The position numbers were made by a program, and so were the translations under genes. From assembly GCA_025060105.1 (NCBI GenBank), contig JANXCS010000006.1:62001-126000 (forward strand): a stretch of DNA of 64,000 bases. Reading direction: 5' to 3'. The notes beneath the pieces are model-generated. The model did not search any database and was not told the DNA's origin. It saw nothing but the letters and a program-made list of their open reading frames with translations. This DNA is from Pseudothermotoga sp. (GTDB taxonomy: Bacteria > Thermotogota > Thermotogae > Thermotogales > DSM-5069). This document shows, piece by piece, positions 1 through 64,000 of this stretch. Each line of letters opens with the position of its first letter. The first letter of the stretch is position 1.

Positions 1-1
1 C

Positions 2-30
2 TTACATTGAGTTTTTAAATGGTATAAAAT
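2..30 (+). promoter_or_regulatory. Candidate sigma-A promoter for etfB-etfA-glcD
   Basis: TTACAT (2-7) and TAAAAT (25-30) are separated by 17 bases, and transcription would begin near 37, just before the ribosome site AGGAAGGTG of etfB. The -35 box is imperfect. GGTATA (21-26) overlaps the -10 region and resembles the half-site in front of the GntR gene, so repression by that regulator is possible but unproven. Confidence 0.45.
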
Positions 31-54
31 AAAGACAAGGAAGGTGTATTCACT

Positions 55-852
55 GTGAACTTTCTTGTGCTCTTAAAACAGGTTCCAGACACAGAAAAAG
101 TGAAAATAGATCCAGTCACAGGAGCAATGATCAGAGAGGGCCTCGATATCACGATGAATCCACTCGATGCTCACGCACTGGAGTTGGCAGTGTCTCTGAA
201 AGAAAGAGTGGGAGGAAGAGTGGTTGTTTTAAGCATGGGACCAATGAACACGATCGATGTGCTGAAAGACGCTGTGGCACTCGGCGCAGATAGAGCGATT
301 CTTCTGAGTGATCCCGCACTCGCAGGTTCAGACACCTGGGTGACGAGCCTGGCCCTTGCAAGAACGATTCGCAACCTTAAGATCGATTTCGACCTTCTCT
401 TATGTGGAGAAAAGTCCACCGACGGTGAAACTGGTCAAGTCGGTGTGGAGTTGGCGATATTGTTGGGTTTACCCGTTTTGACTTATGTTTCAGAACTCGT
501 CGAAGTTGGTACAAGTTCAGTGATTGTGAAACGTTCTGTGGAAGATGCCCATGAAATTTGGAGAGTTCCATTACCTTCTTGTTTGTGCGTGTTGAAAAGT
601 GTTGCAGAACCAAGATTACCCACCTTGGGGGGAAAGAAGAGAGCAATGAATTCTAATATTGAAACCTATGGAATCAAGGACGTTGGGCTCGAGCCTGAAG
701 AGGTTGGATTGAAGGGCTCTCCTACCCGTGTTGTGAAAGTGTTCAATACCAAGGTCTCTCGTTCTTGCAAGTTGTATTCAGACAGAGAAGTCGTTCGGGG
801 GATCGAACGCGTTTTAGAACTCATCAAACTGTCACTGGAAGGTGGCTTGTGA
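55..852 (+). CDS. etfB: Electron transfer flavoprotein, beta subunit (EtfB)
   Basis: EtfB forms a heterodimer with EtfA and carries FAD and, in bifurcating types, the NAD(H)-interacting flavin. The 265-aa protein starts MNFLVLLKQVPDTEKVKID, has the family stretch LLCGEKSTDGETGQVG (about 119-134) and the following LGLPVLTYV, and is of normal length. A GTG start follows AGGAAGGTG. It is the first gene of a tight trio: its TGA overlaps the ATG of etfA by one base, and a GlcD-type dehydrogenase follows. The DGxTxQVG form and the dehydrogenase partner resemble Etfs of bifurcating lactate dehydrogenase systems (LctB). Whether it bifurcates cannot be shown from sequence reading alone. It is cytoplasmic. 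Confidence 0.93.
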   Translation: MNFLVLLKQVPDTEKVKIDPVTGAMIREGLDITMNPLDAHALELAVSLKERVGGRVVVLSMGPMNTIDVLKDAVALGADRAILLSDPALAGSDTWVTSLALARTIRNLKIDFDLLLCGEKSTDGETGQVGVELAILLGLPVLTYVSELVEVGTSSVIVKRSVEDAHEIWRVPLPSCLCVLKSVAEPRLPTLGGKKRAMNSNIETYGIKDVGLEPEEVGLKGSPTRVVKVFNTKVSRSCKLYSDREVVRGIERVLELIKLSLEGGL

Positions 853-1817
853 TGATCTTTGTCCTCAACCACAGGGTGGATCGCAACAGTTTTGAATTAA
901 TCTCCAAGGCGAGGAAGCTTGCGGATAAAGTTTCCACTAAACTCGCTTTTTTATTGATGTCTTGCTCGAAAGATGGAGTAGAAAATCTGAAACGTTTTGG
1001 GCCTGACTTGATCATCTTGGCATTACATGAGAGATTCAAAAGGTTCTCCATCGATCCATTCCTTTCGGCATCGAGCAAAATCATTGAAAAGTACTCACCT
1101 TCGATCGTTTTGGCACCAGCGACAACCTTTGGAAGGACCTTGATGCCCGCGTTGGCAGCGATATTTCGCACCGGTTTGACTGCCGATTGCACCGATCTCG
1201 ATATCGACGCAGACGGGAACCTCCTTCAAACCAGACCAGCGATAGGTGGAAACGTCATGGCGACTATAATGACGCCATCGCACCGACCACAGATGGCGAC
1301 GGTTAGACCCGGTGTGTTTGAGATGAGCGAATGCGATGAGAGAAACACCATCATTTTGGAGGAAAAGATCGACGATGTGTATGACAGATGTGAACTTCTT
1401 TCTGTAGAGTCCAAAGAAGCTGGTGCTAGGCTTGAAGAAGCCGAAATCATTGTCTCGGTAGGTAAAGGTCTTCGCAAGAAGGAAAACGTCGAGCTGGCTT
1501 TCAAACTTGCGAAACTTGTGAAAGGCGCAGTGGGAGCTTCGAGAGCTGTTGTGGATGCGAAATGGCTTTCTCACGATCATCAAGTGGGACTGAGTGGTAA
1601 AACTGTCAAGCCTAAGATTTACATGGCTGTTGGTATCTCGGGAGCAGTTCAGCATCTTGCAGGCATGCAGACATCAAAAATTATTGTTGCGATCAATAAA
1701 GACAAATACGCACCCATTTTCAAGATCGCAGACATAGGCATCGTGGCAGACGCATGTTGGGCACTGAGTGAGCTCATAAAGCAATTGGAGCGTGATATGG
1801 ATGGAATTAATGAATGA
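852..1817 (+). CDS. etfA: Electron transfer flavoprotein, alpha subunit (EtfA)
   Basis: EtfA is the partner of EtfB and shuttles electrons between a dehydrogenase and the other flavin. The ATG at 852 overlaps the etfB stop by one base; the open frame extends upstream to 765 but that part lies inside etfB and is not Etf-like. The 321-aa protein has GGNVMATIMTPSHRPQMATV followed by RPGVF in the N-terminal half, and the classic C-terminal FAD domain with GLSGKTVKPKIYMAVGISGA, then QHLAGM and INKDKYAPIF. No N-terminal ferredoxin-like cysteine motif is present, so this is the short form. The end overlaps the glcD start, which suggests translational coupling and a 1:1:1 complex. Confidence 0.93.
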   Translation: MIFVLNHRVDRNSFELISKARKLADKVSTKLAFLLMSCSKDGVENLKRFGPDLIILALHERFKRFSIDPFLSASSKIIEKYSPSIVLAPATTFGRTLMPALAAIFRTGLTADCTDLDIDADGNLLQTRPAIGGNVMATIMTPSHRPQMATVRPGVFEMSECDERNTIILEEKIDDVYDRCELLSVESKEAGARLEEAEIIVSVGKGLRKKENVELAFKLAKLVKGAVGASRAVVDAKWLSHDHQVGLSGKTVKPKIYMAVGISGAVQHLAGMQTSKIIVAINKDKYAPIFKIADIGIVADACWALSELIKQLERDMDGINE

Positions 1818-3192
1818 GCTTGCAGAAATAGTTGGCGTTGAAAATGTCAAATGTGATCCTGAAGAGCTTGAGAAGTACTCCCACGATGAAACCAGTGGTA
1901 TCGAATGGCAAATGCCTTCAGCGGTGGTTTTTCCAACTGATACCGAACAAGTGTCAAAGGTTTTGAGGTGGGCAAATCAAAGGAAGATTCCTGTGGTTCC
2001 CCGTGGAGCTGGTACGGGACTATCGGGTGGTGCTGTGCCGTTGAGAGGGGCTGTCATCCTTTCACTCGAGAGGATGAACAGGGTGATCGAGTTCGACGAG
2101 GAGAACATGACCATAACAGTTGAGCCTGGGATGATCACTGGTGAGATACAAAAGATCGCAGAAGAACACGGCTTATACTATGCAGGCGATCCTGCCAGCA
2201 GTGAGAGTTCTTCCATAGGGGGGAACGTGGCTGAGAACGCGGGTGGGACAAAAGTTATAAAATATGGACCCACTGGTTTTCATGTGCTTGGAATTGAAGT
2301 CGTTCTTCCAACGGGTGATATCGCTCATTTCGGTGGTAAAACACTCAAGAATGTGACAGGTTACGATATGGTGAAATTGTTCGTCGGCAGTGAGGGAACC
2401 CTCGGTATTGTGACGAAAATCACACTCAGGTTGATACCAAAACCGAAGTACGCAGCCGTTCTACTTGCACCTTTTCAAACTGTGGAAGAAGCGGTGAAGT
2501 GTGTACCGAAAGTGCTTTCACAATCCGGTGTTCTTCCTGCTTCCATAGAGTTCATGGACAAACCTTCCAGTGAGATAGCCTCGAGGTTTTTGAATGAGAA
2601 TATTCCAAACCCTGAGGCAGAATGCCATCTCATCTTCGAGCTCGAATCTTCAGACAAACAAAACTTGGTCAAAGAATACGTAGAACTCGGAGAAAAACTT
2701 ATTAAGATGAACGCCATGGAAGTGTACATCGCCGACAACAGGACTCAACGGATGAAAATATGGCGGTTCAGAAAAGCCATAGCCGAAGGTATCATCGCGT
2801 TCAAACCAAAGCATTGCATGGAGGATGTAGTAGTTCCCATAGCCAACATGCCTAAATTGATTGTGTCGACTTACGAAATCGCCCGCAATGAAGGATTGGA
2901 AGTGCTGAACTTCGGACACGTTGGTGATGGGAATGTTCACGTCACTTTTCTGAAACCTGACGAGGTGAACGACGAGTCTTGGAACGATTCACTTGAAGAT
3001 GCTTTGAAGGAACTTTATAGGGTCACGGTAGAGCTCGAAGGAAGTTTGACTGGCGAACATGGGATTGGGCTGAAACGAAAGAAATATCTGCGAATGTTTC
3101 TGAGCGAAACAGAATTGGAACTGATGAAGAAGCTCAAAAACCTCTTCGATCCTAACAATATCTTGAATCCTGGAAAAATCTTTCCTGATTGA
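1801..3192 (+). CDS. FAD-linked 2-hydroxyacid dehydrogenase, GlcD/LctD family
   Basis: This is a flavin oxidoreductase of the FAD-binding type-4 (VAO/PCMH) family that oxidises 2-hydroxyacids such as lactate or glycolate to the 2-keto acid. It shows the FAD-binding stretch PVVPRGAGTGLSGGAVPLRG, then SSIGGNVAENAGG, and the C-terminal GHVGDGNVH, GEHGIGLKRK and FDPNNILNPGKIF motifs. I prefer ATG 1801 (463 aa), ten bases after GGAG; an in-frame GTG at 1792 and an ATG at 1810 also exist. It directly follows etfBA, the arrangement of the Acetobacterium woodii lctBCD bifurcating lactate dehydrogenase, so electrons probably pass to EtfAB. The substrate could be lactate, glycolate or a larger hydroxy acid; the neighbouring transporter and aldolases favour the latter. 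Confidence 0.88.
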   Translation: MELMNELAEIVGVENVKCDPEELEKYSHDETSGIEWQMPSAVVFPTDTEQVSKVLRWANQRKIPVVPRGAGTGLSGGAVPLRGAVILSLERMNRVIEFDEENMTITVEPGMITGEIQKIAEEHGLYYAGDPASSESSSIGGNVAENAGGTKVIKYGPTGFHVLGIEVVLPTGDIAHFGGKTLKNVTGYDMVKLFVGSEGTLGIVTKITLRLIPKPKYAAVLLAPFQTVEEAVKCVPKVLSQSGVLPASIEFMDKPSSEIASRFLNENIPNPEAECHLIFELESSDKQNLVKEYVELGEKLIKMNAMEVYIADNRTQRMKIWRFRKAIAEGIIAFKPKHCMEDVVVPIANMPKLIVSTYEIARNEGLEVLNFGHVGDGNVHVTFLKPDEVNDESWNDSLEDALKELYRVTVELEGSLTGEHGIGLKRKKYLRMFLSETELELMKKLKNLFDPNNILNPGKIFPD

Positions 3193-3330
3193 GAAAACTT
3201 GAGAGAGCAGAAGATTTCGTGAGCAAAAAGAAGAATTAGAGAATATCAGCCCAAAAGCCAACTGAACAGACCGAAAAATATTGAGTAAAGAAACTTGATC
3301 TTGGTGGGTGTGAATTGATAACCTAACTTT

Positions 3331-3350
3331 GGTATTAAAAAGGTATACCA
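3331..3350 (+). promoter_or_regulatory. Candidate GntR-type operator upstream of the regulator gene
   Basis: Between glcD and the GntR gene lies the perfect dyad GGTATACC (3342-3349), preceded by the half-site GGTAT at 3331-3335. AGGTATACCA fits the loose GntR/FadR pattern with GT and AC arms around a three- to four-base centre. It sits 13 bases before the regulator's start codon, suiting autoregulation. The half-site GGTATA recurs at the etfB promoter. The rest of the 3193-3330 gap shows no gene and no clear terminator. Confidence 0.4.
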
Positions 3351-3362
3351 TGGAGGTACCTT

Positions 3363-4028
3363 ATGCGTAGAGATCTTGGCGATCTGAAAGAAAAGATTTA
3401 TCTTGATCTTCGCGAAAAGATCTTGAATGAAGAAATTAAACCCGGCGAGTGGATAGTTGAGAGAAAGCTCACAGAGATTTACAAAGTGAGTAGGACTCCA
3501 ATAAGGGAAGTTCTACGTATGTTGATGGAAGACGGTCTCATTGAGCTCAACGGTAAGAAAGGTTACACGGTCAAGAAGCTCAGTCTAGAAGATTTTGTAG
3601 AGATATACACAGCTAGGGAAGCGATCGAAGGAGCTGCAGCTCGCCTCGCGTGCCGCAGAAGGGAACCTGAGCTGATTGAGAAACTCAACAAATTGAAAGA
3701 AAATCTTAAGCTCGTCGATATAGATAAAGATCCCGCACAAGGTGTGGCACTGGGAAGACAACTTCATGATCTTTTGATTGAGTACAGTGGGAACAAAATT
3801 CTCAAGAAATTTTACGAAAAACTCAGATTACTCACGAACATGACCAGAAACATAACTAAAAGATCTGTAGAGATAGAGAAGAGATCGAGGGATGATCATG
3901 TGAAAATCATCGAAGCCATACTGTCGAACGATGAAACCAGAGTGGAAGAGCTCATGAGAAAGCATCTGCGTGAAACGCTCAAATCTGTTGTTGACAGCTA
4001 TTATTCGTTGATCATGAAACGTGCATGA
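3363..4028 (+). CDS. GntR-family transcriptional regulator, FCD subfamily
   Basis: This 221-aa DNA-binding regulator has an N-terminal winged helix-turn-helix (about residues 8-75: KIYLDLREKILNEEIKPGEW, then ERKLTEIYKVSRTPIREVLR and LIELNGKKGYTVK) and an all-helical FCD effector domain (about 80-215) with the expected metal/carboxylate-binding positions in helices containing R, D and H (for example GRQLHDLLI, DDHVKIIEA, MRKHL). FCD regulators commonly sense small carboxylic acids, which fits the surrounding transporter and hydroxyacid enzymes. ATG 3363 follows GGAGG at 3352-3356. tctA begins 12 bases after its stop, so the regulator and the transporter are probably co-transcribed. Confidence 0.9.
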   Translation: MRRDLGDLKEKIYLDLREKILNEEIKPGEWIVERKLTEIYKVSRTPIREVLRMLMEDGLIELNGKKGYTVKKLSLEDFVEIYTAREAIEGAAARLACRRREPELIEKLNKLKENLKLVDIDKDPAQGVALGRQLHDLLIEYSGNKILKKFYEKLRLLTNMTRNITKRSVEIEKRSRDDHVKIIEAILSNDETRVEELMRKHLRETLKSVVDSYYSLIMKRA

Positions 4029-4040
4029 GGAGGTTGCACC

Positions 4041-5543
4041 ATGGAGGTTTTGACTCAAACGGTGACGGTGGGGTTTGCACAAGTGTTTCAACCTTGGAAC
4101 TTATTGCTGTTGTTCATTGGGGTACTGTGGGGTATGATCTTTGGAGCCATCCCTGGTCTGACAGCGACGATGGGTGTGGCTCTCGCGATCCCATTCACGT
4201 TCAGTATGAAACCTATATCGGGATTGGTTCTGCTCACAGGAATCTACATAGGTGGTGTGTCTGGTGGTTTTATCTCAGCAACTTTACTGAATATGCCAGG
4301 TACTCCATCTTCCATAACAACCTGTTTCGATGCGCATCCTATGAGCAAGCAGGGAAAATCTGGACTCGCATTGGCTCTTGGATTATTCTCGTCGTTCTTC
4401 GGTGGAATCGTTGGTGTGATCTTCTTGATCTCATTAGCTTCTTTGATCGCTCGTGTTGCTTTGAAATTCGGACCTTTCGAGTATTTCTCACTCGCGGTTA
4501 TGGCTTTCGTCGCGGTGAGCAGTATGCTTGGAGGTAACATTCTGAAGAATTTAATAGGTATTGCCATAGGTTTACTCTTGAGCTGCGTTGGAGCTGACCC
4601 AATAACGAGTATCCCAAGACTCACTTTCCAGTTCCGTGAGCTTCACAGTGGTATAGCGTTATTACCTCTTTTAGTTGGTTTATTCTGTGTTTCTGAAATC
4701 ATCGCCGATATAGAATCAGAAATCGAAAGGATTGTTCCTCCGGAATCGCGCTCAATGAAACTTTCGGAAGTTTTCCAAGCTGCAAAGATCCTCTTCAAAC
4801 AACTCGGCAACGCTTTGACTTCCTTCGCGATAGGTTTCATCATCGGTGTTTTTCCTGGCATTGGAGGTGCAACGGCGAACATCATTTCGTATGGTGTGGC
4901 TAGGTCGAACTCGAGACATCCAGAGAAATTCGGTACGGGAATCCCTGATGGCATAATAGCCAGCGAGGTTTCGAACAATGCCTCCGTCGGAGGAGCGATG
5001 GTGCCGTTACTTGCACTCGGTATACCTGGTGATGCGGTCACTGCGATATTGCTTGGAGGCTTTCTCATTCATGGTATAAACCCAGGCCCCCTCATGTTCA
5101 GGTACAATCCAGATTTGGTCTTCGGAGTCTACGCAGCGCAGTTTTGGGGCAACATCGTGATGCTTGTTCTTGGTATTGTACTGATGAAGTTTTACATCTA
5201 TTCTCTGAGTTTTCCAAAACAATATTTGCTTCCTTTGATCACAGTTTGCGCAGCTGTTGGAGCTTTCGGATTGAACAACAGGGTGTTCGATATCTGGGTT
5301 ATGTTGATATTCGGAATCATTGGTTATGTATTGAAAAAGCTTGATTTTCCAGTGCTTCCTATCATAATTGCTTTCGTTCTCGGACCGATAGCTGAGTCGA
5401 ACTTGAGACAAGGTTTAACAGCGAGTGCAGGTAAGTTTTCGCCCATTTTCACAAGGCCTTTGTCGCTCATGTTGCTGATAATCGCGGCGTTCCTCTTTGT
5501 CCTTGGAAGGATACTCGTCAAGAAAGGTGAATACAAATCCTAA
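4041..5543 (+). CDS. tctA: Tripartite tricarboxylate transporter, large membrane subunit (TctA)
   Basis: TctA is the 12-helix permease of the TTT family, which takes up carboxylates with a periplasmic binding protein and a sodium or proton gradient. The 500-aa protein is the usual length and almost wholly hydrophobic. It has the duplicated family signature seen at GMIFGAIPGLTATMGVALAI (about residues 33-52) and at FIIGVFPGIGGATANIISYG (about 271-290), plus GGFISATLLNMPGTPSS. ATG 4041 follows GAGGAGG with seven bases between. tctC follows after 14 bases and tctB after that, the complete three-part system. The substrate is unknown; citrate, tartrate-like or sugar-acid substrates are all possible. 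Confidence 0.93.
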   Translation: MEVLTQTVTVGFAQVFQPWNLLLLFIGVLWGMIFGAIPGLTATMGVALAIPFTFSMKPISGLVLLTGIYIGGVSGGFISATLLNMPGTPSSITTCFDAHPMSKQGKSGLALALGLFSSFFGGIVGVIFLISLASLIARVALKFGPFEYFSLAVMAFVAVSSMLGGNILKNLIGIAIGLLLSCVGADPITSIPRLTFQFRELHSGIALLPLLVGLFCVSEIIADIESEIERIVPPESRSMKLSEVFQAAKILFKQLGNALTSFAIGFIIGVFPGIGGATANIISYGVARSNSRHPEKFGTGIPDGIIASEVSNNASVGGAMVPLLALGIPGDAVTAILLGGFLIHGINPGPLMFRYNPDLVFGVYAAQFWGNIVMLVLGIVLMKFYIYSLSFPKQYLLPLITVCAAVGAFGLNNRVFDIWVMLIFGIIGYVLKKLDFPVLPIIIAFVLGPIAESNLRQGLTASAGKFSPIFTRPLSLMLLIIAAFLFVLGRILVKKGEYKS

Positions 5544-5557
5544 AAGGAGGTGTTTGC

Positions 5558-6508
5558 ATGGGCAGAAGGTTGCTCGCAGTGATGGTGTTACTGAGTTTTG
5601 TTTCTCTCAGCTTCGCTACATATCCAACAGGTCCCATCAAAGTGGTTGTACCGTATTCCGCAGGTGGAGCCAGTGACGTACAAGTGAGGATCATAGGAAA
5701 GTACGTCAAACAACTGTTTGGCTGGGATTTCGCAGTTGTGAACATAACTAGTGGCGGAGGAAGCACCGGTGCTAGGGAAGTTTTGAAGGCGAAACCAGAC
5801 GGTTATACTGTACTTTGGTATCATCAGTCAGTCTTTTCGAACTACCACGTTGGAACAGCTGAGTTTAACTATTACGATTTCACACCAGTGTGCATCGCAA
5901 CCAGGGGTAACCGTGTGGTCATCGCAAGGCCAGATTCTCCTTGGAAGAACTTGAGAGATGCCATCGAGGATGCCAAGAAGAACCCAGGAAAAATAAGATT
6001 AGGTGTAGAAATCGGTGCAACGAGCCATTTCCAAGCGATACCAATACAGCTTGCCGCCAACAACGGTTTCATTTTGAGTGCCAGTTCCGGTGGCGATATG
6101 GATAGAATCACTAAGATCATGGGAGGTCATATGGACTTGAGTCCGATAGCGCTCTCTGCCGCTGTGCCGTTCTTCAAATCGGGTGAGCTGAAACCACTCG
6201 CGGTTTTGTCACCCGAAAGAGACCCATTCTTGCCAAACGTACCGACGGCAAAAGAACTCGGATTGGAAGAACTCGTTTTCACTCAAGACCAATTCTTCTT
6301 GATGCCGAAAGGAACACCAACAGAAATTGTGAAAACTTTTGCCAATGCCATCAAGCAGGTTTTGCAACTGAAAGAGTGTGCGGATGAACTCGCCGAGAAA
6401 GCCTTCGCCATACCGTTCTACATGGATGGTGAGGAAATGCTCAAATTCCTCAAATGGGAAGATGAGAGGTTCGATCGTTTTGCGAGAGCTGCGGGTTTGA
6501 AAAAGTGA
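5558..6508 (+). CDS. tctC: Tripartite tricarboxylate transporter, substrate-binding protein (TctC/Bug)
   Basis: This is the extracytoplasmic binding protein of the TTT system. A Sec signal peptide covers about residues 1-20 (MGRRLLAVMVLLSFVSLSFA), and the mature part starts YPTGPIKVVVPYSAGGASDV, the canonical Bug/TctC opening with the first carboxylate-binding loop. The second loop is near GGGSTGAREVLKAKPDGYT. At 316 aa it has the usual length. Start ATG 5558 follows AAAAGGAGGTG. A strong hairpin follows the stop codon before tctB, as after the other binding-protein genes of this window, which probably allows more binding protein than permease to be made. Bug proteins bind diverse carboxylates, so the ligand cannot be read off. 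Confidence 0.93.
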   Translation: MGRRLLAVMVLLSFVSLSFATYPTGPIKVVVPYSAGGASDVQVRIIGKYVKQLFGWDFAVVNITSGGGSTGAREVLKAKPDGYTVLWYHQSVFSNYHVGTAEFNYYDFTPVCIATRGNRVVIARPDSPWKNLRDAIEDAKKNPGKIRLGVEIGATSHFQAIPIQLAANNGFILSASSGGDMDRITKIMGGHMDLSPIALSAAVPFFKSGELKPLAVLSPERDPFLPNVPTAKELGLEELVFTQDQFFLMPKGTPTEIVKTFANAIKQVLQLKECADELAEKAFAIPFYMDGEEMLKFLKWEDERFDRFARAAGLKK

Positions 6509-6515
6509 ATCTTTT

Positions 6516-6537
6516 GCTGGGGGCGTTGTCCCCCAGC
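6516..6537 (+). terminator. Intercistronic hairpin between tctC and tctB
   Basis: GCTGGGGG (6516-6523) pairs with CCCCCAGC (6530-6537) across a six-base loop and is followed by TTT and directly by the tctB ribosome site GGAGG (6541-6545). The short U-run suggests a leaky terminator or a 3'-end stabiliser of the tctC message rather than a full stop. Confidence 0.75.
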
Positions 6538-6553
6538 TTTGGAGGTACAGAGT

Positions 6554-6997
6554 ATGCGCTTTGGGAAGGATTTTTATTCTGGGTTGATTCTGAGTTTGTT
6601 CGGTGTTTTGATGTTTTTTGAAAGTCAAAAAATAAGAAGGTTGAGATTCGACGTGTTGGACAACACATTTTTTCCAAGTGTAGCTACTATTCTGCTGGTG
6701 ATATTCTCTGTCGCTTTAGTTATTCATTCACTCCTCAGCAAAGAGAAACCCAAACCGATCGTCTTCGAAAAGCCTTTAAGAGTAATCCTCTTTTTGGTCA
6801 GCTTTCTGGTCTACATTTTGTTGATGGAACCGGTCGGTTTCGTTCTATCTAGCATCATATTCGTTTTTGTCTCGTGTTTGATCATATCTTGGCCCATTAA
6901 GATTAAAACGACGGTTTATTCTGCAATCTTCGCCATCGCAACGAGTTTTTCTGTGTGGTACGTTTTTGCTAAAGTGCTGAGGCTAGTGCTCCCCTGA
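6554..6997 (+). CDS. tctB: Tripartite tricarboxylate transporter, small membrane subunit (TctB)
   Basis: TctB is the small four-helix membrane subunit of the TTT system. ATG 6554 (147 aa) follows GGAGG with eight bases between, which makes it a better start than the upstream in-frame codons. Hydrophobic stretches lie at about residues 9-22, 42-58, 75-100 and 110-140. The FYSGLILSLFGVLMFFESQK opening and the D-x-FFPSVATILL stretch are typical of the weakly conserved TctB family. Position between tctC and the LarA-like gene supports the call. The order tctA-tctC-tctB differs from the classic tctC-tctB-tctA. Confidence 0.85.
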   Translation: MRFGKDFYSGLILSLFGVLMFFESQKIRRLRFDVLDNTFFPSVATILLVIFSVALVIHSLLSKEKPKPIVFEKPLRVILFLVSFLVYILLMEPVGFVLSSIIFVFVSCLIISWPIKIKTTVYSAIFAIATSFSVWYVFAKVLRLVLP

Positions 6998-7006
6998 GGT
7001 GAAATT

Positions 7007-8281
7007 ATGCAGATAAAACTTCCCTACGACAAGGATCGTTTTCTCGAGGTGGAGATACCCGAGCAAAACATTTTGGCAATAGCTCGAGCTCGCTTTCCCG
7101 AGGCCGTAAAGGATCCTATAAGTGAACTGAAAAGATCGTTTCGTAATCCCATAGCTTCACCCAAGCTCGGTGAAATCTTGGGGAAAAAGAGCAAAGTGGC
7201 CATCGTTGTCACAGATATGACGAGGCACGCCATGGACGGTTTGGTTAGCGAATTGTTGCTCGAGGAAATTCACTCGGCAGGCGTACCAAAAAAGAATGTA
7301 TATTTTCTAATCGCGCTTGGCACACACAGGCCCATGAATCAAAAAGAAATAGAAGAAAAATTGGGAGAAAAGATCGTGAATGAGTATGCCATTTACAATC
7401 ATGATTGCCACAATGGACTCACAGACTTAGGGCAAAGTTCGGCAGGTTTCCCAATGAAGATCAGCAAAAAGCTGATGGAAGCTGATGTAAAAATCACCGT
7501 AGGTGTGATCGAGCCGCACCTGTTTGCAGGTTACAGTGGGGGAGTTAAAACTATTTGTGTCGGTTTGGCAGGTATCGAAACGATAGGTGCAACGCACAGC
7601 CTCAAAGTACTTTCAGATCCCAGAACGAGACTTGGGGTTATAGAGGGTAATGTTTTCAGAGATTTTCTCAACGAGATGGCTCAGAGAGTGAAAATAGATT
7701 TCACAGTGAACCTTGTGTTGAACGAAGAAAAGCAACTCACAGCGGCGTTTTCTGGTCATCCCATTGAATCGTTCAATGCCGCTGTGAAGTTTACCAAGTC
7801 CTTTGTGGAGGTTCCCGTTCAAGGTGTAGCGGACGTGGTCATTTCGTGCCCGGGTTTTCCGAAGAGTGTGAACTTGTATCAAGCCACAAGGGCTGCAAAC
7901 ACGGTGGTTCTTGGACCAAAGCCTGTAGTGAAAAGAGGAGGGCTCATTCTCATACCCGCTCGGTGTGAAGACGGCTTGGGTGACGAGAATTACTATAAAT
8001 TCATGTCTAGCTTCGATAATTTTGAAAACTTAAGGGAACATATATTCACGAAAGGTTTTGAAATCGGTGAACATAAAGCATACGTTCTGACCAAGATTTT
8101 ATCTCACGCTTCGATCGTAATGAGTGATTGCGAGATAGATGATCTCATTTTGAGAAAGATGTACCTCTTGAAAGTTTCCACGCTTCAAGAAGGAATCGAT
8201 CAAATTTTGAAGGAAAATCCACGTACAAAATTTCTTGTGATGCCCAACGGTGTGCATACGATTCCAATTTTGGAGGGATGA
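7007..8281 (+). CDS. LarA-family nickel-dependent hydroxyacid racemase/epimerase (DUF2088)
   Basis: LarA-family enzymes racemise or epimerise 2-hydroxyacids with a nickel-pincer nucleotide cofactor (NPN). In this 424-aa protein the key residues are all visible: Asp-Met-Thr-Arg at 70-73, His107 in ALGTHRPM, His171 in IEPHLFAGYSGG, Lys181 (the lysine that binds the pincer covalently in Lactiplantibacillus LarA) and His197 in GATHS. It is therefore likely an active family member. Family members act on lactate, malate, 2-hydroxyglutarate, phenyllactate and on carbon 2 of sugar acids, so the substrate is open. It follows tctB by nine bases and overlaps the next dehydrogenase by four (ATGA). The cofactor-making LarB, LarC and LarE are not in the window. 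Confidence 0.85.
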   Translation: MQIKLPYDKDRFLEVEIPEQNILAIARARFPEAVKDPISELKRSFRNPIASPKLGEILGKKSKVAIVVTDMTRHAMDGLVSELLLEEIHSAGVPKKNVYFLIALGTHRPMNQKEIEEKLGEKIVNEYAIYNHDCHNGLTDLGQSSAGFPMKISKKLMEADVKITVGVIEPHLFAGYSGGVKTICVGLAGIETIGATHSLKVLSDPRTRLGVIEGNVFRDFLNEMAQRVKIDFTVNLVLNEEKQLTAAFSGHPIESFNAAVKFTKSFVEVPVQGVADVVISCPGFPKSVNLYQATRAANTVVLGPKPVVKRGGLILIPARCEDGLGDENYYKFMSSFDNFENLREHIFTKGFEIGEHKAYVLTKILSHASIVMSDCEIDDLILRKMYLLKVSTLQEGIDQILKENPRTKFLVMPNGVHTIPILEG

Positions 8282-9255
8282 ACGTGAAGGTCATGATAGT
8301 ACAACCGATCCACGAAAACGGCGTGAAAATGCTTTTGAATGCGGGATTCGAGGTCGTGCAAGCTTCAAATCCAGAACCATCTGTCGTTGCTCGCGAGATC
8401 TCAGATTGCGATGGAGTTATAGTCAGGACCGCACTTTTCACGGCGGAGATCATAAGAAATGCACCAAAACTCAAGGTCATAGCGAGACACGGTGTAGGGG
8501 TGGACAACATCGACGTTGAAGAAGCCTCAAAGCATGGAATTTACGTTGTCAACACTCCCAATGCGAATGCACTCTCGGTTGCTGAAGCTACAGTTGCGTT
8601 CATACTCGCTCTAGCAAAGCAACTCAAGCAGATGGATGCTGCTACGAGGAGAGGGGATTTCAAGATCAGGGATCTATTCTCAACCATGGATGTGGATGGA
8701 AAAACTCTTGGGATCATTGGTCTAGGTAGGATAGGTTCGTTGGTGGCGAAGAAATGTCAAGCTGCTTTCTCGATGAAGGTACTCGCTTACGATCCCTACA
8801 TCGACACTAGTAGAGCTTTGGAGCTGGGGGTTGAGTTAACCTCATTGGATCGACTTTTGAAAGAAGCGGATTTCGTCACAATCCATGTTCCACTCACAAC
8901 TGAAACAAAAAATATGATAGGAGAAGCACAGTTGAAACTCATGAAACCAACTGCGTACATCATAAACATGGCGCGTGGTCCAATTTGGGACGAATACGCT
9001 GTGGTGAAAGCGCTCAACGAAGGTTGGATAGCAGGTGCGGCCACTGACGTATTTGTCGAAGAACCCCCAAAGAACGATCATCCCTTCCTCAAATGTGAAA
9101 AAATCTTGCTCACACCACACAACTCAGCACTCACTAAAGAATGCGTGATCAGGATGGCAGAAGGAGCGGCACAAGGTGTGATAGAAGTTCTAACGGGAAA
9201 GAAACCGAGCTTTCCTGTGAATCTAGATCTCTTGAGAAAGTACGGAAAGATTTGA
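8278..9255 (+). CDS. D-isomer-specific 2-hydroxyacid dehydrogenase
   Basis: This is an NAD(P)H-dependent reductase of 2-keto acids to D-2-hydroxyacids, or the reverse. The 325-aa protein has an N-terminal catalytic half (VIARHGVGVDNIDVEEAS), a Rossmann motif GLGRIGSLVAKK, the NMARGPIWDE segment with the catalytic Arg, a Glu in FVEEPP and the catalytic His in TPHNSA. Ile-Trp replaces the common Val-Val after ARGP. ATG 8278 overlaps the previous stop (ATGA), but GGAGGG at 8272-8277 is better spaced for GTG 8284 (MKVMIVQP). The SerA-like features also allow a phosphoglycerate or hydroxypyruvate type substrate; the context favours a hydroxy acid made or used by the LarA-like enzyme. Confidence 0.88.
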   Translation: MNVKVMIVQPIHENGVKMLLNAGFEVVQASNPEPSVVAREISDCDGVIVRTALFTAEIIRNAPKLKVIARHGVGVDNIDVEEASKHGIYVVNTPNANALSVAEATVAFILALAKQLKQMDAATRRGDFKIRDLFSTMDVDGKTLGIIGLGRIGSLVAKKCQAAFSMKVLAYDPYIDTSRALELGVELTSLDRLLKEADFVTIHVPLTTETKNMIGEAQLKLMKPTAYIINMARGPIWDEYAVVKALNEGWIAGAATDVFVEEPPKNDHPFLKCEKILLTPHNSALTKECVIRMAEGAAQGVIEVLTGKKPSFPVNLDLLRKYGKI

Positions 9256-9272
9256 AAAGGGGGCGAATGGAG

Positions 9273-10163
9273 ATGAATTTTGTTCCAAAAGGAGTTATAC
9301 CAGCGGTCGTTACACCCATGCACAAAGATGAGAGTATCAACGAGTCGGCTTTCAGAAAACTTTTAAACTATCTAGTCAACAACGGTGTTCACGGTGTCTT
9401 TGTGATAGGAAGCCAAGGGGAATTTTACGCTCTGACGAAGGAAGAGAAAATTAGATTGATGGAGATCGCCGTCGAGGAAGTGAACGGTAGAGTTCCAGTT
9501 TATGCAGGTACTGGAGGTATAACTACTAAAGAAGTCATCGAGCTCAATGATGCGGCGGAGAGGATAGGTGTGGATGCTGTTTCCATCATCACACCGTACT
9601 ATATCACACCATCGCAAGACGAGCTGTACGAACATTATGCAAAGATCGCGAAAGCCACCAGATTGCCAGTTTTGTTATACAACAACCCTGGAAGAACTGG
9701 GGGTGTGAAGCTGGAGCCACGAACGGTTGAAAAGCTGGCAGACATCGATAATATCGTGGGTATAAAGGATAGCAGTGGCGATTTGACTAACACGAGTGAG
9801 TACATAAGACGTACTAAAGCTAAGAATTTTTATGTGCTCGCGGGGAGAGACACGCTCATACTAGCCACACTGCTCTACGGTGGAACTGGTTCCATTGCAG
9901 CAACAGCCAACGCCGCACCAAAGCTTGTTGCAAGCATATATGATTATTTCATCAAAGGAGATATTGAGAATGCAAAACGAGCTCAGGAAGAACTCACGCC
10001 GTTGAGACTAGCCTTTGAGCTCGGAACCTTCCCGGTGGTCATCAAAGAAGCATTGAACATGATGGGAATCGAAGCTGGGCCGGCACGTGGACCAATCAAG
10101 GGTTTGAGTGAGGAAAAGAAAGCCGAACTGAGAAAAGTCCTTCAAGAAATGAAACTTTTGTGA
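9273..10163 (+). CDS. DapA/NAL-family Schiff-base aldolase or synthase
   Basis: This is a class I aldolase-like TIM barrel of the dihydrodipicolinate synthase / N-acetylneuraminate lyase family. These enzymes use a lysine Schiff base to pyruvate. The family motifs are present: GSQGEFYALTKEEK (usual form GTTGE), YYITPSQDELYEHY with the catalytic Tyr, YNNPGRTG and the Schiff-base lysine in VGIKDSSGD. Gln in place of Thr in GTTGE, plus the operon, argue for a 2-keto-3-deoxy sugar-acid or 4-hydroxy-2-oxo-acid aldolase rather than the lysine-pathway enzyme. ATG 9273 lies nine bases after AAAAGGGGG; ATG 9267 is also in frame. About 296 aa, cytoplasmic. Confidence 0.85.
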   Translation: MNFVPKGVIPAVVTPMHKDESINESAFRKLLNYLVNNGVHGVFVIGSQGEFYALTKEEKIRLMEIAVEEVNGRVPVYAGTGGITTKEVIELNDAAERIGVDAVSIITPYYITPSQDELYEHYAKIAKATRLPVLLYNNPGRTGGVKLEPRTVEKLADIDNIVGIKDSSGDLTNTSEYIRRTKAKNFYVLAGRDTLILATLLYGGTGSIAATANAAPKLVASIYDYFIKGDIENAKRAQEELTPLRLAFELGTFPVVIKEALNMMGIEAGPARGPIKGLSEEKKAELRKVLQEMKLL

Positions 10164-10177
10164 GGGGAGTGTCTGAA

Positions 10178-10960
10178 ATGCGTGAAAACAGAACGAAAAG
10201 ACTTTTGAAGGAAGGTAAACATGCGATCGGCATCATGGTCAGCGAGATAAGAACTCCCGGTATTGCGCAGATGCTTGCAACTGCTGGTTTTGATTTCTTT
10301 GTCATAGACACAGAGCATTCTCCTTTCACTCTCGAAACCGTTCAAGACATGGTGTGGGCCGCCAGGGCGGGTGGTATAACACCCATCGTCAGGGTGCCGA
10401 CGAGATATGGTCATCACAATCTCTCGAGACCTCTCGACAGTGGTGCGGAGGGTTTGCTTGTGCCACAGGTAGAGACACGCGAAGAAGTCGAGCAGATAAT
10501 CAAGGCCACCAAGTACTATCCACTCGGTGAAAGAGGTATGGCGCTCAGAAGAACCCCAACAGGTTTTGCCTCTCTCAAAGGAGAGGAAGTCACCAAATGG
10601 GCCAACGAAAACACGTTGATCATTCTGCAAATAGAGAGTAAAGAAGCTATAGATAACCTTGAAAGTCTAATCTTACCTGGCGTCGATGCATGTCTCATAG
10701 GTCCCAACGATCTTTCACAGAGTCTGGGAGTGCCGGGTGACACGAAGCATCCATTGGTCCAGGAGTACGTGGATAAGTTCGTGCAGAAATGTTTGAGGCT
10801 CAATGTACCTTGTGGCATACATTTACCCACTCCTGAAGCCCTCCAACCTTGGATAGAAAAAGGAATGAAATTACTCATGTGTTCGAGTGATATAAATTTG
10901 ATAGTCGATGGCGGAAAGAAAGTTGTTGACACGTTGAAGCAGATGATCCAAGGGAGGTGA
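10178..10960 (+). CDS. HpcH/HpaI-family class II aldolase
   Basis: HpcH/HpaI aldolases are metal-dependent and cleave 4-hydroxy-2-oxo acids to pyruvate plus an aldehyde. The 260-aa protein carries the family residues in order: His in VIDTEHSPF, Arg in PIVRVPTR, Glu in LQIESKEAIDNLESI (metal ligand) and Asp in IGPNDLSQSLG (metal ligand). ATG 10178 lies nine bases after GAGGGGA; a GTG at 10160 would overlap the previous stop but is worse placed. A second, mechanistically unrelated pyruvate aldolase beside the DapA-family one suggests a branched or two-step breakdown. Candidate substrates are 2-keto-3-deoxy acids; nothing in the sequence decides which. Confidence 0.87.
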   Translation: MRENRTKRLLKEGKHAIGIMVSEIRTPGIAQMLATAGFDFFVIDTEHSPFTLETVQDMVWAARAGGITPIVRVPTRYGHHNLSRPLDSGAEGLLVPQVETREEVEQIIKATKYYPLGERGMALRRTPTGFASLKGEEVTKWANENTLIILQIESKEAIDNLESLILPGVDACLIGPNDLSQSLGVPGDTKHPLVQEYVDKFVQKCLRLNVPCGIHLPTPEALQPWIEKGMKLLMCSSDINLIVDGGKKVVDTLKQMIQGR

Positions 10961-10965
10961 AATGA

Positions 10966-11907
10966 GTGTATCCATGGCACGATCGCTTTCATATGGGTTT
11001 GATACACTTCATGGCATATCCAAATGCGGGGACTGAAGAAGAGATCCTTTCCACAGTCAAATGTGTGCTTCAAGACGAATTCTTCCAAGCCATAGAGATC
11101 AGTGCCCTCGTTGAAGAAACCACCTTGAAAAAGATAGGTAAAATGTGCGAGGTTGCAAAGGTAGACCTTTTGATAGCTGCTCAACCGTTAGTGCTCTCAA
11201 AGAAGTTGAACTTGAACTCTCTGAACGATGAGGAGAGGAAAACAGCAATTGAAGAAATCAAGAAGGCTGTTGATAAAGCGTACGCCTCAGGTGCCAAGGC
11301 GATAGCTTTTTTGAGCGGTAAGATGCCCGAAGCGATACACATCGAAATGGCAAAAGAAAGACTTGTAGATTCGCTCTCTCAAATCTGTGATTATGCGAAA
11401 GAAAGATCGAGTGAGTTTGGTTACACTCTCGCAGTGAACCTTGAAGTTTTCGATTATTCTATCGAAAAAAATGCTTTGGTTGGTCCAGCCCCCGTGGCTT
11501 TCGAGATTGCATCGAAGGTCAGATCTTTCCATGATAACTTTGGCTTGACGATCGATCTTTCTCATCAACCTCTAGTGTTCGAAGATGCCTTTTACACGTT
11601 GACATTGCTCTCAGCTTTTGTGACACACATACACGTGGGTAACGCGGTTCTCGAACCAGGTCATCCAGCTTACGGTGATCAGCATCCAAGGTTCGGTATA
11701 AAAGGTGGAAAGAACGACGTGGAAGAACTCTCATATTTTTTGAAAGCTTTGTTCAAGATTAACTATTTCGATAAGAAAGTCGCCACGAGTAAACCGGTGA
11801 TATCTTTCGAGGTCAAGCCTCTGCCAAACGAAGATCCTGATTTGGTTGTGGCGAATGCTAAGAGGACTTTCTTAGCAGCCTATGCGAAACTTCTGAAGGA
11901 GGTTTGA
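10966..11907 (+). CDS. Sugar isomerase/epimerase-like TIM barrel (AP endonuclease 2 family)
   Basis: This 313-aa protein belongs to the xylose-isomerase-like TIM-barrel superfamily. Metal-ligand positions can be recognised in NLEVFDYS (Glu), IDLSHQPL (Asp, His), THIHVGN (His) and ISFEVKP (Glu). Such proteins isomerise, epimerise or dehydrate sugars and keto sugars, for example IolE/IolI types. GTG 10966 is the start because GGAGGTG (10953-10959) precedes it by six bases; a nearby ATG at 10962 is out of frame. It sits between the HpcH aldolase and the second hydroxyacid dehydrogenase. Its substrate is unknown; it may convert a keto acid into the form the aldolases accept. Confidence 0.72.
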   Translation: MYPWHDRFHMGLIHFMAYPNAGTEEEILSTVKCVLQDEFFQAIEISALVEETTLKKIGKMCEVAKVDLLIAAQPLVLSKKLNLNSLNDEERKTAIEEIKKAVDKAYASGAKAIAFLSGKMPEAIHIEMAKERLVDSLSQICDYAKERSSEFGYTLAVNLEVFDYSIEKNALVGPAPVAFEIASKVRSFHDNFGLTIDLSHQPLVFEDAFYTLTLLSAFVTHIHVGNAVLEPGHPAYGDQHPRFGIKGGKNDVEELSYFLKALFKINYFDKKVATSKPVISFEVKPLPNEDPDLVVANAKRTFLAAYAKLLKEV

Positions 11908-11910
11908 TGG

Positions 11911-12900
11911 ATGAAGAGGTTCAAAGTTTTCGTCACACGAAAGATCCTAGAAGAGGGTTTGAACATGCTCAGAGAAAAATTCGATGTCGAAGTGAGTGAT
12001 TATGACGGAGTCATTCCAAGGAGAATGCTTCTGGAAAAAGTCAAAGGAGTCGATGCCATACTGAGTTTGCTCACCGATACGATAGATGCCGAAGTGATGG
12101 ATGCAGCTGGGCCCAACTTGAAAATCGTAGCGAACTACGCTGTGGGGTACAACAACATCGATGTGGAGGAAGCCACAAAGCGCGGTATTTTGGTCACAAA
12201 CACACCCGGGGTACTCACAGAAACCACGGCAGATTTGGCTTGGGCCTTGATGATGGCCATAGCTCGAAGGATCGTTGAAGCGGACAGATTTGTCAGAGAA
12301 GGAAAATTCCGTGGTTGGGAACCCATGCTTCTGCTTGGAACGGATGTTTATGGAGCAACACTTGGTATCGTCGGTTTTGGACGTATAGGTCAAGCAATGG
12401 CTCGGAGAGCTCTAGGATTCAATATGAAGGTTCTATACTACGATAACGCCAGAGTGCCTGAACAAATAGAAAAAGAATTGAAGGCTACATACGTCGATCT
12501 TCCAACGCTTCTGAAAGAATCCGATTTCGTTTCGTTACATGTTCCCCTAACGAAAGAAACTCACCATTTAATCGGTGAAAAAGAGCTCAGGATGATGAAG
12601 AGGGGAGCTTATTTGATCAACACAGCTAGAGGTCCTGTCGTGGACGAAAAAGCTTTGGTGAAGGCCCTGAAGGAAGGTTGGATCAAGGGAGCCGCACTCG
12701 ACGTGTTCGAAAATGAACCCGAAGTTGAACCAGAATTGCTGAAACTCGATAACGTTGTCCTCGCACCACACATTGCCTCCGCATCTTACGCAACGAGATC
12801 CAGAATGTCCATCATGGTGGCAGAAAACATCATCAAAGCCTTGAATGGTGAAGTCCCACCGAATTTAGTCAACCCAGAAGTATTACAAAAAAGAAAGTGA
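11911..12900 (+). CDS. D-2-hydroxyacid dehydrogenase, glyoxylate/hydroxypyruvate reductase type
   Basis: A 329-aa NAD(P)-dependent dehydrogenase, closest in motif to glyoxylate reductase GyaR. It shows [20 protein letters not shown], the Rossmann loop [33 protein letters not shown] with the catalytic Arg, ALDVFENEP with Glu, and APHIASAS with the catalytic His. ATG 11911 follows AAGGAGG at 11896-11902. It is the last gene of the long + strand run and is closed by a strong bidirectional terminator. It differs clearly from the dehydrogenase at 8278-9255, so the two probably act on different keto acids, perhaps a C2-C3 product such as glyoxylate and a longer chain. Confidence 0.88.
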
Positions 12901-12923
12901 GGGCTCTCAGCCCTCACTTTTTT
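12894..12923. terminator. Bidirectional terminator between the hydroxyacid cluster and nhaC
   Basis: AAAGTGAGGGCT (12894-12905) pairs fully with AGCCCTCACTTT (12909-12920) around CTC, with TTTTTT on the right and an A-rich left flank that gives a T-run on the other strand. It ends the + strand cluster and the convergent nhaC transcript. Confidence 0.88.
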
Positions 12924-12930
12924 ACGTTGT

Positions 12931-14481
12931 TCATGCCAATTTTCTCAAAGTTCTTGTGTGTAATATCTTCGTGAGGAGCACCAGAATAACGATTCCGATT
13001 GGTAGCAAGATGAATGGACTGAGTTTGAGAACCCCATAGAGGATATACATGATCAACGCCGTGAAGGCGCACAAAAGTGCGTAAGGTAGTTGTGTGTTCA
13101 CATGATCCATGTGATCGCATCCAGAGAAGATCGAAGAAAGAACGGTTGTATCGGAAATGGGGGAACAGTGATCTCCAAAGATTGCGCCTGCAAAGACAGT
13201 TCCTGTCATCACCGTCGTGGAAAGCCAGGGATCTTTGGTTATGTTGTAAGCTACCGGTATCGCGATGGGGGTCAGTATCGCCATCGTACCCCAAGAAGTT
13301 CCCGTCGAGAAGGAGATGAACATGCCGATAAGGAAAACGACAGCAGGAACTAAAGCGAACGAAACGTCCTCTCCCACCAAGGATACAACGTAATCTGCAA
13401 GTTTCATATCCTTCGTGACGGTCCCGATTGACCAAGCCAAGACCAATATCGCACAGGCCAAAAGCATCAGCTTGAATCCCTCAAGGAACGTTTTCATCGC
13501 TTCCGCAACGCTCATGAGTTTAAAGCTCAAAGCTATGATTATTCCAACCAAGGACATCGCGAAAGCGCCCCACAATAAGGCAGTCGCTGCATCTGCATTT
13601 CCAAGTTTTTCTATGAGAGTTTGCCCGCCCTGTGCGGCACCAGTGTAATAAAAACCGAATATGGTGACGAACACCAGCGCTACGATCGGTAAAACGAAGG
13701 TCATTATCATAGGTCTTTTCTCGATGGGTTTTCCAAGCTCAAAATCGATGTTCAACATCGGCATGGCACCGTCGCGAGAAGTTTTCCCTTCCAGTTCGGC
13801 TCTACGTTCTGCCTTCAACATGGGTCCAAAATCCCAGCCACTGATCGCGATGATACCAACAAACAGCACAGTGAAAATACAGTAAAAGTTGAAAGGAATG
13901 CTTCCGATGAATACAGCCATGGGTGCAAGCGTCGTTATTCCTGCTGCACTCATGCCGTTTTGTATCATCGCGAGCTGGTACGCTATCCAGTCTGAAATAA
14001 AGAACGTCGCAACTGGTGAAGATGTTGAATCGAGGATGTACGAAAGCTTTTCTTTGGAAATCTTGCGTTGTTCAAAGATGTCTCTCATGACATTTCCAAC
14101 TATGGCTGAGTTTATGTAGTCGTTGAAAAAGACGATGACACCAAGCAGCCAAGCCCAAACGTTCGCAGATCTCCTTGACTTGATCTTCTTCGCTGCCCAG
14201 TCCCCCAACGCCTTGCTACCCCCAAGTCGCCAGATGAAAGCGATACCAGATCCCATGAGTAGGTTGAACAAGAGTAACTTCGCGCTCCATTCGTCTGCCA
14301 TGGAGCCGATGATCTTTTCGAGTGAATAAGTTATACCAGAAATTGGGTTAAAGTTATTCAAAAGTAGTCCGCCAGTGAAAATCCCCAAAAATAGCGAAAG
14401 CAGAACGTTCTTTGTTATGAAGCAGAGTACAATTGCTACGAGAGGAGGCAAAGCAGACCACGCTGTTCCTTCCACGTTCAT
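12931..14481 (-). CDS. nhaC: NhaC-family Na+/H+ antiporter
   Basis: A 516-aa polytopic membrane protein with about 11-12 hydrophobic segments. It has features of the NhaC group: FLGIFTGGLLL near the start, the intramembrane motif GVIVFFNDYINSAIVGNVMR, and GTSWGTMAILTPIAIPVAYN, then VFAGAIFGDHCSPISDTTVL. It exchanges sodium for protons, or possibly an organic solute such as a malate/lactate couple, which some members do. Start ATG 14481 follows GGGGG on the - strand. It is monocistronic, convergent to the hydroxyacid operon and ended by the shared terminator. It may balance the sodium used by the neighbouring TTT importer (inference). Confidence 0.9.
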   Translation of the reverse strand: MNVEGTAWSALPPLVAIVLCFITKNVLLSLFLGIFTGGLLLNNFNPISGITYSLEKIIGSMADEWSAKLLLFNLLMGSGIAFIWRLGGSKALGDWAAKKIKSRRSANVWAWLLGVIVFFNDYINSAIVGNVMRDIFEQRKISKEKLSYILDSTSSPVATFFISDWIAYQLAMIQNGMSAAGITTLAPMAVFIGSIPFNFYCIFTVLFVGIIAISGWDFGPMLKAERRAELEGKTSRDGAMPMLNIDFELGKPIEKRPMIMTFVLPIVALVFVTIFGFYYTGAAQGGQTLIEKLGNADAATALLWGAFAMSLVGIIIALSFKLMSVAEAMKTFLEGFKLMLLACAILVLAWSIGTVTKDMKLADYVVSLVGEDVSFALVPAVVFLIGMFISFSTGTSWGTMAILTPIAIPVAYNITKDPWLSTTVMTGTVFAGAIFGDHCSPISDTTVLSSIFSGCDHMDHVNTQLPYALLCAFTALIMYILYGVLKLSPFILLPIGIVILVLLTKILHTRTLRKLA

Positions 14482-14508
14482 ACCCCCTAATCAATATGAT
14501 TTACGAAT

Positions 14509-14514
14509 ATTATA
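14509..14514 (-). promoter_or_regulatory. Possible -10 box of nhaC
   Basis: On the - strand TATAAT occurs at 14514-14509, 28 bases upstream of the nhaC start codon. I could not find a convincing -35 box at 16-18 bases, so this is a weak call. The gap 14482-14611 shows no gene. Confidence 0.3.
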
Positions 14515-14611
14515 GATCCGGGGCGATATCCTGTGGGATTTACAATACTTTAAGAGTTTTTGTCTATATATCGTACTTCAAACTCATTCAAGACGGTAAA
14601 TCTTAGGATGA

Positions 14612-15589
14612 TCAAAATTGTTTTTGGAAAAGATGGCACGCCACGAAGTGGTTCGGTGAAACCTCGAGCATCTGTGGCTCCAACTCACTGCAGATAGGCA
14701 TAGCTTGGGGACATCTGGTGACGAATCTACAACCCTTTGGAGGATTCAATGGACTTGGCACATCGCCTTTGAGGATTATTTTCTGCCTCTTCACCTTTGG
14801 ATCAGGCACAGGTACGGCAGAAATGAGCGCCTTCGTGTAGGGGTGTAAAGGGTTCAGATAGAGTTCTTCACTCTCTGCCACTTCGACGAGTTTTCCAAGG
14901 TACATAACCCCGATCCTGTGGGAGATGTACTTCACTACGTTCAAAGCGTGGGAGATGAAAAGATAAGCGACTCCCAACTTTGCTTGAAGATTTTCCAAAA
15001 GCTTTAGTATCTGACTTTGGATTGAAACATCGAGTGCGGAAACCGCTTCATCACAAACGATCAGATCAGGTTGTGTCGATAGAGCTCGTGCGATACATAT
15101 CCTTTGCCTTTGACCACCGGAGAACTCGTGGGGATATCTGTACATATGTTCGGCGGAGAGTCCAACCATTTCCAAAAGTTCCTTGACCTTCTTTTCAGCT
15201 TCCTTACCTTTCACAAGACCATGATAGACCATCGCTTCGCCTACGATCTCTTTGACAGGTAATCTCGGATTGAGCGAACTGAAGGGATCTTGAAAAACAA
15301 TCTGCATTTTTGGCCTAAGTTTTTTGAGTTGCTTTTGATTAAGCTTCGTTATTTCGATTCCTTCGAAGATGATCTCACCACTCGTCGGTTCTTCCAAACG
15401 TAAAATACACCTTCCTGTGGTTGTCTTCCCACAACCACTCTCACCCACTAGACCGAAAGTTTCACCCCTCTTTATTTGAAAACTCACTCCATCGACAGCC
15501 TTAACTGTTGCGATTGTTCTTTGAAGTATGCCTGCTTTCACTGGAAAATACTTCACAAGGTTCCTCACTTCGAGGATCACATCGCTCAT
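14612..15589 (-). CDS. Peptide ABC transporter ATPase (DppF/OppF type)
   Basis: This 325-aa cytoplasmic ATPase powers the peptide importer encoded upstream. It has Walker [16 protein letters not shown], the signature [15 protein letters not shown], Walker [14 protein letters not shown] and the H-loop in LFISHALNV. The C-terminal oligopeptide domain includes [14 protein letters not shown] and the cysteine-rich [16 protein letters not shown], as in DppD/F proteins that bind a 4Fe-4S cluster. I chose ATG 15589, which overlaps the dppD stop (ATGA); the open frame runs 13 codons further upstream without a ribosome site. It is the last gene of the ddh-dpp-nlpC operon. Confidence 0.92.
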
Positions 15590-16575
15590 TCTCCCACTTC
15601 CTCGGGATCGGATCCTCTCAGAAAACACCTAACTTTCCTGTTTTCATTCACGTTCACCAGTTTTGGTACTCTCTCTCTGCACAAATCGAAGGCGAAAGAA
15701 CAGCGTGGATGAAACCTGCATCCAGGCGGTAGGTTCATCGCATTCGGAACGGTACCTTCTATCGTGTGCAGTGGTTTTCTACCGGGTTCCAACTTGGGTA
15801 TAGATTTGAGTAGGCCGTCTGTGTATGGATGGAGTGGTTTTTCGAACAATTCTGTACATGAGGCTTCTTCCACTATTTGACCAGCGTACATCACCACAAC
15901 TCGATTGCACATTTCTGCGATCACTCCAAGATCGTGTGTTATGAGAAGCACGCTCATTCCGAATGTTTTTCTGAGCTGGGATATGAGATCGAGTATCTGG
16001 GCTTGAACAGTCACATCCAAAGCTGTGGTAGGTTCGTCCGCTATCAAAAGTTTTGGGTTGCAGGATAAAGCCATGGCTATCATGGCACGTTGTCTCATGC
16101 CACCGGACAATTGGTGAGGATAATCGTTGTACCTTTTCTCTGGATTGGGAATGCCAACCAACTTGAGTAACTCGATCGCTTTGTTTTTTGCCTCCCCCAC
16201 ACTCACATTTTGGTGGGTGATGATCGCTTCTGAAATTTGTTTTCCAACGGTGATCACCGGGTTTAAAGAAGTCATAGGTTCTTGAAAGATCATCGAGATA
16301 GCACTTCCTCTGATCCTTCTCATCTCGTTGTCTGAAAGTTCGAGCAAATTTTTTCCCTCGAAGAAGACCTTACCTGAAGTGATCTTTGCGGGCGGGATCG
16401 GCAAAAGTCTCATTATGGCGAGTGAAGTGACGGATTTTCCACAACCAGATTCGCCGACCAATCCCAAAACTTCTTCTTGTTTGACGGAAAAGCTAACGCG
16501 ATCCACTGCATGGACCGTACCATCATCGGTGAAAAATTTCACGGTAAGATCTTCCACGCGCAGAATTTCCTCCAT
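15586..16575 (-). CDS. Peptide ABC transporter ATPase (DppD/OppD type)
   Basis: A 329-aa ATPase and partner of the following DppF-type subunit. Walker A is [16 protein letters not shown], the Q-loop [13 protein letters not shown], the signature [15 protein letters not shown], Walker [13 protein letters not shown] and the H-loop LLITHDLGV. The C-terminus has [14 protein letters not shown] and [16 protein letters not shown]. It starts seven bases after the NlpC/P60 gene, so the peptidase is embedded inside the transporter operon between permease and ATPase genes. Confidence 0.92.
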
Positions 16576-16581
16576 TTTTCA

Positions 16582-17718
16582 TCACCTTTGGGGAATAACC
16601 CTTCTCGCGCCGATGTATTTCTTGTCCAAATCCAATGAATAGTCAGGATCGTTGGGATCGAAGCTGTTTATGGCGACTCCCCTGCTACCCGAGTGAATGT
16701 ATTTCATGTTCCCAATGTAGATACCAACGTGGGAAGGACCAGGTTTATAAGTTTGGAAGAAGACCAGATCAGCCGGTTTGAGATCTCTTCGGTTCAACAC
16801 GGGTTCACCTTGTTCGAACTGCATGTCGGCATCACGTCTCAAAAAGTAACCTGCCATTTTGAAACAAAATTGAGTGAAGCCTGAGCAATCGAAACCGTAC
16901 GATGTTGTGCCTGCCCAAAGGTAAGGAAGACCCAGATGTTGCTTCGCAAGTTCAATGATGTATCCTGCATCTTTCCTTTCTGAGAAAACTTTATCTCGAT
17001 TCTCGTATATTCCCACATCACTGAAACGTACAAACAGCTCTCTTCCGTCTGGTAATTTCAAAGATAGCCAACCTTCCTTTTCTGATGAACAAGGTAACAC
17101 CGAACCTTGAACGAGCTTTTCATCGATCATGCTGGATTCATCTGGTGTTCGATACAGTTGTGCGAACCTCGAAACGATTAAGGCAAAAGGATTAGAGAGA
17201 TATTTTTTCAATTCTTCATCATCCATTGTCACAACGGCTGAACCATCTATCCAACCAATGTAAGAATCCTCCATCTGGGCTAAAAACCAACCGTTCATCT
17301 TCTTCAGCAACCTCAAAATATCCCCCATCCGAGCTTGCGTCACAGCATTCTTTTGAAGAGTTCTCCCAGGTGCGTCCATCAAATTCACAACGTTGACCTT
17401 CACGATCGCGAAAGTTTTTTCGCCCACAGACTCGTCAGGTAGGAGTTTCACCTCATCGTTGATAGTAACTTCGAGAATTTTTCCCAGTCTTTCGATCAGC
17501 TTTTCTTTCAAATCAGCTTCTGAAACTTCCCCAAAAATGGTGAACCTTCCATCCTCAATCTTCGCCTTGATATCGAACACAACTTCTCGTGGATCAATTT
17601 TGAGCTCTTTTCTGAACTGCTCTATCTCTCTATTTGCTCTTTCTAAAAGCTGCACCGTAGCACCACTCCCAAACAACAAGATTGAAGCCAACAAGCAACC
17701 AACGATAACCTTTTTCAT
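16582..17718 (-). CDS. Secreted NlpC/P60 cell-wall endopeptidase with SH3b domains
   Basis: A 378-aa exported cysteine peptidase of the type that cuts gamma-D-glutamyl-diamino-acid bonds in peptidoglycan stem peptides. A signal peptide covers about residues 1-21. A BON-like alpha/beta stretch lies at about 43-90, two SH3b-like units at about 105-165 and 178-240, and the NlpC/P60 domain at 250-378. The catalytic triad is visible: Cys278 in FDCSGF, His330 in SHVGIYIG and His342 in IHSG. The layout resembles Bacillus YkfC, whose gene also neighbours dpp genes. It lies between dppC and dppD in one operon and probably releases small diamino-acid peptides for the adjoining importer. Confidence 0.88.
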   Translation of the reverse strand: MKKVIVGCLLASILLFGSGATVQLLERANREIEQFRKELKIDPREVVFDIKAKIEDGRFTIFGEVSEADLKEKLIERLGKILEVTINDEVKLLPDESVGEKTFAIVKVNVVNLMDAPGRTLQKNAVTQARMGDILRLLKKMNGWFLAQMEDSYIGWIDGSAVVTMDDEELKKYLSNPFALIVSRFAQLYRTPDESSMIDEKLVQGSVLPCSSEKEGWLSLKLPDGRELFVRFSDVGIYENRDKVFSERKDAGYIIELAKQHLGLPYLWAGTTSYGFDCSGFTQFCFKMAGYFLRRDADMQFEQGEPVLNRRDLKPADLVFFQTYKPGPSHVGIYIGNMKYIHSGSRGVAINSFDPNDPDYSLDLDKKYIGARRVIPQR

Positions 17719-17733
17719 TTCAATCGCTTCCTT

Positions 17734-18615
17734 TCATTGTTTCAATCTCGGATCGAGCGCATCCCTTAAACCGTCACCGAGAAGATTGAAGGAAAATGTG
17801 GCAAGCATGAGTACGAGACCAGGCCACACCGCGTACCAGGGCTGAATTCTCAAATAAGCGCTCGCGGATCTTATCATGTTACCCCAACTCGGAGTCGGTG
17901 GCAATATTCCAAGCCCAAGGAACGAAAGACCAGCCTCAGCCAAGATCGAGCCTGGTATACCGAGCGACACTGAAACGATGATTGGTCCCATGCAGTTGGG
18001 AAGTATATGTTTCGTGATGATCCGAAAATCTGAAAGACCTTGTGCTTTCGCAGCTTCCACGAACTCTGTTTCCTTCAAGGAAATAACCTGGCTTCTGACT
18101 AACCTGGCTTTGCCCGCCCATCCTATCACAGACAGTGCGATGAACATGTTCGTCAAACCAGGACCTAGAGCGAACATCATACCTATATAAAAGAGCAATT
18201 CAGGAAAAGCGAACAACACGTCTGCGACTCTCATCATGAACATGTCTATGGCCCCACCGTAGTAACCTGCCAACGCCCCAACAATGATTCCAATCACTGT
18301 AGTTATGAACTGTGTAACGACGCCAACTAGCAGTGACACTCTAGCACCATAGATCAGCCTTGAAAGGATATCCCTGCCGTATTCGTCTGATCCAAGCAAG
18401 TAAACTCCGTTTTTGCATATTTTTGAGGAAGATCCCATGGGTTTCAAACGATTTTGAAGATCTATCTTGTTCGGATCTGCTGGCGCGAGGAGTGGCGCAA
18501 GAATGGCGATTATCGTGATGAAGATGACGAAGGCCAGACCAAACATCGCTGGTTTGTTTCTTCTCAACCTTTTGAAGGCATCCGTGTAAAGGTTTGTGGC
18601 CTTCTTCACACCCAC
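17734..18615 (-). CDS. Peptide ABC transporter permease (DppC type)
   Basis: A 293-aa inner-membrane permease. It has an N-terminal anchor helix at about 22-45, then LLGSDEYGRDILSRLIYGARVSLLVG, the family opening, and the EAA loop AAKAQGLSDFRIITKHILPN that docks on the ATPases. The end GDGLRDALDPRLKQ is characteristic of DppC/OppC. It starts 13 bases after the dppB stop and is followed after 15 bases by the NlpC/P60 gene. Confidence 0.93.
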   Translation of the reverse strand: MGVKKATNLYTDAFKRLRRNKPAMFGLAFVIFITIIAILAPLLAPADPNKIDLQNRLKPMGSSSKICKNGVYLLGSDEYGRDILSRLIYGARVSLLVGVVTQFITTVIGIIVGALAGYYGGAIDMFMMRVADVLFAFPELLFYIGMMFALGPGLTNMFIALSVIGWAGKARLVRSQVISLKETEFVEAAKAQGLSDFRIITKHILPNCMGPIIVSVSLGIPGSILAEAGLSFLGLGILPPTPSWGNMIRSASAYLRIQPWYAVWPGLVLMLATFSFNLLGDGLRDALDPRLKQ

Positions 18616-18628
18616 TTCGTGTAACCTC

Positions 18629-19549
18629 CTACTTGAGCCTTATTCTCGGGTTCAAAAAGGCATAGGATATATCGACGATCAGATTTCCCAAAATGTAGAT
18701 GATAGCCGTGAATACCACTGTGCCTTGAACCAATGGGAAGTCCCTTTCTGAAAGAGCCCAAACGGAGAGCCTACCTAGTCCTGGTATCGCGAAGACTGTC
18801 TCAGTCAAAATGGAACCGGTGAGAAGCCCGCTGAGCTGCATGCCGAGTATCGTCACAACTGGAATCATGGCATTCTTCAGTGCGTGAACGAAGATAACCC
18901 TTCTTTCCGCAAGTCCTTTAGCACGCGCAGTTCTTATGTAATCCTGTCTTATCACATCCAAAAGAGCACTACGTGTGTAACGAGCGATCGAAGCGGCGAA
19001 CCTTGTGCCCAAGACGATCGCCGGGAGGATCATGTGTTTGAAACTGTAATAACCAGATATGGGGAACCAGCCAAGCTTCAAACCAAAGATCAATTGTGCG
19101 ATCACAGCAACCCAAAAGACTGGGGCACTGATCCCAGCGAGTGCCAAGATCATCATGGAATGATCCAGAAGCGAATATTGTTTAACGGCAGAAATTATAC
19201 CCACAGAAACTCCCAGCACTATCGCCACAAGATAAGAACTCAGTGCAAGTTTCAAAGTCGTGGGAAAGGTATCGGCGATCATCTTGGACACAGGTAAGTT
19301 AGTCTTGAAGGATCTTCCTAGATCTCCTCGAAGCAAGTTGAACAGAAATCTGATGTACTGAACCACAAGAGGATCGTTCAAACCGAGTTGCTCTCTAATT
19401 TGCTGAATCGTTTCTGGATCTGCGTACTTGCCGACCATTTCCAAGACAGGATCTCCAGGCACCACGTTCAAAAGAATAAAGGTTATCAACGTAACACCGA
19501 TTATGACTGGCACAGAGAAGATCAATCTTCGAACGATGTACTGAAGCAC
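18629..19549 (-). CDS. Peptide ABC transporter permease (DppB type)
   Basis: A 306-aa permease with six predicted helices. It opens with IVRRLIFSVPVIIGVTLITF and NVVPGDP and has the EAA loop IRTARAKGLAERRVIFVHAL followed by KNAMIPVVTILG. It ends in DISYAFLNPRIRLK, all typical of DppB. The start is GTG 19549, preceded by GGAGGAG. A hairpin lies between it and the binding-protein gene upstream. Confidence 0.93.
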   Translation of the reverse strand: MLQYIVRRLIFSVPVIIGVTLITFILLNVVPGDPVLEMVGKYADPETIQQIREQLGLNDPLVVQYIRFLFNLLRGDLGRSFKTNLPVSKMIADTFPTTLKLALSSYLVAIVLGVSVGIISAVKQYSLLDHSMMILALAGISAPVFWVAVIAQLIFGLKLGWFPISGYYSFKHMILPAIVLGTRFAASIARYTRSALLDVIRQDYIRTARAKGLAERRVIFVHALKNAMIPVVTILGMQLSGLLTGSILTETVFAIPGLGRLSVWALSERDFPLVQGTVVFTAIIYILGNLIVDISYAFLNPRIRLK

Positions 19550-19568
19550 AATTTTACTCCTCCAAAGA

Positions 19569-19588
19569 GGGCGGGCAAGTGCCCGCCC
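19569..19588 (-). terminator. Intercistronic hairpin between dppA and dppB
   Basis: GGGCGGGCA pairs with TGCCCGCCC around two central bases (a perfect nine-base inverted repeat). On the - strand it is followed by TCTTTGGAGGAG, so the ribosome site of dppB abuts it. It probably protects or partly terminates the dppA message. Confidence 0.75.
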
Positions 19589-19594
19589 AAAGTT

Positions 19595-21148
19595 TCACTC
19601 TTTGTAAGCGTACAGATAAACTGTTATCCCTGTTGGATGAGCGATGATGCCTTGAACGTTTTTCTGCGTCGCTAATAAATACTTCAGATGGAACAGTGGT
19701 ATGATGGCAACATCTTCTCTGATGATCTTGTGCTCTATCTCTCTGTACATCTGCGCTCTTTTTTCCGGGTTAACCTCGACGCGGGCTTTTTTGATCATCT
19801 CCTGTACCTCTTTGTTGTTGTAACCTGAAGACATTTGATTGCCTTCGCCGAAGAACACACCGATATAGTTGTCTGGATCTGGTATATCGGCCCACCAGTT
19901 GCCATAGTTTGCGGGGATCTTTCCTTCAGATCTCGCTTGACGGAATGCGGCCCTTTCGATCGGTATGATTTCCAGATCTATACCCACTTCTTTCGCCATC
20001 GCTTGTATGATGATGTTGGGTTGCGATAGAGTATCCCCGCCCCATTGCCAAGCTGTGACTTTACCTATGTTTCCAAGTTGTGCGACCAATTTTTTCGCTT
20101 CCTCAGGATTGTAATCGTAGGCTGGACCTTTTCCGAGCGGGTAAGAGCCGGGTATACCGGGTGTGACGAAGCTCGTCGCCACGGTCGCCCTTGGACCGAA
20201 CACCGCTTCAGCGAGTTCCTTCTTGTTGATGGCCAGAGCCATTGCTTTTCTCAAGATCGGATTGGACCATTTCGGATCGCTCATGTTCATGATGAAGTAA
20301 TAAGTGTTGAGGGCTTCTTTCTCTATGATGTTGTATTTACCGGATTTCTTCAGTCTGTCGTATTCTAACACAGGTATCGTGACTACATCCAAAGTTCCGG
20401 CCTCGAACTCCATCAAAGCGGTGGCTGAATCTGGTATGATCCTGTAGACCACACCATCGAGGTAAGGTAGATCTTTTTCAAAGTAATGTGGGTTTCTTTC
20501 GAAGACGATTTCAGTGTTCGGTACATGCCTTTTCAATTTGAACGGACCCGTTCCGATTGGATTCAGTTTCCAATTATCACCAGCGGCTTTCACGAGTTTT
20601 TCTGAATAGATTGAAGCACCAGGAACAGCTAAATGATAGATGAACGGTGCATAAGCTTCTTTCAACACAATTTGGAATCTGTAATCGTCGATTTTCTTGA
20701 AACCTTCCAAGGTTGCTGTTTCGCCTTTCATGAACTTGTCGGCACCAAGGATAGGTTCGAACAACCACTTGCTCGCTCCTCTACCTTTCGGGCTGAGCAT
20801 TCTCTCGATGGTGAACCGCACATCGTCACTCGTGAGTTCTGTCTTGCCATCGTGGAACTTGATACCTTTCTTCAGCTCGAAAGTGTAAACTTTGCCATCT
20901 CCTGAAATCTCCGGCATCTTCACCAGCAGTTCTGGCTCAAGCTCCAGCGTTTCCCCCTTGTACCTCACCAGCGTGCTGAACAAAAGCCTAGCCATCGCGT
21001 ATGTCTGCAACGTCGTATCTTCTTGCGCATCGAAGGTCATCCTATCCGTGGTCCAATAGTCGTAAATTATACCGCCTCTCTTGGGTTTCTGTGCAAAGAA
21101 TGTTGCGGCGAACAATACGAGCAACACCACAAGTAAAACCTTCCTCAT
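19595..21148 (-). CDS. Peptide ABC transporter substrate-binding protein (SBP family 5)
   Basis: A 517-aa exported binding protein. The signal peptide is about residues 1-20 (MRKVLLVVLLVLFAATFFAQ), and the mature protein begins KPKRGGIIYDYW. Family-5 features include YTFELKKGIKFHDGKTELTS, then DDVRFTIERML, and FERNPHYFEKDLPYLDGVVY. The start ATG 21148 follows GGAGGGGGTG; the 14 extra upstream codons of the open frame have no ribosome site. Given the NlpC/P60 peptidase and diaminopimelate dehydrogenase in the same operon, murein-derived peptides are a good ligand guess, in the manner of MppA or DppA, but ordinary di- or oligopeptides remain possible. Confidence 0.9.
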   Translation of the reverse strand: MRKVLLVVLLVLFAATFFAQKPKRGGIIYDYWTTDRMTFDAQEDTTLQTYAMARLLFSTLVRYKGETLELEPELLVKMPEISGDGKVYTFELKKGIKFHDGKTELTSDDVRFTIERMLSPKGRGASKWLFEPILGADKFMKGETATLEGFKKIDDYRFQIVLKEAYAPFIYHLAVPGASIYSEKLVKAAGDNWKLNPIGTGPFKLKRHVPNTEIVFERNPHYFEKDLPYLDGVVYRIIPDSATALMEFEAGTLDVVTIPVLEYDRLKKSGKYNIIEKEALNTYYFIMNMSDPKWSNPILRKAMALAINKKELAEAVFGPRATVATSFVTPGIPGSYPLGKGPAYDYNPEEAKKLVAQLGNIGKVTAWQWGGDTLSQPNIIIQAMAKEVGIDLEIIPIERAAFRQARSEGKIPANYGNWWADIPDPDNYIGVFFGEGNQMSSGYNNKEVQEMIKKARVEVNPEKRAQMYREIEHKIIREDVAIIPLFHLKYLLATQKNVQGIIAHPTGITVYLYAYKE

Positions 21149-21186
21149 AACAACACACCCCCTCCAACCTGAATGAGGTTCATACT

Positions 21187-22095
21187 TCACAGAATCTTGC
21201 AGATCAACTCATCCTTCTCTCCAAACAACAGATCTATGAGCGGAACTTCCAACAGCGTGTAACAACCAGGTTCCTGTTTAATACTCGCTCTCGCTGCGGC
21301 GACCATCACCTGTGCCGTCGCCGCAGGGTTATTGACCCACATCAGATATTCCATTCTCTGATTACACGCCCCAGCCGAAGTTCCTTTTCTCTCTATTTTC
21401 ACAGAATGACCCATATCTATCAAGTCTTTCACACTCTCCACTTGGTTGATGTAAACCTCATCGTGACAGAAATACGGATCTTCAGCGATCTTTTTGGCTA
21501 CATCTGCAAAATCGTAGCCATCTTCCAACTCCACGTACACGAGCCTCATGTGTATACCCATACCTTTCGGACAAGTGATGGAAACAGCATCTCTAACACC
21601 TTTGATCCTCTTCACAGCCACCGTATGTCCCATACTCATCCCAGGACCGAAGTTGGTCCAGGTCATGCCCTGAGGTGCAATGATCTGCATGATCGCTCTG
21701 ACGAGCGAATCTGTCCCCGGATCCCATCCCGCACAGATGATGGCGACACTGTTACCCTCTTTAGCGATCTCGTTGAGGTGTTTCTTCAATCTCAACGCTC
21801 CTTCTGCCCCATGAATATCGTAAGCATCCACCGTATTTATTCCTCGACGTAGATAATCCGGAGCCACGTGGGGTACTGCACGACTATCTATCGCTAGGAT
21901 CGCAACGTCCGGTCTCTCCAGTTGCTCAATATTGCTTACCACAGGTAGATCCGTGATCTGACTCACAATCTGCGGTATTCTATCTGGAAGCTCTACGATT
22001 CCGACGATCTCCATATCCTGAGAACCTCTCAACGCTTGTAAAACTTGTTTTCCAACGTTCCCCATTCCAACGACGGCTACCTTGATCTTGCCCAT
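21187..22095 (-). CDS. ddh: meso-Diaminopimelate D-dehydrogenase
   Basis: Ddh interconverts meso-2,6-diaminopimelate and L-2-amino-6-oxopimelate (tetrahydrodipicolinate) plus ammonia with NADP(H). The 302-aa protein has the Rossmann motif VAVVGMGNVGKQVLQALRGS and family stretches ICAGWDPGTDSLVRAI, NFGPGMSMGHTVAVKRIKGV and GTSAGACNQRMEYLMWVNNP. ATG 22095 follows GAGGGAG; the frame extends 24 codons upstream into the promoter region and that part is not Ddh-like. It is the first gene of an operon with a peptide importer and a peptidoglycan endopeptidase, which points to catabolic or salvage use of imported diaminopimelate rather than lysine synthesis alone. Confidence 0.9.
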   Translation of the reverse strand: MGKIKVAVVGMGNVGKQVLQALRGSQDMEIVGIVELPDRIPQIVSQITDLPVVSNIEQLERPDVAILAIDSRAVPHVAPDYLRRGINTVDAYDIHGAEGALRLKKHLNEIAKEGNSVAIICAGWDPGTDSLVRAIMQIIAPQGMTWTNFGPGMSMGHTVAVKRIKGVRDAVSITCPKGMGIHMRLVYVELEDGYDFADVAKKIAEDPYFCHDEVYINQVESVKDLIDMGHSVKIERKGTSAGACNQRMEYLMWVNNPAATAQVMVAAARASIKQEPGCYTLLEVPLIDLLFGEKDELICKIL

Positions 22096-22135
22096 CTTCT
22101 CCCTCACTTTCTTTGCAAAATCCCGACATCCCCAC

Positions 22136-22172
22136 GTAACATAGGTTACCACACAGTAATACATCAAGTCAA
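22136..22172 (-). promoter_or_regulatory. Candidate promoter and operator of the ddh-dpp-nlpC operon
   Basis: On the - strand TTGACT (22172-22167) is followed after 18 bases by TAACCT (22148-22143), giving a leader of about 40 bases to the ddh start codon. The dyad GTAAC-N4-GTTAC (22136-22149) overlaps the -10 box and probable start site, a natural place for a repressor. The -10 match is only fair. Confidence 0.4.
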
Positions 22173-22351
22173 GAGAGCACTAGTTGTTAGATTGATCGTA
22201 CAAATTTTGCTCAAGTTTTAGAACGACTGTGAGAGGCTCACTGTTCGTTCTGTAAAAGATAGATGTGACGATTCGACTGCGGTGGAAGTGGTCTATAGAT
22301 TAGCTCTATGATAAGGCACATTCAGCGAGTTTTTACTCTCTTCTCACACAG
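22168..22351. other. Divergent intergenic region, no gene seen
   Basis: This stretch separates the divergent ddh and sugar-transporter operons. I find no plausible coding frame, RNA gene or repeat apart from the promoter elements listed separately on either side. Confidence 0.6.
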
Positions 22352-22380
22352 TTGACAAAATTCGATCGGAATAGTAAAAT
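22352..22380 (+). promoter_or_regulatory. Strong sigma-A promoter of the sugar ABC operon
   Basis: TTGACA (22352-22357), a 17-base spacer and TAAAAT (22375-22380) form a near-consensus promoter. Transcription would begin near 22387, about 100 bases ahead of the binding-protein gene, leaving a leader that contains a hairpin. Confidence 0.75.
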
Positions 22381-22398
22381 GTTTTCGGAGATCAGGAG

Positions 22399-22436
22399 AG
22401 GCCATATCTCAAGTTCGAGGTATGGCCTTTCATTTT
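22399..22436 (+). terminator. Leader hairpin with U-rich tail (possible attenuator)
   Basis: AGGCCATATCTC (22399-22410) pairs with GAGGTATGGCCT (22417-22428), 12 pairs with one G-U, around AAGTTC, then TTTCATTTTT. It lies about 12 bases after the predicted transcription start and before the coding region. It could be an attenuator, a 5' stabiliser, or the end of a very short transcript. I see no clear competing antiterminator. Confidence 0.65.
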
Positions 22437-22486
22437 TAAGATTTCCTTAAAGAAGATCGATACCATAGTGTGGGGAGGTGTGTGGT

Positions 22487-23785
22487 GTGAGGAAGCTGTT
22501 TGTTTTGTTTCTAGTGCTCTTGACGGTTTTTGCTCTAGCGAAGGTTAAGATTCAGTTCTGGCACGCGATGGGTGGTTGGCGTATCGAGGTCATTCAGAAC
22601 ATGGTGAACGAATTCATGAAACTGAATCCGGACATCGAAGTGGAGGTACAATACGTCGGCAGCTACGAGGAGATCTTGGCGAAGACTGTGGCTGCTGTCA
22701 AAGCAGGAACGCCACCTCATGTGGTTCAGTTGAACGAGATCAGCACACAGAAGATGATCGACAGCGGTGTGATCGTACCAGTGCAAGATTTCATAGACAA
22801 AGATCCTACCTTCGACGTTGGTTTGTTCTTACCACAGGTTTTGAACTATTACCGTGTCGGTGGAAAACTCTATTCGATGCCTTGGAATACCTCCACACCG
22901 TTGCTTTATTACAACAAGACACTGTTCAAAGAAGTTGGGCTTGATCCGAACGATCCACCCACCACGTTCAGTGAACTGATCGAAGCATGCAGAAAGCTTG
23001 TGAAGAAGGATGAAAAGGGTAATATAGTCAGAACAGGAATCACTTGGCCTCTGTACTCTTGGTTCTTCGAACAATACATGGCTTTACAGAATCAACCTCT
23101 CGTGGACAACAACAACGGGAGAACCGGAAAAGCCACTAAAGTTGTGTTCAACAACGATGCTGGTTTGCGGTTCTTTGAACTCTGGGATAAGCTCACTAAG
23201 GAAGGGCTCATGATCAATACGAAGCGAGCGGATTGGACGGCTGCGAGACAGTTGTTCATATCACAAACTGTTGGTATGTTGATTTCCTCAACTTCTGATG
23301 TTGCGTTACTCATGAATGAATCTAAGAAACAAGGTTTTGAACTTGGAACTGCATTCTTACCATTGCCGGATGGTGTACAGCGTGGTGGAGTCATCATAGG
23401 TGGAGGTAGTTTATGGATCATCCAGCAGAAGAACAGATCGGAAGTTGAGGCAGCATGGAAACTCGTCAAGTACCTCGCAGAACCAGGACCACAGATAGTT
23501 TGGCACAAAGCCACAGGTTATTATCCCATCAGAGTCGATGCAATACACACTCTCCATGTACAAGGTTATTATGCTGAAAATCCTCATCATTTGACGGCCA
23601 TGCTCCAACTACTCACCGGTGTACAAAATTACAACACTCAAGGGGCGATCATAGGAGCATTCCCCGAGGTTCGTGATGCTATAGAATCTGCCGCTGAAAA
23701 GATGATCTCTGGAGCTATGACGCCTAAGCAAGCTTTGTCTGAAGCCGAGAGGAACGCAAACAAAGCGATTAAAGAATACTTCTGA
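22487..23785 (+). CDS. Sugar ABC transporter substrate-binding protein (SBP family 1, UgpB-like)
   Basis: A 432-aa exported binding protein of the family-1 type used for sugars, oligosaccharides or glycerol-3-phosphate. The signal peptide is about residues 1-18 (MRKLFVLFLVLLTVFALA), and the mature part starts KVKIQFWHAMGGWRIEVIQN. PWNTSTPLLYYNKTLFKEVG and the late GGGSLWIIQ are typical. I prefer GTG 22487, eight bases after GGGGAGG, over GTG 22478. Two CUT1 permease genes follow, but no ATPase gene is nearby, so a shared ATPase such as an MsmX type is presumably encoded elsewhere. The ligand is unknown. Confidence 0.9.
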   Translation: MRKLFVLFLVLLTVFALAKVKIQFWHAMGGWRIEVIQNMVNEFMKLNPDIEVEVQYVGSYEEILAKTVAAVKAGTPPHVVQLNEISTQKMIDSGVIVPVQDFIDKDPTFDVGLFLPQVLNYYRVGGKLYSMPWNTSTPLLYYNKTLFKEVGLDPNDPPTTFSELIEACRKLVKKDEKGNIVRTGITWPLYSWFFEQYMALQNQPLVDNNNGRTGKATKVVFNNDAGLRFFELWDKLTKEGLMINTKRADWTAARQLFISQTVGMLISSTSDVALLMNESKKQGFELGTAFLPLPDGVQRGGVIIGGGSLWIIQQKNRSEVEAAWKLVKYLAEPGPQIVWHKATGYYPIRVDAIHTLHVQGYYAENPHHLTAMLQLLTGVQNYNTQGAIIGAFPEVRDAIESAAEKMISGAMTPKQALSEAERNANKAIKEYF

Positions 23786-23789
23786 TCTC

Positions 23790-23808
23790 GGGCGGCCGCG
23801 TGCCGCCC
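23790..23808 (+). terminator. Intercistronic hairpin after the sugar-binding-protein gene
   Basis: GGGCGGC (23790-23796) pairs with GCCGCCC (23802-23808) and is followed directly by CTTTGGAGG, the ribosome site of the permease gene. Same design as at the other binding-protein genes. Confidence 0.72.
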
Positions 23809-23826
23809 CTTTGGAGGTTGTCAAAA

Positions 23827-24696
23827 ATGAGAAAAAAACTGCTACCTTACGTTCTGCTTCTACCCACTTTTCTGATAATCGTTCTTTTCATATACCTTCC
23901 CGCTTATGAATCATTCGTGAACAGCTTCATGAGGATCTCTGTCTTTGGTAACAGGAGGATGTTTGTCGGTTTTAGAAATTACACAACGTTGTTCCAAGAT
24001 CCAGATTATCTCGCCGCGATTCGCTTCACGGTGATTTACACTCTCGTCACTGTTGTGATATCTATATTTTTGTCTTTCTTCCTCGCGCTCCTTTTGGATC
24101 AGAAAGTACCTGGTTCAAAGATATATAGAACTTTAATTTTTGCACCCTATGCCGTTTCTTACGCCATAGCTGGTGCCTTGTGGGGATTCTTACTCAACCC
24201 TGTTGTTGGACATGTGAACTATCTCGCTAGAATTTTTTTCGGTGTGCAAGCCAACTGGTTGACTGCTAGGCCCTATGCGATCTACGCACTCATTTTTGCT
24301 TCTGTGTGGAAAACTCTACCATTCAATGTGATTTTTTATCTAGCCGCACTGCAGAATATACCCTCAGAGCTCATTGAAGCGAGCATCATAGATGGTGCGA
24401 ATGCTTGGCGCAGGATCTGGGATCTGATCTTTCCGCTGGTTTCACCCATAACTTTTTACCTAGTTATAATGAGTATCATATCTGCCACTTTTCAATCGTT
24501 CGCGATCATCGACGTTATGACTAAGGGAGGTCCAGGGGGCTACACGACGAATTTGATTTATAAGCTCTACATGGACGGTTTCAGATTCCAAAAAATGGGA
24601 TTGGCAGCGGCTCAGAATACGATACTCTTTGTAATGATGATCGTTGTGACCTTTGTTTACTTCAAATATGGTCAGCAGAGGGTACATTATCAATGA
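23827..24696 (+). CDS. Sugar ABC transporter permease (UgpA/MalF type)
   Basis: A 289-aa CUT1 permease with six predicted helices. N-terminal helix LLPYVLLLPTFLIIVLFIYL, the motif FVGFRNYTTLFQDP, and the EAA loop EASIIDGANAWRRIWDLIFP, then LVSPITFYL. ATG 23827 follows TTGGAGG; the frame extends nine codons upstream through the hairpin. Partner of the following permease. Confidence 0.92.
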   Translation: MRKKLLPYVLLLPTFLIIVLFIYLPAYESFVNSFMRISVFGNRRMFVGFRNYTTLFQDPDYLAAIRFTVIYTLVTVVISIFLSFFLALLLDQKVPGSKIYRTLIFAPYAVSYAIAGALWGFLLNPVVGHVNYLARIFFGVQANWLTARPYAIYALIFASVWKTLPFNVIFYLAALQNIPSELIEASIIDGANAWRRIWDLIFPLVSPITFYLVIMSIISATFQSFAIIDVMTKGGPGGYTTNLIYKLYMDGFRFQKMGLAAAQNTILFVMMIVVTFVYFKYGQQRVHYQ

Positions 24697-24706
24697 GGTG
24701 AGAAAA

Positions 24707-25546
24707 ATGCGGCTTTCAACGAAGAAATTTACATTGACAGTCGTTTATGAGTTTCTTTTGATATTCGCAAGCCTTACAATGTTTGCACCAATACTTTTAG
24801 CACTGATAATGAGTATCCAGCCTCCCGAATTTGTTTTCTCTTATCCACCGAGGTTCTTGCCAAAGGGTTTCTTCGTTGAAAATTACTTTCAAGCTTTCAA
24901 AATTGTTCCCTTCGCGAGGATGATGTTGAACAGCCTATTGATCGCTGTTTCCATAACGTTTGGAAAGCTCATCACTGGAACTTTAGCAGCCTACGCTTAT
25001 TCGAACTTCCGCTTCAGAGGGTCGAGGGTGTCTTTCTATATTTTGCTCGCCACGCTTTTCATACCAGCTGAGATCGTTTTGATCGTTCCACTGTTTCAAA
25101 TCATCAGCAAACTTGGTTGGGTCAATACCTACTGGGCGATGATGATACCGTTCATGGCCAGTGCGACCAACACCTTTCTTTTGAGACAGCATTTTTTGAC
25201 TATACCGAAGGAGTTCAAAGATGCTGCGATGATAGATGGTGCCACCGCAATGCAATATTTGACGAAAATAGTTATTCCCCTGTCCCGTCCGATGCTCGCG
25301 GGTGCCAGTATAATAAACTTCACATACGCTTGGAACATGTACCTTTGGCCGATGATCGTAGCCATGGAGGATAGAATGAAAACGGTTCAGGTGGCGATCA
25401 ACATGATCATAAACGCCGAATCTTCAAACAATTGGGGTATCATCATGGCTGCGACTATCGTGGCGCTGATGCCAACTTTGCTGTTGTTTTTCTTCCTGCA
25501 AGATCTCTTCGTTAAATCGTTGACGGGAAGTGGAATAAAAGGTTGA
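24707..25546 (+). CDS. Sugar ABC transporter permease (UgpE/MalG type)
   Basis: A 279-aa CUT1 permease. MSIQPPEFVFSYPPRFLPKG and NYFQAFKIVPFARMMLNSLL near the N-terminus and the EAA loop DAAMIDGATAMQYLTKIVIP are the MalG-type signatures. ATG 24707 follows GAGGTG and lies ten bases after the previous stop; the longer open frame overlaps the first permease and lacks a ribosome site. Last gene of this short, enzyme-free operon. Confidence 0.92.
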   Translation: MRLSTKKFTLTVVYEFLLIFASLTMFAPILLALIMSIQPPEFVFSYPPRFLPKGFFVENYFQAFKIVPFARMMLNSLLIAVSITFGKLITGTLAAYAYSNFRFRGSRVSFYILLATLFIPAEIVLIVPLFQIISKLGWVNTYWAMMIPFMASATNTFLLRQHFLTIPKEFKDAAMIDGATAMQYLTKIVIPLSRPMLAGASIINFTYAWNMYLWPMIVAMEDRMKTVQVAINMIINAESSNNWGIIMAATIVALMPTLLLFFFLQDLFVKSLTGSGIKG

Positions 25547-25586
25547 TGAGCTACAATTTGTAAAGATTTTCCTACAATTTTTCTCC

Positions 25587-25616
25587 TTGACCGAAGGACT
25601 GCCGTGCCTCTATAAT
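25587..25616 (+). promoter_or_regulatory. Sigma-A promoter of the second peptide ABC operon
   Basis: TTGACC (25587-25592), an 18-base spacer and TATAAT (25611-25616) precede the SLH-type binding-protein gene by about 30 bases. Confidence 0.7.
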
Positions 25617-25647
25617 AGTTTTCAACTAAACGTGAGGGGGTGAAAAC

Positions 25648-27738
25648 ATGAAAAAAGTACCTTTCTTGGTGCTAACTCTGCTTGCCTGCACGATCTTTGC
25701 GCAAATCAGTCTTCAGGAAGCTGCGCCTGTGATTCAAAAACTCGGAATTTTGCAAAAGATCGACGATTCGCCTCTTAGTTACGATGAATTTCGAGCGGCG
25801 GTAGCGAAGGCATTCCCGGGTAAAGAAAACTTGGTCAAAAAGGGTTCCGAACCTGTTCTGAGGAAAGATTTCATCTTGATTTTGGTGAAGGTACTCGGTC
25901 TTGAACAAGAGGCAGCTAAATTCAAAGAAATATGCACGCTCGCCAACGATGAAGATAAAGTTCCACCAGAATCGGTCGGAGCATTCACCCTCGCATTCAG
26001 AAGTGACAGACAACTTTTGGATTATCGTTATGGACACCTGCTCGAACCCTTCTCGCCCATCACGAAAGCCGAGGCTGCAAGATCTTTCTACATGGCCCTT
26101 TATCCACCGAAGCGGGGAGGAACAATAACGACGGCGGTTGTAGCTAACCCGAAAGGTTTCAACACGCTCTTCACTTCCTCTGGTTTGACTTGGACTATAT
26201 GCAACATCATTGGTGATGGCTACACCGGAACCGATGACAATGGGTTCTATCATCCAAGGATGATCAAAAGACTTCCAAGTTTAGAAAATGGTTTGATCAA
26301 GATCAATCCAAACGGATCGGTGAGCATAACCTTTGAGTTGAGGAAGGGTATGAAGTGGCACGATGGTCATCCTGTAACGGCACGCGATGCCAAATTCCAA
26401 TGGGAAGTGATGATTTCAGATGCACCCATCACATCGAACTATTTTGAAAAATTGGTCCAACGTGTGGACGTCATAGATGATTACACCTTCACGATACATC
26501 TGCCACATCCGGTACCTGGCATGGAGCTTGGTTCCTCAGTCTATGCGTATTACTACGGTTGGTTCCAGTTACCCGAGCACATCTTCAGAGAAGATTTCGA
26601 AAAGGCTAAAGCGACTGGCAAGTGGGATGAATTCGTGCAGAAAGTTATGTTCAATCCGATCATGACTGGTCCTTACAAGTTCAAAGAGTACGTCGAAGGC
26701 CAATACATAGTTTTGGAAGCTTTTGATGGATACTACATGGGTAGACCAAACATCGATCGAATAGTCATGAAAATCATACCAGATCAAGACGTGATATTCG
26801 CTTCTACTCTGAAGGGCGAGATCGATTTTGGAAGATACACACTCAATTTGCAGCAGAGTCTGCAACTTCAGAAAGAGAAAGGTGACATCTTCAACGTTTA
26901 CTTCACACCCAACGTGGCACTTTGGACGCTGGATTTGAATTTCAGAGATCCAAACGATCTGTCCAAACCACACCCACTGTTCTCAGATGTTAGAGTCAGG
27001 CAAGCCATGCTGTATGCGATCGATAGGCAACAACTTAACGAAGTTGTCTTCCAAGGTCTTGGTCGGATAGTAGATACGTGGATCACCGAGCTTCACATCA
27101 TGAGAGATGCTTTGAAGAGCAACAAGATAAAGAAGTATCCGTACGATCCAAAGAAAGCTGAGCAGTTGCTCACAGAAGCTGGATGGAAGAAGAACAGACA
27201 GGGTTTACTCGAAAAGGATGGAAAAATCTTTGAGTTCACGATGATCGCTGGAGCAGGTAACCCACAGACGGAGTTGATGGCCCAGCTCATTCAAGCGATG
27301 TTGAAAAAGGTTGGCATTTCGATGAAAATAGAATTGAAACCGCCGTTGGTGATTTGGGAAGAAGCTCCCATGGGTAAGTTCGACGCGTGGCTCACCGGTT
27401 GGGGATATGGGGTGAGCGATGAGGCGTTGAACTACTGGGGTAGCGACATGATTCCTTCTGAAGAGAACAACTGGGGTGGAACCAACTACACTGGTTGGTC
27501 TAATCCAAGGAACGATGAATTGATGCGACTGATGGCTAAGGAAGTCGATTACAAGAAGAGGGTACAACTTTACGAAGAACATTTCGCACTCTGGACGAAC
27601 GATTTACCAGTTCTACCACTCATTTCTGATCCTACCCCACATTTTGCTAAGAAATACATAAAGAGTTTCAATTCCACGTATGATAGCGGTCTTGGATGGA
27701 TCATTTACAACTGGTACATCGACACTGAACAACGCTGA
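25648..27738 (+). CDS. Peptide/oligosaccharide-binding protein (SBP family 5) with SLH-like N-terminal domain
   Basis: A 696-aa exported binding protein, roughly 150-180 residues longer than usual. Signal peptide about 1-18; an SLH-like region at about 22-151, with two imperfect units (APVIQKLGILQKIDDSPLSY and SYDEFRAAVAKAF; then LLEPFSPITKAEAARSFYMA); then the family-5 domain from about residue 157 (PKRGGTITTAVVANPKGFN, RKGMKWHDGHPVTARDAKFQ). The added domain may tether the protein to the cell envelope or sheath, since SLH domains bind cell-wall polymers. ATG 25648 follows GAGGGGG. Ligand may be a peptide or, as for several Thermotoga family-5 proteins, an oligosaccharide; the M14 peptidase next door favours peptides. 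Confidence 0.88.
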   Translation: MKKVPFLVLTLLACTIFAQISLQEAAPVIQKLGILQKIDDSPLSYDEFRAAVAKAFPGKENLVKKGSEPVLRKDFILILVKVLGLEQEAAKFKEICTLANDEDKVPPESVGAFTLAFRSDRQLLDYRYGHLLEPFSPITKAEAARSFYMALYPPKRGGTITTAVVANPKGFNTLFTSSGLTWTICNIIGDGYTGTDDNGFYHPRMIKRLPSLENGLIKINPNGSVSITFELRKGMKWHDGHPVTARDAKFQWEVMISDAPITSNYFEKLVQRVDVIDDYTFTIHLPHPVPGMELGSSVYAYYYGWFQLPEHIFREDFEKAKATGKWDEFVQKVMFNPIMTGPYKFKEYVEGQYIVLEAFDGYYMGRPNIDRIVMKIIPDQDVIFASTLKGEIDFGRYTLNLQQSLQLQKEKGDIFNVYFTPNVALWTLDLNFRDPNDLSKPHPLFSDVRVRQAMLYAIDRQQLNEVVFQGLGRIVDTWITELHIMRDALKSNKIKKYPYDPKKAEQLLTEAGWKKNRQGLLEKDGKIFEFTMIAGAGNPQTELMAQLIQAMLKKVGISMKIELKPPLVIWEEAPMGKFDAWLTGWGYGVSDEALNYWGSDMIPSEENNWGGTNYTGWSNPRNDELMRLMAKEVDYKKRVQLYEEHFALWTNDLPVLPLISDPTPHFAKKYIKSFNSTYDSGLGWIIYNWYIDTEQR

Positions 27739-27764
27739 GGGGTGGCACAGGGCCACCCCTTTTT
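27739..27764 (+). terminator. Intercistronic hairpin terminator after the SLH-type binding-protein gene
   Basis: GGGGTGGC (27739-27746) pairs with GCCACCCC (27752-27759) and runs into TTTTT. The M14 gene starts 15 bases later with its own GGGGGG ribosome site, so partial read-through is likely. Confidence 0.82.
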
Positions 27765-27779
27765 CAGGGGGGAAGGTCG

Positions 27780-29144
27780 GTGTTTGAAAAATTGATCGAG
27801 AAGATCCCAGATTACAAGAGATTCTTCAGGGTCAAAGAATTTGATCAGCACACCGATGATCTTGTGAGGCACCATCCTGAAACAGTTGAAGTCTTTGTGG
27901 GAGGGTACTCGAGGAAAGGTCATCCAATAAAGGTCATCAAAATAGGTGAAGGTTCAAAGACAGCCCTTCTGTTCGGCTGTCCTCACCCCAACGAACCTAT
28001 AGGTGCTATGATGCTAGATTTTCTCTGTGAGGAACTCACCGTGAATGAGGATCTGAGAAACCATTTCGATTACACCTGGTACATCGTGAAAGTGATAGAT
28101 CCAGACGGTACTAAACTGAACGAAGGTTGGTTTTCGAATCCACAATCTATAAGATCCTACGCTGAGCATTTCTATAGACCACCTGGATATCTCCAAGTGG
28201 AATGGACGTTTCCTGTCGATTACAAAACGCTCCATTTCCACAACCCATTGCCAGAAACACAGGTGCTCATGAAACTCATCGAAAAGCATAAACCATCTTT
28301 CATGTACTCACTCCACAACGCGGGGTTCGGAGGTGTGTACTATTACATCTCGGATGATGCCCCAAACCTCTATGAAAATTTTCATCGGATTCCTCATGAA
28401 TTTGGGGTACCACTCGCCCTAGGGGAACCAGAAGTACCGTACTTGAAAGCTTTCGCTCGAGCCGTTTACAAACTTTCTCCTATCACGGAAGAGTACGATT
28501 ATTTGGAAAAACATTCCAACGTAGATCCAGCCATGATCATAAAAGCTGGAGCGAGTTCTGACGAATATGCTAGCAGAATAGCAGATACCTTTTCTTTGGT
28601 GTGTGAAGTACCATACTATTATGATCCAAGAATAGAAGATACTTCTGAAACGAATATGAGTAGAAAAGAATCGAGGCTCATATCTTGGGAAAGATCGAAG
28701 CAAAACTTGGAGTTCGTCAAGGAAAACTTTGAGCTCTGTCTGAGTAAGGTAGATGTCAGCTTTTCTCCATTCTGCGAAACGCTGAAAAACTACGTTGAAA
28801 CCGGTCCTAAGCATCTCGAAGCCGAGAGGAACTGGATAGAGACGGACCAACAACTGTTGAGGAGGGCCACGGTGGCAGAGGTCTTCGACAGTACGTGTGT
28901 AACGGTATTCTATCAGTGTTTAGTGCTGGGAATGCTTCGCAGGCTCTACAATGAGGCTTTAAACATCAAGCAAGATGAACATCTTTTAGAAAGAAAGCGC
29001 ATTATCGATACGAATTTTGATGAAAAGATAGAATATCTAGAAAAAAACTTGAACTATCGAGCCATCCCAATAAAACATTTGATTGCGATTCAGCTCCTCG
29101 CGGGGTTGTACACAGCTGACTATGTTCAGAACCTGCGGAGGTAA
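27780..29144 (+). CDS. M14-family zinc carboxypeptidase, apparently cytoplasmic
   Basis: A 454-aa protein with the M14 zinc site: His69 and Glu72 in CPHPNEP, and His179 in YSLHNAGFGG, with Glu276 in VCEVPYYYDP a candidate catalytic Glu. The N-terminal half is the peptidase and the C-terminal 150 residues are helical without a family I recognise. No signal peptide is present, so it should act on imported peptides in the cytoplasm. GTG 27780 is the start, after GGGGGGAAGG. It lies between the binding-protein gene and the permease genes of the importer. An amidase or deacylase role of the succinylglutamate-desuccinylase kind cannot be excluded. Confidence 0.8.
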   Translation: MFEKLIEKIPDYKRFFRVKEFDQHTDDLVRHHPETVEVFVGGYSRKGHPIKVIKIGEGSKTALLFGCPHPNEPIGAMMLDFLCEELTVNEDLRNHFDYTWYIVKVIDPDGTKLNEGWFSNPQSIRSYAEHFYRPPGYLQVEWTFPVDYKTLHFHNPLPETQVLMKLIEKHKPSFMYSLHNAGFGGVYYYISDDAPNLYENFHRIPHEFGVPLALGEPEVPYLKAFARAVYKLSPITEEYDYLEKHSNVDPAMIIKAGASSDEYASRIADTFSLVCEVPYYYDPRIEDTSETNMSRKESRLISWERSKQNLEFVKENFELCLSKVDVSFSPFCETLKNYVETGPKHLEAERNWIETDQQLLRRATVAEVFDSTCVTVFYQCLVLGMLRRLYNEALNIKQDEHLLERKRIIDTNFDEKIEYLEKNLNYRAIPIKHLIAIQLLAGLYTADYVQNLRR

Positions 29145-29147
29145 AGC

Positions 29148-30134
29148 ATGAAACGCTATTTGATCGTAAGAATGATAGAGCTCGTACCCGTGTTCTTCTT
29201 GATCTCACTCATCGTCTTCATCATCTTGAACGCCATGCCAGGCGATCCCCTACTCTATGCGAGGATGGAAAATCCCAGGGCTGTTCTGAGAGATCCACAG
29301 AGGATAGCAGAGTTGAGAAAGTATTATCACTTGGATGATCCGCTACCGATAAGGTATGTGTTCTGGTTGATCAGTTTTTTGAAGGGTGATCTGGGTTATT
29401 CTTCCATGTACAAACAGCCTGTTTTACAGATAATTCTGAAAAGGCTACCACACACGTTGCTCCTAACGATCACCGCTTGGCTCATAGGTTTGATCGTCGC
29501 TTTTCCGATAGGAATCTATTCAGCCTTGAGAAAATATTCTTTCTTCGACTATTTCTTCACAGTACTTGCTTTCGTAGGTATTTCTCTGCCGACGTTCTGG
29601 TTCGCCTTGATGGGCATCATAGTTTTTTCTTTGTGGCTCAAGTGGTTCCCAATCTCAGGTGTTCAAACCTACGGTGTCACAGGTTTTTGGAATGTTTTTG
29701 TCGACAGGTTGAAGCACCTCGCACTGCCTTCACTAGTCCTCGGCTTGGTGCAGGTAGCTTACTGGGTTAGATACATAAGAACTGCCTTGCTCGAAGTGCT
29801 AGATCAAGACTACATAAGAACTGCCTATGCTAAAGGTGCGAATGAGCGTAGAGTAGTGTTGAAACACGCACTTCGGAACGCAATGATACCGATCATAACG
29901 ATCATAGCACTGGACATACCTTACTTTTTTGGAGGTGCACTCATAATCGAAACCGTTTTTGCGTGGCCAGGTATGGGTAGGTTGATCTACGAAGCCGTGC
30001 TGGCGAGCGATTACAATTTGGCAATAAACTGTCTCATGTTCATCGCCATTGTTACGCTGTTGAGCAATTTGCTTGCTGATGTGCTCTACGCCGTTGTCGA
30101 TCCAAGAATCAGACTCGGTGAAAAGGCGGTGTGA
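29148..30134 (+). CDS. Peptide ABC transporter permease (DppB type), second system
   Basis: A 328-aa permease. VFFLISLIVFIILNAMPGDP near the N-terminus, the EAA loop IRTAYAKGANERRVVLKHAL followed by RNAMIPIITII, and ADVLYAVVDPRIRLGE at the end. It starts three bases after the M14 stop and overlaps the next permease gene by four bases (GTGA), so it is part of a tightly coupled operon. Confidence 0.93.
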   Translation: MKRYLIVRMIELVPVFFLISLIVFIILNAMPGDPLLYARMENPRAVLRDPQRIAELRKYYHLDDPLPIRYVFWLISFLKGDLGYSSMYKQPVLQIILKRLPHTLLLTITAWLIGLIVAFPIGIYSALRKYSFFDYFFTVLAFVGISLPTFWFALMGIIVFSLWLKWFPISGVQTYGVTGFWNVFVDRLKHLALPSLVLGLVQVAYWVRYIRTALLEVLDQDYIRTAYAKGANERRVVLKHALRNAMIPIITIIALDIPYFFGGALIIETVFAWPGMGRLIYEAVLASDYNLAINCLMFIAIVTLLSNLLADVLYAVVDPRIRLGEKAV

Positions 30135-31078
30135 TTTTGATGATCTTGCCCATCAAGAAGAGAATAGAGCAGATCGAGGAGAACGCAGACTCACCTGTAC
30201 TGATTGGAACGTATTGGCAATTAGTCAAACGGAAGTTTTTGAGGCACAGACTCGCCATGTTTGGTCTGTTCTCCTTGATATTCGTCATGTTTTTCAGTTT
30301 CGTAGGGCCTCTGTTCACAAATTTATCTTACGAAGATATGAACCTTCTAGCCAGGTTTAGACCACCGTTCACTTTGAAAGAACATCCTTTCGGTACCGAT
30401 GAGCTTGGACGAGATGTGCTAGTTAGGCTCATGTATGGTGGTAGGATTTCACTGATCGTTGGTCTTGCAGCTTCCTTGATCTCGACAGCTTTAGGACTCG
30501 CTGTAGGTTTGGTCTCTGGTTACTTCGGAGGCCTTCTGGACAGACTCTTGATGAGATTCGTTGATGTGATGCTTTCTATACCTTTGTTCCCTGTGCTCCT
30601 TATCCTCACCATGGTTTTTGGACCGGGTATGAAGAACACGATAATCGTTCTTTCTATCTTTGGTTGGATGGGCGTTTCAAGGTTAGTGAGGGGAGTAGTT
30701 TTGTCTCTCAGAGAGAGTGAATACATAATGGCAGCTCGCGTGCTCGGAACTAGCAAAGTTAAAGTGCTTTTCAAACACATCTTACCAAACGTCGTACCAA
30801 TAACCATCGTCTCGATGACCTTGAACCTCTCCTATGCTATTCTTAGTGAATCCTCGTTGAGTTATCTTGGACTTGGAATTCAACCGCCCACACCTTCTTG
30901 GGGCAACATGCTTCAAAGGGCCATGAACTACATACTGACGCCGACGGTGACAGGTCGTATTGCATGGTGGCTCATTTTCTTTCCAGGTTTCATGATTTTC
31001 ATAACGGTTTTGAGTGTGAATTTTGTGGGAGATGGATTGAGAGATGCGCTCGATCCTAGATTCGTCAGCGAAATCTGA
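30131..31078 (+). CDS. Peptide ABC transporter permease (DppC type), second system
   Basis: A 315-aa permease with an N-terminal anchor helix at about residues 38-60, FGTDELGRDVLVRLMYGGRI, the EAA loop AARVLGTSKVKVLFKHILPN and the C-terminal GDGLRDALDPRF. The GTG at 30131 overlaps the previous stop; an ATG at 30140 is an equally possible start. Confidence 0.92.
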   Translation: MILMILPIKKRIEQIEENADSPVLIGTYWQLVKRKFLRHRLAMFGLFSLIFVMFFSFVGPLFTNLSYEDMNLLARFRPPFTLKEHPFGTDELGRDVLVRLMYGGRISLIVGLAASLISTALGLAVGLVSGYFGGLLDRLLMRFVDVMLSIPLFPVLLILTMVFGPGMKNTIIVLSIFGWMGVSRLVRGVVLSLRESEYIMAARVLGTSKVKVLFKHILPNVVPITIVSMTLNLSYAILSESSLSYLGLGIQPPTPSWGNMLQRAMNYILTPTVTGRIAWWLIFFPGFMIFITVLSVNFVGDGLRDALDPRFVSEI

Positions 31079-31087
31079 GGTGATACA

Positions 31088-32062
31088 GTGCTTTTGAAGG
31101 TCGAAAAGTTGAAAGTCGGCTTCAAGACCAACTTTGGGAGGATAATCCCAGTTGACGACGTGAGCTTTGAGATGAGCACAGGCGAAGTGGTGGGACTCGT
31201 TGGTGAATCTGGTTGTGGCAAAACTGTGACAGCGTATTCGATCGTTAGATTGCTCCCGAAAAACGCTTTCATCGATACCGAATCGCACGTTTGGTTCGGC
31301 GGGATAGATTTGATATCTCTCTCCGAAGAAGAGCTCTACAAAGTTAGGGGAAAGGATATAGCGATGATATTCCAAGAACCGATGACTTCGCTCAACCCAG
31401 TTTTCACCGTAGGATGGCAAATCCAGGAGGTATACGAGTTGCACGAAAGGTTAGAGAGAGAAGAAGCGGAATTGAAAACCATAGATATGCTCAAGAAAGT
31501 CAAGATACCAGAACCAGAGAGAAGGTTTAAACATTATCCACACCAGTTTTCTGGAGGGATGAGACAACGGGTCATGATAGCGATGGCACTGGCATGTCGG
31601 CCGAAATTGCTCATCGCAGATGAACCAACCACTGCCCTTGACGTCACCATACAAGCACAGATTCTCAAGCTCATGCTCGAATTGAAAAAGCATTTTGGAA
31701 CATCGATCTTACTCATCACACACAACCTTGCCGTGGTTGCTGAAATGTGCGACAAAGTCGTAGTGATGTACGCAGGTCAAGTGATCGAAAAATCGAATGT
31801 ATTCGATTTGTTTGAAAATCCTCTTCATCCTTACACGAAGGCACTTTTGAGAGCCATACCAAAAATAGATCAACCTGGTAGATCTAAACTCATTTCCATA
31901 GAAGGTGTGGTGCCGCATCCTATGAGGTATCCCAAAGGATGTCGTTTTCACCCGAGATGCTCAGAAAAACTGCCCATTTGTTCACAAGAACCACCCCGTA
32001 GGATCGCAGTCAATCCTGACCATGAAGTGAAGTGTTGGCTTTACGATGTTGGGGGAAAATGA
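31088..32062 (+). CDS. Peptide ABC transporter ATPase (DppD type), second system
   Basis: A 324-aa ATPase: Walker [18 protein letters not shown]-loop [13 protein letters not shown], signature FSGGMRQRVMIAMAL, Walker [13 protein letters not shown] and H-loop ILLITHNLAV, with the C-terminal [16 protein letters not shown] cysteine motif of DppD-type subunits. The start is GTG 31088, ten bases after the permease stop. It overlaps the partner ATPase gene by four bases. Confidence 0.93.
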   Translation: MLLKVEKLKVGFKTNFGRIIPVDDVSFEMSTGEVVGLVGESGCGKTVTAYSIVRLLPKNAFIDTESHVWFGGIDLISLSEEELYKVRGKDIAMIFQEPMTSLNPVFTVGWQIQEVYELHERLEREEAELKTIDMLKKVKIPEPERRFKHYPHQFSGGMRQRVMIAMALACRPKLLIADEPTTALDVTIQAQILKLMLELKKHFGTSILLITHNLAVVAEMCDKVVVMYAGQVIEKSNVFDLFENPLHPYTKALLRAIPKIDQPGRSKLISIEGVVPHPMRYPKGCRFHPRCSEKLPICSQEPPRRIAVNPDHEVKCWLYDVGGK

Positions 32063-33030
32063 TAATGATGTTGTTGAAGCTCGATAAGTTGAGCAAGTGG
32101 TTCGTTTTGAAGAGAGGTCTTCTAGGAAAGTCTTACCTCAAAGCCGTTGACAACGTTTCTTTCGATCTCACGAAAGGTGAAATTTTTGGCCTGGTTGGTG
32201 AATCTGGTTGTGGAAAAACAACGCTGGGAAGATTGATCGTTCGTATCTACGAACCAACTTCAGGTAAGGTGATTTTTTACGACGATACCGCAGAAGTGGA
32301 TCTATTCAAACTGAGTGAAAAGCAGTTTCAACCGTATCGAAAGAAGATACAGATGATTTTTCAAGACCCTTACGGTTCGTTGAACCCACGACTCACTGTT
32401 TTTCAAATCGTTACGGAAGGGCTCGGTTCACAATACGCACTGAAGGAAAAAAGAGAGCTCGCACTGCAAGTACTGAGCGAAGTTGGTTTAAGACCGGAGC
32501 ATTTGATGAGATATCCTCACGAATTTTCAGGTGGTCAGAGGCAAAGAATAAGCATAGCTAGAGCACTCATACTGAAACCACAGCTCCTTGTGTGCGACGA
32601 ACCTGTTTCGGCACTCGATGTCTCTGTCCAAGCGCAAGTAATAAATTTACTCATGTCCTTGAAAGAGAGATACGGCTTGACTTACCTTTTCATCGCACAC
32701 GATCTTGCTGTTGTGAAACATGTCAGCGACAAAATAGGCATTATGTATCTTGGAAAAATTGTAGAAATAGCCAGAAGCGATGATATCTTCTCCAAGCCTT
32801 TGCATCCTTATACGAAAGCGCTCATATCGTCTGTCCCTATACCCAATCCGAAATTGAGGAAATTGCACATCGTAGAACCAATCCAAGGTGAGATCAGCTC
32901 TCCTATAGACCCACCGAACGCGTGTCTTTTCGCTCCAAGATGTCCGTATGCCATGAAAGTGTGTTTGGAACAGCCGCCAGAGCTCAAGGCTGTCGATGGT
33001 TCACACCGCGTAGCATGCTTCTTATATTAA
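32059..33030 (+). CDS. Peptide ABC transporter ATPase (DppF type), second system
   Basis: A 323-aa ATPase: Walker [18 protein letters not shown]-loop [14 protein letters not shown], signature [15 protein letters not shown], Walker [13 protein letters not shown] and H-loop LFIAHDLAV, with [16 protein letters not shown] near the end. ATG 32059 overlaps the previous stop (ATGA); ATG 32065 is better spaced from GGGGG. Its TAA overlaps the convergent serpin stop. Confidence 0.92.
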
Positions 33031-34190
33031 GGTTTCATCACCCTCCCCATGAACAGGATGACGTTGTTAGACTTTTCATAGATGAAGAACAAGAAAGGTC
33101 TGTCAACCTTGAAAATGATGGGAATTTTTGGGCCCATCTTGATCCCAATGATCACAGCCGTTGCGGCAGCTGCCTCCGTTCCTTCTTCGTTCACTTCAAC
33201 GAAAGCTTGATGGATGACATTTTGGATCTTCAGCATTTTAGTTCCGTCCATTTTGGAAAAATCAGCAGAATCGGTGAACGCGTCCACCATGCCCATCTTC
33301 GTTAAAACTTCCTTCAGGGAAAATCGCTGTTCCACTTTGAACCTCGGCAAATATACTTGTACTTCTAGGACTTCGAGACTCTGCAACCAGTGCATCAACT
33401 TCTGAAGTGAAAATCTTTTTTCAACGTCGCTCAATTTCACGCTCTTCTTTGGTAGAACGATCACCATGGAGAATCTCCCACCGGCGTATGGAAGCTGCAA
33501 GATTTGCGCCTCTTCATCTTCGAAATATTTGAACATAGCCGTCAATTTCATCATGTTCACTTCTACAGATGTGGTTTCATCGATATAGAAAAGATCCTTC
33601 TCGGTTCGTGATGGATCGAATGGAACTTCCCATACACCTTTGAAATAAATGGCGTTGGTGAGGATCAATCTGGTCAAGCTATCCACATCGTTTTCTGTGA
33701 TCATATCTTTGATCTTCTTGTCGGTTTTTTCTTCGATCCATGCGTTGATTTTTCGAACAGAATTTCCTAATTCATTCACAAAATCTACGATGTTGACTGG
33801 TGCCTTGTAGTATCTTTCCACCGCGTCGAGAAAAGATTGGAGCAATGGATAATTCTTCTGCAACCACAACGCGTTAGCAACAGAAAGCTTGTAATTTTGT
33901 GAAGGTTCATTGAGTGAAGCGATGAGTTTCGAAAAGCTTTCATGGATGTTTACATTCTCTTTGAAATGAAGCACTTGACCCATCTGTTCCGCCGTTTTAC
34001 CGTTTGCACCTAGATATGTCATGGCCAAGGCTGTGCTCAAACTGAACGGAGAAAAGAAAATGTTTCCATCCTTACTCGCCAACGTTTTGTACAGATCGAT
34101 TCCAAAGAGATTCACCGAATCTGATGCGTCGATTGCAAAACAGAGACCGAGCAACAAAAAACTTGCAAGCAGCAACCAAGTTTTTCTCAT
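33027..34190 (-). CDS. Serpin (secreted serine protease inhibitor)
   Basis: A 387-aa serpin, full length for the fold. An N-terminal signal peptide covers about 1-21 (MRKTWLLLASFLLLGLCFA plus two). Family features include NGNIFFSPFSLSTALAMTYL-like text near residue 40, LILTNAIYFKGVWEVPF and the C-terminal DRPFLFFI. The hinge EEGTEAAAATA has the small residues needed for loop insertion, so it should be inhibitory. Counting from hinge Gly337 (P15) and matching the spacing in antithrombin, P1 is Lys351 and P1' Met, predicting action on trypsin-like proteases. ATG 34190 follows GGGAGG; the frame extends 12 codons upstream. Downstream of an alpha/beta hydrolase gene, 32 bases away. Confidence 0.93.
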   Translation of the reverse strand: MRKTWLLLASFLLLGLCFAIDASDSVNLFGIDLYKTLASKDGNIFFSPFSLSTALAMTYLGANGKTAEQMGQVLHFKENVNIHESFSKLIASLNEPSQNYKLSVANALWLQKNYPLLQSFLDAVERYYKAPVNIVDFVNELGNSVRKINAWIEEKTDKKIKDMITENDVDSLTRLILTNAIYFKGVWEVPFDPSRTEKDLFYIDETTSVEVNMMKLTAMFKYFEDEEAQILQLPYAGGRFSMVIVLPKKSVKLSDVEKRFSLQKLMHWLQSLEVLEVQVYLPRFKVEQRFSLKEVLTKMGMVDAFTDSADFSKMDGTKMLKIQNVIHQAFVEVNEEGTEAAAATAVIIGIKMGPKIPIIFKVDRPFLFFIYEKSNNVILFMGRVMKP

Positions 34191-34222
34191 GTGTTCTCTA
34201 TCCTCCCGAATCATAAGATAAT

Positions 34223-35134
34223 TCACGGTCGATTAGAAATCGATGAGAAAATGATACCTTCAATCGCTCTGGCCACAGCGTGAGGTTGATCGATCATCGG
34301 TAGATGTCCTGCATCCGGTATCACTAAAAGTTTGGCCTTGACAGCACTCAGTAAACATTCTGCACTCTTCAAAGGGGTCACTTCGTCTTTCTCCCCCCAA
34401 ATGATGAACGTAGGAACGGAAATTTTTCCAATGTTTTCTCTGAGTTGAGGCGTATCCTGATTTTCAGCCAAATTGAAGATGACTTCCATGGGGGTTTGAT
34501 AGGCGAGGTAGTAATTCTTCAGAAAATATTTCTCATCGAAGTTCTGCTCGTTTATCAGCATATCTTTGAAAACTTTTTTCTGGAAATTGTAATTCATAAA
34601 GATGAGTCTCAAACCGACTTTCGTGAAGATGTTGTTTGGAATAGAATTTCTTTCAGAAAGGCATATTGGGCTGTCGAGCAAAATCAAGGATTTCACTCTG
34701 GCTGGATCATCCAAAGCCAACCACATTGCGACTTCTGAACCCATCGAATGACCGAGTACATGGTAATGATCCAAATTCAGCTTTTCAGCCAGTTTTGCCA
34801 CTGTTTGTGCCATGTACCTTCTTGACAATGGTTTTTTGATATTTTTCTCGCTCAACCCAAAACCTGGTAAGTCAACGGCGATCAATGTGAGATCGTTTCT
34901 CAGCAGATCAAAAAGATACTCGAAATTCGTCGAGTTACCCATAAAACCGTGGATCAGGATCAAAACCTCAGGTCCGTCTCCCACCTTTTGGTAAGCTATT
35001 TTTAAACCGTCGATAGTTTCAAAATCGTAGAGCGATCGATCGAGAAACTTTTCTCCCTCCACCGCTTTCAAAGGGTCTATCGAGAGTAAAAAGATCACGG
35101 AGAAAACCACAGACCACAATAGAAACGCTTTCAT
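34223..35134 (-). CDS. Membrane-anchored or secreted alpha/beta hydrolase
   Basis: A 303-aa alpha/beta-fold hydrolase. An N-terminal hydrophobic segment (about 4-17) serves as signal or anchor. The oxyanion motif is LIHGFMGNS, and the nucleophile elbow GHSMGSE holds Ser130, with Asp250 in WGEKDEVTP and His277 in DAGHLPMI completing the triad. Such enzymes are esterases, lipases or peptidases; the substrate is unknown. ATG 35134 follows GGAGGG; the open frame continues 105 codons further upstream through the promoter region and does not look coding. It is probably co-transcribed with the serpin gene. Confidence 0.85.
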   Translation of the reverse strand: MKAFLLWSVVFSVIFLLSIDPLKAVEGEKFLDRSLYDFETIDGLKIAYQKVGDGPEVLILIHGFMGNSTNFEYLFDLLRNDLTLIAVDLPGFGLSEKNIKKPLSRRYMAQTVAKLAEKLNLDHYHVLGHSMGSEVAMWLALDDPARVKSLILLDSPICLSERNSIPNNIFTKVGLRLIFMNYNFQKKVFKDMLINEQNFDEKYFLKNYYLAYQTPMEVIFNLAENQDTPQLRENIGKISVPTFIIWGEKDEVTPLKSAECLLSAVKAKLLVIPDAGHLPMIDQPHAVARAIEGIIFSSISNRP

Positions 35135-35283
35135 CTTATCCCTCCATTCTCCAACTTCAAGACCAGCAAACTCATGAATATGTTCAACGAAATTTCGGCC
35201 AAACACAGCCGGTAGAATGCACTGTTCTCTTTGAGAAATAGAGTTTAGCGAATCAGTCCGAAAAACAGACATTGCTGTGGTAA

Positions 35284-35289
35284 TATAAT
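35284..35289 (+). promoter_or_regulatory. -10 box of the Omp-alpha gene
   Basis: A perfect TATAAT (35284-35289) lies 32 bases before the start codon of the sheath-protein gene. No good -35 hexamer is seen 16-18 bases upstream. The 35135-35321 gap is a divergent promoter region with no gene. Confidence 0.45.
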
Positions 35290-35321
35290 TCAAGAAAGAA
35301 TTGTTCTTGGAGGTGAGGTGG

Positions 35322-36557
35322 ATGAAGAAAGCGTTCATTTTAGTCATGGTACTCGTTGCGGGTTTGATCTTTGCACAAGCGTTCTCCGATGTGCCTGTGA
35401 ACCACTGGGCATATGAAGCTGTGACTGAGCTTGCCAAGCTCGGTATCATCTCAGGAATGCCTGATGGTACGTTTCAGGGAAACAACCCGATGACTCGCTA
35501 CCAAGTCGCAGTCGCACTCAAAAAGCTCATAGACTATCTCACGAAGCGGATTTCAACTGCATCTCCAGCTGATCTACAGAATGCTTTGAGAAGAATATCT
35601 GCTCTGGAAGATCTAGTCAGCACAGCTATAAACAGGACTCAAAGACAAGGGGAACAGTTGGCTGTCACAGATCAAACTCTTCAAACTGTTTTGGCAGAAA
35701 TTTCCAATTTGAAATCCACTATAGTTGAGATCTCTCAGGTAAGAAGGGACTTGCCAACCATGATCGCTGCTTCTGAAAGCAAGATGATGACGATGTACAA
35801 TCAACTATCCTCGAAAGTAGCTGCAGTTGAGAAGAGTGTTTCTGAACTACAGGCTCAGATCTCTGCACAGATTATGTCGCAAGTCAAAGGCTCCATCGAT
35901 GCGGTCAACGCGAAAGTGAGCGAAATCGATGGTAAACTCAACTCACTTTCCAATACACTCTCTTCGAGGATAGATGCTCTGTCGAAATCGCTCGACTCGA
36001 CGAAGGCGGACTTAACGGCGCTGTCCAAGAGAGTCGATGGAGTGGAATCAAACCTGCAGGCTCTCACAACACTGAGAAAAGGTCTATCTGATCTTGAAGG
36101 TCGTGTTGCAGCGCTCGAAACAAAGGTTGCTTCCGATGTGGATGGTCTCAGAAAAGCATTGGACACAACCGCTCGTCAACTCGATGCGAGGTTGTCCTTG
36201 CTCGAAGGTCAAGTTGCTTCACTCGTCACGGACGTCGAGAAACTGAAGAAGGATGTCGCTGAAGCAACGAGCGCAGCAAAGAAAGTGGGTATTCTCGAAG
36301 GTAACGTTGGGACGTTGGCTGGCCAGATGACTTCACTGAGTCAGAAAGTGTCGCAGAACGAGCAGAACATTGCGAACCTATCCAAAAAGATCGACTCTAA
36401 ACCTTGGATGAGCGACATCGAAGCTACGACGGTTGATCTATCCAAGAAGATCAGCGATGCTTACAACATGGGTTTGATAGGTATAATCGTTGGAGCAGCT
36501 GGTGCGGTCCTTGGAATCATCGGTTTGATGATGGCCGGTGCCGGCGGAGCGCAATGA
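35322..36557 (+). CDS. Omp-alpha-type outer-sheath spacer protein (SLH plus coiled coil)
   Basis: A 411-aa structural envelope protein of the Thermotoga Omp-alpha kind, which spans the periplasm between cell wall and toga. Signal peptide about 1-20; one SLH domain at about 21-75 (FSDVPVNHWAYEAVTELAKL, GIISGMPDGTFQGNNPMTRY); a long heptad-rich coiled coil at about 80-370 with many Leu, Ser, Lys and Asp residues; and a C-terminal hydrophobic segment at about 385-405 (GLIGIIVGAAGAVLGIIGLM) that should anchor in the outer sheath. ATG 35322 follows GGAGGTGAGG. A strong terminator follows. This is the best lineage marker in the window. Confidence 0.92.
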   Translation: MKKAFILVMVLVAGLIFAQAFSDVPVNHWAYEAVTELAKLGIISGMPDGTFQGNNPMTRYQVAVALKKLIDYLTKRISTASPADLQNALRRISALEDLVSTAINRTQRQGEQLAVTDQTLQTVLAEISNLKSTIVEISQVRRDLPTMIAASESKMMTMYNQLSSKVAAVEKSVSELQAQISAQIMSQVKGSIDAVNAKVSEIDGKLNSLSNTLSSRIDALSKSLDSTKADLTALSKRVDGVESNLQALTTLRKGLSDLEGRVAALETKVASDVDGLRKALDTTARQLDARLSLLEGQVASLVTDVEKLKKDVAEATSAAKKVGILEGNVGTLAGQMTSLSQKVSQNEQNIANLSKKIDSKPWMSDIEATTVDLSKKISDAYNMGLIGIIVGAAGAVLGIIGLMMAGAGGAQ

Positions 36558-36581
36558 GTTTTTGAATCTAATCGTGGTGTG

Positions 36582-36607
36582 AAAGGACCCCGTTTGGGGT
36601 CCTTTTT
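36582..36607 (+). terminator. Terminator after the Omp-alpha gene
   Basis: AAAGGACCCC (36582-36591) pairs with GGGGTCCTTT (36596-36605) around GTTT, continuing into a T-run to 36607. rmuC starts 20 bases further on, so rmuC is fed by read-through or an unseen promoter. Confidence 0.88.
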
Positions 36608-36626
36608 TGTCGAGGGGGTAGGTTGT

Positions 36627-37736
36627 ATGATCGCTGTATGGTTTGCAGTTTTGTTCACATGGACGGTGTTGTTGGTGCTTTGGACTGTTCATATCTTCAG
36701 ATCGAGAGTGGGAACGAAATACGATGTTGTGCAAGATATAGTTAATCTCAAGGCTGAACTTGAACAGTTGAGAAGCTGGAGGGAATATCAGAAAAAGCTC
36801 GAAGATGAAAAGACTAACAGATTGACTGAAACTATTACTAACATCTACAAACTCTTCGAAGAGTTAAAGACTCGAACTGAAGTGACCGAGAGTGAGAGGG
36901 AAAAACGAGTAAAACAATTAGTTGATCAGATCAAAATTTTCTTGGAACAACAGCAAAAGCATGTAGAGATGTTTCTGATCGAACAAGGAAAAAGCAAGGA
37001 AGAGATAGAAAAAAGAAGAGATGCACAGTTACAAGATGTAAAGCGAACGATAGAAGAATTCGTGAAAACTATCTCAGGTACAAGAACGCGTGGTCGAACT
37101 GGAGAAAACATTTTGAAAGAGGTCATGAAAGAATCGATAAAGGTTGGGATTGTGAAGACGAATTTGAAAACTGGAAACGGTGAGGTCGAATTTGCTTGGG
37201 ATTTGGGGGATGGAAAGTACATTCCGATAGATTCAAAACTACCGGAGCTTGAGGAGATCATCGAACAACTTGAGAAGGCTGACATTTCAGAAAAAGAATC
37301 CTATCGAAAGTTGATATCCGATAAACTCAAAAAAGAGATCGAACGTGTCAAGAAATATCAGAACTGTCACAACACCATCGATAGTTGTATATTGGTGGTG
37401 CCAGATGCGGCATTGGATATTGCTCCAGAGCTCATGAATATCGGCAGAGGATCGAATGTTTATCTTTGTGGTTATAAAGATGTTTTCTTCGTGGCACACA
37501 CGATAGCTGAAAGATATCTTCAGCTCAAAGAGCAAGGAGATGTTGGAAGATACAAACAACTTGTGAATGGATTGCTGAAAGTTCTTGCGGAAATTGAGAA
37601 GAAAATCGACAGTATTGCGAAATCTAGCGATTCAATACGATCGAGTGTTGATAAAATCAGAGAAAATATAGCAAAGGCCAAGAGATTCGAAGATTTCCAA
37701 GAAACATTGGAAAAACAAAATGTTGAGGAAAGTTGA
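36627..37736 (+). CDS. rmuC: RmuC-family protein
   Basis: RmuC-family proteins carry a nuclease-like core and limit recombination at inverted repeats. The 369-aa protein has one N-terminal transmembrane helix (MIAVWFAVLFTWTVLLVLWT), a coiled coil at about 35-150, and the RmuC core with GRTGENILKEVMKES, KYIPIDSKLPELEE and ILVVPDAALDIAPEL. A coiled-coil tail follows. ATG 36627 lies after GAGGGGGTAGG; the frame extends back through the terminator and that part should not be translated. The annotation as a nuclease is by family only. Confidence 0.82.
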   Translation: MIAVWFAVLFTWTVLLVLWTVHIFRSRVGTKYDVVQDIVNLKAELEQLRSWREYQKKLEDEKTNRLTETITNIYKLFEELKTRTEVTESEREKRVKQLVDQIKIFLEQQQKHVEMFLIEQGKSKEEIEKRRDAQLQDVKRTIEEFVKTISGTRTRGRTGENILKEVMKESIKVGIVKTNLKTGNGEVEFAWDLGDGKYIPIDSKLPELEEIIEQLEKADISEKESYRKLISDKLKKEIERVKKYQNCHNTIDSCILVVPDAALDIAPELMNIGRGSNVYLCGYKDVFFVAHTIAERYLQLKEQGDVGRYKQLVNGLLKVLAEIEKKIDSIAKSSDSIRSSVDKIRENIAKAKRFEDFQETLEKQNVEES

Positions 37737-37757
37737 TCCAAGGAGGGAGGTTTAACC

Positions 37758-38405
37758 ATGTTCGTCAAGGATATCATGACAACGAACGTCATCACTATAT
37801 CTCCGGAAGCAACATTTCACGAAGCGATGGAGATCATCAGGACTAAGGGTGTGAGGAGACTTCCTGTGGTCAAAGATGACAAAGTCGTTGGTATCGTCGC
37901 TGAGAAAGATTTATTGAAGGCCTCTCCATCTCAGGCGACGACTTTGGACGTGTGGGAGCTCACCACGCTGCTCGGTAAACTGAAGGTCAAACAAATCATG
38001 AAGAAAGACGTTGTCCATGTGCACCCGAACACACCGATAGAAGAAGCTGCTAAGATCATGGCAGACAGAAAAATAGGTTCACTTTTGGTGATGGAAGAAG
38101 AGAAGTTGGTTGGTATCATCACTGAGACTGACATATTCAAAATGTTCATCAACATGTTGGGAGCTCGTGAAAAAGGTTTCAGATACGTTTTCAAAGTTCA
38201 GAATGTTCCGGGCATCCTCGCAAGAATTTTGAATTTGATGTATCAATGTGGGGCAGATGTGATCGCCGTTAGCACGTATGAAAAATCGGATCAAGAGTAC
38301 AACGTCGTTGTGAAGGTCAAACTTTCGTTGAACAGAGAAAGCTTCGAAAAGAAACTGTTAGAGGGTATTCCAAACGTTTCCATCATCGATGTGAGACAAG
38401 ATTGA
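37758..38405 (+). CDS. CBS-domain pair plus ACT-like domain protein (AcuB-like)
   Basis: A 215-aa protein with two CBS domains (about 1-60 and 78-133: MTTNVITISPEATFHEAMEI; KKDVVHVHPNTPIEEAAKIM) that usually bind adenine nucleotides, followed by an ACT-like domain (about 140-212: FRYVFKVQNVPGILARILNL). The arrangement is that of AcuB-like sensors. Start ATG 37758 follows AAGGAGGGAGG. The partner and the effector are not revealed by the neighbours. Confidence 0.85.
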   Translation: MFVKDIMTTNVITISPEATFHEAMEIIRTKGVRRLPVVKDDKVVGIVAEKDLLKASPSQATTLDVWELTTLLGKLKVKQIMKKDVVHVHPNTPIEEAAKIMADRKIGSLLVMEEEKLVGIITETDIFKMFINMLGAREKGFRYVFKVQNVPGILARILNLMYQCGADVIAVSTYEKSDQEYNVVVKVKLSLNRESFEKKLLEGIPNVSIIDVRQD

Positions 38406-38425
38406 AGGGGGCATGAGCCCCCTTC
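38404..38425. terminator. Hairpin between convergent CBS-ACT and PEGA genes
   Basis: GAAGGGGGC (38404-38412) pairs with GCCCCCTTC (38417-38425) around ATGA. The T-run is weak on both sides, but its position between convergent genes supports a terminator role. Confidence 0.65.
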
Positions 38426-38429
38426 AGAT

Positions 38430-40259
38430 TTACTGAATCGGTCTGAGCGTGACGGAGACATTGACGGTTTTTCTATCCACCTTCAGTGTGAGAACTTCTG
38501 CGTAGTAACCGCCTTTGATCACCACAAGTTGATAAGTTCCATAGTCAAGATCGATTCTGAGCGGTGTGATACCTTTCAAATAACCGTTGATGTAAACGAG
38601 TGCGTTGGAAGGCGAGCTACTTATGCTTACAGTACCGATCCTGCTGACAGGTTCAAGTGTCAACCTCACAGTTTTTGTTTCATTCGGGGTAACTTGGACT
38701 TCCGTTGAGGCATCTTCATAGTCCGGCAGACTCGCAACGACTCTGTGTACAATGTTGGCATCGACTTCAACTCTCAAGCCTGATGGATCTGCAACGCCGA
38801 CGTACCTTCCATTCACGTAAATTGAAGCGTTCGGTGGAGTAGTATAAATGAGCAAAAAGCCGGTTCTGACGATCGGTGGCAATGTTATATCGATCCTCTT
38901 GGTCTCACCGGAAGCCACACTCACCGTCACCGTCGTATCCTGATAGCCATCCATCGTCGCGATGATCGTGTGTGGACCTGGATCAACTTGCACTGAAAGT
39001 CCTGTCGCTCTTGCGGTTCCAACGTAAGTTCCATCCACATAGATCGAGGCGCCAGCTGGATTGGTGAAAATGTTGAGTGTTCCTTTTCTCACAGCGGGAG
39101 CAAGGTTGAGCGTGACTGATCTTGTCTCACCTGGGCTCAACGTCACCGTCACAGAAGCATCTTGATAACCACTCATTCTGGCGACTATGTTGTAGGTGGC
39201 AGGGGTCAATGAAAGACTCAAACCTGCCGATGTTGTGGTTCCTCTATATTGAGTATTGATGTAGATCGATGCTCCTATGGGATTCGTGAACACGATCAAC
39301 GTGGCTCTTTCTGGACTGAGCGCCATGCTCACCGTTTTGGTCTCACCCAGGGCAATGGTGACCGATCTTTGCTCTGGTTCGTATCCTGGTCTGGTGGCGA
39401 GGATCGTGTGCGTACCAGGTTGAACTTCGATCTGCAGTGGGCTCACACCAACGTAGCTACCGTTCAGATAGATCTGCGCACCCGGTGGTGTTGTTTGGAT
39501 GTTGAGCATAGTCTTTCTCAGAAAGTTTGCTGTTACAACTATTGTTCTTCCTTCGGTGACGAAGAAAGTTTCAACTATGACTTGATCTTGTAGATAGAAG
39601 GTGGCGAAGTGTTGACCCTCATCGAGCTCGACTCGCGCTGGAGTTCTTCCAAGATATCTTCCATCAACATACACGTATGCGCCAGTTGGGTTAGATTCCA
39701 GTTGAACGACACCTGTTCTCGGAGCTCTGCCAACGTAGAAATAAGTTATATCGCTCGCCCATTCACCGGTGAGGTATGGCAAGATCTGTCTTTGAACATA
39801 ATTTTCTGGATCGGTCGTGAGTTCTGGGAAAGTTTGGGTGGTACCGAGCTCTCTCAATTGTTGGATGATGGGGATATAGCTGGTACTAGCGATGATTTGA
39901 ATGAACTCTTTACCCTCAGGTGGTGAAACTTTGAGAGAATAGGTTGTCGAGATGGGAAGCTTGTAAGTGACGTTCGGTGCGATGTAATTGTTCGTATCGT
40001 ACCTGTTCGGGAACAAAAGCGTGATCTTTCCATCGGGTCGAATATCGTAAATGACCACATAACAACTCTTGTTGGCTTTGAAAAAGATGTTGATCGATTC
40101 TCCAACCTGATAGACCGCTCCTTCAGGTTTATTGAGCCAAACTCTCACTTCAAGCTCACTAGGTTTTGGAACAATGATGATGTTTTTAAGCTGCATCTCT
40201 GCAAAGCTCATTGTTGCGATCAGTGAAACCAAAATTAAAATCCAAACCTTTTTGCTCAT
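38430..40259 (-). CDS. Exported DUF4384 protein with six PEGA repeats
   Basis: A 609-aa exported protein. Signal peptide about 1-20, then a DUF4384-like region at about 25-165 (VYQVGESINIFFKANKSCYV, YDIRPDGKITLLFPN) and six tandem PEGA units of about 70 residues to the C-terminus, each with a variant of the NPxGAxIYVDGxYxG core (for example SNPTGAYVYVDGRYLGRTP, TNPAGASIYVDGTYVG, SSPSNALVYINGYLKG). PEGA units are beta-rich surface or envelope modules. ATG 40259 lies seven bases after GGGGGG. The upstream lipoprotein gene and HtrA point to an envelope task; the exact role is unknown. Confidence 0.87.
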   Translation of the reverse strand: MSKKVWILILVSLIATMSFAEMQLKNIIIVPKPSELEVRVWLNKPEGAVYQVGESINIFFKANKSCYVVIYDIRPDGKITLLFPNRYDTNNYIAPNVTYKLPISTTYSLKVSPPEGKEFIQIIASTSYIPIIQQLRELGTTQTFPELTTDPENYVQRQILPYLTGEWASDITYFYVGRAPRTGVVQLESNPTGAYVYVDGRYLGRTPARVELDEGQHFATFYLQDQVIVETFFVTEGRTIVVTANFLRKTMLNIQTTPPGAQIYLNGSYVGVSPLQIEVQPGTHTILATRPGYEPEQRSVTIALGETKTVSMALSPERATLIVFTNPIGASIYINTQYRGTTTSAGLSLSLTPATYNIVARMSGYQDASVTVTLSPGETRSVTLNLAPAVRKGTLNIFTNPAGASIYVDGTYVGTARATGLSVQVDPGPHTIIATMDGYQDTTVTVSVASGETKRIDITLPPIVRTGFLLIYTTPPNASIYVNGRYVGVADPSGLRVEVDANIVHRVVASLPDYEDASTEVQVTPNETKTVRLTLEPVSRIGTVSISSSPSNALVYINGYLKGITPLRIDLDYGTYQLVVIKGGYYAEVLTLKVDRKTVNVSVTLRPIQ

Positions 40260-40273
40260 CCAAATCCCCCCTT

Positions 40274-40924
40274 TCACGGCTCAATCACACGTGCCGCTGT
40301 AACTTTTCCACCTTCAATCTTGAAAAAGGCAAAACCCCTCAGCTGAGATGAAGATATATTCTTAGGTACTGTCAAATCCTGCCAGTTTGTTCTAAATTCG
40401 GCGCTTGTAACTCTATAAACACCATTTTCGTTGATGAATTGGACCAAGACATAACCACTGTTTGGAGTAATTAACACTTTCTCTTGTGTTCCTACGCCGA
40501 TCACTAAGTCCCACGTTGTACCAAAAAGATCGTTCGGCTCTAAGCGGAGCTTCAAATTACCACCTGTGATAGATTCGACCCGATCACGGATCTGTTCTTT
40601 GACATTCTGAAGGTTCGAATATGTATCGTAACTACCAACAAATTCATTGTTCAAAAATGCATACCTATCATTTGGGGTCACACTTTCTATACCACGATCA
40701 CTAAACAGTGCTGAACTTGGATACCAGAGCAATATGGTGTCTGTTCGAACGTTGTTACACCAGTTTGAAAGATCCTCTAGATTAGAGTTTCTCACTGGGC
40801 CTGCTTCAACTATGTTCAGAGGTGTTCCATACTTTGGAAGTGCTATCGGTGTACTGCAGGAGTAGATCAATAAGGCTGCGAGCGCCGTAACAATGATCAA
40901 CAGGACGTTTCTTTTTACCTTCAT
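40274..40924 (-). CDS. Predicted lipoprotein of unknown function
   Basis: A 216-aa protein I do not recognise. The N-terminus has Lys-Arg charges, a hydrophobic segment and the lipobox-like IYSC with Cys23, so it is probably a lipoprotein; Tyr at -2 is unusual. The remainder is mixed alpha/beta with no known motif. Its stop lies 14 bases before the PEGA gene start on the same strand, so the two are likely made together and may interact. A terminator separates it from htrA upstream. Confidence 0.7.
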   Translation of the reverse strand: MKVKRNVLLIIVTALAALLIYSCSTPIALPKYGTPLNIVEAGPVRNSNLEDLSNWCNNVRTDTILLWYPSSALFSDRGIESVTPNDRYAFLNNEFVGSYDTYSNLQNVKEQIRDRVESITGGNLKLRLEPNDLFGTTWDLVIGVGTQEKVLITPNSGYVLVQFINENGVYRVTSAEFRTNWQDLTVPKNISSSQLRGFAFFKIEGGKVTAARVIEP

Positions 40925-40949
40925 ACCATCACCCCCATAGGTTAAAATT

Positions 40950-40971
40950 GAGAGGCGCGATCGCGCCTCTC
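40950..40971 (-). terminator. Terminator after htrA
   Basis: A perfect 22-base palindrome (GAGAGGCGCGA and its complement) begins inside the htrA stop codon and is followed on the - strand by AATTTT. It separates htrA from the lipoprotein gene, which starts 25 bases further on. Confidence 0.78.
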
Positions 40972-42337
40972 AGTATGTGAAACTGTAAACGAGCCTGGCC
41001 ATCTTTCTGATGGCGAAGATCGCTACGAAATCTCCTTTTTTGATCTTTCCCACCACTTCGTTCCAATCGTTCGTGGACTTTATGGTGTATCTTTGACCGC
41101 TCACCGCAATTTGATCGATCACATCGCCTGGTTGCAAGCCAAGTGAACCTTTGTTCTGTCTTACGATCACACCGTTCACAGATGCAGCTATGGAGTAAGT
41201 TTCTCTGTCAGATGGGGTTATTTCACCCACCACAAGTCCGGCGAATTCTCTTGCAGCAGTGACCGATTGTGTTTGTTCGTCAGTGGAGGCACCGAGTTTG
41301 ACACTGAACTTCATTTCTCTTCCGTTTCTGTTCACGACGATTTCCACAATTTCTCCAGGCACACGACTGTGTATGAGTGAAACGAGTTCAGCATCACTGC
41401 TCACATCGACCCCATCGAACTTGATGACCACGTCGTTCTCCTTCAAACCGGCCTTTTCTGCCGGTGAACCTCCCAGGATCTGTACGATCAAGGCACCTTT
41501 GTTCACCTTCAATCCCAACGCTTTGGCGAGCTCGTTGGTCACGGTGGTCACTCTGACGCCGAGGAAAGCTTTTTGAGCCTTACCAGTTTGAACGAGCTGA
41601 TCGATGAAACGCTTCACCGTGTTGATGGGTATGGCGAAACCAAGGTTCACTGCCTGCTGTGGATTGATGATCGCCGTGTTGATACCTATCACTTGACCGT
41701 GTATGTTCAAAAGAGGTCCACCACTGTTACCTGGGTTGATCGCCGCGTCCGTTTGAATGAGGTTGGTATAGTAACCCGATCCATCTGGCTTCGGTATCCT
41801 CCTTCCAGTAGCGCTCACCACGCCTATGGTGACTGTGTGTTGAAAACCAAGAGGATTACCAATCGCGATGGCCCATTCACCTATCTTGACCTTGTCCGAA
41901 TCACCAAATTCAAGCACTGGAAGTTCTTTTTCAGCGTTGATCTTTATAACAGCGATGTCCAATTCTGCGTCTCCACCGATGTACTCAGCTTTGTAAGTAG
42001 AACCGTTCAGGAGTGTTACAGTGATCTCGACAGCACCACTCACGACATGTTCGTTGGTGAGTATGTAGCCAACTTTGTCGAAGATGAAGCCAGAGCCAAT
42101 ACTCGTGGTGCGCTGTGTTCCTCCGAACGGAGAGTAACCGAACCAGCGTCTGAAGAAATCCTCTATGAATGGATCGAAATACGGTGAGCTGACAGTCTTC
42201 ACCGCTTCAACTTTGACCACAGCTGGTGCACAGGCCTCAACCACTGCGACGATGGGGCTCTGGTAATCCGGATTGAGCAGTGCAAAAGTTGAAACTACCA
42301 CCACAAGTAGGCTCAACACCACGAACAGTTTTCTCAC
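40970..42337 (-). CDS. HtrA/DegQ-family serine protease with two PDZ-like domains
   Basis: An envelope quality-control protease of 455 aa. Signal peptide about 1-19; trypsin-like domain with the triad His97 in LTNEHVVS, Asp127 in AELDIAVIK and Ser205 in NPGNSGGPLL; first PDZ at about 250-345 (FLGVRVTTVTNELAKALGLK, GSPAEKAGLKENDVVIKFDG) and a second, more divergent PDZ-like region to the end (GLQPGDVIDQI). GTG 42337 is preferred because GGAGG lies eight bases upstream; GTG 42346 overlaps that site. It would act on misfolded sheath and periplasmic proteins. Confidence 0.93.
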   Translation of the reverse strand: MRKLFVVLSLLVVVVSTFALLNPDYQSPIVAVVEACAPAVVKVEAVKTVSSPYFDPFIEDFFRRWFGYSPFGGTQRTTSIGSGFIFDKVGYILTNEHVVSGAVEITVTLLNGSTYKAEYIGGDAELDIAVIKINAEKELPVLEFGDSDKVKIGEWAIAIGNPLGFQHTVTIGVVSATGRRIPKPDGSGYYTNLIQTDAAINPGNSGGPLLNIHGQVIGINTAIINPQQAVNLGFAIPINTVKRFIDQLVQTGKAQKAFLGVRVTTVTNELAKALGLKVNKGALIVQILGGSPAEKAGLKENDVVIKFDGVDVSSDAELVSLIHSRVPGEIVEIVVNRNGREMKFSVKLGASTDEQTQSVTAAREFAGLVVGEITPSDRETYSIAASVNGVIVRQNKGSLGLQPGDVIDQIAVSGQRYTIKSTNDWNEVVGKIKKGDFVAIFAIRKMARLVYSFTY

Positions 42338-42355
42338 AGCGAACACCTCCTCGAA

Positions 42356-43304
42356 TCAAGCTTTGGCTCCATCTTCTTTGACGCTCATATTTTCCCCCGC
42401 GTTCATTAGAAAGTGATTAAAAAATTCCTGAATAGCGCGTTCTATAGACTCGAATTTTTCAAGTTTCATGAAAGCTTCTCTGAATTTCCTTGCGTTCGCA
42501 AAACCATGTGTGTACCCCATCACGAACTGCCTGAGTTTGTAGAAAGACTTCTCTCCTTCTTGTTCTCTCAGCATCCTTGTATGGAAAAGAAACATATCTC
42601 TTATCTCCTCAAAGCTAGGTTCACTTCCATGTTGGATTTCGAAGAATATCCAAGGTTTTCTCAAAACACCCCTGGCCACGATGGCAGCCTTCGATTTCGA
42701 AATTTCGAGTGCTTTTTTGATATCTTCAACTGTGAAAAGATCGCCACTGATCGCAGTGGGTACGTTCCATTTATCGAGTTGTAGGTTCCATTCGGCTTTA
42801 CCAGAGTACATCTGAACGGCTGTTCTTCCATGAACTTCCACACCATCCACCCCAGTAAAAATCAAAGTTTCCATGATCTTTTCAAGTTCGTTCTTTTCAA
42901 AACCAAGTCTCACTTTCACTGTCACAGGTTTTTCACAAGCATCTTTCATGGCTTTGACGATGTCTCCGAGTCGATTTAGATCTCTCAGCAACGCGGCACC
43001 GGCATTCTTTTTAACCACCTTCTTCACAGGACACGCGGCATTCAAATCGATCCAACTGGCACGATGTTGAATCTTCTTGGCAGCGAGGGCGAGTTTTCTT
43101 GGTTCAGATCCGTAGAGTTGAACGGCCGTGTCCTTTTCATCGACTGAAGGAAGCATTCTTTCGACAACGGTGAGTTGCAGTAAAACACTTTCGGCGCTGA
43201 TCATTTCGGTGAAAAAGAACTGTGCGCCCCACAATCTACACACAGTTCTGAAAGCCTTATCCGTTATGCCAGCCATGGGCGCGAGACCTACAGAGCCTGG
43301 ATAA

Positions 43305-43318
<14 letters not shown>
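42356..43318 (-). CDS. tRNA-dihydrouridine synthase (Dus family)
   Basis: Dus enzymes reduce uridines in tRNA D-loops with FMN and NADPH. The 320-aa protein starts YPGSVGLAPMAGITDKAFRT and has FFTEMISAES, the catalytic-cysteine motif LNAACPVKKVVKKNAGAALL, KPVTVKVRLGF, GVEVHGRTAVQMYSGKAEW and ARGVLRKPWIF. These match the bacterial DusB-like group. It overlaps the nadD end by 14 bases, which suggests coupling in an obg-nadD-dus operon. Confidence 0.92.
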
Positions 43319-46534
<3,216 letters not shown>

Positions 46535-46953
46535 TCACTCGATCATACCTTGAACAAAAGTTGACCTAGCCGCTGCTTAGCTTTTAAAGTAACCCTGTTT
46601 ACGAAAGGTGAAAAATACACTTTTTAAAAACTCGTGTTGAGGTTTTTGGTTCATTGTTTGTCAAGTTTTTGATACTCCTCACTTGAGATCCATAAACACC
46701 CCATTGCACCAATTTTGTTACCATAACGCGATCAAAGCTTGCATTGAAAAACTGTTTGCACAGAAGATTCGACAATGAGTATCTTCTCATGTGATCAGCT
46801 TTTAACGCGAATTTCTTTCAATGTTCGCACTACGTTTGAATTGAAATTGCAAGAAATTTTAAGAAATCTTTCGATTAGGTGAGAAAACGAGCCATAAAAA
46901 TGAAAAACAACGCAAATCATTTGAATCTTACGAATGATTGGCAAAAGTGGGAT
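46535..46953. other. Gap before lacI, no gene identified
   Basis: This AT-rich stretch is the longest non-coding gap of the window and holds no convincing coding frame. It includes a promoter-like pair TTGACC (46561-46566) and TAAAGT (46585-46590) at 18 bases, pointing into the gap, and a weak hairpin ATGAG-N6-CTCAT near 46775-46790. A small RNA is possible but not supported further. Confidence 0.35.
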
Positions 46954-46982
46954 TTGTGTAATCTGAGAAAAATTGGTATATT
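46954..46982 (+). promoter_or_regulatory. Candidate promoter of the lacI-led sugar operon
   Basis: TTGTGT (46954-46959), a 17-base spacer and TATATT (46977-46982) lie about 57 bases ahead of the lacI start. TGAGAAAACG occurs at 46880-46889 and again at 46997-47006, on both sides of the promoter; GAAAACG resembles LacI-family half-sites, so autoregulation is plausible. Confidence 0.5.
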
Positions 46983-47038
46983 GTTGATGAACATATTGAG
47001 AAAACGTTAGACCTCTCATTAGAAAAGGAGAATGATCG

Positions 47039-48031
47039 TTGGCTAGTCTGAAAGATGTGGCAAATTTGGCCAACGTTTCGATCTCGACAGTTTCCAAGGT
47101 GCTCAATGGAAAAGGTCGCGTGAGCGAGGCGAAAAGGAAAGAGATACTGAAAATAGCGAGGCAACTCGGCTACACGCCAAACTACCACGCTCGAACGATG
47201 GCTCGGAGGACAAAGATTTTGACTATAGGTTTGATCGTGCCAGACATCATCAACCCATTTTTTGCAAGACTAACGCGTGGGGTTCAAAAAGCTTGTGGGG
47301 AAGATACGCTGGTCATCCTCATGGATTCGTTCAGAAACCTTGATAGAGAAGAGAAACTCATACGCAATGCGAGGTTTTTCGGTATAAATGGGATCATCAT
47401 AGGCAACTCTCGCGTGAACGATGACTTGGTGGAGGAAATTTCGAACTACATTCCCGTAGTCGTGTTCGACAAGTACTATGAGTTGGAGAACGTTGTTTCT
47501 ATAGTTTTGGACAACAACTATGGCGCGTACATGGCGACGAAGCATTTGATCGAAAACGGTTGTAAAAATATCGTGCATCTGGGTGGAACCCATGAACTTT
47601 ATGTTTCCTTAGAACGTGCTCGGGGTTATGAATCAGCCATGAAGGAGGCGGGTCTAAAGCCTTTGGTTCAACCTGTAGGTTATAACGAGTCAGCGGGTTA
47701 TCAGGGTATGAAGCGGTTGATCGAAACAGGAGAAAAGTTGGATGGGGTTTTTTGCATGAACGATCTTGTGGCCATAGGTGCCATGAGAGCTATCAAAGAA
47801 AAAGGATTGAGAATACCACAAGACGTGGCCGTCATAGGTTTCGACAACGATGAAGAACTCTGTGAGGTGGTGAATCCACCGTTGAGTTCGATACATCAAC
47901 CTGTGGAAGAAATGGGTGAAGTGGCTGCGAAATTGTTGTTCGAACTCATCAAAGGAAACTCAAAGGTCAAACGTTACGTGTTCGCTCCAAGGTTAGTCGT
48001 GAGGCAGTCAAGTTTGAGGGGTGAATCATGA
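47039..48031 (+). CDS. LacI-family transcriptional regulator
   Basis: A 330-aa regulator with the N-terminal LacI helix-turn-helix and hinge (about 1-60: ASLKDVANLANVSISTVSKV, LGYTPNYHARTMA) and a periplasmic-binding-protein-like sugar domain (GLIVPDIINPFFARLTRGVQ; GYESAMKEAGL; VIGFDNDEELCEVVNPPLSS). The start is TTG 47039, eight bases after AAAAGGAG; the nearer ATG 47032 is out of frame and closes after four codons. It leads the sugar locus and overlaps the PIG-L gene by four bases, so it probably controls its own operon. Confidence 0.92.
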   Translation: MASLKDVANLANVSISTVSKVLNGKGRVSEAKRKEILKIARQLGYTPNYHARTMARRTKILTIGLIVPDIINPFFARLTRGVQKACGEDTLVILMDSFRNLDREEKLIRNARFFGINGIIIGNSRVNDDLVEEISNYIPVVVFDKYYELENVVSIVLDNNYGAYMATKHLIENGCKNIVHLGGTHELYVSLERARGYESAMKEAGLKPLVQPVGYNESAGYQGMKRLIETGEKLDGVFCMNDLVAIGAMRAIKEKGLRIPQDVAVIGFDNDEELCEVVNPPLSSIHQPVEEMGEVAAKLLFELIKGNSKVKRYVFAPRLVVRQSSLRGES

Positions 48032-48657
48032 AAAAAATTCTCATCGTTGGAGCCCACAGCGACGATCCAATCATAGGGGTCGGTGGTACCATACGGGAGC
48101 TGTCAAAACTCGGCAACAGTGTCACGGTTTTGAGTGTTTGCGGTGATAGGATAGAAGGTTACACTGAAGCGATTGAATTGCTCAGCGCTGAACCTGTGTA
48201 TTTCGATTTTTCTTACGCTCAGATAGATGAAGAGGACTTTTTCAAACGGCTCGAAGAGTTGATGAAAAAACTCAATCCAGACATCGTTTTTACCCACTGG
48301 TATTCCGAGATATTGTACGATCACGAAGTAGTTTCGAAGCACACCATCAAACTGGCTAGGAAGTTTGAAAAGGAGATCTATCTTTTCGAAATACCAGCTT
48401 CAAGTCAGGATTTTCAGTTCGATGTGGCAGTGGATGTGACGAGTTCTTATGAGTACAAGAGAAAGGCTATAGAAATGATGAAAAGTGCTTTCAAAGAGGA
48501 GGTCTTCGAGAAAGAAATAATGCCTTCGATCATTTTCCCTGCAGGCTTTAGGGGTATTCAAATTGGTTGTCCTTATGCCGAGGTGTTCAAGCATCTAGGT
48601 TCTAGATTTCCATTATCACCGTGCAGGAAGAAGCTTTTGGACCTTTCAAAACTTTGA
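48028..48657 (+). CDS. PIG-L/LmbE-family deacetylase
   Basis: PIG-L enzymes remove acyl groups from N-acetylglucosamine-type sugars using zinc. This 209-aa protein has the motif GAHSDDPIIGVGG, with His10 and Asp13 as probable ligands and Asp12 as base, and a later His in DHEVVSKH. The usual AHPDDE reads AHSDDP here, so Pro replaces the conserved Glu, and activity is not certain. The ATG overlaps the lacI stop. In a sugar-import operon it suggests an N-acetylated sugar or glycoside substrate. Confidence 0.83.
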   Translation: MKKILIVGAHSDDPIIGVGGTIRELSKLGNSVTVLSVCGDRIEGYTEAIELLSAEPVYFDFSYAQIDEEDFFKRLEELMKKLNPDIVFTHWYSEILYDHEVVSKHTIKLARKFEKEIYLFEIPASSQDFQFDVAVDVTSSYEYKRKAIEMMKSAFKEEVFEKEIMPSIIFPAGFRGIQIGCPYAEVFKHLGSRFPLSPCRKKLLDLSKL

Positions 48658-48669
48658 GGAGGTGCTTCG

Positions 48670-49701
48670 ATGAAGAAATTAAAAGTTGGTATCGTGGGCG
48701 CTGGAAAAATCGCTGAGGTACTCCATGTTCCAAACACACTCCTCTCAGAGTATGCAGAGCTTGTGGCCATAGCTGATCCTAATCCGCAGAGACTCGAGTA
48801 CTTCAAGAAGAAGTTGGAAAGTCACCGTATCAATTTCTATGTTGACTACCGAGAGATGTTTCAAAAAGAAAGTATGGATGCTGTGATCGTTGCGGTTCCG
48901 AATACTTTGCACGCGGAGATTTCTATCGCTGCTTTAGAGAGTGGTAGGAACGTGCTTGTTGAAAAGCCTATGGCTACTAATTCTCAAGAGGCTTTAAAGA
49001 TGATCGAAGCAGCGAAGAAAAGCAAAAAAGTTTTGATGGTGAACCATTCACAAAGATTTTTTCCACACCATCAAAGAGCTAAGGAGGTGGTTCAGTCTGG
49101 CATACTCGGTGAAATAAGACTCGTCAAGACGATGTTTGGTCATGCGGGACCAGAGAATTGGTCGCCGAATGCCGCGTGGTTCTTCAATAAAGATGTGGCC
49201 ATGTTCGGTGCTTTGGGAGATCTGGGGGTACACAAGGTAGATTTGATCAGGTACATCACGGGACTAGACATTGTGCAGTGTGTTGGCCTAACCGCGACAC
49301 TTGAAAAACGTGCCTCAGTGGAAGATGTCGCGAGTGCGGTTTTGAAACTTTCGAACTCAGCCTTGGCCACACTCGATTCTAACTGGATAACTAAGGGGCT
49401 CGAAGAGAACTACTTTGTTGTCTACGGAGAGAAAGGCACAATGAAGGTTGGACAAACCGATCCAACGAAGATCGATATCTATCTCGACAGACCTTTCAGA
49501 ATGCACGGAGAAATAGTTCTAAAACCTCTATTCACTAATGAAGATCCTTACTGGAAGATGCCCATCATCGATCATTTCGCTAAAGTGTGTCTGGGGCTAG
49601 AAGAACCTATCGTTAAGCCAGAAGATGGGTACATCGCGGTGAAAGTTGTCGAGAAAATATTCGAATCTTATAAGAAAGGACAGGTAGTGAGCATCGAATG
49701 A
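48670..49701 (+). CDS. Gfo/Idh/MocA-family oxidoreductase
   Basis: A 343-aa NAD(P)-dependent oxidoreductase acting on sugars or inositols. N-terminal Rossmann motif GIVGAGKIAEVLHVP, the family VEKPMATNSQEA with the catalytic-region Lys, and the C-terminal domain with GDLGVHKVDLIRYITG carrying a conserved His. ATG 48670 follows GAGGAGG and lies 12 bases after the PIG-L stop. It overlaps rbsA by four bases. A 1-, 2- or 3-dehydrogenase of the imported sugar is the likely role. Confidence 0.9.
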   Translation: MKKLKVGIVGAGKIAEVLHVPNTLLSEYAELVAIADPNPQRLEYFKKKLESHRINFYVDYREMFQKESMDAVIVAVPNTLHAEISIAALESGRNVLVEKPMATNSQEALKMIEAAKKSKKVLMVNHSQRFFPHHQRAKEVVQSGILGEIRLVKTMFGHAGPENWSPNAAWFFNKDVAMFGALGDLGVHKVDLIRYITGLDIVQCVGLTATLEKRASVEDVASAVLKLSNSALATLDSNWITKGLEENYFVVYGEKGTMKVGQTDPTKIDIYLDRPFRMHGEIVLKPLFTNEDPYWKMPIIDHFAKVCLGLEEPIVKPEDGYIAVKVVEKIFESYKKGQVVSIE

Positions 49702-51197
49702 GTGTGATTCTTTCAGCGAGAAACATTTGCATGGACTTTTCTGGTGTGAGAGTTCTTCATAACGTTGATGTGGACTTTTCACCGGCGAGGATATACGGCC
49801 TAGTCGGTGAGAACGGTGCCGGAAAGTCAACGCTGATGAGAATCTTATCGGGTTTTCTTCATCCGACCGAAGGTGAAGTTTATTTTGAGGGAAATAGAGT
49901 CCTACTCAATCCGTTGAAGGCCAAGTCATTGGGGATCATCTTGATACCGCAGGAGCTGAATCTCGTCGAAGGCTTGAGAGTTTACGAGAACATCTTTCTC
50001 GGTGATGAGATCAGGAAAGGATTTTTCATTTCCAAGAAAGCCATGATAGAAGAAACCAAGCGTTTAATATCGCAGCTCGAGCTGTCTATAGATCCCACAG
50101 CTTTCGTCTTCCAACTTTCCCCAGCTCAGAAGCAAATGGTGGAGATCATCAAAGCCATATCGAAGAGGGTGAAAGTACTCATCATGGATGAGCCAACATC
50201 ATCTTTAACGGATGAGGAAGTGTTGAAGCTCTTTCAAATAATGAGAAACATGAAGCAGCACGGTATAACGGTCATATTCATTTCCCACAGACTCAAGGAA
50301 GTTCGCCAAATCGCTGAGGAACTGATCGTGCTACGGGACGGGAGAAAAGTTTATCAAGGAGAGTTGCAGAACCTCACTGAAAAGCAAATAGCGGAGCTCA
50401 TGGTTGGTCGAAAGTTGGACGAGATGTTTCCGAGCAAACCCATCCCCGACCGCGAGGTAGTCCTTCAGGTGAAGGATCTTTCAACTGAGGACGGCAGAGT
50501 TAAGAAAGCAAGTTTTGAGCTTTATAAAGGTGAAATACTGGGTTTCTATGGCCTAGTAGGCTCAGGCAGAACGGAACTCATGGAAGCCTTGGTTGGTATC
50601 AGGAAAGTTTTATCGGGCGAGATACATCTGTTTGGTAAGAAAGTAGAAATTAAAGATCCCAAAACGGCAAAAAGATTTGGGTTGGTTTATCTTCCAGAGG
50701 ATAGAAAAAAAGCAGGAATCATCTCGGTTTTGGAGGCCTTCAAAAACACTACGATGATGTCTTTAGAAAAGTTTTCCAAACTCCTCTTGAAAACGAAGTA
50801 TGAAATTAGTGCTTTCAAAAATTATGAGAAAAGATTCAAGATCAAAGTACAAAGTCCATGGCAAACGGCCGGAACACTGAGCGGTGGTAATCAACAGAAA
50901 GTCGTCATATCCAAGTTGGTTGAAACGGGGGCAAGGATCTTCCTCTTCGACGAGCCAACACGAGGTGTAGATGTCAACGCGAGGCACCAAATTTATGAGA
51001 TCATGCACAACATGATCAAAGAGCTCGGTTGTAGCTTTGTCGTTGTGTCTTCAGATTTACCTGAAGTTATAGGACTTTGCAACAGAGTTTTGATCATGAG
51101 AAGTGGTGAGATCGTTGCCGAAGTGGCTGGTGAAGAACTGACTGAGAAAGAACTGATTTACCATGCAACCGGTGTGAAGGAGGTTGGTGTGTATTAA
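49698..51197 (+). CDS. Sugar ABC transporter ATPase with tandem domains (RbsA/MglA, CUT2)
   Basis: A 499-aa double ATPase of the CUT2 family. The first domain has Walker A GLVGENGAGKSTLMRIL, signature LSPAQKQMVEI, and Walker B VLIMDEPTSSL. The second has GLVGSGRTELMEAL in place of a normal Walker A, the signature LSGGNQQKVVISK and LFDEPTRGVD. That degenerate second P-loop is usual for this family. It overlaps the oxidoreductase stop (ATGA) and the permease start. Confidence 0.93.
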   Translation: MSVILSARNICMDFSGVRVLHNVDVDFSPARIYGLVGENGAGKSTLMRILSGFLHPTEGEVYFEGNRVLLNPLKAKSLGIILIPQELNLVEGLRVYENIFLGDEIRKGFFISKKAMIEETKRLISQLELSIDPTAFVFQLSPAQKQMVEIIKAISKRVKVLIMDEPTSSLTDEEVLKLFQIMRNMKQHGITVIFISHRLKEVRQIAEELIVLRDGRKVYQGELQNLTEKQIAELMVGRKLDEMFPSKPIPDREVVLQVKDLSTEDGRVKKASFELYKGEILGFYGLVGSGRTELMEALVGIRKVLSGEIHLFGKKVEIKDPKTAKRFGLVYLPEDRKKAGIISVLEAFKNTTMMSLEKFSKLLLKTKYEISAFKNYEKRFKIKVQSPWQTAGTLSGGNQQKVVISKLVETGARIFLFDEPTRGVDVNARHQIYEIMHNMIKELGCSFVVVSSDLPEVIGLCNRVLIMRSGEIVAEVAGEELTEKELIYHATGVKEVGVY

Positions 51198-52131
51198 ATT
51201 CAAAAGCATCATTTCGAAATACATGATAGTCTTTGTACTACTCGGTTTGATGGTGTTTTCAGGGATCATTACACCTGCTTTCCTCAAACCGAGGAACATT
51301 CTCAATATCTTCTGGCAAACATCGTATGTAGGCATCATCGCGATAGGTATCACCTTCGTCATGATCGCCGGTGGAATAGATCTTTCGGTCGGATCAATGC
51401 TCGCACTGATGGGGGCTTTTGCGATCACCACGAGTAATAAACTCGGCGATAATCTTGGTTCAACCCTTGTTTCGATCCTTCTCACTTATGGGCTCGGTGC
51501 GCTACTTGGTTTAGGTATGGGACTTTTGACAACCAAAGGAAAGATTCCAGCGTTCATAACGACGCTTGGAGGCATGGCGATATACAGATCTTTGGTTTTG
51601 AATTTCGCCAACGGCGGAGTGTACATGAGCTTTTCTCGAACCTTCTCGAGTTTTGGAATGAAATTCATTGCAGGATTGCCATTGCCGATGGTTGTGTTCA
51701 TTGTTTATGCCATCCTGGCTCACATAGTGTTGGACAGGACAAGGTTCGGTAGGTACGTGTACGCAGTCGGTGCGAACGAAACGGCAGCCGTTTATTCAGC
51801 GATAAAAGTGGATTTGATCAGGACGATCACTTACGTTATCAGTGGCGTTTCGGTGGTCACATCGGCAGTTTTACTCTCTTCGATGATGGCATCGGTGAGT
51901 TCCTCATCCACTGGATCAGGTTTTGAGTTGGATGCGATCGCGGCGGCCGTGATCGGAGGAACGAGTTTGAGTGGAGGTAAAGGTACGATCTTTGGTACTT
52001 TCTTTGGAGCGTTGATCTTAGGTGTCGTGAACAACATGTTGGTGATGCTGAACGTCGCGGTATATCTCCAAGGTATGGTGAAAGGGCTCATCATCATCGC
52101 GGCGGTTTTACTTCAGAACATCAGAAAATGA
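51187..52131 (+). CDS. Sugar ABC transporter permease (RbsC, CUT2)
   Basis: A 314-aa permease with 8-10 hydrophobic segments. GITFVMIAGGIDLSVGSMLA, PAFITTLGGMAIYRSL and GGTSLSGGKGTIFGTFFGAL are the RbsC-type motifs. The start is GTG 51187 close behind AAGGAGG (TTG 51184 is also in frame), overlapping the rbsA end. A short hairpin, CCCC-GTGA-GGGG at 52135-52146, precedes the binding-protein gene. Confidence 0.91.
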   Translation: MCIKFKSIISKYMIVFVLLGLMVFSGIITPAFLKPRNILNIFWQTSYVGIIAIGITFVMIAGGIDLSVGSMLALMGAFAITTSNKLGDNLGSTLVSILLTYGLGALLGLGMGLLTTKGKIPAFITTLGGMAIYRSLVLNFANGGVYMSFSRTFSSFGMKFIAGLPLPMVVFIVYAILAHIVLDRTRFGRYVYAVGANETAAVYSAIKVDLIRTITYVISGVSVVTSAVLLSSMMASVSSSSTGSGFELDAIAAAVIGGTSLSGGKGTIFGTFFGALILGVVNNMLVMLNVAVYLQGMVKGLIIIAAVLLQNIRK

Positions 52132-52167
52132 TCACCCCGTGAGGGGGAAAGAAAGGGAGGTGTTTGT

Positions 52168-53115
52168 ATGAAGAGGTTTCTGGTTGTATTGATGATCGTC
52201 ATGACACTCTTGAGCTTCGCCGCAAAGTTCAAGATCGGAGTCGCTATACCGGCGGCCGATCACGGTTGGACTGGTGGTATGGTCTGGTGGGCACAGTACG
52301 CCATCAAGCAGTACCAGAAAGATCCAGATTTAGAGTTCTACTTGGTGACGGCGAGAGAACCGAGCGAACAAATTGCTCAAGTTCAAGCACTCTTAGCGCG
52401 TGGAATCAACGCTTTGGTGATCAACCCATACGAGTCCGCACCACTCACACCGATCTGCGTTCAAGCGTTCAGACAAGGTATTTTCACGGTGATAGTTGAT
52501 AGGGGCATCGTCTCCGAAGAGTACAACGTTTATATCGCTGGTGATAACTACATGTACGGTTATCTAGCAGGTAAATACATCGCTGAAAAGCTGAAAGGTA
52601 AAGGCAATGTCGTCGTTATAAGGGGCATCCCTTCCACGATCGACGATGAAAGAGTCAAGGCGTTCAAGGATGCGATCGCACCTTATCCAGATATCAAGAT
52701 CATCGCTGAGCAACCAGGTTATTGGTCCAGAGAGAAAGCTTTCGAGGTTATGCAGACGCTGTTGACAAAATTCCCACAGATCGATGCAGTCTGGACTGGA
52801 GACGATGACATGCTCCATGGTGTGCTCATCGCACTCAGACAAGCCGGAAGGGATAAGAACATCGTTTTGGTGGGTGGTGCTTGTGAAAAGAATATCGTTA
52901 AAATGATCATGGATGGTCATCCACTGATCGAGGTTAACTTCACTTACCCACCGAACATGATCGCTACAGCCATCAATCTTGCGGTCATGGCATTGAGAGG
53001 TCAATCTTTGAATGGATTCTACCAGAAAGGAATTCCGAGAAAGATAATACTCTCCACAGAAACTGTCACGAGACAGAATGCGAAAGACTACTACTTCCCA
53101 GATTCAGTGTTCTAA
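52168..53115 (+). CDS. Sugar ABC transporter substrate-binding protein (RbsB-like, CUT2)
   Basis: A 315-aa exported family-4 (Peripla_BP_4) binding protein. Signal peptide about 1-18 (MKRFLVVLMIVMTLLSFA). Mature part KFKIGVAIPAADHGWTGGMV, with QVQALLARGINALVINPYES, VDRGI and WTGDDDMLHGVLIALRQAGR, the usual ribose/galactose-type layout. ATG 52168 follows GGGAGG. It comes last among the transporter genes and is followed by a strong hairpin and the isomerase gene. Confidence 0.92.
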   Translation: MKRFLVVLMIVMTLLSFAAKFKIGVAIPAADHGWTGGMVWWAQYAIKQYQKDPDLEFYLVTAREPSEQIAQVQALLARGINALVINPYESAPLTPICVQAFRQGIFTVIVDRGIVSEEYNVYIAGDNYMYGYLAGKYIAEKLKGKGNVVVIRGIPSTIDDERVKAFKDAIAPYPDIKIIAEQPGYWSREKAFEVMQTLLTKFPQIDAVWTGDDDMLHGVLIALRQAGRDKNIVLVGGACEKNIVKMIMDGHPLIEVNFTYPPNMIATAINLAVMALRGQSLNGFYQKGIPRKIILSTETVTRQNAKDYYFPDSVF

Positions 53116-53120
53116 AAAGT

Positions 53121-53144
53121 TGAGGCGGGCAACTGCCCGCCTCA
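53121..53144 (+). terminator. Intercistronic hairpin after the rbsB-like gene
   Basis: TGAGGCGGGCA (53121-53131) pairs with TGCCCGCCTCA (53134-53144) and is followed by GTTGTTTGGAGG, where GGAGG is the isomerase ribosome site. Same pattern as behind the other binding-protein genes. Confidence 0.77.
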
Positions 53145-53163
53145 GTTGTTTGGAGGTGTTCGA

Positions 53164-54081
53164 ATGAAGATAGGTTTCTTAACTGTGGCAATGGGTAACA
53201 CTAAGCTTGAAGAGATCGTTGAATGGTCGAGTAAGGTGGGTTTTGAAACGTTAGAGATCGCGACCTGGCCTCTCATCAATGAAAGAGACTTTTCCTCCAC
53301 GACGATAGATGTTGAAAAGTTTGATAAAAAGGAAGCAGAACGTGTGAAAGCTCTCTTTGAAAAACATGGTCTCACCGTGTCATCTTTGGCTTACTACGAC
53401 AACAATTTGGATGCAAACCTTGAAAAAAGAGCGAGAGTCAATCAGCATCTCAAAAAAGTTATAGACGCAGCACATTTTCTTGGTGTAGAGCTCGTAGGCA
53501 CTTTCATAGGGAGAGATATCACCAAGAGTGTTGAAGAAAACTTGAAAGAGTTTGAGAAGGTCTTCAAACCTTTGATAGCTTACGCGGAAAGCAAGAACGT
53601 AAGATTAATGATAGAAAATTGTCCGATGGTTGGTTGGCAAGCTGAAGAAAGGATAGGCAATATCTTCTACTCACCGGAACTTTGGAGAGAAATATTCAGG
53701 ATCACACCCGATTCTTTTGGAATCAACCTCGATCCATCGCATCTGTATTGGTTGGGCATAGATTATCTGAAGGTGGTGGAAGAATTCGCTAGTAGGATCT
53801 TCCATGTGCACGCGAAAGACGTGGAATTAAAGAGAAACATACTTCACGAGCAAAGTATCTTTGGTCACTATGGTACCAACGCACACGGAAAGAGTTGGTG
53901 GGTTTATAGATTGCCCGGTTTTGGAGAGATCGATTGGTCGAGTTTCATCACAAACCTCAAGAAAGTGGGGTACGACTTCGTCGTGAGTATAGAACACGAA
54001 GATCCAGTGTGGGGTGGAGATCTGGAGAAATCGAAAAAAGGTCTTTTGATGGGGTTGCATTTTCTTAAGAAGTTCGTTTGA
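53164..54081 (+). CDS. Sugar phosphate isomerase/epimerase family protein
   Basis: A 305-aa AP-endonuclease-2-type TIM barrel. Metal-ligand positions are likely in RLMIENCPM (Glu), GINLDPSHLYW (Asp, His), FHVHAKDVE (His) and VVSIEHEDP (Glu). ATG 53164 follows GGAGG at 53152-53156. Downstream of a sugar importer and co-directional with a Gfo/Idh/MocA oxidoreductase, it may isomerise, hydrate or eliminate a keto-sugar intermediate. A strong terminator closes the operon. Confidence 0.83.
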   Translation: MKIGFLTVAMGNTKLEEIVEWSSKVGFETLEIATWPLINERDFSSTTIDVEKFDKKEAERVKALFEKHGLTVSSLAYYDNNLDANLEKRARVNQHLKKVIDAAHFLGVELVGTFIGRDITKSVEENLKEFEKVFKPLIAYAESKNVRLMIENCPMVGWQAEERIGNIFYSPELWREIFRITPDSFGINLDPSHLYWLGIDYLKVVEEFASRIFHVHAKDVELKRNILHEQSIFGHYGTNAHGKSWWVYRLPGFGEIDWSSFITNLKKVGYDFVVSIEHEDPVWGGDLEKSKKGLLMGLHFLKKFV

Positions 54082-54100
54082 GTGAAAACAGATCTTTTTG

Positions 54101-54122
54101 CCCTCCTTCGGGAGGGTTTTTT
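54101..54122 (+). terminator. Terminator of the sugar operon
   Basis: CCCTCC (54101-54106), a TTCG tetraloop and GGAGGG (54111-54116) are followed by six T. This is a textbook intrinsic terminator. Confidence 0.93.
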
Positions 54123-54151
54123 CGTTGTAGAATGTTTTTGAGTGGTAAATT

Positions 54152-54604
54152 ATGTTCTTCGTTGACAGAATGTTGGGAAAACTCGCGAAAAAACTCAGAT
54201 TACTTGGTTTCGATACAGTTTATTCCTCACACATGTGTGAGGAAGAAATAATGCAACTTTGCAAAGAGACCGGAAGGATTTTGATAACTAAAGATAGAGA
54301 ATTGCTCAGGAAAGCAGTGGAACAAGGTATAAGATGTCTCTACGTAGCTTCGGACGATTGGAGGCAACAACTAGTGGAATTGTCGAAGAAAATTGATTTG
54401 AAAAGTTCAAAGAGAATGAGCAGATGTAGCCTGTGCAACGTTGAACTCATCAATGCCAATGAAGAGGAGATCAAAAAGAAAGTACCATTTTACGTTCAAC
54501 AAACGTGCAAAGATTTCTATCTTTGCCCTGCGTGTGGCAGAGTGTACTGGGCAGGTTCACATGTGGAGCACGCCGAGGAGACTTTCAGGAGGTTGGGACT
54601 CTGA
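54152..54604 (+). CDS. Mut7-C RNase-domain protein with zinc ribbon
   Basis: A 150-aa protein of the Mut7-C (PIN-like) family. N-terminal FFVDRMLGKLAKKLRLLGFD holds Asp5, and RILITKDRELL has a second acidic site; the C-terminus has two Cys pairs (CSLCNVEL, CPACGRVYW) that form a zinc ribbon. The family is predicted to be ribonucleases. ATG 54152 has only a weak GAG-type ribosome site. The histidine kinase gene starts 17 bases after its stop. Confidence 0.85.
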   Translation: MFFVDRMLGKLAKKLRLLGFDTVYSSHMCEEEIMQLCKETGRILITKDRELLRKAVEQGIRCLYVASDDWRQQLVELSKKIDLKSSKRMSRCSLCNVELINANEEEIKKKVPFYVQQTCKDFYLCPACGRVYWAGSHVEHAEETFRRLGL

Positions 54605-54621
54605 GGTTCTTCGATCTTGTC

Positions 54622-57261
54622 ATGGAATTTCTCGAAAAAGGTTATGAAAGTCACGCAATGAACAAGCTTGTCAATTTGCTGTGTGAAGAGGCGCAAGCAG
54701 AATCTTGCGATATGTTCCTCTTTGAAGAATATAAATCGCTGTTCAGACTGGTTGGATCCACTCACAACCAAGAAAAGGTGGGCCAACTGAAATTGAGCCG
54801 GGACGAGCTTGAAAAATTTGAAGGTAATTTCTTTCTCGAGCATGGTGCGAGGATCGTCGGCGCACTAGTTCTGAAACGACCACAAAAGCCTGAAATGATG
54901 CCGAGCATACTGAGTGAACTGGCAAAAACTCTTTGGGTGGCGGAAAGAATCGTTTCAATGCACGAGAAAGCCAGGAAATACGAACTGCTGGGAGAATTGA
55001 CCGACGTGTTCTACAGTGCCAGTGAGCCGGACGGTTTACTCAAAGGCACCCTTTCTATAATGAAAAAAGCACTGAACGCAGAAGTAGTTCTGTATTTGCT
55101 TCGTACAGAGCAAGGTTACGTATTCAAAGATGCGGACGGTATGAGCAAAGATCAGTTGATCTACGATAAGTTACCTATGAATCACAACTTCATCGTGAAG
55201 GTAGAAAGGTCAACGGGCGGGATCATATTGACGAAGACGCAACTAGACTTTCTGGGGATCAAGGTGAAATCTGTCGTGGCGAGTGTGGCAAGATTAGAGG
55301 AAAACATTTTTGGCATTTTCGTTGCGATAAACAAGATTGCACCAAGTGGTTATCGCAGCAGATACAGTTTCGACGAGCTTGATTTGATGACTCTCGAAGA
55401 TATGGTGAAGAGATTTTGTTTAGCGTACACTAGGATTGAGTATCAACAAGATCTTCGTGATCGCATTGAAAGGCTGATCATGCACACCAAGGAGTACGAG
55501 AAACTCATACAACAACAGCAAGAGTACCTCAGGAAGATGGATCTTGTTCACAGCTTGAGTAATGCCATGAGATCCAGCTACGATCTTGTGAATGTGTACA
55601 AGACGTTGCTGTTGGGTCTGACCTCGGGTAGAGGTTTTGCTTTCAATAGGGCTTTACTTCTGATAAGAGATAGGAAAACGGACACACTCGTCGGAAAGAT
55701 GTGGATAGGACCGAAGGAAGATGAAGATATAGAAGCGATATGGAAGGAAGCGGAAAGACGTGCGGTCAGTTACGGTGATTTTTCCCAATATTTGCGTGAG
55801 GAAGCGCTCATGCTTGATTCGAGTGGAGGTTTAACCAAACTTATAGAAGGAAAGATGTTTCACTACAAAGATCATCCCATACTCGAGAGAGTGGTAGTAC
55901 GCAGAAGACTGATTCAAGTGACTCCGTCGTTGATAGAAAGTTTTGGTTCGGCCGTGCGTGATCTTGTGAACCTGTTGGGTGTGGATGAATTCCTCGTGGT
56001 GCCGTTGGTTGGTCGTTGGGACACTATAGGTGTTCTGATCCTTGACAACAAGTTCACGAGAAGGTCTGTGAGCGATGTAGATATTGAAGTTCTAAAAATC
56101 GTCGCGGACAGTGCTGGACTTGCTATAGAGAACGTGATGAACTACGAGGAGCTGAGGAAAAAAACTGAAAGTCTCGAAAAGCAGAAGAACATGATAGATT
56201 ATCTTCACAGATTCACGGAGAACATTCTTCAGAATCTCTCCACAGCCGTTGTGGTATTTGACAAAAATGGTCATATTCTTCAGTGTAACAGGATGTTTTC
56301 CCACATAGTGGGTTTACCGAGTGAAAGGCTCGTTGGAGAACATTACCTTGAGCTTGGACCAGTATTTCAAGATCTTTTTGGAATCGCAATGACTGTTCTT
56401 GAGAAACGTGAGGCAGTCAATCTTTCTGAATATCGCTTGGAAACTTCTCAAGGTGAGCTTTATCTCGATGTGAAATATTCCCCGCTTTGGGATCCGTCGG
56501 GCGGAAGTATCGTCGGTGTGATAGTCACTCTGGAGGATGTATCGCAGCGAGTGAAATTCGAACAGGAGCGAAAGGAGAGGGAAAAGCTCGCGTTACTCGG
56601 TGAAGTCGCAGCTCGTGTGGCACACGAACTTCGAAATCCTATAGCAGTGATCGGTGGGTTCATCAACAGGGCAAAAAAGAACCTTTCGAATCCGGAGACT
56701 GTGGAAAAGTATCTGAATGTCATATCCAAAGAAGTTGAGAACCTTGAAAGAATCGTGAACGAAATTTTAGAGTTCAGTAGGCCTTCAGTGGTTACGGAGT
56801 TCAAAGAGTTTGATATGAACGAGCTCATTGAAGAAGTCATCTACATCATGCAAGAGAAGGCGAGTAAGGCGAATGTTATAATAGAAACAAAGCTTTCGAA
56901 CGTGCCAAAAATCATTGCAGATCGCTCAAAATTGAAGAGAGTTCTCATAAATCTTGTTCAAAATGCCATAGAGGCTTCACCTCCAGGCGGTAAAATCGTG
57001 GTGAAATGTTTCTCTGAAGCCGATAAGCTCGTTGCATCAGTCTTCAACACTGGTGAGCCTCTCTCGGATAAAGAGCTGAAAAAGATTTTCATACCATTCT
57101 ACACGACCAAGACTCAGGGAACGGGTCTAGGCTTACCGATATGCAAAAAGATCATCGAAGATGAACACGGTGGGAGAATCTGGGCCGAGCCGAAAGCCAA
57201 TGGTATGGAGTTTTCATTCGAAATACCTTTGAAAGGGGGAAAGGAGAATGCCAAAAGGTAG
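54622..57261 (+). CDS. Soluble sensor histidine kinase with GAF-like and PAS domains
   Basis: An 879-aa kinase with no transmembrane segment, so it senses a cytoplasmic signal. Two or three GAF-like regions occupy about 10-515; a PAS domain follows at about 535-640 (ILQNLSTAVVVFDKNGHILQ); then HisKA with the phospho-acceptor His668 in AHELRNPIAVIGG and HATPase with NLVQNAIEA (N box) and GTGLGLPICKKII (G2 box). ATG 54622 is the first Met after the preceding gene, but no good ribosome site stands before it; GAGG at 54603-54606 is 15 bases away. It overlaps the receiver gene by 14 bases, so the two form a two-component pair. Confidence 0.87.
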   Translation: MEFLEKGYESHAMNKLVNLLCEEAQAESCDMFLFEEYKSLFRLVGSTHNQEKVGQLKLSRDELEKFEGNFFLEHGARIVGALVLKRPQKPEMMPSILSELAKTLWVAERIVSMHEKARKYELLGELTDVFYSASEPDGLLKGTLSIMKKALNAEVVLYLLRTEQGYVFKDADGMSKDQLIYDKLPMNHNFIVKVERSTGGIILTKTQLDFLGIKVKSVVASVARLEENIFGIFVAINKIAPSGYRSRYSFDELDLMTLEDMVKRFCLAYTRIEYQQDLRDRIERLIMHTKEYEKLIQQQQEYLRKMDLVHSLSNAMRSSYDLVNVYKTLLLGLTSGRGFAFNRALLLIRDRKTDTLVGKMWIGPKEDEDIEAIWKEAERRAVSYGDFSQYLREEALMLDSSGGLTKLIEGKMFHYKDHPILERVVVRRRLIQVTPSLIESFGSAVRDLVNLLGVDEFLVVPLVGRWDTIGVLILDNKFTRRSVSDVDIEVLKIVADSAGLAIENVMNYEELRKKTESLEKQKNMIDYLHRFTENILQNLSTAVVVFDKNGHILQCNRMFSHIVGLPSERLVGEHYLELGPVFQDLFGIAMTVLEKREAVNLSEYRLETSQGELYLDVKYSPLWDPSGGSIVGVIVTLEDVSQRVKFEQERKEREKLALLGEVAARVAHELRNPIAVIGGFINRAKKNLSNPETVEKYLNVISKEVENLERIVNEILEFSRPSVVTEFKEFDMNELIEEVIYIMQEKASKANVIIETKLSNVPKIIADRSKLKRVLINLVQNAIEASPPGGKIVVKCFSEADKLVASVFNTGEPLSDKELKKIFIPFYTTKTQGTGLGLPICKKIIEDEHGGRIWAEPKANGMEFSFEIPLKGGKENAKR

Positions 57262-57607
57262 AATACTCATCGTGGATGATGAGGAAAATATAAGATTGCT
57301 CTTGAGCGAAGAACTCGCAGACGAGGGTTATGAGGTGGAAACTGCGGCAAATGGCGATGAATGCCTTGAAAAATTCGATAAAAAGAAGTTCGACCTCGTC
57401 GTTTTGGACATTGAAATGCCAGGAAAGAATGGTATCGAGGTTGCTGGCCAATTGAGAAAAGATCGACCGGGTTTGAAGATCGTACTCCTGACGGCTTATT
57501 CACATTACAAATATGACTTGGCTTCTTGGGCAGCCGATGCTTATGTAGTCAAATCGGCTGACTTGACGGAACTCAAGCACACAATTGAGGAACTGCTGAA
57601 GCTTTGA
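57248..57607 (+). CDS. Single-domain response regulator (receiver only)
   Basis: A 119-aa CheY-like receiver. Acidic pair in [10 protein letters not shown], phospho-acceptor Asp54 in VVLDIEMPG, Thr82 in LLTAYSHY and Lys102 in YVVKSADL are all present. There is no output domain, so it signals by protein contact or is a phosphorelay step. It overlaps the kinase gene and is followed by ileS after 13 bases. Confidence 0.92.
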
Positions 57608-57620
57608 GGAGGTGCCGATT

Positions 57621-60353
57621 TTGGACTACAGAGAAACTCTAAACCTACCCAACACAGCCTTTCCGATGCGAGCCAACCTTGTTGAGAAAGAACCGAACAT
57701 ACTGGAGAAGTGGAAAAAGATCGACATTTATAGATACATTTTGAAAACACGTGAGAACCGCCCTACGTTCATCCTGCACGACGGTCCTCCCTATGCCAAC
57801 GGTGCCATACACATAGGAACAGCCATGAACAAGATTTTGAAGGACATGGTCATTCGATACAAAACGCTACGCGGTTTTCGTACCCCATATGTACCTGGTT
57901 GGGATACACATGGCTTACCGATAGAACATCGCGTGACTAGCATGTTGAAAGAGAAAGCAGAGAGAATGTCACCCCAAGAGATCAGAAGCGAATGTGAGAA
58001 ATTTGCAAGAGAGCAGATAGAAATTCAGAAGCGCCAATTTCAAAGACTTGGTGTCATAGGTGACTGGAATAATTATTATGCAACATTGGATCCAGAATAC
58101 GAGTATAGGGTGTACACAGTTTTCGAAAAATTCGTCGAAGAAGGATACGTCTACAGAGAAAAGAAGCCTGTTTTGTGGTGTTTAACGTGCGGGACTGCTC
58201 TGGCTCAGGCTGAGATAGAATATCACGACCATGTTTCTCCATCTATCTATGTGAAGTTCAAAATGAAGGATTCGGATGATTACATCGTTATTTGGACAAC
58301 CACACCTTGGACACTTCCAGGCAACACGGGTGTGGCTGTACATCCAGAGGAAAAATATGTGAAGTTGAAAGTCAACGCTGAGGTTTGGATAGTCGCCGAA
58401 AGGTTGTTAGAACAGTTTGTGAAGCAATTAGGTTTGAGAGAATACGAGGTGATCGACAGATTCAGTGGTCGTTCACTTGAAGGTAGGATCGTTCTCAATC
58501 CTCTGTTCGAGAGGAAATCAAAGGTCATTCTAGCAGACTTCGTCGATATGGAGACGGGTACAGGTTGTGTCCACATCGCACCGGGTCATGGTGAGGAAGA
58601 TTACGATTATGGTTATAAACTGTACGGACTCGACGTGCTTTCACCCGTTGATGAGAAAGGTCGCTTCACAGAAGAGGCTGGAAAGTACAAAGGATTGAAT
58701 GTCTTTGAAGCGAACAAATTGATCATAGAAGATCTCAAGAATATTGGAGCTTTGTTGCATGCCTCAACAACGATTCACTCTTATCCGCACTGTTGGAGAT
58801 GTAAAAACCCTGTGATTTTCAGAGCAACGGAGCAGTGGTTCATTTCTATAGATAAAAACGATCTGAGAAAGAGACTTTTAGAGCAAATAGAAAAGGTCAC
58901 ATGGATTCCCGAATGGGGTAAGAACAGGATCGCAGCGATGATCGAAGAAAGGCCAGATTGGTGTATTTCCAGACAAAGAGTTTGGGGTATCCCGATTCCC
59001 GCTTTCAAATGCAAATCCTGTGGTTATGTTAATTTGGATGTGAAGCTGATAAGGCATTTCGCGCAGATTGTGAGACGAAGGGGTACGAACGCCTGGTTCG
59101 AGTTGAACGAACGTGAGCTCTTGCCAGCTGGCTACACTTGCAAAAGTTGTGGTTCGAATCTTTTCGAGAAGACCAACGACACATTGGATGTTTGGATAGA
59201 TTCTGGAGCCTCGTTTGAAGCGGTGCTGAACGCTAGACCCGAGCTCGCCTTTCCTGCAGATATGTACCTTGAAGGAAGCGATCAGCACAGAGGTTGGTTC
59301 AATTCGTCGTTGGTATTGTCGGTTGTTAAGCATGATCAGCCTCCGTATAGAACAGTTCTGACGCATGGGTTCATTAAAGATGAAGAAGGAAAGAAAATGA
59401 GCAAGTCCCTCGGTAATGTTGTTGATCCACTCGAAGTTTGCTCGAAGTATGGTGCTGACGTGCTGAGGTTGTGGCTCGCGAGTAGCGATTATTTCAACGA
59501 CATAAGGATCAGTTACAACATTCTTATGCAACAAGTAGAAGTTTATAAGAAGATCAGAAACACGATCAGATATCTCCTGGGTAATTTGTACGATTTTTCG
59601 CCAAGGGATGTGGTACCTTACGAAAAACTCTTGCCAATCGATAAATGGGCTCTTGGAAGGTTGCAGCAAGTGATCAAGACAGTCACAGATGGCTATGAGA
59701 GTTATGAGATCTCCAGAGTTTACAACACACTTGTGAAGTATTGTTCTGTTGAACTGAGTGCGGTTTATCTGGACATAGTGAAAGACAGGTTGTACGTGGA
59801 AGGTAAGAATTCTTTGAAGAGGAGATCCGCCCAGACCGTTCTTAGGGAGATACTCAAGTCCTTGTTGGTGATGCTCTCACCGATCCTCACCTTCACTTGC
59901 GAAGAAGCTTATTCATATTTGTGTGAAGAAGATAGAAGATTCGAAACTATTCATGCTGAAGACTGGCCACAATACAAAGAAGAATGGGTGGACCATGAAC
60001 TCATGAAAGATTTTGAGAATCTGTTCGAAGTGAGGAACACAGCATTGAAGTCTCTCGAGGAAGCCAGACAAGCTGACATGATAGGTCATTCTCTGGATGC
60101 GAAACTCATACTGAGAGCTGGGGATGAAAAACTGTTGGAACTTCTTTACAAGTATAGAGAGATCCTGGAGGAATTCTTCATAGTTTCGCAGGTTGAGATT
60201 GAAAAAGTTGGAGAAAAACTTCAAGCGATCGTCAAGAAAGCAGATGGAGAAAAGTGTGAAAGATGTTGGAAGTATCACCCACTCACGAATAACGATGGTC
60301 GTTTCCCCGGAATCTGTCCAAGGTGTGTGACTGTGCTCGAGGGTGAGGGATAA
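57621..60353 (+). CDS. ileS: Isoleucyl-tRNA synthetase
   Basis: A 910-aa class I synthetase that charges tRNA-Ile and edits valine. HIGH motif in [30 protein letters not shown], the CP1 editing domain with [19 protein letters not shown] in [14 protein letters not shown], and a C-terminal zinc finger CERCWKYHP ... CPRC. The start is TTG 57621 ([16 protein letters not shown]), eight bases after GAGGAGG; GTG 57612 lies inside that site. Its TAA overlaps the pilT ATG by one base. Confidence 0.96.
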
Positions 60354-61411
60354 TGATCGATATCTACAGCCTCATTTCGGAGGCGTTCTCGAAAGGTGCC
60401 TCCGATGTCCATTTGTCGGTCGGGGTTCCTCCTATATACAGAATCGATGGGCTTTTGGAAGTTCAGAAGCATCACGGCGTTGTGAGTGCTAAAGATTTAG
60501 TTGATGCAGTTCAAAAACTGTTTGAAAAGCTTGGCATGACGAGGAACGATGACAAAAAGGAGATAGATTTTGCTTTCAGTGTCGAAGACAAAATAAGGGT
60601 CAGAGGCAATCTCTATCATGAGAGAAGGAATCCAGCCCTAGCACTCAGGTTGATCACGAGTAGGATCAGGACTTTCAGCGAGTTGGGATTACCTGAGATA
60701 CTAAAAGAATTCGTACAGAAGGATTCTGGCTTGATCTTGGTTGCTGGTCCCACCGGAAGTGGTAAATCGACCACGTTGGCAGCCATGATAGATCACATCA
60801 ACGAGAACTTTCCATACCACATAATCACGATCGAAGATCCCATCGAATACATTTTCACCAACAAAAAATCTGTTATCCATCAGAGGGAACTCGGTCAGGA
60901 CACAAACAGTTTTTACGACGGATTGAAATATGCTTTGAGACAAGATCCAGACGTCATACTCGTTGGTGAAATGAGGGACCTTGAGACTATGGCACTGGCA
61001 CTCACGGCGGCCGAGACGGGACATTTAGTTTTGAGCACTATACACACCAACAGTGCGGCGAGTGCTCCTGAGAGAGTTATAGACGTTTTTCCAGCACACC
61101 AGCAGAAACAAATAGCACTTCAACTTGCCAATACACTCGTTGCTGTGATATACCAGCGTTTGTTGAAAAAATCTTCAGGAAAAGGTGTCGTACCGATTTT
61201 AGAGATTCTCGTCGGAACAACGGCTGTAAAGAATCTCATACGGGAGAACAAACTTCACCAGATCGAATCGATCATGCAAGCGAGTGCAAAACAGGGTATG
61301 ATACTCTTCGATGACGCGCTTTTGAAGGCCTATTTCGCTGGACTGATAGACAAATCGCAAATTTACGAGTACTGTCGTAACCCTGACGATGTGAGGAGAA
61401 AGATAGGATGA
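60353..61411 (+). CDS. pilT: PilT-family secretion/retraction ATPase
   Basis: A 352-aa hexameric ATPase of type IV pilus retraction. Walker [15 protein letters not shown], Asp box [10 protein letters not shown], Walker [14 protein letters not shown] and His box [13 protein letters not shown] are intact, and the N-terminal [20 protein letters not shown] is typical. No other pilus gene is near; it is wedged between ileS and prfA with one- and four-base overlaps. Confidence 0.94.
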
Positions 61412-62460
61412 AAGAACTCGTTCGATCCCTCGTGGAAAAAGCAAAAGATAGATTGCAAAAATTACAACACAAACTCGCTGAGCCAAGCATAGATGTTGAA
61501 GAGATGAAAAAACTCTCTATAGAATATTCTAAGCTCGAGGAAATAGTACAACTCTATGAAGAGTTAGAAGAAATCGAAAAAGAAATCGAATTCTGGCAAG
61601 AGATAATGCTCGAAGATAGCTCTGCAGAGAGAGAACTCATCAGGGTGAAACATGAGCACGAGCAGAAATTATCCCAGTTGATCTCTTTGCTTCTTCCAAG
61701 TAAAGACTACGATAGCATCATTATGGAGATAAGAGCTGGCACAGGAGGAGAAGAAGCCGCATTGTTCGCTGCAGATTTGTACAGGATGTACGCACGGTAT
61801 GCTGAACGAAAGGGTTGGGAGGTAGAACTTGCGGACTTCCATGACACGGGTTTGGGAGGTTTCAAAGAAGTAGTTTTGTTCATACGCGGAAAGTCTGTCT
61901 ACAAGCAATTGAAGTGGGAAAGTGGTGTACACAGAGTACAGAGAATCCCAGTGACAGAATCTTCTGGAAGGATACACACGTCCACCGCTACGGTGGCGAT
62001 TCTCCCAGAAGTGACATCGATCGATGTACAGATCGATCCAAAAGACTTGGAGATAGACACCTTCAAAGCTTCTGGGCACGGTGGTCAGTACGTGAACAAG
62101 ACAGAATCTGCCGTGAGAGTTGTGCACATTCCTACAGGTATAACGGTGAGTTGCCAAAGTGAAAGATCTCAACATCAAAACAGAGAAAAAGCCCTCGCTA
62201 TACTCAGAGCCAAACTCTTCCAGCTGAAACAGGAACAAATTCTAGAAGAGTTGTCCCAGCAGAGAAGGAGTCAGATAAAAACTGGAGAGAGAAGTGAAAA
62301 AATCAGGACTTACAACTTTCCACAGAACCGTGTTACTGACCACAGGATCGATTACACTAGCTACAGGTTGAAAGAAATACTCAACGGTGATTTGGACGAG
62401 ATAATCTCAAAACTGCTGGAGTTCGAACTCATTGAGAACGCAAAGAGAATACTAAGTTGA
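61408..62460 (+). CDS. prfA: Peptide chain release factor 1
   Basis: RF1 recognises UAA and UAG. The 350-aa protein has the GGQ loop in [16 protein letters not shown], with HGGQ instead of the common AGGQ, and the codon-reading region [20 protein letters not shown], in which PVT is the RF1-type tripeptide (SPF would mark RF2). The start overlaps the pilT stop (ATGA). Its 3' end overlaps the convergent FlgJ-type gene by nine bases. Confidence 0.94.
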
Positions 62461-62751
62461 CGCCTTACGACCCTCACCGTAAACTTTCTTTGCCAGCGTC
62501 CTGTAGATCATGTCGGTGAGAGAGGCTAGTTCATTCCTCGTAGCTTGCCTTGAATATTCGAATAGGACCATGTTCGTAAACCATTGTTCACCCAAGGTCC
62601 TTTTGAAAAGATTCGACTTCGGTATCGATTCGTACATTTTTCTGAAAACATCGTAGAATATCGTGGCAGTAAAATCCGCACACGCGTTCCACAGTTTGTC
62701 GGAATTTCTGTTGATGGAAGAAGTTGAAATGAGAGAAGTATTCTGAACCAA
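62452..62751 (-). CDS. Flagellar rod-binding protein, FlgJ N-terminal type
   Basis: A short 99-aa protein matching only the rod-assembly half of Flg[21 protein letters not shown] ... [15 protein letters not shown] ... [12 protein letters not shown]. The muramidase half is absent. The start is TTG 62751, directly after the flgI TGA and behind a GGTGGTGATG stretch; no ATG is available at this end. It is translationally linked to flgI. Confidence 0.75.
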
Positions 62752-63741
62752 TCACATCACCACCAAATCAGCTAGTAGAACACCAGCTTTATGCATTGAC
62801 TGCAGTATCGCTATGATATCTTGCGGTGTGGCCCCAAGGCTCTTCAGTGCTGAGACTAACGCTCCAATCGTAGCCTCCGTTCCTTGTTCGGATAGTTTTC
62901 CGTTCCTTATTGTCACATTGAAAACCCCATAAGAGAGTGTGAAATCTAGGATTTTAACGTTGCCGCCAAAGACAACCGTACCTGTTTTCTCATTCACTAC
63001 AACCCTCGCAGGTTGATCCACTGAAACTTCTATTTCCTCGACGAGGGCTAAAAAGGATATCACATCGTCTTCGAAGGCAGAAGGAATATCTATCTTCACT
63101 GTGGAAGCATCTATAGCCTTGGCCAATTTTCTATCGAAGGTGGTATTTATGGCTTGTGCGACTCTTGCGGCTGTGGTGAAGTCAGGACGTTTGAGCAGGA
63201 GTGTGACTGCCTTAGATTGAGTGAATTCGAAGGGTATTTCCTTTTCTACTATCGCTCCAGAAGGGATAAAACCAACTACCTTGTATTTGGATTGTAGATT
63301 CGCTGAGACTTTTACATCCACCCCGCCGGTACTCACGCTACCCTGTGCAACTGCATAGACATTTCCATCCGCACCGAAGAGAGGCGTTTGTACTAAGATA
63401 CCTCCCTCTAAAGATTTTGCATCCGCTATTGAAGCGACGACAACATCTAGTCTCATACCTTCTTTAAAAAATGGAGGGATATCTGCGATCACCATCACCA
63501 TAGCACTGTTTCTTGTTCTGAGGTCATCAACGTTCATCGTTATACCGAGCGTTTTAGCTATGTTGCTGAGCAAGTTGGAGTTTATCTTACCGGAATCCCC
63601 TGTACCGTTGAGACCCACAACTATGCCCAAGCCGAACAGTTGATTGTCCCTCGCTCCTCTGAAAGTGGCGATATCTTTGATTCTGGTTGAACCAAAAACC
63701 AAGCTTGTCAAAGTCAGCAAAAAGATGAACACTTTTCTCAC
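62752..63741 (-). CDS. flgI: Flagellar P-ring protein FlgI
   Basis: FlgI forms the ring around the rod in the peptidoglycan layer. The 329-aa protein has a signal peptide (about 1-17), then TRIKDIATFRGARDNQLFGL, GIVVGLNGTGDSG, ARVAQAINTTF and the C-terminal GATPQDIIAILQSMHKAGVL, then LADLVVM, all FlgI hallmarks. The start is GTG 63741 after GAGGTGG. It lies between flgH and the FlgJ-type gene. Confidence 0.95.
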   Translation of the reverse strand: MRKVFIFLLTLTSLVFGSTRIKDIATFRGARDNQLFGLGIVVGLNGTGDSGKINSNLLSNIAKTLGITMNVDDLRTRNSAMVMVIADIPPFFKEGMRLDVVVASIADAKSLEGGILVQTPLFGADGNVYAVAQGSVSTGGVDVKVSANLQSKYKVVGFIPSGAIVEKEIPFEFTQSKAVTLLLKRPDFTTAARVAQAINTTFDRKLAKAIDASTVKIDIPSAFEDDVISFLALVEEIEVSVDQPARVVVNEKTGTVVFGGNVKILDFTLSYGVFNVTIRNGKLSEQGTEATIGALVSALKSLGATPQDIIAILQSMHKAGVLLADLVVM

Positions 63742-63751
63742 TCACACCACC

Positions 63752-64000
63752 TCACAGCAGGAACCTTGCGATGGCCGACAGAAAGACATCTAGCCAAGAT
63801 TGTTCGTTGGGTTTCTGCCTGAAGACCAATTGCCCGTTCACCCATATCTGACAGTTGGCTATCTTTGATGAATCGACCGTATTGTTCGAGGCTATATCAT
63901 CTGGTCTCACCGTTCCCCTGATGATCACTTCATTGAGCTGGTTACCCACCTTGAGCTGACGACTCCCTTCGATGACTAAATTTCCATTCTCGATGGCAAC
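63752..64000 (-). CDS. flgH: Flagellar L-ring protein FlgH, C-terminal part (runs off window)
   Basis: The reading frame is open to the window edge and encodes the FlgH C-terminus: NGNLVIEGSRQLKVGNQLNE, VIIRGTVRPDDIASNNTV and the IANCQIWVNGQL stretch, ending 83 residues from the edge. The 5' part, with signal peptide, lies beyond 64000. flgI starts ten bases after its stop. Confidence 0.85.
   Translation of the reverse strand, partial: VAIENGNLVIEGSRQLKVGNQLNEVIIRGTVRPDDIASNNTVDSSKIANCQIWVNGQLVFRQKPNEQSWLDVFLSAIARFLL

Follow-up and report, generated by a model that had tools for sequence, protein, structure and literature searches.

A Probable GlpP-Dependent Antitermination Leader Preceding a Putative Glycerol-3-Phosphate Transporter Operon of Pseudothermotoga sp.

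Introduction

The leader region that precedes an ABC-transporter operon in the stretch of Pseudothermotoga sp. DNA analyzed here (64,000 nucleotides, hereafter called the window) is most probably, with a likelihood of about 0.9, a GlpP-dependent antitermination leader controlling the glycerol-3-phosphate (G3P) transporter operon ugpB-ugpA-ugpE. It is built around a tandem GGAGA motif followed by a terminator hairpin, an element which is conserved and covaries among related genomes, which recurs in front of other genes of glycerol and G3P metabolism and whose occurrence is linked to that of GlpP. A preliminary description of the region had singled out the feature and suggested an attenuator as one of its possible roles; the feature was correctly recognized and the attenuator is now strongly supported by the conserved element and its compensatory changes, while the GGAGA-TCA-GGAGA core had been missed.

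In Bacillus subtilis, GlpP and G3P act on terminators situated immediately downstream of the promoter, according to an excerpt of PMC9604022. For glpFK, the relevant passage of PMC6225680 states that GlpP keeps the terminator from forming, and an extract from PMC7430163 has GlpP binding "the antiterminator" and stabilizing the glpD mRNA. As far as a section of PMC3750489 goes, the GlpP regulon of the group to which the window organism belongs had been the subject of no comparative-genomics study as of 2013, and, among the open-licence PMC papers listed in searches on GlpP, none was recognized as describing a motif or a regulon of this protein for Thermotogota. While the antitermination mechanism is already known, the Thermotogota regulon seems to be new, together with what appear to be three other novelties: the GGAGA-N3-GGAGA motif with its covarying antiterminator across phyla, a reduced form devoid of one antiterminator arm, and a hydrolase as an additional target.

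Organization of the Leader and Its Operon

The features of the leader, the operon and the related sites of the same genome are collected in Table 1.

Table 1. Features of the ugpB leader and operon in the window, and accepted matches of the covariance model R1 in the same genome.
Feature	Position	Strand	Basis or remark
Promoter-like site TTGACA-N17-TAAAAT	22352..22380	+	11/12 consensus matches
Promoter boxes TTGACA and TAAAAT, 17-nt spacer	22352-22357; 22375-22380	+	consensus match alone
GGAGA-TCA-GGAGA tandem motif, proposed GlpP-binding site	22387..22399	+	conserved in leaders of Thermotoga relatives and Bacillota
Terminator 5' arm (arm B), GGCCATATCTC	22400..22410	+	pairs with 22417-22427
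Terminator loop AAGTTC	22411..22416	+	sequence and fold
Terminator 3' arm (arm C), GAGGTATGGCC	22417..22427	+	one G-U pair with arm B; fold, covariation
U-rich tail, TTTCATTTTT	22428..22437	+	potential pairing of its first four bases with GAGA 22396-22399
ugpB-like gene, G3P-binding protein	22487..23785	+	GTG start picked via ortholog alignment and ribosome-binding site GGGGAGGTG; longer reading frame starts at 22478
ugpA-like gene, permease	23827..24696	+	start inferred
ugpE-like gene, permease	24707..25546	+	start inferred
R1 site before glpK-glpP	L051:11164-11221		50.2 bits
R1 site before GlpA-like G3P-dehydrogenase operon	L051:6003-6058		42.8 bits
R1 site before ugpB	window leader		33.4 bits
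R1 site before membrane alpha/beta-hydrolase	L168:394-450		31.3 bits

The promoter had been presented as the best of the window. Its near-consensus quality is confirmed, but the first rank is shared with a second site, TTGACC-N18-TATAAT at 25587, these two being the only 11/12 sites on both strands of the 64 kb under the criteria of the script. From the position of the -10 box, the transcript would start at about 22386-22388, i.e., at or beside the first GGAGA, and the stem begins 12-14 nt further on, which agrees with the 12-pair stem located about 12 bases past the start in the preliminary description. The pairing even extends to 15 contiguous pairs (22396-22431) followed by ATTTTT, so that the second GGAGA doubles as the 5' base of the extended stem. 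The hairpin stands about 50 nt ahead of the transporter gene. The folding energy of the leader (22387-22480) amounts to -35.8 kcal/mol, with z = -5.1 against shuffled sequences, and the 52-nt piece restricted to the element yields z = -6.9. An additional pairing between GGAGATC and a GATTTCC located beyond the U-tract was dropped after inspection of a few orthologs by eye. None of the 4227 Rfam families reached its gathering score in the window, and a search for tRNA and tmRNA returned nothing there.

Taken as classes, promoter-like and terminator-like matches occur at chance level between 17000 and 28000 (16 versus 15.8 expected and 10 versus 9.5 expected, respectively), so that a fortuitous promoter-like site next to an unrelated terminator deserves to be considered, both classes being no commoner than in shuffles. 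Among the ten terminator-like matches, however, the hairpin of the leader stands out by its 15 pairs, the next best having 8, and by its conservation. The gene upstream of the leader encodes a diaminopimelate dehydrogenase and is divergently oriented, hence there is no upstream unit for the hairpin to terminate. Conservation, covariation and gene context, as detailed below, contradict a fortuitous association, to which we attach a next to negligible probability. Another 15-pair hairpin, the only other one with an equal number of pairs, is found at 12891-12923 of the window with T-rich flanks on both strands, and is possibly a two-way terminator.

The best NCBIfam matches of the three products of the operon are the Ugp models, yet the scores fall under the curated cut-offs. 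Among solved structures, the three closest to the binding protein are G3P-binding UgpB proteins and, owing to this UgpB-like character of the sequence, G3P is the likely substrate of the transporter. The gene behind the hairpin, announced as a sugar-binding-protein gene, does encode a binding protein, but a UgpB-like one that is not simply devoted to sugars; the candidate sugars envisaged as ligands of the leader should accordingly give way to G3P, sensed by GlpP. Further downstream, the promoter-like site at 25587-25616 precedes a family-5 solute-binding-protein gene starting at 25648, which suggests that this gene forms a unit apart from ugpBAE.

Distribution of the Element in Thermotoga Relatives

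Orthologs of ugpB (at least 51% identity) occur in 39 of the 61 genomes compared, and the element is found upstream of ugpB in 20 of these 39. The leaders of the orthologs contain GGAGA, a spacer of three or more nucleotides, and GGAGA or GAGA right before the hairpins, the stems of which vary in sequence with a constant pairing. Lack of stem conservation in orthologous leaders, which had been named as a result that would speak against the feature, is not what is observed, as the stem is maintained by compensatory changes.

A covariance model, R1, was built on eight ugpB leaders with the window copy excluded, using an alignment (A3) with a hand-written structure; several stems were misaligned in the first alignment (A1). 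Since it was trained on ugpB leaders alone, R1 contains no information from glp operons. Run on the genome of the window, it produced seven matches at E<=1, four of which are full-length and were accepted (Table 1). The three others comprise two partial matches and a full-length match of 20.9 bits (window 54013-54066), which lies inside a reading frame of 311 codons and was rejected as due to chance.

Over the 61 genomes, 66 full-length matches were obtained at E<=0.003, and 64 of them precede one of four gene families. The dehydrogenase gene accounts for 33 matches, ugpB for 13, the hydrolase gene for 11 and glpK for 6; of the remaining three, L195 precedes a ugpB assigned solely from its position, L172 lies at a contig end, and L174 (genome G037) corresponds to a plain terminator with no glp gene downstream and was discarded as fortuitous. 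Three matches at the same threshold that cover only model positions 16-53 (G040, G047, G049) were left out and taken as generic terminators. The dehydrogenase, an FAD-dependent oxidoreductase, comes nearest to the models of type 2 G3P oxidase and GlpA without reaching their cut-offs, and the glpK product exceeds the cut-off of the GlpK model. With 33 bits, the window copy scores below the other ugpB leaders of family f1, except for L003 and L004 (26.5 and 27.7).

Occurrence in Bacillota

In Bacillota, for which antitermination by GlpP is established, the same element was looked for in 80 loci, namely the top 80 from a larger set resulting from a GlpP-based scan of named genomes. Within these loci, 121 of the 125 R1 matches obtained at E<=10 are on the same strand as glpP (counted by eye), the lowest E being 1e-4, and the leader sequences display GGAGA-N3-GGAGA ahead of terminators. 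An independent scan for the motif plus a hairpin recovered 84 sites on the glpP strand and 0 on the other, distributed over 61 of the best 80 loci, and found nothing in the remaining 19. These 84 sites are followed by 50 glpD-like, 19 glpF-like, 10 glpP, 3 hydrolase-like and 1 glpQ-like genes and by 1 other gene, which is probably glpD read in a wrong frame; the names of the gene clusters were assigned from the sequences. Because the loci were picked by GlpP homology, glp genes are expected in the vicinity, and the informative part of the result resides in the strand bias and in the position directly before genes. A comparison with Rfam of seven additional loci gave no family at their glp leaders and one unrelated cspA match.

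Terminator and Antiterminator Pairing

Among 65 distinct sequences, the terminator helix exhibits changes on both sides at 9 of its 10 pairs, and all five measures of covariation lie beyond 500 of 500 shuffles. The alignment was fed by 55 of 78 sources, those with R1 matches taken as real, and the 99.7% of paired cells leans towards the structure of the model, to which the alignment was fitted.

In most copies, an upstream arm A is able to pair with the 5' arm of the terminator, arm B, and to form an antiterminator, a pairing that is not known to be indispensable. Examples of such A:B pairs are GGGUAUGG with CCGUACCC, GGGUUG with CAACCC, and GUAAGGU with ACCUUAU. The native pairing score of 13.9 exceeds the 10.7 obtained when the arms are swapped between sites (sd 0.36, reached in 0/500; 69 sites). 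The test set consists of 73 sites minus the match at window 54013, L174 and the identical copies L170 and L082. For the 47 sites with a 13-nt motif, changes on both sides affect 8 of 8 pairs and the covariation score is reached by none of 500 shuffles; shuffles equal the number of pairs changed on both sides in 5/500 cases and the further pair types in 30/500, against 0/500 for the other three measures. The register of arm A, derived from the same sites and controlled by swapping and sliding, gives 67% of paired positions versus 35-43% in slid registers (47 sites). In Bacillota, the arm is weaker and shifted by two positions (55% paired at the best slide versus 30-41%, 56 sites with a 13-nt motif), and no clear arm register emerges for the 15 sites whose motif is 15 nt long. 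Four A:B hairpins range from -6.9 to -11.6 kcal/mol and four terminators from -19 to -29 kcal/mol (37 C); folded alone, two of the four A:B hairpins clearly surpass their shuffles (z -3.6 and -2.6), the others reaching -1.5 and -0.7. Since the terminators are more stable, termination should be the default state, and a protein would be needed for the antiterminator to form.

Arm A is absent from the window copy, which has an arm-pairing score of 5 versus the native mean over 69 sites given above. Low arm scores characterize 10 of these 69 sites, namely the window copy and nine copies of family f2 (the Thermotoga-type family, with 13 sites in the set), all nine of which keep the motif and the gene context. 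A window-specific antiterminator pairing GAGAU 22388-22392 with AUCUC 22406-22410 was rejected, being no better than shuffles (z -0.86).

The absence of arm A could be read as a loss of signal control in the window copy, leaving a hairpin that serves mainly to stabilize the ugp mRNA at its 5' end, or else a partial terminator acting constitutively, all the more so as G3P-bound GlpP is said, in an extract from PMC7430163, to stabilize also the glpD mRNA of B. subtilis. This copy nevertheless retains U-tract, GGAGA repeat and terminator alike, and the 9 of 13 f2 copies that likewise lack a good arm A preserve motif and gene context, which makes such a residual role very improbable. In view of the glpD case, a stabilizing effect in addition to antitermination is conceivable.

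Distribution Relative to GlpP and CsrA

GlpP (PF04309) scores above the cut-off in 46 of the 61 genomes. The window genome possesses a single copy (G000:C9:44100-44618), located directly after glpK, and it reaches 218 bits, the cut-off being 27. Of the genomes assessed, 20 of 29 with GlpP carry the element ahead of ugpB, versus 0 of 8 without GlpP (Fisher p = 6e-4, the genomes being treated without correction for phylogeny). Two of the 39 genomes with a ugpB ortholog were omitted from this comparison, G013, whose motif with a long-looped hairpin is missed by R1 and positive by the motif-plus-hairpin scan, and G044, interrupted by a contig end. Absence was judged from R1 (E<=3) and from the motif-plus-hairpin scan over 330 nt upstream. 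For three of the 20 positives (G011, G027, G053), the assignment is based on motif and hairpin; R1 gives 15.0 and 14.4 bits for two of them and G027 is not listed. G040, with a single PF04309 match under the cut-off, was scored as GlpP-negative.

The association also holds inside families. In f9, G060 has both GlpP and the element before ugpB and G050 has neither; the same applies to G046 and G058, respectively, in f5; in f2, G029 and G031 are devoid of both, and G011, G021, G025, G027 and G033 possess both. Counter-cases exist: the element is missing upstream of ugpB in nine GlpP-positive genomes, seven of which belong to f3 and two to f4, and in G005, which is 71% complete, GlpP is not detected and the element precedes the dehydrogenase gene. 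In G031, which has no GlpP, a GGAGA-N4-GGAGA match occurs before ugpB, but it was rejected because the following hairpin is weak (score 14), A-T-rich and without a U-run, the scores of five rescanned positives being 24-30, except for G053 at 23; counting it as positive would change the comparison to 20/29 versus 1/8.

These distributions bear on the possibility of a protein-free riboswitch, in which the leader RNA would itself bind G3P or another metabolite and toggle between the A:B and B:C hairpins. An unpaired conserved core beside the terminator, and the alternative pairing of most copies, would suit such a device. The core is however limited to about 10 bases, the element matches no Rfam family and precedes known GlpP-regulon genes in Bacillota, the alternative hairpin of the window copy does not exceed chance, and the 8 of 8 genomes without GlpP above the cut-off contain no accepted element before ugpB, so that we hold a riboswitch to be highly unlikely.

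Another RNA-binding protein could read the GGA motifs and control termination or mRNA stability. CsrA is the chief candidate, as its targets typically carry GGA-containing motifs and the protein prefers GGA; such motifs are present in the window leader and CsrA was found in 55 of the 61 genomes, the window genome included. Its distribution does not track the element, however: G056, where CsrA was not found, possesses GlpP as well as the element ahead of both ugpB and the dehydrogenase gene, and CsrA occurs in 7 of the 8 GlpP-negative ugpB genomes, where no accepted element is found. The matches of the element moreover sort to glycerol and G3P genes, and CsrA was rejected as the binder, which leaves such a protein hardly any likelihood beside GlpP.

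Several genomes of genus g5 harbor a second, divergent GlpP paralog near the first one on the opposite strand. That of G021 (L052:11643-12140) matches 1vkf, the T. maritima protein, with 344.6 bits across the whole stretch searched.

Proposed Mode of Action and Comparison with Known Systems

By analogy with B. subtilis, GlpP would be the binder, G3P the signal and readthrough the outcome. RNA polymerase would start at about 22387 and, when G3P is scarce, the hairpin 22396-22431 would form and stop transcription after about 50 nt. The tiny RNA of about 50 bases contemplated in the preliminary description would be an expected by-product of termination and not the purpose of the leader. When G3P accumulates, the GlpP-G3P complex would bind the GGAGA-N3-GGAGA repeat with which the nascent transcript begins and compete with closure of the terminator stem, allowing the polymerase to continue into ugpBAE. 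As the second GGAGA forms the base of this stem, the arrangement suggests that the bound protein could block termination without any alternative hairpin. In most of the related leaders, the A:B antiterminator hairpin would present the GGAGA repeat in its loop. With an element located before glpK-glpP, GlpP would boost its own synthesis, and the window leader, given its low R1 score and missing arm A, could be a weakened copy. GGAGA-N3-GGAGA represents a sequence-level candidate for the GlpP site and the antiterminator is supported by covariation, neither of them matching Rfam, and the arm-less copies provide a test case in nature for the need of GlpP for an alternative hairpin.

As in the glpD, glpFK and glpTQ leaders of B. 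subtilis, to judge from an excerpt of PMC9604022, the terminator follows the promoter immediately. Both systems concern glycerol and G3P genes, including a G3P transporter, and GlpP is encoded here in the glpK operon. The GGAGA-N3-GGAGA ahead of the terminator is shared with the Bacillota leaders compared, which come from members other than B. subtilis 168. The window case differs from the B. subtilis system in belonging to another phylum, in having an ABC-type Ugp importer as its target, in the inclusion of an alpha/beta-hydrolase in the regulon and in the missing antiterminator arm of the window copy.

Other leaders rely on related principles. With the BglG/LicT proteins acting on RAT sequences, a carbon-sensing protein holds an alternative hairpin that blocks the leader terminator, as an extract from PMC7430163 puts it, and the A:B arrangement of most copies would work in a similar way; the proteins nevertheless belong to another family and, in the same extract (PMC7430163), their activity is PTS-controlled. 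HutP and TRAP also are metabolite-loaded proteins reading short purine-rich repeats near a terminator, in the wording available from PMC7430163, but the proteins and genes differ, and two GGAGA units occur here versus clusters of NAG or G/UAG triplets.

The Membrane Alpha/Beta-Hydrolase

The fourth target of the element in the window genome is a protein of about 546 aa (L168:464-2101; L168:394-2101 with the leader included; G000:C1) that starts with a hydrophobic stretch and carries an alpha/beta-hydrolase domain in its N-terminal part, and for which neither a close curated family nor a close solved relative was found. The hydrolase gene stands behind the element in Thermotoga relatives (L169-L171, L200-L203, L054:7191, L177:452, L207) as well as in Bacillota (L129:1792, L144:3532, L163:3819), and the family looks the same. 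Its presence under the element in both phyla suggests a lipase or esterase supplying glycerol, the substrate being a guess. The hydrolase is an unexpected member of the glycerol regulon and seems to be a new target; as it is placed under one element in two phyla, it provides a concrete candidate for a glycerol-supplying enzyme.

A more general proposal may be advanced tentatively, with odds somewhat short of even. A single GlpP RNA switch would serve Bacillota and Thermotogota, consisting of an antiterminator hairpin which overlaps the terminator and exposes GGAGA-N3-GGAGA in its loop. The ugp leader of the window and most Thermotoga-type leaders would be a reduced form devoid of an alternative hairpin, and GlpP-G3P, placed on the initial bases of the transcript, would there directly block the base of the terminator. 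Both regulons would include the membrane-anchored alpha/beta-hydrolase, which would free glycerol from lipids or other glycerol esters.

Compared by eye, the window hairpin (22400-22427) is closer to the hydrolase leaders of relatives (L169, L171, L200, L054; GGCCATACCTC or CCATATCTC types) than to the ugpB leaders of the closest sisters (L002-L004), which are of CCAACC types. This resemblance may reflect recombination between leaders.
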